Source: Bacteroidota bacterium
Lineage (GTDB): Bacteria; Bacteroidota; Rhodothermia; Rhodothermales; UBA10348
Assembly: GCA_029262835.1 (NCBI GenBank)
Contig: JAJCYQ010000075.1
Span: 1-43,896, forward strand
Direction: 5' to 3'
Length of the DNA: 43,896 nt
A program made the translations under genes and the position numbers. Positions within the stretch are counted from its first letter, which is position 1, and each line of letters starts with the position of its first letter. Positions 1-43,896 of the stretch are shown piece by piece. The notes below the pieces were generated by a model. The model saw nothing but the letters and a program-made list of their open reading frames with translations, was not told the DNA's origin and searched no databases.

Positions 1-57
1 AGGAGGCAGAACGTCACCGCTCAGGTATGGGACCCATCGCTAACCCAAGATTCGTAC

Positions 58-223
58 TGCCATTCCGGCGCAATGCGGCCACTCGTTCCGGTTTACGTCC
101 TCAAATGGACTGCGTTGGACCGGAATGGGTGGCTCTATTGATCCGGAACGGGTGGCTTCATTCGTCCGGAATAGGTGGCCTTATTCAACCGGAATGAGTG
201 GCTTCGTTCGACCGGAATACGCA
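58..223. mobile_element. Internally deleted IS21-like element (ends only)
   Basis: The plus strand has four tandem 23-base units starting CCGGAAT(G/A)GGTGGC at 120, 143, 166 and 189, then a partial unit CCGGAATACGCA ending at 223. The minus strand has the same motif in the opposite direction: a full 23-base unit at 91-69 followed by CCGGAATGGCA ending at 58. Both outer boundaries therefore end in CA, and the units point outward on each side of a 28-base core. Repeated subterminal transposase-binding units are typical of IS21-family ends, so I infer a remnant that kept both ends and lost istA/istB. I see no clear target duplication. A plain tandem repeat is the alternative. Confidence 0.5.
120..211 (+). 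repeat. Four 23-bp tandem repeats (CCGGAATGGGTGGC...)
   Basis: Units begin at 120, 143, 166 and 189. The first 14 bases are strongly conserved and the last nine vary around a TTATTCAA/TTCATTCGT-like tail. The spacing is exactly 23 in every case. They abut the point where the GyrI-like coding sequence starts. Confidence 0.85.
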
Positions 224-480
224 CCGTTGTTGAGGTTTCCGACTTTGCTACCATTCCGCCTGGAATGGAACCGTATGAGTTGGAAGGAGGGCGGTATGCA
301 GTGTTCGTGCATCGTGGCCCTGCCAGCACCTTTCCTCAAACAATGTCTGCGATCTTTCAAGACTGGCTTCCAAACTCAGGGTTCAGAATCGATACACGTG
401 AGCATTTTGAGATGTTGGAAGACGGATACTCGCCCGTTGACCCCATGGCAACGGAAGAGGTATGGATTCCTATCAGATAG
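224..480 (+). pseudogene. GyrI-like effector-binding domain, 5' truncated
   Basis: The about 85 residues encoded here are the C-terminal half of an AraC-type effector-binding (GyrI-like) small-molecule-binding domain. The run GGRYAVFVHRGP, the segment F(P)xTMxxIFxxWLPxSG and the ending ATEEVWIPI are characteristic. Family members are about 150-160 residues, so roughly the first 70 are missing. The frame stays open upstream to an ATG at 175, but that part is translated from the 23-bp IS-like repeats, not from a real N-terminus. The simplest reading is that the element at 58-223 inserted into or deleted the 5' half. A short hybrid protein could still be made; function is unlikely. Confidence 0.75.
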
Positions 481-523
481 GTTTTCCTCGATCTTTCGAA
501 TCATTACAAGCGCCTGTTGTGTG

Positions 524-608
524 ATCGCGAATCTGGCGTACCGGTCTTAGACTGGTTACCTTCTGGCAGGTGCGTGCCAGCTCGCCGCAGATCCGCCAGC
601 CGTTATCC
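524..608 (+). repeat. attC-like hairpin repeat, copy 1
   Basis: About 85 bases align closely with copy 2 (1336-1420) over the whole length. The left part is GAATCTGGCGTACC, the middle AGACTGGTTACCTTCTGGCAGG, the right part GCCAGCTCGCCGCAGATCC, and it closes with GCCGTTATCC. Left and right parts are imperfectly complementary (GGCG with CGCC, GAATCT with AGATCC), giving an extended hairpin that ends in a GTTA box like the R' site of an integron attC. It lies between the GyrI-like remnant and the toxin-antitoxin pair. The opposite AAC box is degenerate here. It belongs to a dispersed repeat family with high certainty; the attC identity is inferred. Confidence 0.6.
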
Positions 609-646
609 GGAATCTTAAAATTTACTGGAACTGGCCGATTGCAGTG

Positions 647-662
647 TTGTACAATGGTACAA
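647..662. promoter_or_regulatory. Inverted repeat upstream of vapC, candidate TA operator
   Basis: TTGTAC-AATG-GTACAA is a perfect 6-base inverted repeat with a 4-base spacer, 21 bases before the ATG of the PIN toxin. Toxin-antitoxin operons usually autoregulate by binding such palindromes over the promoter. No other promoter elements could be fixed. Confidence 0.45.
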
Positions 663-683
663 TAACATGGATCGGGCATTTCA

Positions 684-1082
684 ATGGATATCACAGTCGA
701 TACGTCGGCAGTCATGGCTGTCGTACTCGAGGAGCCAGCCAAGAAGAAGATCGTCGCCTTGACGCAGGGGGCAGACCTGCTCGCCCCACCATCCTTGCGT
801 TGGGAAGTCGGAAACGCGCTCTCGTCCCTGATGCGCCGAGAATTGATCAGCGTAGGGGAGGCTCATCAAGCTGTTTCAGTATTTGAGTCAATTCCAATCC
901 GCTTTGTCGACGTTGAGCTGGGTGACGTAATGGAAATCACCGGTCGTCACCAGATCTGGGCCTACGATGCGTATTCGATTCGATGTGCGCGTCGATTCCG
1001 TACCCCTTTGCTTTCGCTCGACAAGAATCAGTGCCGAATTGCTGAGCTGGAGAATATCACCGTAATGGAGGTCCCGTCATGA
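684..1082 (+). CDS. vapC: PIN-domain toxin (VapC family)
   Basis: A 132-residue PIN-domain ribonuclease, the usual size for VapC. The acidic residues expected to hold Mg2+ are visible: D6 in VDTSA, E41 in RWEVGNAL, D95 in WAYDAY and D113 in LSLD. VapC toxins cleave initiator tRNA or rRNA and stop translation until neutralised. The reading frame overlaps the next gene by four bases (ATGA at 1079), so the two are translationally coupled. The toxin comes first, which is the less common order. A palindrome at 647-662 could be the operator. The pair lies between two attC-like repeats, as often seen for toxin-antitoxin cassettes in chromosomal integrons. Family assignment is firm; activity is not shown. 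Confidence 0.85.
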   Translation: MDITVDTSAVMAVVLEEPAKKKIVALTQGADLLAPPSLRWEVGNALSSLMRRELISVGEAHQAVSVFESIPIRFVDVELGDVMEITGRHQIWAYDAYSIRCARRFRTPLLSLDKNQCRIAELENITVMEVPS

Positions 1083-1318
1083 AAGTTTACACCTATTCAG
1101 AAGCACGCCAACGGCTTTCCCGGTTGCTGGATGAGGCACGAACCACTGGTGAGACGCGAATTAAACGTCAGGATGGTTCTGAATTCACCATCAAGCCTGT
1201 TTCCACGCCAGGATCACCCTTTGATGTTAAAGGGGTAAAGACCAAAGCCACGACGCAGGATATCCTATCAGCCATACGAGATAGTCGAGAGCGGGACTAC
1301 GGAAAGGAATCCAGATAA
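1079..1318 (+). CDS. Phd/YefM-type antitoxin
   Basis: A 79-residue protein whose N-terminal half looks like a Phd/YefM antitoxin: KVYTYSEARQRLSRLLDEARTTGE followed by a short basic strand segment (RIKRQDGSEFTIKP). In this family the N-terminal half dimerises and binds the operator, and the flexible C-terminal half wraps the toxin. Here the tail has DILSAIRDSRERDYG, the kind of amphipathic helix that blocks a toxin active site. It starts inside the stop of vapC and is its obvious partner. The TAA stop (1316-1318) overlaps the AAC box of the next attC-like repeat, so gene and recombination site are packed with no spacer. Confidence 0.8.
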   Translation: MKVYTYSEARQRLSRLLDEARTTGETRIKRQDGSEFTIKPVSTPGSPFDVKGVKTKATTQDILSAIRDSRERDYGKESR

Positions 1319-1420
1319 CACGCGGATTTAGCGGACTCGCGGATTTGGCGTGCTGTTCTGAGACCAGTAATTTTCTGACAGGTGGGCGCCAGCTCGCCGC
1401 AAATCCCCCAGCCGTTAGGC
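1313..1420 (+). repeat. attC-like hairpin repeat, copy 2 (most complete)
   Basis: It opens with AGATAAC (1313-1319, sharing the antitoxin stop) and closes with GTTAGGC (1414-1420), a match to the attC R' consensus GTTRRRY. Between them the arms pair: GGATTT with AAATCC, GCGG with CCGC, TGGCG with CGCCA, and GCTG with CAGC, leaving unpaired bases as in attC. The left arm has an internal near-duplicate, CGCGGATTTAGCG then CGCGGATTTGGCG. The length of 108 is within the attC range. The next gene begins 21 bases after the closing box, which is typical of cassettes. Confidence 0.65.
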
Positions 1421-1441
1421 GGCGCAGAGAGGCTATTCCAG

Positions 1442-2521
1442 ATGGCACAAAAGGATCGGATAATTCGGAAACTAAGAATCGTTGTGCCCATCGTGGGACT
1501 CACCATTGCCGTTGTAATCGCCCCCCTGGACCTGGTGCCTCCTTGGATAGCCCCATTACCAGATACGGTGCAAGAACAGGTAGAGGACGCAGTTGATCAG
1601 GGGCTGGATGGCATCATCGTCTATGTCGATCAGGCAGGAAGGACACCACAGTTCTATGCCGCTGGCTGGAAGAATAAAACGGCCAAAGTGCCGGCTGACC
1701 CCCACGCGTTATTTAGAATTGGCAGTATCAGCAAACTGTATATGGCCACGGCCGTTGCCAAATTGGTCAGTAACGGAATTTTGTCGCTGGATAAAACCCT
1801 CGCCGGGTATTTACCTGACCTTTCTGGCAGAATTGAATATGCCGACAAGATTACACTCCGAATGCTGGTGCAGCATCGCAGCGGCATACCAAACTTCACG
1901 GATGATGAAGCGTGGGACTGGTTCACTTCGCAGACAGACATCAACAAGGCTCTGGAGCTCGCCTTGGATGAACCAGCGGATTTCGAGCCCGACGCACGAA
2001 CCAGTTACTCCAACACAAACTATCTGCTGATCGGTCGCATTCTGGACAACGCCTTGGGCTACAGCCACCATCAATATATTGCTGTCGACATATTAGCCCC
2101 TCTTGGGCTAATGAATACGTACAGTTTGCTCAGCCAAGTAGATTACGACCGTGTCGTCAGCGGATATTGGTATGAATATGATGATGATCTCAGGCAGCTT
2201 GATCATGTAATACCTGGTGGATCAATGATCGCCACGGCAGAGGATGTTGGACGTTTTGTGCGTGCCTTAAATGACGGCTCATTGCTCAATGACGGCGAGC
2301 AAGTAATCTACGCCTCAATTTACGAATATGGACATGACGGTTGGGTCCCGGGTTATCACAGTATCGCGCGCTATCACGAAGATATTGACACCGTCCTGGT
2401 TCAGTTTGTGAGTACAACGGGCGGAGAGACCTGGGGAACCGCAAACATCATTGGCGGAAAGGCGACGGGCGTGTCAGGTATTATCTATAACCGCATTGCA
2501 CGGATTCTGCGTAGGCAATAA
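1442..2521 (+). CDS. Serine hydrolase, beta-lactamase class C / CubicO family
   Basis: A 359-residue serine hydrolase with an N-terminal signal anchor (KLRIVVPIVGLTIAVVIAPLDLVPPW). The catalytic SxxK motif is SISK in FRIGSISKLYMA. The Tyr motif is YSN in TSYSNTNYLLIG, and the third motif is the HDGWVPGY form that replaces KTG in this superfamily. Relatives include esterases, D-amino-acid peptidases and class C beta-lactamases, and the exact substrate cannot be read from sequence. I chose ATG 1442 because the codons upstream lie within the attC-like repeat. The protein probably acts in the periplasm, tethered to the inner membrane. It fills one putative cassette, with repeats before (1313-1420) and after (2681-2764). 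Confidence 0.85.
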   Translation: MAQKDRIIRKLRIVVPIVGLTIAVVIAPLDLVPPWIAPLPDTVQEQVEDAVDQGLDGIIVYVDQAGRTPQFYAAGWKNKTAKVPADPHALFRIGSISKLYMATAVAKLVSNGILSLDKTLAGYLPDLSGRIEYADKITLRMLVQHRSGIPNFTDDEAWDWFTSQTDINKALELALDEPADFEPDARTSYSNTNYLLIGRILDNALGYSHHQYIAVDILAPLGLMNTYSLLSQVDYDRVVSGYWYEYDDDLRQLDHVIPGGSMIATAEDVGRFVRALNDGSLLNDGEQVIYASIYEYGHDGWVPGYHSIARYHEDIDTVLVQFVSTTGGETWGTANIIGGKATGVSGIIYNRIARILRRQ

Positions 2522-2595
2522 ACTGTGTTGTCGATATATGTCAATGATTCGAACAATCAGCGGCTCGCCATACTGCCACCTAGCACATGTCAAGT

Positions 2596-2645
2596 GACAC
2601 GAACCTTTACGAGTTACCGCGACACGAACTTTAACGACCTGTCGA
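2596..2645 (+). repeat. Two 25-bp imperfect direct repeats (GACACGAAC...)
   Basis: GACACGAACCTTTACGA at 2596 and GACACGAACTTTAACGA at 2621 recur with a period of 25. They lie in the non-coding stretch after the serine hydrolase. Closely spaced 20-25 base units of this kind are found at ends of IS21-like elements, so a second IS scar is possible. Confidence 0.55.
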
Positions 2646-2680
2646 TCCGGAAGCACAGCAGTTATTCTTTCGTGTGGAGG

Positions 2681-2764
2681 GCGTCGACCTGCTGGTCCGA
2701 TTGAGCAAGTGACAGCCGGATAGCCTATATTTCCGGTAGGCGGGCGCAGGCTCGCCGCAATCCA
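2681..2764 (+). repeat. attC-like hairpin repeat, copy 3 (degenerate)
   Basis: The right half, TTCCGGTAGGCGGGCGCAGGC then TCGCCGCAATCC (2730-2763), matches the right half of copies 1 and 2. The left half is weaker (GCGTCGACCTGCTGGTCCGATTGAG). The closing GTTA box is lost; AAACGAGTAC stands in its place. The next ATG is at 2777. It is best read as a decayed copy of the same repeat. Confidence 0.5.
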
Positions 2765-2776
2765 AACGAGTACATT

Positions 2777-3238
2777 ATGCCAACCCAACAGAGCTGCGAA
2801 TTCGTCCCGTACCTCAGCATCACCGACGCATCAAAAGCAGTTGATTTTTACTCGCGCGTCTTCGGGGTCGAGCCGTACCTCTTACTCAACATGCCGGATG
2901 GGCGCGTAATGCATTGCGAGTTTCGTATGGGGAATGCACGTTTCTTCATCAGCGAAGAGCTCCCTGAACATGGAGGCACGCCGAGCCCGGCACGACATGG
3001 TTGCACAACTGTCGCGATTCACTTGTACGTCGACGACTGCGACGCGATGGTTAAAACCATGACGGATAACGACTCAACGTTGTTGATGGCCCCTGAGGAT
3101 GTTTTCTGGGGCGAGCGATTTGCCCGCGTGCGTGATCCGTTCGGACACGAGTGGGGGATAACGACGCAACTTCACGAAATGACTCCAGACCGAATCCAGG
3201 CCGAGGCTGCGAAGATGTTTGCTTCAATGCGTGAATAG
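2777..3238 (+). CDS. VOC-family protein, PhnB/glyoxalase-like
   Basis: A 153-residue single-chain VOC (vicinal oxygen chelate) protein. The opening YLSITDASKAVDFYSRVFG is the standard first beta-alpha-beta unit of PhnB-like members, and RVRDPFGHEWGI is the matching motif near the end. These proteins dimerise to form metal- or ligand-binding clefts. The superfamily covers glyoxalases, dioxygenases and antibiotic-binding proteins, so the substrate is open. The gene begins 13 bases after the attC-like copy 3 and ends without a recognisable attC. It is intact and probably functional. It is a different subgroup from the VOC gene at 7037. Confidence 0.85.
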   Translation: MPTQQSCEFVPYLSITDASKAVDFYSRVFGVEPYLLLNMPDGRVMHCEFRMGNARFFISEELPEHGGTPSPARHGCTTVAIHLYVDDCDAMVKTMTDNDSTLLMAPEDVFWGERFARVRDPFGHEWGITTQLHEMTPDRIQAEAAKMFASMRE

Positions 3239-3367
3239 CAACGATCGTCGGCGCGAAAGCCAATACTGCGGATAACGCCAATACTGAACCGCCCCGATAT
3301 TGCTGAATCCTCAAACGTTTCCTGCATGCAACTCTCGAGCTATTCCGGCGCTGGTGGCAAACGGCGT

Positions 3368-4019
3368 ATGTATCTCGTCATTCTTTCCACACTCCTGGCG
3401 GGCCTCGCCGTGCGTACGGGCTATGCGCAGGTTCGTAATGAAATGTGTCCGGCCTGGGCTCCAATCGATGACACAATGGTAAAGCAGGTTGAGAGGCGCG
3501 ACGGCAACTATGACTTGTTTGTATTGACCAGCGAAAGTGCAGATCGACGTCGCCTGACCACCGAACGTTCAAAAGACTTTAGAAGCGTGTTGAAAAACCA
3601 TCGCACACCCTTCTGCGGCGACGAAACGCCATCTGCTACGTTGTCCCTCCTTCGAATAGCGCTGCTATTCGGCGTCGGGACGCCTTGCATCTGTCATTCC
3701 GGCGTTCGCATCTTTGCGCACGCTGGTTCTTCAACACGCTTCTAGTCCCGCCTGGTCACACGACGGCCATCAGTTATCCTATTGGGCCGTTTCAGTCCAA
3801 GGTGATCACGCACAACAGGATATTTTCATTTTCGACCTCCGAACCGGCGTGCCACGCAGACCGACAAATGATATTGCCCTCGACCGCTGTCCCTCGTTTT
3901 CTTCTAACGGCGACCAGCTCGTATTCGCGTCTGATCGGTCGGGTGAAACTGAATTATACGTTCTCGATCTACATGGCGCGGACGCTCGAGTTGTAGATAC
4001 CAGGTTTGTGCGAGAGTAG
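3368..4019 (+). pseudogene. Secreted PD40/TolB-like beta-propeller protein split by a MITE
   Basis: The 5' part (from ATG 3368) encodes a signal peptide (MYLVILSTLLAGLAVRTGYAQ) and the first propeller strand set, ending LFVLTSESADRRRLTTERSKDF. The 3' part reads PAWSHDGHQLSYWA, then IFIFDLRTG, PSFSSNGDQLVFASDRSG and ELYVLDLHG: repeated PD40 blades as in TolB-like proteins. The two parts are in different frames and separated by a foldback element. Removing 3582-3744 (161-bp element plus one TA) joins TTT-A to GT, giving ...KDFSPAWSHDG... in one frame. The parent gene was therefore about 160 codons and was inactivated by that insertion. No other damage is visible, so the insertion seems recent. 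Confidence 0.85.
3580..3744. mobile_element. 161-bp foldback MITE with 20-bp terminal inverted repeats and TA duplication
   Basis: The left terminus is AGAAGCGTGTTGAAAAACCA (3581-3600) and the right terminus TGGTTCTTCAACACGCTTCT (3724-3743), inverted copies with one mismatch. A TA flanks each side (3580-3581 and 3743-3744), matching the TA target duplication of IS630/Tc1-mariner-type transposition. The exact centre holds a perfect hairpin, CGAATAGC-GCT-GCTATTCG (3653-3671). There is no coding capacity, so it would be mobilised in trans by a full-length relative not in this window. Excision restores the interrupted reading frame exactly. Confidence 0.85.
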
Positions 4020-4125
4020 TCGGGCAGGCCATAGCCTGTTGATGTTGCGGGCTCGCCGGAGTCGGAGTCGGCTGTGCTGTGGATGTGTCACCGCACCTCT
4101 GTTGGGTATGGCGCTTGTCTGTTGG

Positions 4126-4166
4126 CCTGTCCGAGCATGTAGCAGCTGGGCGACTGGGCGGACAGG
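4126..4166. other. Hairpin in the gene-poor stretch 4020-4237
   Basis: CCTGTCCG (4126-4133) and CGGACAGG (4159-4166) are perfect 8-base inverted repeats with a 25-base loop. The surrounding 218 bases show no gene I can support. There is no T tract after the hairpin, so it is not a clear terminator. A degraded attC-like site is possible but does not align with the copies elsewhere. Confidence 0.35.
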
Positions 4167-4237
4167 TTGTGCGAGTCGCTTTTGCTACTCGGCAAGGTCG
4201 CTTCTGTAAGAATCCTGATACACTAAGGAGAAAGACT

Positions 4238-4660
4238 ATTTCACGTCAAATCAAGCCGTTCGTCATTAGGCTATATCTTGGGTCGGTACTTGCCTTTGTG
4301 ATTGTGAAGGCATGGGTCAGACCGGTCGTACTGGATGCAGATGTTTGGATTGGATTCGACATCTTAGTCCTGTCTTTTCCAAATTTTGTCGAGGGGATCG
4401 TCGGTGTATCGAGCACTACGGGACTCCTGTTGCTGGCCAAGATGCGAGGAGTAAAGGCTTTTCGTACTATTTCAGATCGTACTATCGTTGTCTGTGCCGG
4501 AGTTCTTGCCGCCATTTATGTGGTGACCCAGGAGTACGGCCTCCACAATCTGGGTGGAAACAATGTTACTGATTTCAATGACGTTGTCGCTTCGGCAATA
4601 GGAGTGTCGATGACAGTCTGGATTTACTTCAAGAATGGCTTCTTCAAACCCACCCAATAA
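4238..4660 (+). CDS. Small integral membrane protein, unknown function
   Basis: About 140 residues with four predicted membrane segments: VIRLYLGSVLAFVIVKAWV; a segment around DILVLSFPNFVEGIVGVSS; TIVVCAGVLAAIYVVTQ; and DVVASAIGVSMTVWIYF. The pattern NNVTDFNDVVASAIG before the last helix is reminiscent of VanZ-like and other small four-helix proteins, but I do not recognise a named family. There is no ATG in a sensible place. AGGAG at 4226-4230 lies seven bases before an ATT codon (4238), which I take as the start; ATT is rare but used. The open frame extends upstream with no membrane or family features. It sits alone between the PD40 pseudogene and the hig locus. Confidence 0.55.
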   Translation: MSRQIKPFVIRLYLGSVLAFVIVKAWVRPVVLDADVWIGFDILVLSFPNFVEGIVGVSSTTGLLLLAKMRGVKAFRTISDRTIVVCAGVLAAIYVVTQEYGLHNLGGNNVTDFNDVVASAIGVSMTVWIYFKNGFFKPTQ

Positions 4661-4702
4661 CCGTGGCCCGTGCTTCGTTGCCTGACAAGCGCATTTGATT
4701 AG

Positions 4703-4891
4703 GCGGAAGTCAAGAGACTGGTCGAGAAACTTGCTTTTTTTCGGTTCTGTTGCAGGTATGAGCACAAGGCATAGCGGGTCACGGCGATCCATCCGATCAG
4801 CATAGTATGCGCATTGAACGACCAGTGGCGAGTTTGCTTCGCCTGGACGCCAAATGGTCCAAAGAACGCCGAAATCATAGACTACCACTGA
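4703..4891 (+). pseudogene. Degenerate HigB toxin
   Basis: Directly upstream of higA, in broken frames, are recognisable pieces of a HigB/RelE-fold toxin. Near 4703-4800 are EVKRLVEKLAFF and, one frame over, GSVAGMSTRHS, which resemble the N-terminal FF..GS.AGI...HA region. Then comes SMRI, an extra G, and NDQWRVCFAWTPNGPKNAEIIDYH followed by TGA at 4889-4891. The last part is the canonical HigB C-terminus. The middle 30-40 residues are deleted and at least one frameshift is present. The stop lies three bases before the higA start, the normal higBA spacing. The toxin cannot be active. Confidence 0.7.
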
Positions 4892-4894
4892 CAT

Positions 4895-5200
4895 ATGGCA
4901 CGACTTCCAAAAAATCGGCCGCCTACACATCCCGGAGAGATGCTCCTTGAGGAATTTCTCAAACCGCTTGGAATGACACAGTTCGAGCTTGCAGAAAAGA
5001 TCAATGTCTCCTATTCGCGGGTGAACGAGATGTTCAACGGAAAGCGTGGCATCACTCCCGATTCGGCGCCCCGATTATCAGCACTGCATGGTACGACCCC
5101 GGAAGTCTGGTTGGACGGCCAACGTAACTGGGAATTGTGGCATGCCATGCGAGCTCCATCTGCCAAAGACCTCAAGTTGATTCGGCGCGTTGGTGCATGA
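4895..5200 (+). CDS. higA: HigA-type antitoxin (XRE-family addiction-module antidote)
   Basis: A 101-residue HigA/VapI-family antidote. The signature start RPPTHPGEMLLEEFLKPLGMTQ is followed by an XRE helix-turn-helix (QFELAEKINVSYSRVNEMFNGKRGIT) and the family ending PEVWLDGQRNWELWHA. Normally it binds HigB and represses the operon from its own promoter. Here the toxin upstream is ruined, so this antitoxin is orphaned. It could be neutral, or could still act against a related toxin elsewhere. The open frame is intact. A half attC-like repeat (5241-5284) follows, which fits with the TA pair having been a cassette. Confidence 0.9.
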   Translation: MARLPKNRPPTHPGEMLLEEFLKPLGMTQFELAEKINVSYSRVNEMFNGKRGITPDSAPRLSALHGTTPEVWLDGQRNWELWHAMRAPSAKDLKLIRRVGA

Positions 5201-5240
5201 ACGGGTCTGGGTTCTGTATACCAGGCGAATGGTGTGGCGG

Positions 5241-5284
5241 GCTCGCAATTCTGGCGTGCCAGTTCCGGACCAGTTACATTCTGG
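5241..5284 (+). repeat. attC-like repeat, left half only
   Basis: CTCGCAATTCTGGCGTGCC then AGTTCCGGACCAGTTACATTCTGG aligns with the left half and loop of copy 1 (524-568). The right half and the GTTA box are missing; the sequence continues straight into the start of a lipoprotein gene at 5298. The higA stop is followed by AAC (TGAAC, 5198-5202), as in copy 2. This looks like a site broken by deletion or recombination. Confidence 0.5.
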
Positions 5285-5297
5285 AATTGAACCTGAT

Positions 5298-5664
5298 GTG
5301 CAAAAATATTTGACCAGAATCTGCTTCATTACCGCTGTCGTGATTATGCTCGCAGGGTGCGCGTCGTCTGGTACGGGGCTCGCCACGCTTCCAGATTGCA
5401 GCACGGACTATTCGCCTACAGGAGAAACTGACGCTTGAGGAAGCGCCTCGTACGGGAGGAAGGAAACTCGTCGCAGAGGCGGAGTTCGTCGTCGATACAG
5501 AAGGCTGTGCGCGACAGATCCGGATCGTCAAGAACGAACACGACGGCATTGCGGCTGCCCTCGTCAGAGCCCTGTCCGAGAGTCGCTTTGAGCCCGCAAC
5601 ACTCCGTGGATCGCCGGTCGAGGTGGTCATGATGCTGCCGGCGTCTGTTGCGTCGTCGAGGTAA
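5298..5664 (+). pseudogene. Lipoprotein with TonB-C-like domain, frameshifted
   Basis: From a GTG at 5298 one frame encodes a lipoprotein signal peptide (QKYLTRICFITAVVIMLAGC, lipobox LAGC) and then stops at 5436-5438. A second frame, open from 5344 to the TAA at 5662, encodes LTLEEAP, AEAEFVVDTEGCARQIRIV and ALSESRFEPATLRGSPVEVVMML. That block has the look of a TonB C-terminal-type domain (VD..G......V, then SRFEPA..G.PV.V). A one-base indel between about 5360 and 5437 would join them into one exported protein of about 120 residues. Whether this is a true mutation or a sequencing error cannot be told here. Confidence 0.55.
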
Positions 5665-5728
5665 AGCATACCTCCCGGCCGTTTTTCGTACGTTGCGTCA
5701 CATGAAGATGCATTTCGAGTAAGGAAAC

Positions 5729-6139
5729 ATGGAAAATTACATTGATGGCTTCATTCTACCCGTCCCACGCTCTCGCTTGGGCGACTACAGGCGCGTGGTC
5801 AATGCGGTCGCTGAAATCTGGAGGGAGCACGGCGCGCTCGAGTATGTTGAGTTTGAGGGAGACGACCTTCACCGACAAGGAACGCGGCCTTTCCCGGACC
5901 TCCTGTCCGCGGCCGAAGACGAGGTGATCATCTTTGGCTGGGTGGTATTCGAATCGCGGGAGGCCCGCGACGTGATCAACAGAAAAGTTGAGGAAGACCC
6001 GAGAATGGCGGACTTGATCAGTCCGTTGATGGAGCCCCCGCATCCCGTATTCGATGCACCAAGAATGGCATATGGCGGATTTCGGCCGCTCATTCCATCC
6101 TTCGAGGAACGGGCCGGAGATAGTCCGACGGCGCCGTAG
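5729..6139 (+). CDS. DUF1428 family protein
   Basis: A 136-residue protein that matches the DUF1428 (YbaA-like) pattern: YIDGFILPVPRSRLGDYRR at the start, WREHGALEYVE, then EVIIFGWVVFESREARDVIN and RMAYGGFRPL at the end. Members have a dimeric alpha-beta barrel fold and no established reaction. AAGGA lies six bases before the ATG, a good ribosome binding site. It precedes the metallo-beta-lactamase by only 21 bases on the same strand, so the two may share a transcript. The C-terminal tail after GGFRPL is slightly longer than usual. Confidence 0.9.
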   Translation: MENYIDGFILPVPRSRLGDYRRVVNAVAEIWREHGALEYVEFEGDDLHRQGTRPFPDLLSAAEDEVIIFGWVVFESREARDVINRKVEEDPRMADLISPLMEPPHPVFDAPRMAYGGFRPLIPSFEERAGDSPTAP

Positions 6140-6160
6140 CACCATTACGTCGCCCATCCC

Positions 6161-6967
6161 ATGGCCCGTCTCTTCTGCTACCTGTTCCTCATAGCCATAG
6201 TCGCCGGGTGTACAACGGACGCCACTGGCCCTCGTGTCGCTGCACCCACCGAAATCGCTGCTGGCTACCCCTCGGCTGAGGCCATTCCGCCGGGTGAAGT
6301 ACGGCTGCGTGAGATCAGCGATGGCCTTTGGGTCCACGTGGCGACGCAGGAGTTCAACGGCGTTGTTTACCCATCGAACGGGCTGATTGTCCGCGACAGT
6401 AACGAGCTGCTACTGATCGATACGGCGTGGGGTGCTGAAAACACGGCCGCGCTGCTCGTCGCGATAGAAGCCGAGATTGGTCTGCCAGTGCGCCGCGCTC
6501 TGTCGACCCATTTCCACGACGATCGCGTGGCTGGCGTTGACACGCTCCGAGCGGCAGGCGTCGAGACCTTTGCTACACCGCTGACGCGGCGGCTTGCCGA
6601 GGCCGAAGGCAACGAAGTCCCCGCGCATGCGCTCGAAGGGCTGGCGGAGCCGGGCAACGTTGTCAAGCTCGGTCCTGTCGAGGTGCTCTACCCGGGCGCC
6701 GGGCACGCGCCGGACAACGTGGTTGTGTACGTACCCGAAGCTGGCGTGCTTTTCGGCGGATGTGCCGTCTACGAAGCGTTGCGGACGGGTCCAGGAAACC
6801 TCTCCGACGCTGACATCGTCGCGTGGTCCGCATCCATCCAACGGGTCATGGAGCGGTACCCCGAGGCAAAGGTGGTCATCCCGGGTCACGGCGTTCCAGG
6901 TGGGCTGGATTTGCTCAACCACACGATCGCCGTGAACGAGGCAACGAGTGGACGTAACGGCGACTGA
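6161..6967 (+). CDS. Subclass B1 metallo-beta-lactamase, VIM-like, putative lipoprotein
   Basis: A 268-residue zinc beta-lactamase, within a couple of residues of VIM length. The Zn1 ligands are H117 and H119 (HFHDDR) and H182 (AGHAPDN). The Zn2 ligands are D121, C201 (GGCAVYE) and H243 (PGHGVPGG). From about residue 36 onward it follows the VIM enzymes, as I remember them, almost without gaps. Shared runs include [33 protein letters not shown] and PGGLDLL. The VIM active-site loop residues R208 and N213 are kept. Unlike VIM it starts with a lipobox (IVAGC, C17), so it is probably anchored to a membrane facing the periplasm, as NDM-1 is. Expected to hydrolyse penicillins, cephalosporins and carbapenems; this is inferred from family and conserved ligands. 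It follows DUF1428 by 21 bases. Confidence 0.95.
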
Positions 6968-7036
6968 GCGCGGCCGGACTGGCAATGCATGTGTCGCCCG
7001 GACCTCCTACTTTTAACTGAAAGCGTGAGGAAAACC

Positions 7037-7387
7037 ATGTCAGCAGAAAAGATCAATTATATCGAGCTGCCCGCGAGGGATATCGAAGGAACGAAAAGGT
7101 TCTTCTCCGAGGCATTCGGTTGGCGGTTTGTCGACTACGGCCCAGACTACGCATCTTTTCTGGATGCGGGCCTTGACGGCGGTTTTTACCGGTCTGACCT
7201 CGCCGCCCGGACAAACAGCGGCAGCGCACTCGTCGTGCTGTACAGTGCGGATCTTGAGGGTGCCCTCGAAAAGGTCACGCGCGCGGGCGGAACGATTATC
7301 AAGCCGACATTCGATTTCCCGGGCGGCCGGCGATTCCATTTCGCCTGTCCGAGCGGCAACGAATATGCGGTCTGGTCAGAACAGTGA
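7037..7387 (+). CDS. VOC-family protein (glyoxalase-like)
   Basis: A 116-residue VOC protein: INYIELPARDIEGTKRFFSEAFGWRF opens the fold, and FPGGRRFHFACPSGNEYAVWS closes it. This subgroup of short VOC proteins is common beside stress or resistance genes and has no fixed substrate. I chose ATG 7037, with GAGG a few bases upstream, in preference to the in-frame start at 6989, because the family homology begins with SAEKINYIELP. The stop overlaps the start of the next gene (GTGA at 7384), so the two are translationally coupled. Confidence 0.85.
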   Translation: MSAEKINYIELPARDIEGTKRFFSEAFGWRFVDYGPDYASFLDAGLDGGFYRSDLAARTNSGSALVVLYSADLEGALEKVTRAGGTIIKPTFDFPGGRRFHFACPSGNEYAVWSEQ

Positions 7388-7668
7388 GGCGCTCAGACGA
7401 AACGCACCAATGCGCAAACCTGCCGGATTGCATCCGTGTGGAACGTAGCAGTGGCTATTTCGCGGAGGCCGACAACTGGGTTCTTGTTATCTCAAGATCG
7501 GCGACCAGGCAAGACCTGGAAGAAAATCACCACCTGGAGGAGGTTGGACAAGATTTATGGAGCACCGTCCTTGAGATTTCGCATTGCCCGTATTGCGGCC
7601 TGTACCTTGGTGCCGTTCGGACCGTCGGCGCCCATACAACGCACTACGACTACACGGGTTGGACTTGA
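7384..7668 (+). CDS. Small Cys-containing protein with CPYC motif, unknown function
   Basis: A 94-residue protein starting at a GTG that overlaps the preceding stop. Four cysteines are visible: CANLPDC near the N-terminus, and ISHCPYCGLYL about 50 residues later. The spacing suggests a zinc site made from two CxxC-like knuckles. The ending HYDYTGW is shared with small uncharacterised proteins I have seen in cassettes and prophages, but I cannot name the family. Its stop (7666-7668) lies within the junction to a hydrolase fragment, so the C-terminus may have been altered by the same event. Confidence 0.55.
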   Translation: MRRSDETHQCANLPDCIRVERSSGYFAEADNWVLVISRSATRQDLEENHHLEEVGQDLWSTVLEISHCPYCGLYLGAVRTVGAHTTHYDYTGWT

Positions 7669-8128
7669 TCCTGTCCTGGCAGATGCGATTGGCAAAGATC
7701 TGGCAACCTACCTGGAAGAGAAAATATGGAAACCGTTCGGCATGGAGTCCGATGCCACATGGATGTCATACCCGGGAGGGCTGCAGACAGGAGCGTGCTG
7801 CTTCAGTGCAACCTTGCGTGATTACGGACGCCTGGGTTTGTTTGCCATCCGCAATGGCGAACAGGCCGATGGGTCGACTACGCTCCCGGAGGACTGGATG
7901 CGCAGTTCCACGAAGCCGTCACAGAGCGCACGCAATTACGGATATCTCTGGTGGCTGAACGGCGACGGTTCCTTCGCCGCAATGGGAATATATGGACAAC
8001 TCATACACGTTGACCCTGCGCGGGACCTGGTTATAGCCATTCAGAGCGCGTGGGACACGCCGGCCGGTGCCGACTACTACCTGCATCAGTCGGCATTCAT
8101 TGAGGCAGTGACGTCCGTGCTGAAGTAA
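7658..8128 (+). pseudogene. 3' fragment of a NylB-like / class C serine hydrolase
   Basis: The last about 155 residues of a beta-lactamase-family hydrolase: GKDLATYLEEKIWKPFGME, GGLQTGACCFSATLRDYGRLG and NYGYLWWLNGDG are the middle and C-terminal signatures of 6-aminohexanoate-dimer-hydrolase-like enzymes. The N-terminal half with the catalytic SxxK and YxN is absent. The family-like sequence begins abruptly at about 7658, inside the last codons of the CPYC protein. The frame is open further upstream, but that part has no family resemblance. A deletion that fused two neighbours is the simplest cause. Confidence 0.75.
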
Positions 8129-8189
8129 TTTCCGCGACAGAGCTCAGCGTCGTATGTTGATCGGGAACGGACCAACAGTGAGTACCCCC

Positions 8190-8573
8190 ATGACTCGACA
8201 TTCTGTCCACAGCCGGGCCGCCCCTGAAGCCGTCGGCCCGTACTCACAAGGCGTATGGGCCGGCGATATGCTTTTTCTGTCCGGCCAGACGCCGATTGAC
8301 CCTGCAACGGGCAAACTCGTTGAGGGAGACATCGCGCGGCAGACGCGTCAGGTGTTTGACAACCTGGAGGCGGTTCTGCTCCGCGCTGGTCTCGCCATGA
8401 ACGACGTCATCAAGTGCAACGTGTATCTCATCAACATGGCAGACTTCAATGCCATGAACAAGGTCTACGCCGAGCGTTTCTCGTCGCCATTTCCTGCTCG
8501 TACCACCGTGGCTGTGGCAGAACTACCGCTTGGTGCCCAGGTTGAGATTGAACTGGTGGCCAAGCGCCCCTGA
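8190..8573 (+). CDS. ridA: RidA family enamine/imine deaminase
   Basis: A RidA/YjgF-family protein of about 127 residues. RidA homotrimers hydrolyse reactive enamines and imines, such as 2-aminoacrylate, released by PLP enzymes. The signatures GPYSQGVWAGDMLFLSGQTPIDP and ARTTVAVAELPLGAQVEIELVA are complete, with the arginine (ARTTV) that binds the substrate carboxylate. ATG 8190 gives the family's usual N-terminus; a GTG at 8178 and an ATG at 8154 are in frame upstream. It is the last + strand gene before the metal-resistance block on the other strand. Confidence 0.9.
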   Translation: MTRHSVHSRAAPEAVGPYSQGVWAGDMLFLSGQTPIDPATGKLVEGDIARQTRQVFDNLEAVLLRAGLAMNDVIKCNVYLINMADFNAMNKVYAERFSSPFPARTTVAVAELPLGAQVEIELVAKRP

Positions 8574-8651
8574 CCCGAAATGGGTGGCCTCCCTGCTTCC
8601 CCCGCCCGAAGAACGTCGTAGAAATGAAGCGGAATCTACACACAGCCTGGA

Positions 8652-10625
8652 CTACCCGTCGCTTTTCTGATCAATGTCATCACGGTAACCGAGCAGGCGC
8701 AGGGCGTTAAAGACCACGACGAGTGTGCTACCCTCGTGAAGTGCTACCGCAGGGCCAATTCCAAGGCCAGCTATGGTAGCCGGGACGAGGAAAACGACCA
8801 TGCCGAGGCTCATCCACAAATTCTGTCTGATGATTCGGCTTGCCTGCCGCGAGAGGCCGACTGCAAATGGAAGGTGTTCCAATCGGTCGGCCATGAGCGC
8901 CACGTCGGCAGTCTCCAGCGCCACGTCCGATCCGGCCGCTCCCATGGCAATTCCGACCGTGGCATTGGCCATGGCGGGTGCGTCGTTCACGCCATCGCCC
9001 ACCATGGCTACTTTCTCCTCTCGGCTGAGGTCCTGGATGGTCTCCACCTTGTCGTCCGGCATGAGATCGCCCCGAGCCTCGTCAAGGCCGACGGAACGGG
9101 CAATGGCCTCGGCCACCCGCTGGTTGTCACCCGATATCATCACCATACGGCGAATACCCAGTTGCCGTAGCCGGGTCAATGTGTCGGCGGCCGACTCGCG
9201 CGGGGTATCCATCAGGCCGAGGACACCGAGGTAGTGCTCGCCGCGCCTGACGATCATCGTCGTGCGGCCATTCGTTTCCAGTTCTTCAACCGTCGACCGT
9301 ATGAACGCTGGCGGTGGTGGTCCTCCAATTTCACTGAACAGGTCGTCTTTGCCAATATGGACGACGTCTCCATCGAGCTGCCCCTTTATACCACGACCGG
9401 TGATACTTTCCAGGTCGTGGGCAGAGTCCAGTGCCTGTCCCTTGAAGCGCGCTAACCCGAATGCAACGACGGCGGCGGCAAGAGGGTGGTCTGAAAGCTT
9501 CTCTATGGATGCGGCGGTTCGAAGCAGGTCGTCCTCAGAAACCCCTTCTGAAGGCACAAGGTCCGTGACGCGAGGCTTTCCCTCGGTGAGCGTACCTGTT
9601 TTGTCAAATGCGATGGCGGAGAGTGTTCCCAGGTTTTCGAGTGGGCCTCCTCCTTTGATAAGAACGCCGCCACGTCCGGCCCTCGCTACACCACTGAGCA
9701 CCGCGCTCGGGGTGGCGATGGCAAGCGCACACGGGCTGGCCGCAACAAGTACCGCCATGGCCCGATAGAAGCTGGCGGAGAACGTCTCGTCCACTACGAC
9801 CCAGGCGAAGAGGAGCAGGACGACGAGTCCGAGTACCGTAGGCACAAAAATCCGTTCGAACCGGTCCGTGAACCGCTGTGTTGGGGATTTCTGTGTCTCG
9901 GCCTCAGCCACCATCTGTACGACTCGTGCCAGGGTCGATTCCGTCGAACGCCTGGCAACCATTATCTCCAGAGCACTTGTGCCGTTGATGGTGCCGGCGA
10001 AAACACGGTGAGCAGCGTCGAGCTGTACCCAGTTTTCAAGCGCTTCATCTGGATCATTGACCGGTTGCTTGTCGACGGGTACGCTCTCGCCTGTCACCGG
10101 TGCCTGGTTGACGTCGCTCGAACCCTTCACGACAAACCCGTCCGCCGGTATCCGCTCGTTCGTACGTACAATGACCGTATCTCCAACCTGCAGCTTGTCG
10201 ACAGGAATTTCGCTCTCCGTTCCATTCCTGCGAACCACAGCTGTCGCTGGCGTGAGGTCGGCCAAAGCCTCTATCGCCTTGCGGGCACGACCCATTGCGT
10301 AATGCTCGAGGGCATGCCCTATCGAAAACAGGAACAGCAGCAGTGCACCTTCGAACCACTCGCCCAGGACAGCAGCCCCAGCAGCGGCAATGAGCATCAG
10401 GAAATCGATTTCAAATCGACCAACGCGAACAGAGTCGATTACTTCGCGGATCACGTAGAACCCGCCGAAAAAATAGCCCCCAAGAAAGAGCGCGAAAGGG
10501 ATCCGTCCGGCAACTCCACTGAACGTTTCGAGCACCCAACCCAGAGTTACCGCGACACCGGAGAGGATGGCGAAAACAAGTTCTGTCTTCTGTCCAAAGA
10601 CGCCACTATGGTCATGCTTTTCCAT
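8652..10625 (-). CDS. P1B-4 type heavy-metal ATPase (CzcP/CoaT/CtpD-like)
   Basis: A 657-residue P-type ATPase that exports metal from cytoplasm to periplasm. The transmembrane metal site is SPC (S297-P-C299, in SPCALAIATPS) rather than CPC, and a later helix has HEGST (H630). Together these mark the P1B-4 subgroup, known for Co2+, Fe2+, Ni2+ or Zn2+. There is no N-terminal metal-binding domain, only a short HDH-containing leader. The actuator TGES (PVTGESVPVDK), phosphorylation site D341 (DKTGTLTEG) and hinge GDGVNDAPAMA are all present. It is the last gene of the metal operon, 66 bases after the PII-like gene. CzcP, a P1B-4 ATPase beside CzcCBA in Cupriavidus, is the closest functional precedent. 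Confidence 0.9.
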   Translation of the reverse strand: MEKHDHSGVFGQKTELVFAILSGVAVTLGWVLETFSGVAGRIPFALFLGGYFFGGFYVIREVIDSVRVGRFEIDFLMLIAAAGAAVLGEWFEGALLLFLFSIGHALEHYAMGRARKAIEALADLTPATAVVRRNGTESEIPVDKLQVGDTVIVRTNERIPADGFVVKGSSDVNQAPVTGESVPVDKQPVNDPDEALENWVQLDAAHRVFAGTINGTSALEIMVARRSTESTLARVVQMVAEAETQKSPTQRFTDRFERIFVPTVLGLVVLLLFAWVVVDETFSASFYRAMAVLVAASPCALAIATPSAVLSGVARAGRGGVLIKGGGPLENLGTLSAIAFDKTGTLTEGKPRVTDLVPSEGVSEDDLLRTAASIEKLSDHPLAAAVVAFGLARFKGQALDSAHDLESITGRGIKGQLDGDVVHIGKDDLFSEIGGPPPPAFIRSTVEELETNGRTTMIVRRGEHYLGVLGLMDTPRESAADTLTRLRQLGIRRMVMISGDNQRVAEAIARSVGLDEARGDLMPDDKVETIQDLSREEKVAMVGDGVNDAPAMANATVGIAMGAAGSDVALETADVALMADRLEHLPFAVGLSRQASRIIRQNLWMSLGMVVFLVPATIAGLGIGPAVALHEGSTLVVVFNALRLLGYRDDIDQKSDG

Positions 10626-10691
10626 TTCCCTGTTTATGTTGTGATATGCGCTCTGAAACGACGGTGCAGAAATCGAGCGACCTCCACGTTT

Positions 10692-11036
10692 TTACACAGC
10701 CGACTCCCCCCGCTCACCGGTCGAAATGCGCACCGCATCTTCAATGTGTGACAGAACGTAGATCTTGCCGTCGCCTCGAAGTCCGGTGTGGGCCGCCTCC
10801 CGTATGGTCTCGACAATCCGATCCACCATGTCGTCGTGGCAGACGGTTTCGATTTTTACGTTGGGGATGTAGTCAACAACGTCATCCTGCACGGAGTGCG
10901 GAGAATCTTTCGCGCGGCCGCGCCCGAAACCTTTGGTTTCAGACACGCTGATCCCCGTCAGTCCCTCGATTCTGTGGAGGGCCAGTGTGACATCAGAAAG
11001 CTTGTGCGGCTTGATAAAGGCTTTAATTTCTTTCAT
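10692..11036 (-). CDS. PII-like signalling protein linked to metal efflux (PII-NG type)
   Basis: A 114-residue PII-superfamily protein. The start MKEIKAFIKPHKLSDVTLALHRIEG and the C-terminal GDGKIYVLSHIEDAVRISTGERGE are clear PII signatures. The T-loop is GFGRGRAKDSPHSVQDDVVDY, without the tyrosine that GlnB proteins use for uridylylation. A distinct PII group (PII-NG) has been described beside heavy-metal RND pumps, and position and T-loop fit that group. It lies 32 bases after the CzcA-like gene and before the P1B ATPase. The C-terminal STGERGE region suggests nucleotide binding is kept. Its role, perhaps gating the pump according to ATP/ADP or metal, is inference. Confidence 0.85.
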   Translation of the reverse strand: MKEIKAFIKPHKLSDVTLALHRIEGLTGISVSETKGFGRGRAKDSPHSVQDDVVDYIPNVKIETVCHDDMVDRIVETIREAAHTGLRGDGKIYVLSHIEDAVRISTGERGESAV

Positions 11037-11068
11037 GGAAATACAGGTTTTGGTTTATCGGATTCATG

Positions 11069-14000
11069 TTATTCCGAGGCAGCCTCTGCCACGGCTGACG
11101 CTTCAGCGGCCGGTGCAATACTGAACCACTTGTAAAGCGCAGGCAGCACGAGCAGCGTCAGGATGGTGGACGTGATCAAACCACCAACCACGACAGTGGC
11201 CAGTGGTCGCTGGACCTCCGAGCCAGTACCCTGTGAGAATAGCAGTGGAATCAATCCAAGAGACGTCGTGGCGGCGGTCATCAGAACCGGTCGAAGGCGC
11301 AGAAGAGCTCCCTCGACAGAGGCTCTGTCTATGGGTACACCATCACGCAGGAGTTGATTGAAGTAGGTCACCAGGACCATGCCGTTCTCCAGCGCAATAC
11401 CGAAGAGAGCAATAAAACCCACCGATGACGGTACCGACAGATTCTGCCCGGTCAGCCACAGTCCTACGACCCCACCGACGAGCGCCAGAGGGATGTTGAT
11501 CAGAATCAGGGCGGCATTCTTGAGCGATCCAAAACTGCTGTAGAGCAGCAGAAAGACAATCAGCAACGTGATCGGTATGACGACCATGAGCCGTTTGTTG
11601 GCTTGTTGCTGTAGTTCAAATTGTCCTCCCCACGTGGTCAGATATCCGGTCGGAAGTTCTACCTGCGGGCTTATGACATCCTGCGCCTCCGCTACGAATG
11701 AACCTATATCCCGTCCTTCGACGTTAAGCTGCACCGTAATGAAACGCTGGTTGTTTTCACGTGTGATCTGACGGGGCCCTACAATTTCATCAATCGTTGT
11801 CAACTCACCGAGCGGCACCCGGATGCCCCCCGGAGCCGAGACGAGCAGCGCCGCAATTTCTTCAGGCGTGGAGCGACGCCCCTCTTCGAACCTGACATAA
11901 ATGGGAAAGCGGCGAATACCCTCGAAAATTTGTCCGGCCTCTGCACCACCAATGGCGGTGGCAACAGTCCGCTGGACATCGGTAACATTGATACCGTAGC
12001 GACTGATGGCCTGTCGGTCGACCGTGATGCGTAGCTGCGGTGTGCCTGTTACCTGGTCAGCCTGGACATCCTCGGCTCCTTCAACGGTCTGTAGCACAGC
12101 GGCAATCTCGTCCGCTTTCTCCTTGAGTACAGCCAGGTCATCACCGAACAGCTTTACGGCAAGTTCAGCCTTGACGCCTTCCAGCAGCTCGTCGACGGTC
12201 ATCTGGATGGGCTGCGTGAAATTCGTCAGCGCACCAGGCACATCTCCAACCTCTTCTCGAATGGCTGCCAGTAGATCGGCCTGACTGTCAAAGCGCCACT
12301 CATCTTCGGGAGCCAACAGCAGGTACATCTCGGCATTGTTGATGGGATCGGCATGGGCACCCACCTCGCCGCGACCTACGCGGCTTACTACACCCGAGAC
12401 CTCCGGAATCTGCATGAGTCTCCGCTCTACACGCTGCGTTGTTGCCTTACTTTCGGTCAGCGAAATCGATGGCGCCATGGTCAGGCGCAGGACAAGCGTC
12501 CCCTCCTGCAGTGTCGGAGTGAACTCGGAGCCGAGAAACGGGAATAAGGACGCCCCGATCACCATCAAGCCGCCAGCCAGGGCAATGGCCCACTTCCTCT
12601 GATTGACGAAGAACTGTACCATCGGGCGGTACCAGCTGTTCATTCTATCGAGTACGCGGTCAGCGAGGGCCTTTTTCGATCCGTGTCCTGTCGTTTCATC
12701 TTTCGGCCTCCGCATGAAAATATCCGACAGGACGGGGGTCAGGATGAGCGCGAACACAAGCGAGCCCAGCATAGCCAGTGCCGTTGTGTAAGCCAGCGGG
12801 CGAAAAGTCTTTCCTTCTACGCCCTGGAGCGTGAAAAGTGGGAGGAAAACCACGATAATGATGCCAATGGCGAAGACAACGGGTCGTGCTACTTCGGCGC
12901 AGGCACGTGCCACCACGTGTATGCGCGATTCATCGGGCGAGGATTCCCTGAGCATCCTGTCGACGTTTTCGACCATGACAATGGCTCCATCCACCATCAT
13001 GCCGATGGCAATGGCCAGCCCACCCAGCGACATCAGGTTGGCCGAAATCCCGAAGAGGTTCATGAAGACGGTGGCGAAGAGCACAGAAAACGGGATGGCC
13101 AGCGCGACCACCACACTTGGACGCCAGGATCCGAGAAAGGCCACCAGAACCATGATAACGAGCAGGATTCCTTGCCATAACGCGTTGGAGACGGTGGCTA
13201 CAGCCGCTTCTACAAGCGTTTTCTGTTCGTAATACGGCACAATATTCACGCCTTCCGGCAGAATGTCGTTGATTTCGGCCAGCTTCTCTTCAACGCGCCC
13301 GATGACAGTCGAGGAGTTGGTGCCGTAGAGCTTGACGACCATCCCGGAGACAACCTCTTCTATTCCGTTTCGAGACTGAAGGCCGCGGCGTATAGCTCCG
13401 CCTATTTCCACCTTCGCAAGATCCTTCACGAAAATCGGCGTCCCGTCCGTAGTCGCAACGACCACATTCTCCATGTCGGTCAGTCCGGTAGCGAGACCGA
13501 CCGAGCGAACAATGAACTGTTCACTCTGCTGTTCTATGAACTGGGCACCGACGTTCAGGTTATTCTCTTCCAGTGCGTCAACCACGTCGTCCAACGTGAC
13601 GTTGTAGCGCAACAGCGCGTCCGGGTTTACGTTGACCTGGAACTGCCGTTCGAAGCCGCCGATACCCAACACCTCCGTGACTCCGGGCACCGTCTGCAGG
13701 TTGAACTTGACAATCCAATCCTGCATGGTGCGGAGCTCTTCCAGCGAGTACTGTCCCGTTGTGTCGTCGAGGTAGTAGAAGAGAACGAGCCCCATTCCCG
13801 TCGAAATTGGCCCCATTCCTGGCTCACCGAAACCGGGTGGGATCTGCTCTTTCGCCTCATTCAGTCGTTCGCCGACCAACTGCCTGGCGAAATAAATGTC
13901 CGTTCCTTCCTCGAAGTAAATACTGACTACCGAGAGGCCGAAGTTCGAGATGGAGCGGATTTCCTCCAGATTGGGCAACCCATTCATGGCCGTTTCGACC

Positions 14001-14200
14001 GGATACGTCACGTATCGTTCGACTTCCTCAGGCGCAAGACCTTCGGTGACTGTAAAGACCTGTACCAGGGAAGGGGAGACGTCGGGAAATGCATCGATGG
14101 GAAGCCGCTGGTAGCTGAACCAGCCAGCCACCATCACGAGCACGCCCAGTACGAGTATGAGCAGGCGGCTCCTGAGGACAGAATAAATGAGTTTTTTCAT
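11069..14200 (-). CDS. HME-RND inner-membrane metal/proton antiporter (CzcA/CusA family)
   Basis: A 1043-residue RND pump of the heavy-metal-efflux group, full length, with twelve membrane helices and two large periplasmic loops. The N-terminus RLLILVLGVLVMVAGWFSYQRLPIDAFPDVSP and the central GGLAIAIGMMVDGAIVMVENVDR are family signatures. In CzcA the second motif has DFG..VDG....E; here the first Asp is Ala, while the VDG Asp and the Glu remain. Substrate cannot be set from this, and the Ala is also seen in the monovalent-metal (CusA) branch. The protein would take metal from the periplasm and pass it through the adaptor and outer-membrane factor encoded upstream. It is followed by the PII-like gene. 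Confidence 0.92.
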   Translation of the reverse strand: MKKLIYSVLRSRLLILVLGVLVMVAGWFSYQRLPIDAFPDVSPSLVQVFTVTEGLAPEEVERYVTYPVETAMNGLPNLEEIRSISNFGLSVVSIYFEEGTDIYFARQLVGERLNEAKEQIPPGFGEPGMGPISTGMGLVLFYYLDDTTGQYSLEELRTMQDWIVKFNLQTVPGVTEVLGIGGFERQFQVNVNPDALLRYNVTLDDVVDALEENNLNVGAQFIEQQSEQFIVRSVGLATGLTDMENVVVATTDGTPIFVKDLAKVEIGGAIRRGLQSRNGIEEVVSGMVVKLYGTNSSTVIGRVEEKLAEINDILPEGVNIVPYYEQKTLVEAAVATVSNALWQGILLVIMVLVAFLGSWRPSVVVALAIPFSVLFATVFMNLFGISANLMSLGGLAIAIGMMVDGAIVMVENVDRMLRESSPDESRIHVVARACAEVARPVVFAIGIIIVVFLPLFTLQGVEGKTFRPLAYTTALAMLGSLVFALILTPVLSDIFMRRPKDETTGHGSKKALADRVLDRMNSWYRPMVQFFVNQRKWAIALAGGLMVIGASLFPFLGSEFTPTLQEGTLVLRLTMAPSISLTESKATTQRVERRLMQIPEVSGVVSRVGRGEVGAHADPINNAEMYLLLAPEDEWRFDSQADLLAAIREEVGDVPGALTNFTQPIQMTVDELLEGVKAELAVKLFGDDLAVLKEKADEIAAVLQTVEGAEDVQADQVTGTPQLRITVDRQAISRYGINVTDVQRTVATAIGGAEAGQIFEGIRRFPIYVRFEEGRRSTPEEIAALLVSAPGGIRVPLGELTTIDEIVGPRQITRENNQRFITVQLNVEGRDIGSFVAEAQDVISPQVELPTGYLTTWGGQFELQQQANKRLMVVIPITLLIVFLLLYSSFGSLKNAALILINIPLALVGGVVGLWLTGQNLSVPSSVGFIALFGIALENGMVLVTYFNQLLRDGVPIDRASVEGALLRLRPVLMTAATTSLGLIPLLFSQGTGSEVQRPLATVVVGGLITSTILTLLVLPALYKWFSIAPAAEASAVAEAASE

Positions 14201-14248
14201 AGTCTTATATCAACAGAGTATCATTATCAGGGAAGTCGGTACATGCTT

Positions 14249-15541
14249 CTAGTGTCCGTGTCCGGCACTCATTTCGCTCTTCTGAAGCTGTGACTTGAGC
14301 GCAAAACCACCGGACGCGACGTACACCTCGCCAGCAGTCAGTCCACCCCTGATTGCCACCTGATCGCTGTTCTCCGTACCCACCAACACCGGGCGAGGCA
14401 CGAATCCATCCGCTTCCTGCACAAAGACTACAGTATTGTCGTCAATGGTCTGAAGGGCTGATTTTGGTATTACGATGGAAACGTCCGTTGCATCGATGGC
14501 TATTGACCCGTTGACAAACATGCCGGGCCTCCATTTTCTCTCCGGATTCTGAAGTACGACCCGGGCCAGCGCGGTCCGGGTATCTTCACCGACAATCGGC
14601 CGGACGTAGGAAATGGTACCCCGGTCCGTGATGTTGCCGGAAGAAACAAGGACGGTCTGGCCCTCCTGGATGAGCCCCATGTCTTCCTGATAGATGGAGA
14701 AATCAGCCCAGACGGACGAAAGGTCTGCCACCTCAAAGGCATCCGCATCCGCTTCCAGGGCCTCTCCCTGGGTGATGTGTTTTTCAATCACCGTGCCGTC
14801 GAACGGAGCAGCGAGCGGGTAGCGGGTCAGCGAGGCTTCGGGTTCGGCTGGAAGCTGATCTATGTAGCTTTCAGAGAGGCCGAGCGCGTGCAGTTTCTGT
14901 GCAGCAGATCGTTGTGCAATTCGGGTTTCGGCGAGTGCCTGTTTGGTTTCCAGGTACTCCTGCTCTGATGAGATCTTCTTCTCGAACAGACGTTCTTCAC
15001 GCTTGAAGTTGGCGAGCGCCAAATCGACGCGCTCAATGGAAGCCAGATATTCCGACTTCAGGTCGGCCAGTTCTCGACTCTCCAGAACAGCCATCGTCTC
15101 ACCAGCCCGGACCAACTGTCCGAGTGTTGCCCGCACAGACTCGACAACACCTGTGACGCGTGGTGTTACGTGTGCATACCGGTCTTCATTCACCCTGATC
15201 TCTCCCGGATAGGTCTTCTCGATGTGCATTTCGCCAGGTCCTGCCGTACGCAGCTCAACGCCGAACTCTTCCAGTTCGGAGGACACCAGTCTGACAATGT
15301 CCTCCTCTTCTCCCTCCTCGTGCTCCTCCTCTCCAGCGTGCTCCTCGGCTTCCGCGTGTTCCGCATCGGCCGAAGCGGGCAGACGGCTATCTCCATCCGG
15401 GAGAATCCAGAAAATTGCGACGGCGAGCAGCAGGACAAGGATGAGGCTGCCAGCGAGTACGCCACGCATGCGGCGCGAATTGGATGCGTTATGGTCTTTC
15501 TTCATCATCGTATTCATCTTGTGAAATTGGTTCTTCAACAC
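14249..15541 (-). CDS. HME-RND periplasmic adaptor (CzcB/CusB family)
   Basis: A 430-residue membrane-fusion protein. After a basic N-terminus and one membrane anchor (GVLAGSLILVLLLAVAIFWILP) comes a stretch of about 30 residues very rich in His, Glu and Asp (AEHAEAEEHAGEEEHEEGEEED), which could bind metal. The rest has the lipoyl-like domain and coiled coil (LKSEYLASIERVDLALANFKREERLFEKK) and the C-terminal beta domains; it ends in HGH. The furthest start is a GTG at 15541, just past the CzcC stop; ATG codons at 15517 and 15508 are alternatives. CusB-like adaptors pass metal from periplasmic carriers to the pump. Confidence 0.9.
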   Translation of the reverse strand: MLKNQFHKMNTMMKKDHNASNSRRMRGVLAGSLILVLLLAVAIFWILPDGDSRLPASADAEHAEAEEHAGEEEHEEGEEEDIVRLVSSELEEFGVELRTAGPGEMHIEKTYPGEIRVNEDRYAHVTPRVTGVVESVRATLGQLVRAGETMAVLESRELADLKSEYLASIERVDLALANFKREERLFEKKISSEQEYLETKQALAETRIAQRSAAQKLHALGLSESYIDQLPAEPEASLTRYPLAAPFDGTVIEKHITQGEALEADADAFEVADLSSVWADFSIYQEDMGLIQEGQTVLVSSGNITDRGTISYVRPIVGEDTRTALARVVLQNPERKWRPGMFVNGSIAIDATDVSIVIPKSALQTIDDNTVVFVQEADGFVPRPVLVGTENSDQVAIRGGLTAGEVYVASGGFALKSQLQKSEMSAGHGH

Positions 15542-15545
15542 GTTT

Positions 15546-16898
15546 TTACAGCGAACTCAGCGGCGTACCGATGAGGCGTTCGACTTCGGCGCGTGCCTGA
15601 TGGTAGGTCTGCGCCGCTTCTACGTATTGATTGGTTGCTTCGAACAGGGTTCGTTGGGCATCGAGGACCGTCAGCAGGTCAAATTTGCCCTCGCGATAAC
15701 CCTCTTCGGTTGCTGCAAATGTCTCTGTGGCGGCTGGAAGCACGTCTTCATCGAGTGTCGTCGCGGCGTCGTAAGCCGCGGCCAACGTCTCATACGCCGA
15801 CGCCAATTGACGCTGCACCTCCAGTCGGGCAGCTCTTTCTTCGGCCTCGACCTGTTGAATGCGGAAGCGTGCTTCCTGGATGGTTCCCTGGTTTCGGTTG
15901 AAGAGCGGCAGCGGGATGGAGATGCCAGCGCGGAAGCCGGTTTCTCCCAACTCGTTCACCCGTTTGGCCCCAGCGCTCAGCGTCGGATCGGGAATACGCT
16001 CTGCCTGTGCCAGATCGAGGTCGGCCTGGCGCAGTGCCATCTCGGTGGCGAATCGGGCCACATCTGGATTGCGGTCAATGAGATCGGCTACAGACTGCAG
16101 CGCGGGTACAGGAAGGATCTTGCCGAATGCGCCGGAGACCCGCTCGAAGTCCGGGTCCGGGTCTCCCCACAGACTGCCCAGGTTCTTGCGCGCAGCGGTC
16201 AGCTGGCGTGCGGCCCGTCCACGGGCAATCTCGGCATTGGCTCGGACGACTCCAGCGCGCGTGGCCTCAAGCGGTGAAACTTTGCCAGCCTCGGCCCGGT
16301 CGGCGACCGTTTGTGCAAAACGCCGTGCGAGGGCCAACAGGTTGTCTGCGAGTTGCAGACGCTCCTGCGCGGCCAGAACTTCGGCGAATCGTTGCGCAGT
16401 AGCCGTGAACACATCAAGACGAACGGTTTCGTAATTCCAACCTGCAAGGTCACGCTCCCGGGCCGCGACGCGTCGGCGCGCACCGACATCACCACCGAGC
16501 GGAAGAAGCTGACTCAGACCGAATCCGACCTCGGCAACGTCTGTGCCTGACAATTGGTCGGGGCCACCGAAATCCTCCATATCGCCCCCAATCTCCGGAT
16601 TGGGCCAGAGGCTGGCCTGCAGCGTGCGCGCCTCGCGGGCCCGGACTTCCCATCCAAACACCTGCAGGTCGGGATTGTCGAGAAGGGTGAGCGCAAGCGC
16701 CTCACGCAGGGACAGGTCCGCCGAGGGAGTTCGATTATCGGGTAACTCCTCAGCTTTGGGCGAAAGAGGCGGCCGGTAGGTGGGCACGTCGTTTCCGAGT
16801 GGGCGGAGTTCAGGAAATGCCGTATTGCGGGATGCCGTGCAACCGGACAGGCCCATCAGGAGCACCAATACCAATGGTGCAGATAGAAGAAACTTCAT
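15546..16898 (-). CDS. Outer-membrane efflux protein (CzcC/TolC family), lipoprotein
   Basis: A 450-residue outer-membrane factor. The N-terminus has a lipoprotein signal with lipobox LSGC (LVLLMGLSGCTAS), normal for RND outer-membrane factors. Two OEP repeats follow: LSLREALALTLLDNPDLQVFGWEVRAREAR and, later, RIPDPTLSAGAKRVNELGETGFRAGISIPLPLFNRNQG, both TolC-family landmarks. The trimer would form the exit duct for the CzcBA complex. It is followed by czcB after a gap of a few bases and preceded, 188 bases upstream, by the Cys/His-rich gene. The 188-base gap (16899-17086) has no gene I can support. Confidence 0.92.
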   Translation of the reverse strand: MKFLLSAPLVLVLLMGLSGCTASRNTAFPELRPLGNDVPTYRPPLSPKAEELPDNRTPSADLSLREALALTLLDNPDLQVFGWEVRAREARTLQASLWPNPEIGGDMEDFGGPDQLSGTDVAEVGFGLSQLLPLGGDVGARRRVAARERDLAGWNYETVRLDVFTATAQRFAEVLAAQERLQLADNLLALARRFAQTVADRAEAGKVSPLEATRAGVVRANAEIARGRAARQLTAARKNLGSLWGDPDPDFERVSGAFGKILPVPALQSVADLIDRNPDVARFATEMALRQADLDLAQAERIPDPTLSAGAKRVNELGETGFRAGISIPLPLFNRNQGTIQEARFRIQQVEAEERAARLEVQRQLASAYETLAAAYDAATTLDEDVLPAATETFAATEEGYREGKFDLLTVLDAQRTLFEATNQYVEAAQTYHQARAEVERLIGTPLSSL

Positions 16899-17086
16899 GT
16901 ATTAACTCCAGAATCGTGATTCTCAGGCTGGGCAGTGCACGCGATTCAGCGTGGGTGCGCAGCAGACCAGATCCAGGGACATACCTCGCCACGAAGGGAG
17001 GGCGTCTCTGGTAAACCAACGTGACACGAACGGCCGTCCCGAATGAAACGGGCGTCAGCGTACGTGCCGGGCAATCCTGGAGTGGA

Positions 17087-17539
17087 TCAGAGCAGCAGGA
17101 CTATGCTGCGAATAGAAGGGAGTTCGGACGGAATGAAAGCCGGTGTCTCTGGATAGGAGCCCGCGACCAGGGAATGGTCGTCAGACGGATTCTCTGGCAC
17201 CAACGTCGCAACAACAGGAAGAAGGATCTGCGCGACCGATCCGCTCTCCACCTTGATGGAAGCGCAGTCTACATCGCTGCCTTCCGGGAGCGGCACATCC
17301 GTACATGGGCCGCAGTGGGATGATGCATCCCCTTCATGGATACCGGGACCCTTATCGGATGTGTGCGGCGTGTCACACGTGTCGCCCCCAACAAATTCAG
17401 CAGCAAGATGACCGTCCTGTCCAATGCAGAGTACGCTTCCCACGGAATGTCGACCCAGCGGGAGCAGGACCAGCATTATGGCCATGACCCAGGCAGCCGG
17501 AGCGGCCTTCTGTCTGATAGCGCTGAGCCCTGGGGACAT
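17087..17539 (-). CDS. Exported small Cys/His-rich protein at the head of the metal operon
   Basis: A 150-residue protein with an N-terminal signal peptide (IRQKAAPAAWVMAIMLVLLPLG). The mature part begins SVLCIGQDGHLAAEFVGGDTCDTPH and continues to HCGPCTDVPLPEG. The spacing of five cysteines and several histidines suggests periplasmic metal binding. I have seen the VLC..DGH....E and CG.C.DVPL pattern in small proteins beside metal-efflux operons, but it has no formal name that I can give. The tail of about 60 residues has no clear motif. Being first in the operon suggests a sensor or metal carrier, like CzcI or CzcE; this is inference. A later ATG (17485) would remove the basic signal n-region, so I kept 17539. 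Confidence 0.65.
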   Translation of the reverse strand: MSPGLSAIRQKAAPAAWVMAIMLVLLPLGRHSVGSVLCIGQDGHLAAEFVGGDTCDTPHTSDKGPGIHEGDASSHCGPCTDVPLPEGSDVDCASIKVESGSVAQILLPVVATLVPENPSDDHSLVAGSYPETPAFIPSELPSIRSIVLLL

Positions 17540-17699
17540 GTTTTCAGAAGAGAATCTGACTGTAGATGCGAGACGAGCAGTACCGGGAAACTCACCTGTA
17601 GTTCCTTGAATAACCTTTTCAATCGTAGCCCGCGTAGTTGGGGACCAGACTTCCTATTTTGGGTTGACACGCATGCGCCCATCCGGAGATCGCTCTACC

Positions 17700-19034
17700 A
17701 TGACAACTCGCCGCCAATTCATTCGCCGCGCCGGCCTGGGTACGGCCGCTGCGCTCGCCCTGCCTCATGCCCTTGGCCGCGCTGCTGCGGCCGGAGTGCC
17801 CGGCGCCCAGACACCTGTTCTGACGCGACCGGAACACGGCGCCCTCCCGCGCCTGGCGCCAGGATCGGCCTACGACGAAGACTACTGGGAAAAGGTCGCG
17901 GCGCAGTACGACATCACAGACAAGGTCACGAATCTCGAAGGAGGCTACTGGGGCATGATGGCGCGGCCTGTTCTCGAGGCGTTTCATAGCAATACCGAGC
18001 GCATCAACCGGGAAAACTCGTACTATGCGCGTACGCGCTTTGACAAAGAAGCCATGGCCATCCGAGAGCGCGTAGCGGCGACGCTCGGCGTCGAGGCAGG
18101 CGAATTGGCCTTTTCAAGGAACGCGACCGAGGCGCTCCAGGCGCTGATTGGCCAGTACAACCGCCTGGAGCCGGGCGAAACGGTGATGTACGCCGACCTC
18201 GACTACCCGGCCATGCAGAACGCCATGAATGCGCTGGCGGCAAGGCGCCGGGCCAGTGTCCGGACGCTCGTCATCCCCGAGCCCGCGGAATCGGCCGGCC
18301 AGATCGTGGATGCCTACAGAGCGGCCCTCGACGCGCATCCAAAAACGCGGCTCCTGCTGCTCACGCACGTCAACAACAAGACGGGACTCGTCCACCCGGT
18401 GCGCGAAATCACAGCCCTCGCGCGTTCGCGCGGCGTGGATGTTATTGTAGATGCGGCGCACTCCTGGGGGCATGTACCTCTCGATGTATCCGGGTTTGGC
18501 GCCGATTATGTGGGACTGAACCTGCACAAATGGATTGGTGCGCCGCTCGGCGTTGGCGCGATGTACATCCGATCGTCAGGCCTGGGCGGAATTGACCGCG
18601 CGCATGGCGACACGGGTAGCCTGGACGCGATTGACAGCCGGCTCCACACGGGCACGATGAACTTCGCGACCATCCTCACCATTCCGGCGGCGCTTGACTT
18701 CCAGGAATCGGTTGGATGGGTGAACAAATTTACACGTATTCGCTACCTGCGCGACCTGTGGGTCCAGGAGGCGCGCAAAATCGAAGGGGTGTACATTCTT
18801 ACACCTGACCATGACGATCTTGTCGGGGCCATCAGCAGTTTTCGCCTGCACGGCGAAGGTGGCGCCGAGGCCAACCGGGCGCTCGTCCGGCGGCTCGTCG
18901 ACGAGTTTGGCGTCTTTACAGTCGCTCGAAGCGGCATCGCGGGTGGCGACTGCGTGCGCGTGACCCCGGCGCTCTATAATCTTCCCCGGGACCTGGAGAA
19001 ACTCGTCGGCGCACTGCGGGAGGTGGCGGCGTGA
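17700..19034 (+). CDS. Tat-exported aminotransferase class V (isopenicillin-N-epimerase-like)
   Basis: A 444-residue PLP enzyme of the class V fold. It begins with a twin-arginine signal, RRQFIRRAGLG followed by AAALALPHALGRAAA, so it is folded in the cytoplasm and exported with its cofactor. The PLP lysine is K277 in NLHKWIGAPLG, and the DAAHSWGH motif supplies the Asp that pairs with the pyridine nitrogen. Tat-exported members related to isopenicillin N epimerase occur in many bacteria, with reactions largely unknown. ATG 17700 is chosen because the Tat motif starts there. It is divergent from the metal operon, with about 160 bases between them, and is followed 22 bases later by the GNAT gene. 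Confidence 0.9.
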   Translation: MTTRRQFIRRAGLGTAAALALPHALGRAAAAGVPGAQTPVLTRPEHGALPRLAPGSAYDEDYWEKVAAQYDITDKVTNLEGGYWGMMARPVLEAFHSNTERINRENSYYARTRFDKEAMAIRERVAATLGVEAGELAFSRNATEALQALIGQYNRLEPGETVMYADLDYPAMQNAMNALAARRRASVRTLVIPEPAESAGQIVDAYRAALDAHPKTRLLLLTHVNNKTGLVHPVREITALARSRGVDVIVDAAHSWGHVPLDVSGFGADYVGLNLHKWIGAPLGVGAMYIRSSGLGGIDRAHGDTGSLDAIDSRLHTGTMNFATILTIPAALDFQESVGWVNKFTRIRYLRDLWVQEARKIEGVYILTPDHDDLVGAISSFRLHGEGGAEANRALVRRLVDEFGVFTVARSGIAGGDCVRVTPALYNLPRDLEKLVGALREVAA

Positions 19035-19056
19035 CGCGTTGGCTGCTGGTGCTGAG

Positions 19057-20085
19057 ATGACGTGCGACTTTCGGCCGTACACGATCGCGGACCGCGCTGC
19101 CTGTCTTGAGCTCTTCGACTCGAACTGCCCGGAGTATTTTGCGCCGTCTGAGCGGCGGGATTACGAGGCGTTCCTGGACACGAAGGCGCATCTGGTCGCG
19201 GAGGCCCATCCGGGCCGCGCCGCGTCCGCTTATACCGTATGCCTTTCCGATGCGCGCGTATGCGGCGCGTACGGGCTGTTATTCGGACCAGGAAACGGCC
19301 GCGCCCGTCTGCGCTGGATCATGATAGACGCCTCGGAGCGTGGCCGCGGCATGGGTACGACCATCATGCACCGCGTGCTTCAACGGCTCGCCGCGTCCAC
19401 GGCGCGCGTGCTCGATATCACGACGAGTCATAAAGCCACGGCCTTCTTCGAGCGGTTCGGGGCCCGGGAAACAGCGCGTATTCCGGATGGATGGGGCGGG
19501 GGCCTTGACCGCGTCGAAATGGAGCTCGGTCCTTTTGGGGCGGACGTACCTTCGGCCCTCGAAACGGCCCGGCTCCATATGCGCGTGGCCCGTGCGGGCG
19601 ATGGGCCTATTGTGCACGAGGCCATCCGCGAATCGATCGTAGAACTGCGCTCGTTCCTGGACGCGCTGCCCTGGGTGGCCCGGGAGCCGACGCTGGAATC
19701 GGCCGAGCGCCATTGTCTTCTTACGCAGTGCCGGTTTTTGGCGCGCACAGAGATGTCCTGGCTGCTTTTCGAGCGGGAAACGGGCTACATGGTGGGCGCC
19801 GCCGGGCTTTACCGACCGGACTGGACCGTGCCAGCCTTTGAAGTTGGGTATTGGTGCCGGACATCGCGAACCGGTAACGGTTTCATGACCGAGGCCGTCG
19901 GCGCTGTGACGAAGTTGGCCGTCGACACGCTCGGCGCCCGGCGCGTCGAGCTCATTACGGACGCGGCCAATCGGGCATCGCGCCGCGTGGCGGAGCGGAC
20001 CGGGTTCGTACATGAGGAGGCGCGCACCCTGGACGAGGGAAGTGAGCCGCGAACTCTGTGCGTGTATGTCCGAGGACACGGTTGA
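19057..20085 (+). CDS. Tandem two-domain GNAT acetyltransferase
   Basis: 342 residues made of two GNAT domains. The first (about 1-165) has the acetyl-CoA loop RGRGMGTTIM in IDASERGRGMG and the ending ATAFFERFGARE. The second (about 178-342) is of the RimJ/RimL type: RVARAGDGPIVHEAIRES, then FEVGYWCRTSRTGNGFMTEAV and ANRASRRVAERTGFVHEEARTL. The second resembles ribosomal-protein or toxin-modifying N-acetyltransferases; the first is closer to small GCN5-like enzymes. Whether both are active is open; each has a recognisable cofactor loop. ATG 19057 starts the domain. It follows the aminotransferase by 22 bases, likely on one transcript. Confidence 0.85.
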   Translation: MTCDFRPYTIADRAACLELFDSNCPEYFAPSERRDYEAFLDTKAHLVAEAHPGRAASAYTVCLSDARVCGAYGLLFGPGNGRARLRWIMIDASERGRGMGTTIMHRVLQRLAASTARVLDITTSHKATAFFERFGARETARIPDGWGGGLDRVEMELGPFGADVPSALETARLHMRVARAGDGPIVHEAIRESIVELRSFLDALPWVAREPTLESAERHCLLTQCRFLARTEMSWLLFERETGYMVGAAGLYRPDWTVPAFEVGYWCRTSRTGNGFMTEAVGAVTKLAVDTLGARRVELITDAANRASRRVAERTGFVHEEARTLDEGSEPRTLCVYVRGHG

Positions 20086-20136
20086 CAATGCCGCATTTGG
20101 CCGCGAGATTGGATCTCTACACCAATCTATGCCGCC

Positions 20137-22575
20137 ATGCGTACGCTGCCGACGACCCTTCTTCTGACGTTTCTTGCTGCCATTGTCCTTGTCGCTGCGC
20201 CGCGCCAGGGAGTCGCCCAGAGCGGCTCTTTCGGCGCGGCGATTGTATTTGACGAGCAGGCGTCCGGGGGCGAATCGCACCTCTTCATTTCCGAGCCCAA
20301 TACCTGGTTCCGGGAGGGATCGGTCTACGTCTATGCCCGGCGCGAAGGTGGCTGGGAGCAGGTGGACCGCATTACGGCGCCGAATGCCGAGCGGGCGGAC
20401 GGGTTTGGCACGGCGCTCGCCAGGTCGGGCTCGACGCTGATCGTGGGCCAGAAAAATGGCCCCCTCCATGTCTTTGAGAATCGGGGAGGCGCGTGGCAGC
20501 AGACAGGCACCGTAAACGGCCCCGGCACTTCTGGCATCGATGCGGGCTGCAACCAGTATGGATACTGCAGCACGGAAGTTGGTCTCACGCTCGCCGCCCA
20601 TGGGGACTGGCTGTTTGTGGGCGCGCCGGGCGCCACGCCGCCCACGCGCCGCGGCGAGGAACCGCCGGTTGAAGGCCCGGGCGAAGTGTACGTTTACCGG
20701 CGCACCGCGAACGGCGCATTCGCGGAGCACCAGCGGCTGCAGGCTGCGGGCCACACCCCGGGCGACCGCTTCGGCGCGCAGATCCACGTTGAAGACGGAC
20801 GCGCACTCATTACGGCGCCGCGTTGGGCCAACGCCGGGGCTGGGGTCGATGCGACGGGGCGCGTCGTGTCGTTTGAGCTCCGCGGCGGCAAATGGGTAGA
20901 GACGGGCGTCCTGCCTTCGGACCCGGAGCCGGCCGCCCACGCAGGCAGCGCGCTCGCCGTGCGCGGCAATGAAGCGTATGTCGGCGCGCCCGGCTGGGAC
21001 GAATCAAAAGGCGCGGTACTGCGCTACCGCCGGGCGGACGCCGATGCCCCCTGGGAGGCGGCCGGGCGTATCGCGCTCGGAAACGGCGTGACGGGTGACC
21101 GCTTCGGGAGCGCCGTCGGACTGCGCGACGGCGACCTCTGGATCGGCGCGCCGACCGAGCGGGGCAATGAAACGGGATCGGTCTATGTCTATGCGGCGGA
21201 GCCGGATGGATCGCTCTCGTACAGCCCCGCGCGCATAGAGCCGGAAGAAACGGTTGAGCGCGACAACTTTGGCGACGGGATCGTGCCCATGGGGGCGGAG
21301 GTGGCTGTCGTCGCGCCAGGCATGCATCACCAGTCAGGAGCCGTGTACGTCTACCCACAAGGCGACGGACCGGGCGCCGCTGCCATGCTCGTCAGCCCGC
21401 CCGATGCGCTTGGCGCCATGCTCGGCGAGAAGCGCGAGTGCGAAGACGGCAGGATCGGCCCCTTCGACTGCAGCGACGTGGAGCTCCTCTCCTTTATTCC
21501 TACCTCTATTCTGCGGGCACCCGAGAACGCACGTGGCGTGCGCACGAACGACAACTGGGGCTGGACGGACCCCGAGACGGGGCGTGAATACGCGCTCGTG
21601 GGCCGGAATGACGGCACGTCGTTTATTGACATCACCGACCCGGTCAACCCGGTGCTCGTCGGGGACTTGCCGAAGCCCTGGGGCACGCCGCCCTCGCAGC
21701 TCTGGCGCGATATCAAGACGTACCGGAACTATGCCTACATCGTCGCCGACGGCGCGGGCGATCACGGCATGCAGGTGTTTGATCTTACGCGGCTGCGGGG
21801 CGTGACCGACATGCCCGCGCTGTTCGAGCCCGACCTGCACTACCGCGGGTTCGGCAGTTCGCACAACGTGATCATCAACGAGGAAAGTGGCTATGCGTAT
21901 GCGGTGGACGGCGGCACGTGCGGTGGCGGACTTTACATGATGAATATCGAGGAGCCGCTCAACCCGGTGTTCGAGGGGTGTGTCAAGGGGGACCGCGGCA
22001 CGCACGATGCCCAGTGTGTGATATACAGAGGGCCGGATACGCGCTACACGGGGCGCGAGATCTGCCTCAATTCGAATGGCGGGCTGTTCGAGATCGCGGA
22101 TGTGACCGACAAGGCCAATCCGGTGACGCTTGCCAAGGCCTCTTCGCCGAACGCGGCGTACATCCACCAGGGGTGGCTGACCGACGATCACCGCTACTTT
22201 TACCAGGATGACGAAGCGGATGTGATCCGCGGAAACGTCGAAACAACGCGTACGCTCATCTGGGACCTCACGAACCTCGAAGATCCCGTGCTGACGACCC
22301 AGTTCATGGGGTCCATGCCCGCGAGCGCGCACAACCTCTACCTCAAGGACGGGTTTGCCTACCAGGCCAACTACCGCTACGGGCTGCATGTGCTGGATAT
22401 TGCCGATCCCGAAAACCCGGTCGAAGTCGGCTATTTCGACACGTCGCCGCACCACGAAGGGCCGGGTTTCAGTGGCGCGTGGAGCACCTATCCGTTCTTC
22501 GAAAGCGGCACGGTCCTCGTTACGAGCCTCCAGGAAGGGCTTTTCGTGCTGAGGAAGAAAGACGTGGAATTCTAG
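20137..22575 (+). CDS. Secreted FG-GAP-like / choice-of-anchor-B family protein
   Basis: 812 residues with a signal peptide (LLLTFLAAIVLVAAPRQGVAQ). Residues about 30-430 hold five or more FG-GAP-like propeller repeats, for example DRFGAQIHVEDGRALITAP and DRFGSAVGLRDGDLWIGAP. Residues about 440-812 are a choice-of-anchor-B region with LVIVD-type repeats (FIDITDPVNPVLVGDLP, LHVLDIADPENPVEVGYF). No C-terminal sorting domain is seen; the chain ends in LRKKDVEF. The anchor-B family occurs mainly in Rhodothermia-like and other marine bacteria, and is thought to be surface-displayed. The role is unknown: a double propeller suits binding of proteins or glycans. It begins 51 bases after the GNAT gene. 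Confidence 0.85.
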   Translation: MRTLPTTLLLTFLAAIVLVAAPRQGVAQSGSFGAAIVFDEQASGGESHLFISEPNTWFREGSVYVYARREGGWEQVDRITAPNAERADGFGTALARSGSTLIVGQKNGPLHVFENRGGAWQQTGTVNGPGTSGIDAGCNQYGYCSTEVGLTLAAHGDWLFVGAPGATPPTRRGEEPPVEGPGEVYVYRRTANGAFAEHQRLQAAGHTPGDRFGAQIHVEDGRALITAPRWANAGAGVDATGRVVSFELRGGKWVETGVLPSDPEPAAHAGSALAVRGNEAYVGAPGWDESKGAVLRYRRADADAPWEAAGRIALGNGVTGDRFGSAVGLRDGDLWIGAPTERGNETGSVYVYAAEPDGSLSYSPARIEPEETVERDNFGDGIVPMGAEVAVVAPGMHHQSGAVYVYPQGDGPGAAAMLVSPPDALGAMLGEKRECEDGRIGPFDCSDVELLSFIPTSILRAPENARGVRTNDNWGWTDPETGREYALVGRNDGTSFIDITDPVNPVLVGDLPKPWGTPPSQLWRDIKTYRNYAYIVADGAGDHGMQVFDLTRLRGVTDMPALFEPDLHYRGFGSSHNVIINEESGYAYAVDGGTCGGGLYMMNIEEPLNPVFEGCVKGDRGTHDAQCVIYRGPDTRYTGREICLNSNGGLFEIADVTDKANPVTLAKASSPNAAYIHQGWLTDDHRYFYQDDEADVIRGNVETTRTLIWDLTNLEDPVLTTQFMGSMPASAHNLYLKDGFAYQANYRYGLHVLDIADPENPVEVGYFDTSPHHEGPGFSGAWSTYPFFESGTVLVTSLQEGLFVLRKKDVEF

Positions 22576-22684
22576 AAGCCCGTTGATATCCCATTACGCA
22601 CCCTGTTGCGGCGGTGCAGGCTGAGCCGTCAACGGCCGGACCGATTCGGCAACGTAATCGTAAAGGACGTTTCCTTAACCCGGT

Positions 22685-22720
22685 TTTACACGTCGATATT
22701 ACTTTACACGTCGATATTAC
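22685..22720 (+). repeat. Perfect 18-bp tandem duplication before the small protein
   Basis: TTTACACGTCGATATTAC occurs twice back to back (22685-22702 and 22703-22720), ending three bases before ATG 22724. It occupies the place of the ribosome binding site and promoter. The rest of the 148-base gap shows no other feature except CCGTTGA/TCAACGG arms too far apart for a convincing terminator. Confidence 0.9.
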
Positions 22721-22723
22721 AAA

Positions 22724-22966
22724 ATGGAAGACGAATTTGAGCTCGAGCAGAGCCCGCTCTGTCAGGAGATGACCGTCGACGGCCATACGATAGATGTCGA
22801 AATCTATCGTGGCGGCGACAGCGACTGGATTCTGGAGGTGGTCGACATCCACGGCACGTCAACAGTCTGGGAGGATCAGTTCAAGACCGACCAGGAGGCA
22901 CTCGACGAACTGAAGACCTGCATCCGCGAGGAGGGGATGGGTGCGCTCGTCGGCGATCCGACATGA
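22724..22966 (+). CDS. Small acidic conserved hypothetical protein
   Basis: An 80-residue, strongly acidic protein: EDEFELEQSPLCQEM, then VDGHTIDVEIYRGGDSDWILEVVD and STVWEDQFKTDQEALDELKTCI. The pattern of beta strands followed by a helix is like small conserved proteins I have seen in Proteobacteria (WILEVVD..G.STVW...F.TD..AL.E), but no function is known to me. It is coupled to the HD-domain gene by an ATGA overlap at 22963. The start is preceded directly by the 18-bp duplication, and no Shine-Dalgarno is evident. Confidence 0.7.
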   Translation: MEDEFELEQSPLCQEMTVDGHTIDVEIYRGGDSDWILEVVDIHGTSTVWEDQFKTDQEALDELKTCIREEGMGALVGDPT

Positions 22967-23577
22967 GGAGTGACGACCTTCAGGGCCTGTTGTCCTTTCT
23001 GCGCGACGCCGAACAGCTCAAGAATACGCTTCGCAGTGCACACACGTCGTCAGGCCGCGTGGAGAGCGCAGCCGAGCACACATGGCGGCTGTGCCTGATG
23101 GCCATGCTCGTTGCCGACGAGTTCCCCGACGTGGACTTCGCGCGGCTCATCCGGATGTGCATTATCCATGATCTCGGGGAAGCGATCGGGGGCGATGTGC
23201 CCGCCATAGACCAGGACCCGTCGTCGCCGAAAGGAACGGCCGAGCGGGAAGATTTCAAGGCGCTGATTGCCTCCCTCGAAGGGCGCCAGCGCGCTGACCT
23301 GCTTGAGCTCTGGGATGAGTACGAAGCGGCTGCGACGCCGGAGGCTCGCCTTGCCAAGGCCCTCGACAAACTGGAGACCATTCTGCAGCACAACCAGGGC
23401 AGGAATCCCGCGGACTTCGATTACCGGTTCAACTTGACCTACGGGCAGAAGTACACCACGGGACATCCGCTGATCGAAGCGCTGCGCGGCGTACTGGACG
23501 AGGAGACGCGGCAGCGCGCCAAGGAGACACGGCAACGCGCCGGTCAACATAAGGCGGAGCCGCCCCATGCAGATTGA
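22963..23577 (+). CDS. HD-domain phosphohydrolase, YfbR/HDDC2-like
   Basis: A 204-residue HD-domain protein. The metal-binding residues are visible as H in AEHTWR, HD in CIIHDLGEAIGGD and D in ALDKLETILQHN. This arrangement is that of the YfbR/HDDC2 5'-deoxynucleotidases, which remove phosphate from dNMPs or NMPs. The C-terminus carries a short near-repeat, EETRQRAKETRQRAGQ, of unclear purpose. It is coupled to the small protein upstream (4-base overlap) and to recF downstream (11-base overlap), so nucleotide-pool trimming and DNA repair would be made together. Substrate is inferred. Confidence 0.88.
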   Translation: MRSDDLQGLLSFLRDAEQLKNTLRSAHTSSGRVESAAEHTWRLCLMAMLVADEFPDVDFARLIRMCIIHDLGEAIGGDVPAIDQDPSSPKGTAEREDFKALIASLEGRQRADLLELWDEYEAAATPEARLAKALDKLETILQHNQGRNPADFDYRFNLTYGQKYTTGHPLIEALRGVLDEETRQRAKETRQRAGQHKAEPPHAD

Positions 23578-24883
23578 CAAGGTAACACTCGCAGGATTTC
23601 GGGCGCACGCAGCGAGCACGGTAGATTTTTCGGCCGACATGAACCTCCTCGTAGGGCCGAATGGCGCGGGCAAGACCAACGTGCTCGAGGCCATCCACGT
23701 GGCGTGCCTGAGCCGCAGTTTTCTGACCCACAACGACCGCCATGTGCTGCGCCGAGGCAGTGACCATTACGCGGTTGAGGCCCGATTTACATCCGATAGG
23801 GGCAAGCAAATCCGGGTTCGCGTGGCCTTCCAGCCGGGAGCCGGCAAGCGGGTATTCGTAAACGGTGCGCCGGTTGAGCGGCTCACGGACCTCGTCGGAC
23901 GTGTTCCTGTCGTCGTCTTCGCGCCCGATGACCAGCGCATTACGGCCGAAGGCCCGGACGAGCGCCGCCGCTTCCTGGACAGCATGCTCTGCCAGTCGAG
24001 CAGCACGTACCTCGAAAATCTGGTCAACTACCGCCGTACGCTCAAGCAGCGCAACGAACTACTGCTCACTCAACGCCGAAGGGGAGTTCCTGTAGATGCG
24101 GACGTCCTCGCTTCCTGGACGGCCGAGCTCATTCGTCACGCGGCGCCGCTTGTCGAAGCGCGGTTGGCCTTCGTGGCCGGATTCAATCGGCATCTGGAAA
24201 CCGCCTACGGCCGCATTGCACGCGTGGCCGAGCGTCCATCCATCCGATACGAGCCGCTTCCCGGAATCCGGGCCGGCGAGGGCTCGGGCGGCGATGCGGC
24301 CGACGACACGGGCAGCGAAGCGGGCGTCGGCGACGACGCCGCGCACCCGCACATTGCGCTTTCCGATATCGCGGACGCGCTCGGCGCGGCCCTCGAAAGA
24401 TCGGGCCGCGCCGAGCGCCAACGCGGCTCGACGCAGACCGGGCCGCACCGGGATGAACTCGATATGCTGCTCGACGGGCACCTGGTAAGGCACTACGGTT
24501 CGCAGGGGCAGCACCGCACGTTTGGCATGGCGCTCAAACTCGCGCAATACGACTATCTGCGGGAGCGGCTTGGCGAGCGGCCCGTGCTGCTGCTCGATGA
24601 CGTGTTCGATAATCTGGACCCCGGGCGCATTGAGGCGTTCCTGAACATCCTGCAGTCCGATGCCGTTGGACAGAGCATTACGACCGCTGCCCGGCGCGAA
24701 ATCGTGCATGCCCACCTTCCGGACGGACCATGTCGGACGCTGCAGGTAGTACCCGGCGGACAGGTTGAGGAAGCGATGGACGACGGGTGGGGGAATGGGA
24801 CCCGGTCCGGCGAGCAGGAAAACGGTCAGATCACAGCAAATGATGCCGATCACGGAGAACCTGAAACGGATCGGCACGATTGA
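23567..24883 (+). CDS. recF: RecF, DNA repair and replication-gap ATPase
   Basis: A 438-residue RecF. Its ATPase helps RecO and RecR load RecA at single-strand gaps. Walker A is GPNGAGKTN near residue 30, the signature is YGSQGQHRTFGMALKLAQ, and Walker B is PVLLLDDVFDNLD. Between about residues 235 and 265 lies an acidic, low-complexity insert (GEGSGGDAADDTGSEAGVGDDAA) not typical of the family. The tail after VPGGQVEEA is also longer and polar. It starts inside the HD gene. It is not next to dnaA/dnaN, so this is not the classic origin arrangement, although gyrB lies 16 kb away. Confidence 0.93.
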   Translation: MQIDKVTLAGFRAHAASTVDFSADMNLLVGPNGAGKTNVLEAIHVACLSRSFLTHNDRHVLRRGSDHYAVEARFTSDRGKQIRVRVAFQPGAGKRVFVNGAPVERLTDLVGRVPVVVFAPDDQRITAEGPDERRRFLDSMLCQSSSTYLENLVNYRRTLKQRNELLLTQRRRGVPVDADVLASWTAELIRHAAPLVEARLAFVAGFNRHLETAYGRIARVAERPSIRYEPLPGIRAGEGSGGDAADDTGSEAGVGDDAAHPHIALSDIADALGAALERSGRAERQRGSTQTGPHRDELDMLLDGHLVRHYGSQGQHRTFGMALKLAQYDYLRERLGERPVLLLDDVFDNLDPGRIEAFLNILQSDAVGQSITTAARREIVHAHLPDGPCRTLQVVPGGQVEEAMDDGWGNGTRSGEQENGQITANDADHGEPETDRHD

Positions 24884-24917
24884 AAACAGAGTACACCCAC
24901 TCATCTGAAGTACCATC

Positions 24918-26417
24918 ATGATTCGCTTGAATGCCCACGGGCTGGCCACGCTGGCCGCGCTTCTGCTCATCGGTTTCGGCGCGGCGGGGTGCGCCGTATC
25001 GACCAATCCAGTCACCGGAAACAAGCGCGCCTACGCTTACACGTGGCAGGAGGAAATCGCGATTGGACGGGATGCCGACCCACAGATTGTGGCGCAGTAC
25101 GGCAAATACGGGTCCGATGAGCTCGAATCCTACATCGATTCGCTCGGGCAGGCGCTGCTCGAGGTAAGCCACCTCCGGCGGCCGGGAGCCGATCCGGAGT
25201 GGCAGCGCACGCCGTTTACGTTTCGCGTGCTCGATTCTCCCGTCGTGAACGCGTTCGCGCTGCCGGGCGGGTTTGTGTACGTGACGCGGGGGCTGCTGGC
25301 GCACCTGAACAACGAGGCGCAGTTGGCCGTCGTGATCGGGCACGAAATAGGGCACGTCGCGGGGCGGCACGGGTCGAAGCGGGCCATGAACCAGATGTTC
25401 GGACAGGCGGCCGTACTCGCGGGAGCCGTCGGCGGGCAGGCGCTCTTCGGCGGCAATGCGGCACAGAACGTGCTCGGGCTCGGGAGTGACGTGGCGAATT
25501 TGATGTTCCTCTCGTACGGGCGCAATGACGAACGGGAGTCGGATGACCTCGGCGTCGAGTACGCCTCGCTGCTCGGGTACGATGCGGCCGAGGGATCGGC
25601 CTTTTTCCGATCGCTGCGCCGCATGTCCGAGAAGTCGGGACAGGAAATTCCGAGTTTCATGTCGACGCACCCCGATCCAGGCGAGCGCGAAGGGACCATA
25701 CAGCGCCTGGCCGCCGAGTGGGAGGCGCAGGTGCCTGGTAACAGGCTCGAGGACGCCCGCTATCGCCGCATGACGGATGGCATTGTGTGGGGCGAGGACC
25801 CGCGGCAGGGGTTTACACGCGAGGGCATGTTCTTCCATCCTGATCTCCGGTTCCAGTTTCCGGTGCCCGGCGGGTTCCGGGTCATCAACCAGCCGTCCCA
25901 GGTCGTGCTCGTTTCAAGCAACGAGCAGGCGTTCATGCTGTTTACGATTGAATCGGAGCACGCTACCGCCCGCCTCGCGGCCGAAGCGTTTGCCGCACAG
26001 GAGGGCATGACGGGCGCCACGACGACTGCCGCTCCGGCCACGTCCCTGCCAGGCTGGACGGTCGTGGCGAATGTGGCGGCGCAGAATGGACAGGAGCTTC
26101 GCGTGCGAGCGCACTATATCGAGTACAATGGCAGTGTCTATTCGTTCACAGGAGTGGCCGCTGCCGCTGACTATGACTCGTGGAAGGGGCAGTTCGAGCT
26201 GTCCTCGAACAATTTCCGCCCGCTGACCGACGAGAGCATTCTGGCGACCCAGCCCGATCGGCTCCTCTGGGAGGCAGCACCTGGGACGGGAACGTTTCAG
26301 TCGCTCATTTCAGGCCGGCTGCCAGAGGGGGTCTCGGCCGAAGACATGGCCATTGTGAATCAGCTCAATCTGGGAGACCGCGTGTCGGCCGGGAAGCCGC
26401 TGAAGTTTGTGCGGTGA
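24918..26417 (+). CDS. M48-family metalloprotease lipoprotein (BepA-like)
   Basis: 499 residues with a lipoprotein signal (FGAAGC). The zinc motif is HEIGH (H142, E143, H146), and the third ligand is E205 in NDERESDDLGVEYA. After the catalytic domain come TPR-like and beta-rich parts, ending in a LysM-like segment (PEGVSAEDMAIVNQLNLGDRVSAGKPLKFV). BepA-type M48 proteins work in the periplasm, clearing misassembled outer-membrane proteins. A C-terminal domain with a LysM-like end is common in Rhodothermia and Deltaproteobacteria versions. It begins 35 bases after recF and is convergent with maoC. The 51-base gap at 26418-26468 has no clear terminator. Confidence 0.9.
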   Translation: MIRLNAHGLATLAALLLIGFGAAGCAVSTNPVTGNKRAYAYTWQEEIAIGRDADPQIVAQYGKYGSDELESYIDSLGQALLEVSHLRRPGADPEWQRTPFTFRVLDSPVVNAFALPGGFVYVTRGLLAHLNNEAQLAVVIGHEIGHVAGRHGSKRAMNQMFGQAAVLAGAVGGQALFGGNAAQNVLGLGSDVANLMFLSYGRNDERESDDLGVEYASLLGYDAAEGSAFFRSLRRMSEKSGQEIPSFMSTHPDPGEREGTIQRLAAEWEAQVPGNRLEDARYRRMTDGIVWGEDPRQGFTREGMFFHPDLRFQFPVPGGFRVINQPSQVVLVSSNEQAFMLFTIESEHATARLAAEAFAAQEGMTGATTTAAPATSLPGWTVVANVAAQNGQELRVRAHYIEYNGSVYSFTGVAAAADYDSWKGQFELSSNNFRPLTDESILATQPDRLLWEAAPGTGTFQSLISGRLPEGVSAEDMAIVNQLNLGDRVSAGKPLKFVR

Positions 26418-26468
26418 CCGGCAAGGCTCGCGGGGTGACGGGCCCGGAAATCCGTTGAAAGCGGGCTT

Positions 26469-26894
26469 CTACAGCGCGCCTTCGCCGGGCGGAATGAGGA
26501 CAGCCTCGCCGCCGAGCACGGTTTTCTTGCCCAGGTAGATGTACACCTTCATTCGGATATGCCGGTATTTTTCAATTTTCTCGGCCACCCGGACTTCGAC
26601 CGAGATGGTCGATCCAACGGGTACAGGACGCAAAAATCGGCAGGAAATGGAGACGGCGACGCTTCCAGGGCCCGGGAAATCCCGCCCCAGCGCCTTCGAA
26701 ATAATGCCCAGCAGGAATGTGCCGTGTACAATAGTCTGCCCGAACCGCGTTTCGCTGGCGTACTCGGCGTTGATATGGATCGGATTATCGTCGCCTGTAA
26801 GCGCGGCGTAGGTCCGAACATCTTCATCGGTGATGGTGCGCTCAATGATGTGCGACTGCCCGATTTCAAGTTTTTCAAACGTGTTCGGATTCAT
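26469..26894 (-). CDS. MaoC-like hotdog dehydratase
   Basis: A 141-residue hotdog-fold enzyme of the MaoC type (R-specific enoyl-CoA hydratase). The catalytic motif is complete: DDNPIHINAEYASETRFG, with the Asp and His of the hydratase 2 signature, followed by IVHGTFLLG. These enzymes hydrate trans-2-enoyl-CoA in fatty-acid or polyhydroxyalkanoate metabolism. ATG 26894 was chosen because codons further upstream lack family resemblance. It is alone on this strand, divergent from the DUF3047 gene and convergent with the protease. Confidence 0.88.
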   Translation of the reverse strand: MNPNTFEKLEIGQSHIIERTITDEDVRTYAALTGDDNPIHINAEYASETRFGQTIVHGTFLLGIISKALGRDFPGPGSVAVSISCRFLRPVPVGSTISVEVRVAEKIEKYRHIRMKVYIYLGKKTVLGGEAVLIPPGEGAL

Positions 26895-26953
26895 GCGCGT
26901 AATCAGGGTTCCTCTGGTGGATGGAATGTGGCATAAACAGGAAGTACGTCCGG

Positions 26954-26982
26954 TTTGCAAACAGTGTTTCATGTTACGTTAC
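26954..26982 (+). promoter_or_regulatory. Candidate Bacteroidota-type promoter for DUF3047/RND
   Basis: TTTG at 26954-26957 and TACGTTAC at 26975-26982 are separated by 17 bases. The Bacteroidota consensus is TTTG then TAnnTTTG about 19-21 bases later, so the match is partial. It lies in the divergent gap between maoC and the DUF3047 gene. Confidence 0.3.
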
Positions 26983-27078
26983 AGGCGGCCAGCGCGGCTA
27001 CCCTCGTAGCAAATCCCGACCCCGGTGCACGCAAGGGGGCGTGCCTCTGGCACACTTTCTGCACCCACACCAGGTATC

Positions 27079-27879
27079 ATGCGTAGCGAATCCCATTTTT
27101 CTCCTGTTCATCATCGGCCGCACGCGCCCCTGTGGCTGGCCGTAGCGGTACTTCTGCCATTTTTCGCCCTCGTGCCGCCGGCCGGTGGCCAGGCCGCGGG
27201 ACAGACGCCGGGAGAAGCGGGCCCGGAGGCCACGCGCGTTCAGCTCATTGACGATTTCGAGGCACACACGCCGGGCACGGTTCCAGGCGGGTGGACGTAT
27301 CTGCATGAGAAAAAAATGGTGCCGCTGACCGAAGAATTCATGCGCCCCCGGGAGCGCTTCACGGTGGTTGAGGACGGCTCGCGGCAGGTGCTCCGCGCGT
27401 ATTCCCACGATGAGGCCGTGCACATCAGCCTCGTTAACGGTGAAGGCCGTCTGGACTGGGATATGGAAACCCACCCGGTCATGGCCTGGGAGTGGAATGC
27501 CCGCAAGTTGCCTCCTGGGGCCCGCGAAGACCAGGATCAACTGAACGATTCCGCGGCGGCGATCTATGTCATATTTTCCATGGAAGGTTTTATCGTCAAG
27601 CGCCCCAAGACCATCAAATACGTTTTCTCGAGCACGCTCCCCGCGGGTACGGTCATTTCCTATGGTAAACTGAAAGTCATCGTGGTGTCCGACGGGACCA
27701 TGGCCGACGCCGGCTGGATCCAGGTGGAGCGCGATGTGGCTGAGGACTATCGAATGGTTTACGGAGAGGATCCTCCCCGTAGACCACTTTCCATCCGACT
27801 CTGGAGCGACTCCGACAATACAGGCTCTGAAGCTGAAGTAGATTTCGACAACATTCGACTCATATCCGGCTCCCGATGA
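27079..27879 (+). CDS. DUF3047 exported protein
   Basis: 266 residues with a signal peptide (LWLAVAVLLPFFALVPPAGGQA). The rest is a DUF3047 domain: a carbohydrate-binding-like beta sandwich beginning IDDFEAHTPG with PGGWTYLH, then MAWEWNARKLPPGA, DSAAAIYVIF and the ending VDFDNIRLI. Its function is unknown. The stop overlaps the start of an RND transporter (ATGA at 27876), so the pair is translationally coupled. A periplasmic sandwich beside an RND exporter suggests a lipid- or substrate-handling partner; this is inference. An in-frame start at 27025 is less likely because the signal peptide follows from 27079. Confidence 0.85.
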   Translation: MRSESHFSPVHHRPHAPLWLAVAVLLPFFALVPPAGGQAAGQTPGEAGPEATRVQLIDDFEAHTPGTVPGGWTYLHEKKMVPLTEEFMRPRERFTVVEDGSRQVLRAYSHDEAVHISLVNGEGRLDWDMETHPVMAWEWNARKLPPGAREDQDQLNDSAAAIYVIFSMEGFIVKRPKTIKYVFSSTLPAGTVISYGKLKVIVVSDGTMADAGWIQVERDVAEDYRMVYGEDPPRRPLSIRLWSDSDNTGSEAEVDFDNIRLISGSR

Positions 27880-30410
27880 CGCGACCCAGCCGCCTGCTCG
27901 TTGATCGGGCGTTCAATTTTCTTGGATCCTGCGTCGGTGGTGTCGTAACGCACGCTACGTGGGTTGTCATCGTGGCAACCGCTCTTACGGCCGGGAGTCT
28001 GATGCTGGCCAAAAACCTGCGCATCGACACGGACCTGGCCAATCTGATACCCTCGGACTATCCGAGTGCGGTGGCGCTCGAGAAGCTGCGAAACACGATT
28101 GGCGGAGAGGCCGAAGCCGCCGTAGCCATTGAAAGCCCGTCGTTCGAGGCCAACAAAGCCTATGCCGAGGCGCTGATTCCGGAGGTACTGGGCCTCGTGC
28201 GTGCGCGTACCGGCGAGCCGTTCTTTCAGCGCGTCGAGTACCGAAAGGAGGTCACCTTTCTCAAAGACAACGCGCTGTACTTTGCGACGCCCGCGGAGCT
28301 CGATATGCTCGAGGACTGGCTGCGCACGAAGATTGAAGACGCGAAGCTCGATGCCAACCCGTTCATGTTCGATCTCGAAGAGGACGAGGACTTGGTAGCC
28401 GAAGAGGACTCCGTGGGAGAGGAACTCAAGGCCATCTACGAGCAGATCGTGTCGAAGGAGTACCCGATTTCAGACGACAGCACGACCATGGTGCTGGAGT
28501 TTTTTCCGGCCGATGCCTCGTCCAACATCTCCTTTATCCGCGACGCGTACGAAGCCCTCGATTCGCTCACGGCGGCTCTCGCCCCGGCCCGCTTCCACGC
28601 CGACATGGAGGTCACGACGGCCGGCCGCCTGCTGCGGCAAATGATTGAGATCGAAACCATCCAGAACGACGTGCTCGGCTCGTTCGGCAGCGGGGCCGGA
28701 GCCGTGCTCCTGTTCGTCGTGCTCTACTTCATGTACAAGGCCTACGTGGCCCGGATGGGACGCACGTGGTCCGGTCGGATCTTCCTCTCACAACTGCTGC
28801 GGGCACCCGCGATGGCGCTGATCATCGGGCTTCCGCTCATCATGAGTCTTTCGTGGACGTTTGCCCTGGCGTGGCTCGTACACGACACGCTCAACCTGAT
28901 GACATCCACGCTTGGGCTGGTTCTTTTCGGTCTCGGCATTGATTTCGGGATTCATTTCTATGGGCGATACGCCGAAGAGCGCTCGGCCGGAAAGTCGGTG
29001 CTCGAGGCGGTCCGGATCACGTTCCGCAGCACGGGGCAGGCCATTACGATCGGGGCCTTTACGACCTCCCTGGGTCTTTTCGTGCTCGTGCTGGCCGACT
29101 TCAAAGGGTTCTCGCAGTTTGGCTTCATCGCTGGCAGCGGTATCCTGTTTGCCCTCATAGCCATGATTTTCGTGCTGCCCGCGCTTTTGGCGGTATTTGA
29201 GCGGTTCGGGCTGTTGAACCTGTCCGTTTCGGTGCGCAGGGCTGAGGATGAGGGGCGCACGCACCGCACGACATTCCCGGGGTGCCGGATAGCGCTCTAC
29301 GGCAGCATGGCGGCCGTCGTGGTGGCCTTCCTGCTTGTGGGCCGTGTCGGGTTCGAGTACCGATTCGGCCAACTGGAGCCAGTCTATGAGGAGTATGAAG
29401 CGCGTCGCGACATTGTGCGAAAGGTGTCAGACAACCGCCGCAACCGGAATCCGGCGTACGTGATACTGGACGGGCCGGAGGAAGTGGAGCCCGTGATCAA
29501 TGCGCTGCGCCAGCAGATGGCGGCTGACACGCTGAGTCCGACGATTGATCGCGTTGAATCGTTGCAGGACCGCTTTCCGGCGGCGCCCGGTGCGCAGGCC
29601 GAGCGGCTCGCGCGCCTGGCGGGCATCCGGGCACTGCTCGCCGATCGGTTCCTGGAGCGGGAAGAGTCCGAGGACCTGGACCGGCTGCGCCGCGCGGCAC
29701 AGACGCGCGCGCCTATTGCCGAGGAAGATGTGCCGCAGTTCCTGCGCGAGCAGTTCACCTCCAAAAGCGGCGAGCTTGGAAGCTTTGTAATCATATATCC
29801 CAGCGTCGGCCTGTCCGATGGCCGCCAGTCCATTGCCTTTTCAGAAGACGTGGGGACGATTGTTACGGACTCCGGCAAGGTCTACCACGCCGGGTCCACG
29901 TCCTTGGTTGCCGCCGACATGCTCAAACTCATGCGCTCGGAGGCCCCCTGGATGGTACTTGCGACGCTGCTCATCGTGATGGTGCTCATGTATGCCAACT
30001 TCGGCTCGCTGAAATGGATGTTTCTGGCGCTGCTGCCGCTGCTGGTCGGTGTACTCTGGATGCTGCTCCTGATGGAGCTCATGGCGTTCAAGCTGAATTT
30101 CTATAACCTGATCGTGTTGCCGGCCGTGCTTGGGATCGGGAATGACGCGGGTGTGCACCTTGTGCACCGGTACAGGGAGGAAGGAACCGGAAGCATTATG
30201 CACGTGCTGCGCTCGACGGGTGAGCATGTCACGATGGGGTCGTTGACCACCATGCTCGGGTTCGCCGGACTTCTGCTGTCCTTTCATCCCGGCCTGGAAT
30301 CTATTGGGATGCTTGCGGTTATCGGCATCGGATCGACACTGGCCGCCGCCCTCTTCTTCCTGCCGGCTCTGCTTCAACGACTTGAAATGCGGGATAGCGC
30401 CTCCAGGTAG
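27876..30410 (+). CDS. RND/MMPL-family transporter, HpnN-like
   Basis: 844 residues in two halves, each with a first helix, a periplasmic domain and five further helices. The first half begins VVIVATALTAGSLMLAKNLRIDTDLANLIP, a signature of the HpnN/MMPL hydrophobe-exporter group, and GIDFGIHFYGRY is the helix 4 motif. The second half has NDAGVHLVHRY at the same place. HpnN moves hopanoids to the outer membrane; other members move lipids or sterols. No hopanoid genes are in the window, so the lipid is unknown. It overlaps the DUF3047 gene by four bases and runs 37 bases past the end of the convergent glycosyltransferase. Confidence 0.88.
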   Translation: MTRPSRLLVDRAFNFLGSCVGGVVTHATWVVIVATALTAGSLMLAKNLRIDTDLANLIPSDYPSAVALEKLRNTIGGEAEAAVAIESPSFEANKAYAEALIPEVLGLVRARTGEPFFQRVEYRKEVTFLKDNALYFATPAELDMLEDWLRTKIEDAKLDANPFMFDLEEDEDLVAEEDSVGEELKAIYEQIVSKEYPISDDSTTMVLEFFPADASSNISFIRDAYEALDSLTAALAPARFHADMEVTTAGRLLRQMIEIETIQNDVLGSFGSGAGAVLLFVVLYFMYKAYVARMGRTWSGRIFLSQLLRAPAMALIIGLPLIMSLSWTFALAWLVHDTLNLMTSTLGLVLFGLGIDFGIHFYGRYAEERSAGKSVLEAVRITFRSTGQAITIGAFTTSLGLFVLVLADFKGFSQFGFIAGSGILFALIAMIFVLPALLAVFERFGLLNLSVSVRRAEDEGRTHRTTFPGCRIALYGSMAAVVVAFLLVGRVGFEYRFGQLEPVYEEYEARRDIVRKVSDNRRNRNPAYVILDGPEEVEPVINALRQQMAADTLSPTIDRVESLQDRFPAAPGAQAERLARLAGIRALLADRFLEREESEDLDRLRRAAQTRAPIAEEDVPQFLREQFTSKSGELGSFVIIYPSVGLSDGRQSIAFSEDVGTIVTDSGKVYHAGSTSLVAADMLKLMRSEAPWMVLATLLIVMVLMYANFGSLKWMFLALLPLLVGVLWMLLLMELMAFKLNFYNLIVLPAVLGIGNDAGVHLVHRYREEGTGSIMHVLRSTGEHVTMGSLTTMLGFAGLLLSFHPGLESIGMLAVIGIGSTLAAALFFLPALLQRLEMRDSASR

Positions 30411-31630
30411 TTGTTCGCCACGCGCTCCCAGGAAAATGTATTTGCCACGTACTCCCGCGTTGAACGGGAAAGTGCGGCCAGATGATCGCGGTCCGCGGCG
30501 AGCACGCGTATGCGCTCGGCGAAGCCGGCGGCGTCGCCGCTCTCCACGAAGTATCCGTTTTTTCCGGGTGAAATAACCTCCCGGATGCCCTCGAGGCGAG
30601 CCGCGACCGTCGGCAATCCGACAAGCCCTGCCTCGAGCATCACGATTCCGAATCCTTCCATATCGCCGGCGACCGGAATGTTGGGCATCACGAACAGGTG
30701 GGCCGTCCGGTAGAGGTCGACGAGCTCCTCCTCGTCAAGCCGGCCAACAAGGCGTACGCGGCGCGCGAGCCCCGTTTCGGCAATGGCGCGTTCAATGGCC
30801 TCGCTCTCCGGTCCATCGCCCCCGAGCCAGTAGTGCACCTCTTCGGGTAGCCGGGGCATGACTTCACGGATGAACCAGGCAAAGCCCTTGCGCTTGACGT
30901 GGCGCCCGAGGCTGCAGAGGAGCAGTGGCGCGGCCTGCTCCGCGGCCGTGTCCGCCGCCTGAGGGACTGCCGCTGCGGCCGTGTCTGCCGCCGCCTGGGG
31001 GACTGCAGATGGATCTATCTCTGCCCACGCCCTCGAAATGGCCGTTGGCTGCCGGCTGAGCTCTTCGAGCACGGGGTCGAACCGCTTCGTGTCCACACCA
31101 TTGTGGACCACGTGCAGCTGCCGTGGGAGCAGGCCGCGCTCCAGGCACGCATCGCCCGTGGCGGCGCTTACCGGCAGCACAAGGTCGAGCCGCGAGAAGG
31201 CGCGCCGGACGAGTTTCTGATAGATGCCCACAGGCTTCGTCACGTCCTGGCCGTGCACAATGGCGGCCAGCCGGGTGCGACTCGAACCGCGATCCGGGTG
31301 GGAGCGCCAGTCGGCCCGTCGCAGCAGCAGGACGAGCAGCGCGGTAACCATGCTGGAGAACAGGATGACGTCGACGTCCTGGCGGCGGATGTCCCGGCGC
31401 ACACGAAACAGCGTACGCACGAGAAAGGGTGCAATGCGCCAGTGGATCCACTTCCAGGTGCTGACGAGCGCATGTACGCGGTAGGACAACGCGGACGACC
31501 CGTCGTCGGCGCCGTGCTGGACGCGCAGCAGCGCTGTGTGGAGCTCCGAGGCGACGCGCTGCATGCCGCCAATGTTCTCAAGCGGCCGGTCGGGCGGGGG
31601 AAAGGAGTGCGTGACGAACAACAGGCGCAT
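30374..31630 (-). CDS. Glycosyltransferase family 4 (first of a pair)
   Basis: 418 residues with a GT-B fold. The N-terminal domain opens RLLFVTHSFPPPDRPLENIGGMQR. The C-terminal domain has LLLCSLGRHVKRKG and the nucleotide-sugar motif NIPVAGDMEGFGIVMLEAGLVGLPTVA, where E..G...LE is the GT4 hallmark. Sugar and acceptor cannot be assigned. Between the domains, at about residues 205-232, is an Ala-rich insert with a near-duplicate (VPQAAADTAAAA and VPQAADTAAEQA), likely recent repeat growth. The start shares bases with the stop of the GT4 gene upstream. The last 37 bases overlap the convergent RND gene. Confidence 0.88.
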   Translation of the reverse strand: MRLLFVTHSFPPPDRPLENIGGMQRVASELHTALLRVQHGADDGSSALSYRVHALVSTWKWIHWRIAPFLVRTLFRVRRDIRRQDVDVILFSSMVTALLVLLLRRADWRSHPDRGSSRTRLAAIVHGQDVTKPVGIYQKLVRRAFSRLDLVLPVSAATGDACLERGLLPRQLHVVHNGVDTKRFDPVLEELSRQPTAISRAWAEIDPSAVPQAAADTAAAAVPQAADTAAEQAAPLLLCSLGRHVKRKGFAWFIREVMPRLPEEVHYWLGGDGPESEAIERAIAETGLARRVRLVGRLDEEELVDLYRTAHLFVMPNIPVAGDMEGFGIVMLEAGLVGLPTVAARLEGIREVISPGKNGYFVESGDAAGFAERIRVLAADRDHLAALSRSTREYVANTFSWERVANNYLEALSRISSR

Positions 31631-32796
31631 CAGCGGCGGCCCTCCATAAGATGATCGTAGCAGGCATTAAGCCGGCCCAGGATGGCTGGCCAGGAAAATT
31701 CGGTGGCGCGCGCCCTCGCCGCGCGGCCCATGGCCGCGCGGCGAGGGCTGTCGCGGATGAGGGCGCAGACGGCGCGTGTAAAATCGGCCGTGTCGCGCGG
31801 ATGGCAGAGCGCGCCCGTTTCGCCGTCGAGAACAAGGCTCTTGCTGCCCACAGCATTTGCGCATACGGTCGGGAGCCCTGACGCCATCGCTTCAAGCGTC
31901 ACGTTGCCAAACGTCTCCGTTTCACTTGGAAACAGGAAGATGTCCGACGAAGCGTAGGCCGCGGCCAGGTCCTCTCCCGTGAGGTGCCCCGTAAACACGC
32001 CGTCCGGAAGCAGGCGCCGCATGTCTTCTTCAGCAGGTCCCGTGCCCACAACGAGGGCCTTGACGGGCACGCCTTCGGCGGCAACGCTGCGCAGGACACC
32101 GGCGTAGACATCCGTGCCCTTTTCTATGACGAGGCGACTGATGAACGCCACCACCACATCCTCATCTGAAAACCCATGCGCCGCCCGGAACGTCGCGGAG
32201 CGCTTGGCCGGGTGGAAAAGCGCGGTTTCTACGCCTCGCGGCCAGAGTTCGACGCCCTCCTCAATGCCGTGCGTCCGCAGGATGTCGGCCATCGACGGCG
32301 TGGGCACGTAGACGTGTGAACACTGCCGGTAGAACCACCGCAGCCACATCCACATGAAGGGCTCGATCCATCCCATGTGGTAATAATCAAGGTACGAGCT
32401 GAAATGCGTATGGTAAGAGGCTACCACCGGTACGCCTCGGCGCTGGGCCCAGGCCAGCGCCTGGACGCCCGCCACATCGGGGGTGGCAATGTGCATGATA
32501 TCGGGGTCAAATGCATCGAGTCGCCGCCGGTTTTCCAGGGAGAGGCCAACGGCCACACGGTACTCGGAACGGCCAGGGATGGCCATCGATGGCGCCGCTT
32601 CCAGGTCGCCTTCGTGCGCGAGCGCGGGCTCCTTTGTCGTGGGGGCGAGCACCAGCACGTCGGCGCGTCCCTCCAGCAGGAAGGCGACCAGGCGGTTGAG
32701 CGTGAGCGATACGCCGTCCGCAATATGATTGTAGGCGCCCGTGTAGAGGGCAATCCGCTTTCGACGCGGAGCGGAGCCCTGTGCAGGGGTCGTCAT
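31630..32796 (-). CDS. Glycosyltransferase family 4 (MgtA/PimB-like)
   Basis: 388 residues, GT-B fold. It starts RIALYTGAYNHIADGVSLTLNRLV and has HTHFSSYLDYY and the donor-binding motif FLFPSETETFGNVTLEAMASGLP. The sequence is close to the group that adds mannose or glucose to diacylglycerol or to lipid carriers (MgtA, PimB-like), suggesting a glycolipid product. The ATG at 32796 overlaps the uvrA stop (ATGA). The stop overlaps the start of the second GT4 gene, so uvrA and both glycosyltransferases form a tightly coupled set. Why uvrA should lead them is not obvious. Confidence 0.88.
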   Translation of the reverse strand: MTTPAQGSAPRRKRIALYTGAYNHIADGVSLTLNRLVAFLLEGRADVLVLAPTTKEPALAHEGDLEAAPSMAIPGRSEYRVAVGLSLENRRRLDAFDPDIMHIATPDVAGVQALAWAQRRGVPVVASYHTHFSSYLDYYHMGWIEPFMWMWLRWFYRQCSHVYVPTPSMADILRTHGIEEGVELWPRGVETALFHPAKRSATFRAAHGFSDEDVVVAFISRLVIEKGTDVYAGVLRSVAAEGVPVKALVVGTGPAEEDMRRLLPDGVFTGHLTGEDLAAAYASSDIFLFPSETETFGNVTLEAMASGLPTVCANAVGSKSLVLDGETGALCHPRDTADFTRAVCALIRDSPRRAAMGRAARARATEFSWPAILGRLNACYDHLMEGRR

Positions 32797-35642
32797 GTCA
32801 GCAGGGGTTTGAGGTAGCGTCCCGTGTGGCTCGCGGGTACAGCAGCCACCTGTTCGGGTGTGCCTTCGGCCACAACGAAGCCGCCGCGCACGCCGCCCTC
32901 CGGACCCATGTCGATCACGTGGTCGGCGCACTTGATCACGTCCAGGTTGTGCTCAATGACGAGTACCGAGTGCCCTTCGCTGACGAGCGCCTGGAAGGCG
33001 TCCAGCAGCACCCGGATGTCGTCCATGTGGAGGCCTGTCGTGGGCTCGTCGAAAATGTAGAGGACGCGATCGCGGGTGCTTCGCCGCATGTGCGTCGCCA
33101 GCTTGACGCGCTGCGCTTCGCCGCCCGAGAGCGTGTTTGCGGGCTGCCCGAGGCTCAGGTATCCGAGACCGACATCGCACAGTACCTGCAGCTTGCTGGC
33201 CACCGGCGCATCGTCTTCAAAAAACTGGACCGCTTCTTCCATGCTCATGTCGAGCACGTCGGCAATACTCTTCCCCTGATAGCGGATTTCCAGGATATCC
33301 TGTTTGTAGCGCTTGCCCTTGCAGGCCTCACATTCCAGGTAGAGGTCGGCCAGGAACTGCATTTCAATCTTGACAACCCCCTCGCCCTGGCACGTCTCAC
33401 AGCGCCCCCCGGGCACGTTGAACGAAAAATAGCCCGGTTTGTATCCACGGATTCGGGCCTGGTAGGTGTCGGCGAACAGCTGCCTGATGCCATCGAACGC
33501 CTTCACGTACGTCGCCGGATTGGAGCGCGGTGAGCGCCCGATGGGCGACTGGTCGATCATTTCGACGTGGTCAATGAGCTGGTGGCCGCGCAGCGCGACG
33601 TGCCTGCCGGGCCGCTCGTCTTCGGCCAGCGTGCCTTTGAGGCGCGCGAGCGCCCGGTAGAGCGTATCGTGGATGAGCGTGGATTTGCCGGAGCCTGAGA
33701 CGCCCGTGACGCACACTACCATGCCCAGCGGAATGCGTACATCGACCCGCTTGAGGTTGTGGGCAGAAGCGCCCTCGAGCACGAGCTCGTCCCGCTCGCG
33801 CGCCGCTCGGCGCTCGGCGGGAACCGGAATGGAGGTGGCGCCCGACAGGTAGGCCCCCGTGAGCGAATCGGCATGCTGCATGACCTGGGCCGGTGTCCCT
33901 TCGGCGACGAGTTGCCCGCCAAACCGCCCGGCGCCGGGGCCCAGGTCCACAATGTAATCGGCGCGGCGCATCATATCCGGGTCGTGCTCGACCACGAGGA
34001 CCGTGTTACCGATGTCGCGCAGGTGTTCCAGGATGGAAATGAGCCGGTCCGTATCGCGGGGGTGCAGCCCGATCGACGGTTCATCGAGCACATAGAGGCT
34101 GCCCACAAGCGATGAACCGAGCGACGTGGCCAGATTGATCCGCTGGGATTCCCCACCGGAAAGCGTCTGCGACAGCCTGTCGAGCGAGAGGTAGGTGAGC
34201 CCAACATCCACCAGATAGCGCAACCGGCGCCGGAGCTCATCGAGCACGCGTGCCGCCACGGCCGTCTGGTGGGCGCTCAGCGTAAGTTCATCGAAGAACG
34301 TGTGCGCATCGGCAATGGTGAGTTCACAGACCTGGCCGATGTGCATGCCGCCGACGCGCACGTGGAGGGCATCGGAGCGCAGGCGGTACCCGTTACAGTC
34401 CGGGCACGGCGAGTAGCCGCGGAAGCGCGCGTGCAGAATGCGGTAGTGCATCTTGTATTTGCGCGATTCCAGGTAGTCGAAGAACCCGTTGATACCGATA
34501 TAGTCCGCTTTGCCCTCCCAGATCAGGGCGCGGTGCCGCTCATCCAGATCGGCGTACGGCGTATCGATGGGAATCCGCTCATCGGCTGCCACGCGGATGA
34601 GCGATCGGAAATGCTGGCTCCAGGCCTCGGTCCGAAACGGCGCAATGGCCTGCTGCCGGATGGACAGTCCGGGGTCGGGAATGACCAGGTCGGGATCAAT
34701 TCCTGTCGTGCGCCCGAAGCCCTGACAGGTGGGGCAGGCGCCGAGCGGCGAGTTGAAGGAGAAAAGGTGCGGTGTAGGCTCGGTAAACCGGATGCCGTCG
34801 CGCTCAAAGTGCCGACTGAAAAGGTGTTCCGTGTGACTGCCGCGGGCACGCAGGTGGACGTAGCCTCCGCCCTCGGAAAAAGCCTGCTCCACGGAGTCGG
34901 CGAGCCGCGATTCGGCCTCCTCGGCGTTTGCTTTCGGCGCCACGACCGCCCGGTCCACGAGCACCCGGATGCGGGCGCGGCTGACGCGGAGGCCCTCCGG
35001 GGGAGATTCATTGAGGTCAATGAGCTCTTCGAGCGCCCCTTTTTCGGCCTGTTTCTCTGTAGGCAGCACCAGAATGCGAAAAAAACCGCGCCGCAGCAGA
35101 CTTTCCAGTTCCTGCCGCACACTTGCGCCCTTGTGGTCGGGCAGCGGAAATGTGACGTAGATACGGGTGCCGGCCTCAAACATGCGGCTCGCCGCCTGCG
35201 CCACGGAGCGGGGAGAGTCGCGCGTGACCGGCTCGCCTGAAACCGGTGAGATCGTGGTGCCAATCCGGGCATACAGCAGGCGCAGGTGATCGTAGATCTC
35301 GGTCTGGGTGGCGACCGTCGACCTGGGGTTGCGTGTGGTGGTTTTCTGCTCAATGGCAATCGCTGGTGCCAGCCCCGAAATCAGATCCGCGTCGGGCTTG
35401 TCCATGCGCTCGAGGAACTGGCGGGCATAGGCGCTGAGCGATTCGACGTAGCGGCGCTGGCCCTCGGCGTAGATGGTGTCAAACGCCAGGCTGGATTTGC
35501 CCGAGCCCGAGGGTCCCGTTACAACGACCAGGTGTCCCCGGGGAATGTCAACACTGATATCCTTCAGGTTGTGTTGCCGTGCGCCACGGATGACAATGGC
35601 GCCGTGGGCTTTCTCTGAAGAATGGGTTGTCTCGGGGGTCAT
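32793..35642 (-). CDS. uvrA: UvrA, excinuclease ABC subunit A
   Basis: 949 residues, full length for UvrA, the damage-recognition ATPase of nucleotide excision repair. Walker A motifs are GPSGSGKSS and GVSGSGKST. The two ABC signatures are LSGGESQRINLATSLG and LSGGEAQRVKLA. Zinc fingers are visible as CPTCQGFGR, CPDCNGYRL and the pair CETCQGEG with CEACKGKRY. ATG 35642 matches the family N-terminus (IVIRGARQHNLKDISVDIPRG); the open frame further upstream is in non-coding sequence. It is divergent from the BatA/vWA gene, with about 210 bases between. Confidence 0.95.
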   Translation of the reverse strand: MTPETTHSSEKAHGAIVIRGARQHNLKDISVDIPRGHLVVVTGPSGSGKSSLAFDTIYAEGQRRYVESLSAYARQFLERMDKPDADLISGLAPAIAIEQKTTTRNPRSTVATQTEIYDHLRLLYARIGTTISPVSGEPVTRDSPRSVAQAASRMFEAGTRIYVTFPLPDHKGASVRQELESLLRRGFFRILVLPTEKQAEKGALEELIDLNESPPEGLRVSRARIRVLVDRAVVAPKANAEEAESRLADSVEQAFSEGGGYVHLRARGSHTEHLFSRHFERDGIRFTEPTPHLFSFNSPLGACPTCQGFGRTTGIDPDLVIPDPGLSIRQQAIAPFRTEAWSQHFRSLIRVAADERIPIDTPYADLDERHRALIWEGKADYIGINGFFDYLESRKYKMHYRILHARFRGYSPCPDCNGYRLRSDALHVRVGGMHIGQVCELTIADAHTFFDELTLSAHQTAVAARVLDELRRRLRYLVDVGLTYLSLDRLSQTLSGGESQRINLATSLGSSLVGSLYVLDEPSIGLHPRDTDRLISILEHLRDIGNTVLVVEHDPDMMRRADYIVDLGPGAGRFGGQLVAEGTPAQVMQHADSLTGAYLSGATSIPVPAERRAARERDELVLEGASAHNLKRVDVRIPLGMVVCVTGVSGSGKSTLIHDTLYRALARLKGTLAEDERPGRHVALRGHQLIDHVEMIDQSPIGRSPRSNPATYVKAFDGIRQLFADTYQARIRGYKPGYFSFNVPGGRCETCQGEGVVKIEMQFLADLYLECEACKGKRYKQDILEIRYQGKSIADVLDMSMEEAVQFFEDDAPVASKLQVLCDVGLGYLSLGQPANTLSGGEAQRVKLATHMRRSTRDRVLYIFDEPTTGLHMDDIRVLLDAFQALVSEGHSVLVIEHNLDVIKCADHVIDMGPEGGVRGGFVVAEGTPEQVAAVPASHTGRYLKPLLT

Positions 35643-35739
35643 CGGGAAATGCGGCGGCCTGTCCGTCAGGCGAAGGTGTGCAGAGCGCGGCCTGTCTACG
35701 CAGTGACGGGGCCGAAAGTGCCCCGGGACCAACCACCGC

Positions 35740-35845
35740 GTCAATCCACGCGCGCACTGAAACGCCTGAAACGTTCGGCGACCGTATCGCTCGCCTTGAC
35801 GTCAATCCACGCGCGCACGGAAACGCCCGTCACATTCGATCGTTC
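35740..35845 (+). repeat. Two 61-bp-period repeats, CRISPR type I-C-like or leader duplication
   Basis: GTCAATCCACGCGCGCAC then GAAACGCC occurs at 35740 and again at 35801. After each copy a weaker similarity continues (TTCG, then CGCTCGCCTTGAC versus CGTTCGCCTCCCATGAC). On the minus strand the unit ends GCGCGCGTGGATTGAC, which resembles the GCGTGGATTGAAAC end of type I-C CRISPR repeats. Two copies with no cas genes cannot make a CRISPR call. An imperfect tandem duplication of the region before the next gene explains it equally well. Confidence 0.55.
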
Positions 35846-35852
35846 GCCTCCC

Positions 35853-37970
35853 ATGACATTTCTGAACCCTCTATTTCTTCTTGGACTCGTGGCGGCGGGT
35901 ATTCCGCTCGTAATCCACCTGTTCAACTTCCGGAGGCCCCGCCGCGTCCAGTTCTCCAGCCTGGCTTTTTTGCACGAACTGCAGAAGAGCACCATGCAGC
36001 GCGTGCGTATCAAACAGTGGTTGTTGCTTGCGCTCCGGACACTGGCCATCGCGGCGCTCGTCATGTCCTTTGCGCGGCCTACGCTCGAGGGCGGGCTGGC
36101 CAGTCTTGTCGGCACCGGGCGCGCCAGTGTCGCCATCGTGATTGACAATTCCATGTCCATGACCCTGCGCGATGCCGGAGGCAGCTACATGGAGCAGGCC
36201 CGATCGGTGGCGGCCGCGCTTGTGGGTGATCTGGACGGTGAAGATGAGGTATTCATTCTGCCGACTGCCAGCACGAGCGCCGCATCTCCCCTTCCCCTGC
36301 GACCCGGAAGCGAAGCGCTCGCGGCCATCAATGCCGTTGGCGTGTCACCAGCCAGCCACGCCACATCGTCGGCACTGGCCCGAGCGGCCGAGCTCCTGGA
36401 GGGCCGTGACGTACCCAACCGGGTCATCTATGTGATTTCGGACCTGCAGGCATCCACCTTCCGCGATGCCGGGGACGACGACGCGGCGGTGCGGGACGTG
36501 CCTACTGTTCTTGTGCCGGTCGGCGGGCAGGAGCAGCCCAATCTGGCGGTATCCGATGCCCAGGTGCTCAGCCGGATTGTGGCACCTGGCGAACCGCTGC
36601 GCGTCAGGGCGACGCTGACCAACCACGGATCCTCGCCGCAGACCGGCATTCTGGTGAGCGCCTATCTCGGCGGGCAGCGCATGGCCCAGCAGTCCGTGGA
36701 TATTCCACCAGGCGGTTCGGCCGATGTCGACATGTCGCTCACGCCCCAACAGACCGGTTTTCTGGGTGGGCGCATAGAAATTGACGATGCCCTCTATGAG
36801 CCGGACAATGCGCGCCTGTTTTCGGTGCTGGTGCCCGAGGTTCGCCGCGTGCTACTGGTTGGAAGCGCGACGCGCTACCTCGAGCTGGCCCTCTCGCGCG
36901 AACTGGCTGGCGGCGGCTTCCGGTTTGACGTGGAGCAGATTGCCGAGGACCAGCTGGCCGTTACGCCGCTTGGCCCGTTCAATGCCGTCGTCCTCTCGGG
37001 CGTCACCGACGTGTCGACCGCCGAGCGCGACGCTGTGGCCCGTTACGTCCGCGACGGGGGCGGCCTTGTTGTATTTCCGGGAGATGCGCAGGACATCGCT
37101 GACTGGAACGCCCTGCTCAGCCAGCTTGGTGGCGGCCGCATTGACCCTCCGGTGGGCGCGCCGGGTGGCGCGCCGGCGGCCACCTTTGACCAGGTCTTTT
37201 CCGAACACGTACTCTTTGAGGGCCTTTTTACGGGTCAGGGCAGTGACGAGCCGGTGCGCCTTGAGCAGCCGGTTATTTTCCGGTACGTGCCGTATTCGCC
37301 CGGAGGAGCGTCGGAACAGACCATTGTCTCTCTGACGGCTGGCACCCCGTTTCTGCAGGAAATCCGTCACGGCCAGGGAATCGTGCTTCTTTATGCCGTG
37401 GAATCGGGCATAGACTGGAGCGATTTTCCGGTCCGGGGGCTGTTCCTGCCGCTCATTTACCGCTCGCTCTATCACGTATCATCGACAGGCGCCGTGATGG
37501 CCTCCGCCGTCACGTCCGGCGGGCCACTCCAGCTTCGCCTTGCCAATGCCGAGGGCAATGACCCCATTGTGCTGCGCAGCGACGCGGGCATAGAACAGAT
37601 ACCACCCCAGCGCATGCTTCCCGGCGCTGTGCTCGTCGATGTGAATGGCACGCTCGTTACGCCCGGCCTCTACGACGTGGTGCAGTCCGGCCGGACGCTT
37701 CGCCAGATCGTGGTCGAACCAGAGGCCGCAGAGTCTGACCTGGAGGTACTCGGCGAGGACGACGCGCGCGCCGGTCTGGAAGCGGTAGTGCGTCCGGTCA
37801 GTGTGCTGGAACTCGCCGCAGGTGCGCCCGATGCGCTGGCAGAGGGCGTGCGGCAGGCCCGCGCGGGCCTTGAGTTGTGGAACGTCTTTTTGGGCCTTGC
37901 GTTGCTTTTTCTGTTGGCGGAAATGGTTGTTGCATCACAGTGGCGACCGGAATCCGCGACCTCTTCCTGA
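35853..37970 (+). CDS. BatA-domain / von Willebrand A membrane protein
   Basis: 705 residues. The N-terminus is the BatA double-helix domain: MTFLNPLFLLGLVAAGIPLVIHLFNFRRP, then LLLALRTLAIAALVMSFARP. A vWA domain follows with the MIDAS motif DNSMSM. The middle is beta-rich (NHGSSPQTGILVSAYLGGQRMAQQS), with a flavodoxin-like part (GGLVVFPGDAQD), and a C-terminal helix (LWNVFLGLALLFLLAEMVV) anchors it again. Proteins of this plan are widespread in Bacteroidota and usually sit near MoxR-type ATPase and Bat genes, which are not seen here. ATG 35853 begins the BatA helix. The role is unknown. Confidence 0.88.
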   Translation: MTFLNPLFLLGLVAAGIPLVIHLFNFRRPRRVQFSSLAFLHELQKSTMQRVRIKQWLLLALRTLAIAALVMSFARPTLEGGLASLVGTGRASVAIVIDNSMSMTLRDAGGSYMEQARSVAAALVGDLDGEDEVFILPTASTSAASPLPLRPGSEALAAINAVGVSPASHATSSALARAAELLEGRDVPNRVIYVISDLQASTFRDAGDDDAAVRDVPTVLVPVGGQEQPNLAVSDAQVLSRIVAPGEPLRVRATLTNHGSSPQTGILVSAYLGGQRMAQQSVDIPPGGSADVDMSLTPQQTGFLGGRIEIDDALYEPDNARLFSVLVPEVRRVLLVGSATRYLELALSRELAGGGFRFDVEQIAEDQLAVTPLGPFNAVVLSGVTDVSTAERDAVARYVRDGGGLVVFPGDAQDIADWNALLSQLGGGRIDPPVGAPGGAPAATFDQVFSEHVLFEGLFTGQGSDEPVRLEQPVIFRYVPYSPGGASEQTIVSLTAGTPFLQEIRHGQGIVLLYAVESGIDWSDFPVRGLFLPLIYRSLYHVSSTGAVMASAVTSGGPLQLRLANAEGNDPIVLRSDAGIEQIPPQRMLPGAVLVDVNGTLVTPGLYDVVQSGRTLRQIVVEPEAAESDLEVLGEDDARAGLEAVVRPVSVLELAAGAPDALAEGVRQARAGLELWNVFLGLALLFLLAEMVVASQWRPESATSS

Positions 37971-37988
37971 CAAGGGCCCCTGCACTCC

Positions 37989-38552
37989 ATGATGTCGACC
38001 ATACATAGCGTTCTGGTGTTTGCCTTTCTGGGCGTTACGGCGCTGCTTCTGGCCATCACCGTCATGCAACGGCTCCGTATCCGGGGTGTGCGCATGGAGT
38101 GGCGTGGACACATGCCGTTCGGCCTCCCGCTCTGGCCGACGGTATTCATGGGTTTCGTAGCGCTTTTCATGGTGTTTGCCCACAACGCGTACCCCGAAAT
38201 AGGGTTTTCAGTGTATCTGGGATACCTGGCTGGCGGGCTCCTGTGGTTTGCCGCCATGGTCATGGCATCGGGCGTGGTGGTGACCGATTATGGCATTGTC
38301 CCGGGCACGGGTCGTCCCGGAGATGCCGTGGCGTGGAGTCAGATCAACGACTGGTTCGAGGTGCGCGACGCACGGCGTACGACCTTCGTTTTCATATACA
38401 ACCAGTACGATGACCGGCGACGCCGACTGGACCTGGTCGTTCCCCGCCTGCACGAAAGCCGGTTTCGCCATGTGCTGGCCCAGAAGCTCGGCGATGAAAC
38501 CACACCTCCGCTTCGCACTCCCGCCGAGCGCAAGGCCATGGAAGGCCACTGA
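37989..38552 (+). CDS. Membrane protein with C-terminal PH-like domain, unknown
   Basis: 187 residues. Three membrane segments are visible: SVLVFAFLGVTALLLAITVMQRL, LPLWPTVFMGFVALFMVFAH and LGYLAGGLLWFAAMVMASGVVV. They are followed by a soluble tail: TDYGIVPGTGRPGDAVAWSQINDWFEVRDARRTTFVFIYN, with RRRLDLVVP. A strand-rich tail that begins with a tyrosine-glycine turn and has a WSQI step resembles bacterial PH-like domains in small membrane proteins. I do not recognise a named family. It lies 18 bases after the vWA gene and 36 before hflX. Confidence 0.7.
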   Translation: MMSTIHSVLVFAFLGVTALLLAITVMQRLRIRGVRMEWRGHMPFGLPLWPTVFMGFVALFMVFAHNAYPEIGFSVYLGYLAGGLLWFAAMVMASGVVVTDYGIVPGTGRPGDAVAWSQINDWFEVRDARRTTFVFIYNQYDDRRRRLDLVVPRLHESRFRHVLAQKLGDETTPPLRTPAERKAMEGH

Positions 38553-38588
38553 TCCAGATGCGTGTTGTAGAAAAGGAAGGCTGACTGA

Positions 38589-39944
38589 TTGTACGATATC
38601 CAAACTGACCGGCGGGAACGCGCTGTACTCGTGGGTGTGCTCACGCCCGGAGACACGCGTTTCGACGCCGAAGACTCCCTCAATGAACTCGAGCTGCTGG
38701 CCGACACGGCGGGCGCCGACGTGACCGATCGTGTCACGCAGCGAGTAGCGGCGGCGCACCCGGCGACCTACATCGGCAAAGGCAAGGTGGAAGAAGTCCG
38801 CGAAATCGTGGCCGAGCGCAAGAGCGACCTGGTCATTTTCGACGATGATCTCTCGGCCATCCAGCTCCGCAACCTCGAGCGCGCCCTCGAATGCAAGCTG
38901 GTGGACCGCTCGGCGCTCATTCTCGATATTTTTGCCCGCAATGCCCGAACGGCTACGGCCAAGACGCAGGTGGAACTGGCGCAACTCGAGTACCTGAGCA
39001 CGCGGCTCACGCGCCAGTGGACGCACCTCTCGCGTCAGAAAGGTGGCATTGGAACCAAGGGCCCGGGTGAGACGCAGATCGAGACCGATCGGCGGCTCAT
39101 TGGGCAGCGTATTTCAACGCTCAAGGAGCGGCTCGACAAAATCGACCGCCAGCGCACGACGCAGCGGCAGGGTCGCGACGAGTTCACACGGGTATCGCTG
39201 GTCGGCTATACCAATGCCGGCAAATCGACGCTCATGAACGCGCTGACCCGGGATGCGGACGTGCTCGCCGAGAACCGGCTTTTCGCGACGCTCGATGCCA
39301 CGACTCGCACCGTCCAGCTTACGCCCAACAAGACCATCCTGCTCTCGGACACGGTCGGGTTCATTCGCAAGCTGCCCCACCGCCTGATAGAGAGCTTCAA
39401 GAGCACTCTCGACGAAGTGCGCGAGGCGGACGTGCTCATGCACGTGATCGATGCAACGCACCCCGGCTTCCGCGACCACATGCGCGTGGTGAACGAAACG
39501 CTGGCGGAGCTGGGTGCGGACAATACCCCGCAGCTCCTCGTGTTCAACAAGGTCGACGCCATGCAGGATCTCGAGGAGCTGTCCCTGCTTCACGATGAGT
39601 TTCCGGATGCGGCCTTCGTGTCTGCCAGGCGGGGCATGGGCCTCGTCGAACTGGCCGACAAACTGATCGGCGTAATCGAGGAAGATTTCGAGGACCGGGT
39701 TGTGCTGCTTCCCGTCTCGGACCAGTCGGCCATTTCCCATATTCATCGTATTGCGGATGTGAAGGACGAATCCTGGCTCTACGCTTCGCGACCCTGGGAA
39801 GACGAGGTGCTGGCCGTTGCCCAGTTGCACTTTCGCGTGGCACCGCGGTACGCCCGGGACCTGGACGACCTTGTGACAAAGTATCAGGATCTGAAAGTCG
39901 TGGAAGGAAAAACAGGGGGGAGCCAGGCGGAAAAAGATGCCTGA
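38589..39944 (+). CDS. hflX: HflX, ribosome-associated GTPase
   Basis: 451 residues, a full HflX. HflX splits stalled or stressed ribosomes and is linked to heat shock. The N-terminal domain has ELELLADTAGADV and ATYIGKGKVEEV. The glycine-rich linker is GGIGTKGPGETQIETDRR. The GTPase motifs are GYTNAGKSTL (G1), DTVGFIRKLP (G3) and NKVD (G4). I read the start as TTG 38589, after AAGGAAGG at about 38573; the family N-terminus fits there. The CBS gene follows 103 bases later. Confidence 0.93.
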   Translation: MYDIQTDRRERAVLVGVLTPGDTRFDAEDSLNELELLADTAGADVTDRVTQRVAAAHPATYIGKGKVEEVREIVAERKSDLVIFDDDLSAIQLRNLERALECKLVDRSALILDIFARNARTATAKTQVELAQLEYLSTRLTRQWTHLSRQKGGIGTKGPGETQIETDRRLIGQRISTLKERLDKIDRQRTTQRQGRDEFTRVSLVGYTNAGKSTLMNALTRDADVLAENRLFATLDATTRTVQLTPNKTILLSDTVGFIRKLPHRLIESFKSTLDEVREADVLMHVIDATHPGFRDHMRVVNETLAELGADNTPQLLVFNKVDAMQDLEELSLLHDEFPDAAFVSARRGMGLVELADKLIGVIEEDFEDRVVLLPVSDQSAISHIHRIADVKDESWLYASRPWEDEVLAVAQLHFRVAPRYARDLDDLVTKYQDLKVVEGKTGGSQAEKDA

Positions 39945-40047
39945 TACACCATGTCACGGCGCGTACAATGGGTGAATGGTTGGAATTCAGGCCTCACCAG
40001 CAGAAACGGCACAGCGTTTGCCGTGTCAAAGATGTAGATTACCGGTC

Positions 40048-42715
<2,668 letters not shown>

Positions 42716-42719
42716 CCGC

Positions 42720-43685
42720 ATGGCAGTCCCCGCCAATCGGCCCCAGCTCTCCATCGTGATCCCGGTGCTCGACGAAGAGGCATCGATTCCCGAGCTCACG
42801 GACCGTTTACGTGGCGTGTGTGACGGCGCCGGGTTCTCGTTCGAAGTCTTCTTTGTGGATGACGGCTCGAGGGACGATTCGTGGGATGTGATCATGGCCA
42901 TGAACGAGCGCGACCGCCGCTTCCAGGGTATCCGCTTTCGGCGCAACTACGGAAAATCGGCGGCGCTCGCCGTCGGGTTCGAACGCGCCTCGGGCATGTA
43001 TGTGATTACGATGGATGCGGACCTCCAGGACGATCCGGCCGAAATCCCAGGGCTCGTTGCGCTCCTCGAGAGTGGATACGATCTGGTGTCGGGGTGGAAA
43101 CGCCGGCGGCACGATCCGCTCTCGAAGACCATACCGAGCCGCTTCTTCAATTTCGTGACCCGCCGCATGTCAGGTATTGACCTGCACGACTTCAACTGCG
43201 GTCTGAAGGCTTACCGCCTGGAGGTCGTCAAGTCTGTACGGCTCTACGGCGAACTGCACCGCTACGTCCCGCTCCTTGCCAGTTGGGAAGGGTACACACG
43301 CATTACCGAGAAAGTAGTGCAGCACCACCCGCGCAAGTATGGACGCACGAAATTCGGATTGGAGCGCTTCATCAAAGGGTTTCTGGACCTGCTCACGGTG
43401 CATTTTCTGTCCCGATTTGCGGCGCGGCCCATGCACTTTTTCGGGACGCTCGGGACGCTGGCGTTCCTGGGAGGCTTCGTGATCAGTCTCTGGATTTCGA
43501 TCGACAAGCTGTGGTTTGGCAATCCGATCGGGGACAGGCCGCTGCTGCTGCTCGGTGCGCTTCTGATCCTGTTGGGTGTACAAATGTTCACCGTTGGCCT
43601 GATCGGCGAAATGGTGGTCGTGCCCCGCATGCAGGAAACGACGGCGTATGGTATTGCCGAGAGGACACCCGACGGAGGCGCATGA
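42720..43685 (+). CDS. Glycosyltransferase family 2 (GtrB/DPM1-like, membrane-bound)
   Basis: 321 residues. The GT-A domain has LSIVIPVLDEEASIPEL, FFVDDGSRDDS, FRRNYGKSAALAVGFERA and the donor/metal motif TMDADLQDDPAEI, all GT2 hallmarks. Two C-terminal helices (FGTLGTLAFLGGFVISLWISI and LLLLGALLILLGVQMFTVGLIG) anchor it to the inner membrane. The best-known relatives make polyprenyl-phosphate sugars (GtrB, DPM1). The start is four bases after the gyrB stop, and the next GT4 gene begins a base after this stop. Sugar unknown. Confidence 0.9.
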   Translation: MAVPANRPQLSIVIPVLDEEASIPELTDRLRGVCDGAGFSFEVFFVDDGSRDDSWDVIMAMNERDRRFQGIRFRRNYGKSAALAVGFERASGMYVITMDADLQDDPAEIPGLVALLESGYDLVSGWKRRRHDPLSKTIPSRFFNFVTRRMSGIDLHDFNCGLKAYRLEVVKSVRLYGELHRYVPLLASWEGYTRITEKVVQHHPRKYGRTKFGLERFIKGFLDLLTVHFLSRFAARPMHFFGTLGTLAFLGGFVISLWISIDKLWFGNPIGDRPLLLLGALLILLGVQMFTVGLIGEMVVVPRMQETTAYGIAERTPDGGA

Positions 43686-43686
43686 C

Positions 43687-43896
43687 ATGCCGCCACCTGA
43701 AAGCACGACTCCCGTCGAACGCGCCGCTCCCATGGCCATCGTCGGTCCCTACCCGCCGTATCGCGGGGGGATAGCCCAGTTCACCGCGTCACTGCATGTG
43801 GCGCTCGAGTCCGAGGGGCATGCGGTAACGGGGATTTCGTTTGCTCGCCAGTATCCGGATTGGCTGTTTCCAGGCGAGAGCCAGGAGGTCCCGACC
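43687..43896 (+). CDS. Glycosyltransferase family 4, N-terminal part (runs off the window)
   Basis: The first 70 codons: a proline-rich start, then AIVGPYPPYRGGIAQFTASL, LESEGHAVTGISFARQYP and WLFPGESQ. The GG..QFT.SL pattern after a PYPP motif is the acceptor-side start of many GT4 (WaaG-like) enzymes. The donor-binding half lies beyond the window. It is preceded by the GT2 gene with a single base between stop and start, so the two are likely one transcript with gyrB. Confidence 0.75.
   Translation, partial: MPPPESTTPVERAAPMAIVGPYPPYRGGIAQFTASLHVALESEGHAVTGISFARQYPDWLFPGESQEVPT

Follow-up and report, generated by a model that had tools for sequence, protein, structure and literature searches.

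The window, that is, the whole stretch of 43,896 nucleotides analysed here, is an entire contig (C75) of a 3.45-Mb Rhodothermales genome in 103 contigs (97.6% complete, 0.04% contamination). The features on which the analysis turns are the following.

501–610, + strand: attC-like intercassette repeat of the genome's own family (99 bits, complete)
1313–1422, + strand: attC-like intercassette repeat (106 bits, complete)
5216–5342, + strand: partial attC-like repeat, with no further recognisable copy between it and bla (35 bits, E = 3e-10)
5729–6139, + strand: DUF1428 protein, 21 bp upstream of bla (domain match)
6161–6967, + strand: bla, encoding a subclass B1 metallo-beta-lactamase of 268 aa whose lineage is sister to the clade containing VIM (ORF, models, alignment, tree, fold)
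6161–6211, + strand: signal sequence up to the lipobox V14-A15-G16-C17, with Cys17 as predicted lipidation site (pattern test, shuffled N-termini)
6509–6523, + strand: zinc-ligand motif H117-F-H119-D-D121 (alignment)
6704–6706, + strand: zinc ligand H182 (alignment)
6761–6763, + strand: zinc ligand C201 (alignment)
6782–6799, + strand: VIM-type loop residues R208 to N213 (alignment with VIMs)
6887–6889, + strand: zinc ligand H243 (alignment)
7040–7387, + strand: VOC/glyoxalase-type protein, the next gene after bla; may instead start at an ATG at 6989 (domain match)
7436–8128, + strand: fragment of the PF00144 serine beta-lactamase family, its match starting at profile position 154 of 329 (domain match)
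8154–8573, + strand: RidA-type protein, Endoribonuclease L-PSP family (domain match)

The DUF1428, bla, VOC, PF00144-fragment and RidA genes stand in a row on one strand (5729–8573). Judging by the spacing, 21 bp before bla and 72 or 21 bp after it, DUF1428, bla and VOC may be cotranscribed. Beyond RidA, genes for a P-type ATPase, a P-II protein and an RND efflux system (pump, fusion and outer-membrane protein) lie on the opposite strand (8652–16898, −). In two congeners (G085 and G354) the RND genes are 81–82% and the P-II gene 67–69% identical, and the stretches of three congeners (G085, G354 and G353; 19.0, 17.0 and 14.6 kb) gave no hit to bla, DUF1428, VOC, RidA or the ATPase at E ≤ 1e-6. 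The bla block is missing from these stretches and so appears to be accessory in this species. Among the contig's genes are ordinary ones of chromosomal type, for instance a GTPase with the HflX domain set, presumably HflX itself, which bears out the chromosome-type setting claimed in an earlier note on this DNA.

The neighbours of bla were also searched for among the loci compared below, where DUF1428 and RidA matched only the window's own copies; VOC otherwise matched only a blaKHM-1 plasmid and an Aeromonas record, whose stretch held no convincing B1 match. The VOC protein (7040–7387, +) is 63% identical to the VOC protein encoded 20 bp after the B1 gene blaKHM-1 on an Enterobacter hormaechei plasmid, and five more plasmid records list a VOC match of the same 63% identity. 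The recurring pairing of a B1 gene with VOC may be due to chance, as the VOC family is widespread (36 plasmid records). An assignment of VOC as the ble-MBL of NDM was rejected, the two sharing just 27% identity over 81 aa (E = 0.008). A second PF00144 gene lies between attC-like repeats at 1436–2521 (+), while the fragment at 7436–8128 (+) adjoins VOC.

The attC-like repeats belong to a family found throughout the genome. On contig C1, an integron-type integrase scored 392.6 bits against a cut-off of 265; the 2 kb left on this contig past intI hold two genes, with an attC-like repeat behind the first and a repeat of another type behind the second. The core of the C1 repeat occurred at nine places in the genome at ≤3 mismatches and at none in a reversed control. 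A covariance model made from eight copies located 22 attC-like repeats on ten contigs, three of them in the window, a total which may be a lower bound because 150 of 414 first-look candidates were scored. We use the label "attC-like" because the bottom strands fold unconvincingly (z −0.8 to −1.2 against shuffles at the four sites folded, about 1 SD better) and the repeat ends are only partly complementary (3 to 5 of 6 bases over eight sites); the grounds for it are repeat identity, the presence of the integrase, the intergenic spacing and these partly complementary ends. With an IntI-type integrase and an attC-like family between small genes, the genome has what defines a chromosomal integron, though C1 and C75 are separate contigs. 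Integrases above the cut-off occur in 41 of the 114 genomes of the order, including all four of the genus.

Between the repeats of the window lie PIN-domain, PF00144 beta-lactamase-family, VOC and HTH-domain genes, and because repeats and genes alternate, the left end of the window is likely a cassette array. Its first 5.3 kb are most likely part of such an array, a candidate one whose integrase would be that on C1. Further repeats occur in the same region. A near-palindromic, MITE-like repeat of about 165 bp (3580–3744) has 91–93% identical copies on C1, C13 and C67, the C1 copy sitting 94 bp beyond intI on its 3′ side. A tandem array of four copies (period 23 bp) occupies 119–217 (+), with a similar stretch on contig C36, and a second repeat type at 4685–4774 (+), possibly intercassette, shares 72% identity with the end of C1 (17694–17785) across 92 bp.

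An alternative reading is that bla is a cassette of the genome's integron, or was one until recently, its attC having decayed. Small genes on the same strand run from the contig start to 8573 around the three repeats, the integrase is present in the genome and in all three congeners, and a decayed or foreign attC would escape a repeat model derived from the genome itself. However, that model, run with filters off and E up to 10, gave no hit from 5342 to 10031 on the + strand and just a chance-level one on the − strand (5544–5615; 10.4 bits, E = 0.19), which leaves bla without an attC-like repeat of its own and rules it out as a recognisable cassette. The last attC-like remnant ends about 0.8 kb before bla, so the repeats that the earlier note had placed beside the gene are real but "beside" holds only loosely. 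The GC content of bla (63.8%) also stands apart from that of the genes between repeats (49.5–54.8%) and resembles that of the genes from 15.5 kb on (62.0–65.5%); composition thus gives no sign of recent arrival and argues against an origin shared with the cassettes. We therefore regard a present or recent cassette as unlikely and favour the reading that bla lies in a variable block adjoining the array and is itself no recognisable cassette.

The bla ORF is intact, with zero internal stops. All six B1 zinc ligands (H117, H119, D121, H182, C201 and H243, in the numbering of the bla protein) are there, in columns that are invariant with VIM-1, VIM-2 and VIM-5 and throughout a 21-row alignment of wider relatives. 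N213 is likewise invariant with these three VIMs, while R208 is common to VIM-2 and VIM-5 and replaced by S in VIM-1. The phmmer alignment of residues 23–265 with VIM-2 was free of gaps (358 bits, E = 2.4e-106), and scores dropped from 332 bits for the last VIM-type chain to 167 bits for the next chain, 6xfr. Thus the ligands, both loop residues and the near-gapless agreement with VIM that the earlier note had described from residue 36 onward all held up, with the proviso that R208 is not universal in VIM. AlphaFold2, given the bla protein together with 20 proteins from public genome contigs, predicted its structure with high confidence (mean pLDDT 93.4, pTM 0.88), and the best 50 PDB matches of the predicted model in Foldseek were all VIM enzymes (rmsd 0.6–1.0 Å, target TM 0.95–0.99). 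One entry in that list, 7up2, is titled "NDM1-inhibitor co-structure"; the phmmer listing names its chain VIM-1.

In B1 enzymes, a hydroxide between two zinc ions attacks the beta-lactam carbonyl. Because of its fold, ligands and loops, the bla protein should act as VIM does: two zinc ions would be held by H117/H119/H182 and D121/C201/H243, and the beta-lactam ring would be hydrolysed with VIM-like breadth. That it is a carbapenemase is a fair prediction from sequence. Comparison with its nearest relative (L054; 228 codons) gave dN 0.15 and dS 1.42, and the resulting dN/dS of about 0.11, approximate because a dS of 1.4 is high and near saturation, indicates that bla is kept under purifying selection. 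Since function is deduced here from homology, the protein could in principle be a metallo-hydrolase of B1 fold with another natural substrate; the retained ligands and VIM-type loop, the ungapped alignment and a score of 244.6 bits with the B1 equivalog model NF033088 (cut-off 200) make this improbable, and we continue with a functional B1 beta-lactamase as the favoured reading.

To place bla among its relatives, we relied on a scan of an 84,980-species genome collection with two peptide patterns, derived from an alignment of the bla protein, three VIMs and two more distant relatives. It returned 36 loci, two of which are VIM itself (L055 and L065). By scan identity, the nearest non-VIM loci are in Bacteroidetes bacterium UWMA-0293 (L054, 76%) and Lysobacter sp. 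GX 14042 (L056, 63%), followed by Bowmanella yangjiangensis (61%), Parahaliea aestuarii (60%), Proteobacteria bacterium DTSAM18 (58%), Bowmanella denitrificans and a Methylophaga MAG (55% each); the remainder reach at most 52%. The nearest loci sit on draft contigs, of chromosome or plasmid, those of Parahaliea aestuarii and the two Bowmanella (L057–L059) measuring 682, 39 and 728 kb. Over the mature domain, identity to the bla protein is 75% for L054, 68% for L056, 66% for VIM-1, 64% for Parahaliea, 61 and 60% for the Bowmanella proteins and 35% for NDM-1; identity to VIM-1 is 74% for Parahaliea and 70 and 68% for Bowmanella.

Genes of this kind are rare in the order and family samples searched. 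At E ≤ 1e-60, a VIM-1 query matched 2 of 390 genomes in the order of Parahaliea and 3 of 395 in the family of Bowmanella, and a bla-protein query matched 4 of 395 in the family of Lysobacter, starting genomes included. Within the order of bla, nine of 114 genomes matched at E ≤ 1e-15: its own, one of family f5, one of f3 and six of f10, among them G324 (with the L054 contig), G325, G326 and G327 at 55–76% identity. No match at this threshold was found in the three congeners (G353, G354 and G085) or in any other genome of the family of bla. In a sample of the phylum, 137 of 296 genomes matched at E ≤ 0.001, with no listed match above 48% identity besides the genome's own. Phage carriage found no counterpart either: 50,697 phage records held no relative, and of 16 IMG/VR stretches fitting a peptide pattern none encodes one.

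A maximum-likelihood tree was computed for 48 rows and a second tree for 30 rows, the latter comprising 27 of those 48 and three f10 sequences from the order of bla. Left out of the larger tree were L055 and L065 (VIM itself), L072 (for which only a 131-aa open stretch was found), L088 and L089 (≤25% identity) and ten of the 19 phylum loci. The bla protein paired with L054 (87/85 in the 48-row and 90/82 in the 30-row tree), and this pair was sister to Parahaliea, Bowmanella and VIM (85/88 and 94/92), which formed a clade with 100/99 support in both trees. L056 and DTSAM18 branched outside, followed in the 30-row tree by the f10 and Methylophaga sequences, and a 15-row superclade including VIM and the bla protein received 100/99 in that tree. 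The two key forks (94/92 and 90/82) are thus moderately supported. Inside the clade of VIM, Parahaliea and Bowmanella the branching order is left open, as a grouping of VIM with Parahaliea to the exclusion of Bowmanella was not rejected (p-AU 0.144); a clade of the window protein, L054 and L056, a group named after the tree had been seen, gave p-AU 0.04.

The five VIM-like genes of the order (bla, L054 and G325–G327) could not be joined in one clade: the constraint, which excluded L010, a more distant gene from the same order, cost 31.7 log units (p-AU 0.002). Because they are rejected as one clade, the lineage of bla has probably crossed between phyla, in either direction.

The resemblance to VIM raises the question of whether bla is a true VIM or the chromosomal gene from which the clinical VIM genes directly came. 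The best matches among 72,556 plasmid records were VIM-1, VIM-2 and VIM-5, about 66% identical over 231 aa, and since the NDM and IMP proteins among the plasmid matches listed reach just 35–37% (one partial NDM 33%), the likeness goes far beyond chance. The ungapped alignment and the VIM-type loop point the same way, and of the family models blaVIM scores highest, with at most 211 bits for the other B1 models among the 25 of 55 shown. Yet the bla protein scored 376.3 bits with the blaVIM model (NF012100), below its cut-off of 500, while VIM-2 and VIM-61 reached 595.1 and 531.6 bits; with the NDM model (NF000259) it scored 141.5 bits against a cut-off of 580. An exclusive clade of the bla protein with VIM-1, VIM-2, VIM-5 and VIM-61 cost 28.3 log units and was rejected (p-AU 0.00046), so bla is not a VIM, and it also lacks an attC-like repeat. 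Nor is its host the direct reservoir, because the gammaproteobacterial proteins of Parahaliea and Bowmanella are closer to VIM-1; none of these searches turned up a direct source, the nearest non-VIM gene differing from VIM-1 at 26% of positions. Both forms of this alternative are consequently very unlikely.

The "VIM-like" enzyme of the earlier note therefore stands as a B1 enzyme resembling VIM and falls as a member of the family, and its "natural reservoir of VIM" gives way to the organisms that share the 100/99 clade with VIM-1. That note had also named a position outside the VIM clade on a long branch as evidence against its reading. The bla protein does lie outside VIM proper, but on a branch of moderate length (0.30) and inside the superclade that holds VIM.

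That the contig was misbinned or is chimeric, with bla foreign to the genome, might be suspected in a 103-contig draft where the bla stretch lies between repeats and a conserved efflux block, but we discount it almost entirely, since the repeats it carries belong to one family with those next to intI on C1 and those on eight other contigs, two congeners have counterparts of its RND and P-II genes at 67–82% identity, and estimated contamination is so low.

As the earlier note had claimed, the bla protein carries a lipobox that is absent from VIM. The motif VAGC (IVAGC), with Cys17, fits the lipoprotein pattern under both position limits used here, and none of VIM-1, VIM-2, VIM-5 and VIM-61 fits it; as a pattern, the lipobox of bla is secure. 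It is, on the other hand, no peculiarity of bla but common among its relatives. Our main pattern, of the PROSITE type, places the Cys at positions 13–35, limits of our own choosing; PROSITE itself sets the lower limit at 15. This pattern fitted 12 of 26 scorable rows, as against a mean of 0.11 and a maximum of 2 for shuffled N-termini in 1000 rounds. An earlier regular expression, replaced after it was seen to miss lipobox-like ends, had fitted 6 of the 26 (shuffled mean 0.4, maximum 3 in 500 rounds). Four of the 30 rows (L054, L068, L073 and L075) were left unscored because their start is truncated or uncertain; the nearest relative, L054, is cut at the N-terminus by the contig end and thus falls outside the count. 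The pattern fits bla, L056, DTSAM18, the three f10 sequences, L062, L064, L010, L069, L074 and L086, and does not fit the four VIMs, Parahaliea, both Bowmanella, Methylophaga and six others.

Parsimony on the 30-row tree with the limit at 13 required four changes, reconstructing the ancestor of the superclade and the node joining bla and VIM as lipidated and having the lipobox lost along the stem of the clade of VIM, Parahaliea and Bowmanella. When the limit is raised to 15, the rows with Cys14 (L056, L010, G325 and G327) drop out, leaving 8 of 26; six changes are then needed, and both nodes come out as non-lipidated. This higher limit looks arbitrary, as G325 and G327 pair with G326, whose lipobox sits one residue later. 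VIM may have arisen from lipoproteins, but this inference hangs on whether four very short signal sequences are counted, and a lipidated ancestor of VIM is offered as a hypothesis. Among B1 enzymes, one report (PMC12326980) describes membrane anchoring for NDM and CIM/CJO and the other known enzymes as soluble. In the titles and abstract openings of our best literature matches, we found no lipoprotein of the VIM clade and no VIM relative in Rhodothermales or Parahaliea.

Taken as a whole, these results probably describe a functional, lipid-anchored B1 enzyme of VIM-like breadth, a sister lineage to VIM, Parahaliea and Bowmanella, whose gene arrived horizontally beside the array. After export, the pre-protein would receive a lipid at Cys17 that tethers it to the cell envelope on the periplasmic side, and bla would have come by horizontal transfer into the variable accessory block that adjoins the putative cassette array.

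Compared with known systems, the bla protein shares with VIM (NF012100; VIM-1, VIM-2, VIM-5 and VIM-61) the six ligands, the loop residues, an ungapped mature domain, the predicted fold and 64–66% identity, but differs in its score below the family cut-off, its place outside the clade, its lipobox, the lack of an attC-like repeat and its Bacteroidetes-type genome. VIM genes are typically borne on integron gene cassettes with their own attC; in the blaVIM records opened, intI1 lies directly beside the gene in four of five and is absent from the stretch shown in one. The enzymes of Parahaliea aestuarii and the two Bowmanella belong to the same superclade and are 60–64% identical to the bla protein, but they are closer to VIM-1 (68–74%) and have no lipobox. 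The nearest relatives are L054, from the same order but truncated, and L056, which shares the lipobox pattern (Cys14) but has a gammaproteobacterial host and branches one step outside. NDM-1 and the Chryseobacterium enzymes CIM/CJO are also lipobox B1 enzymes, described as membrane-anchored in PMC12326980; unlike them, bla carries its lipobox on the VIM side of the tree, far from NDM-1 in sequence.

To our knowledge, the origin of VIM is unsettled. Berglund et al. (2017; PMC5637372) placed the mobile B1 genes, with the exception of SPM, alongside chromosomal genes of proteobacteria and reported no close chromosomal match for any of them. Against this background, bla is a new beta-lactamase, a close cousin of the VIM family and not a member, which annotation with the blaVIM model would name only "subclass B1", as it falls below the cut-off. 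Tentatively, and with rather more doubt than belief, we suggest that VIM came from a lipid-anchored lineage moving between Bacteroidota and Gammaproteobacteria, that the stem lineage of VIM, Parahaliea and Bowmanella lost its lipobox, giving a soluble enzyme later captured by class 1 integrons, and that bla is among the closest surviving lipidated cousins. Parahaliea (74% identical to VIM-1), Bowmanella (70 and 68%) and bla with its kin (60–70%) provide near, well-supported outgroups to VIM from two phyla, and with them it becomes testable whether the solubility of VIM, as opposed to the lipidation of NDM, was derived from a lipidated ancestor.
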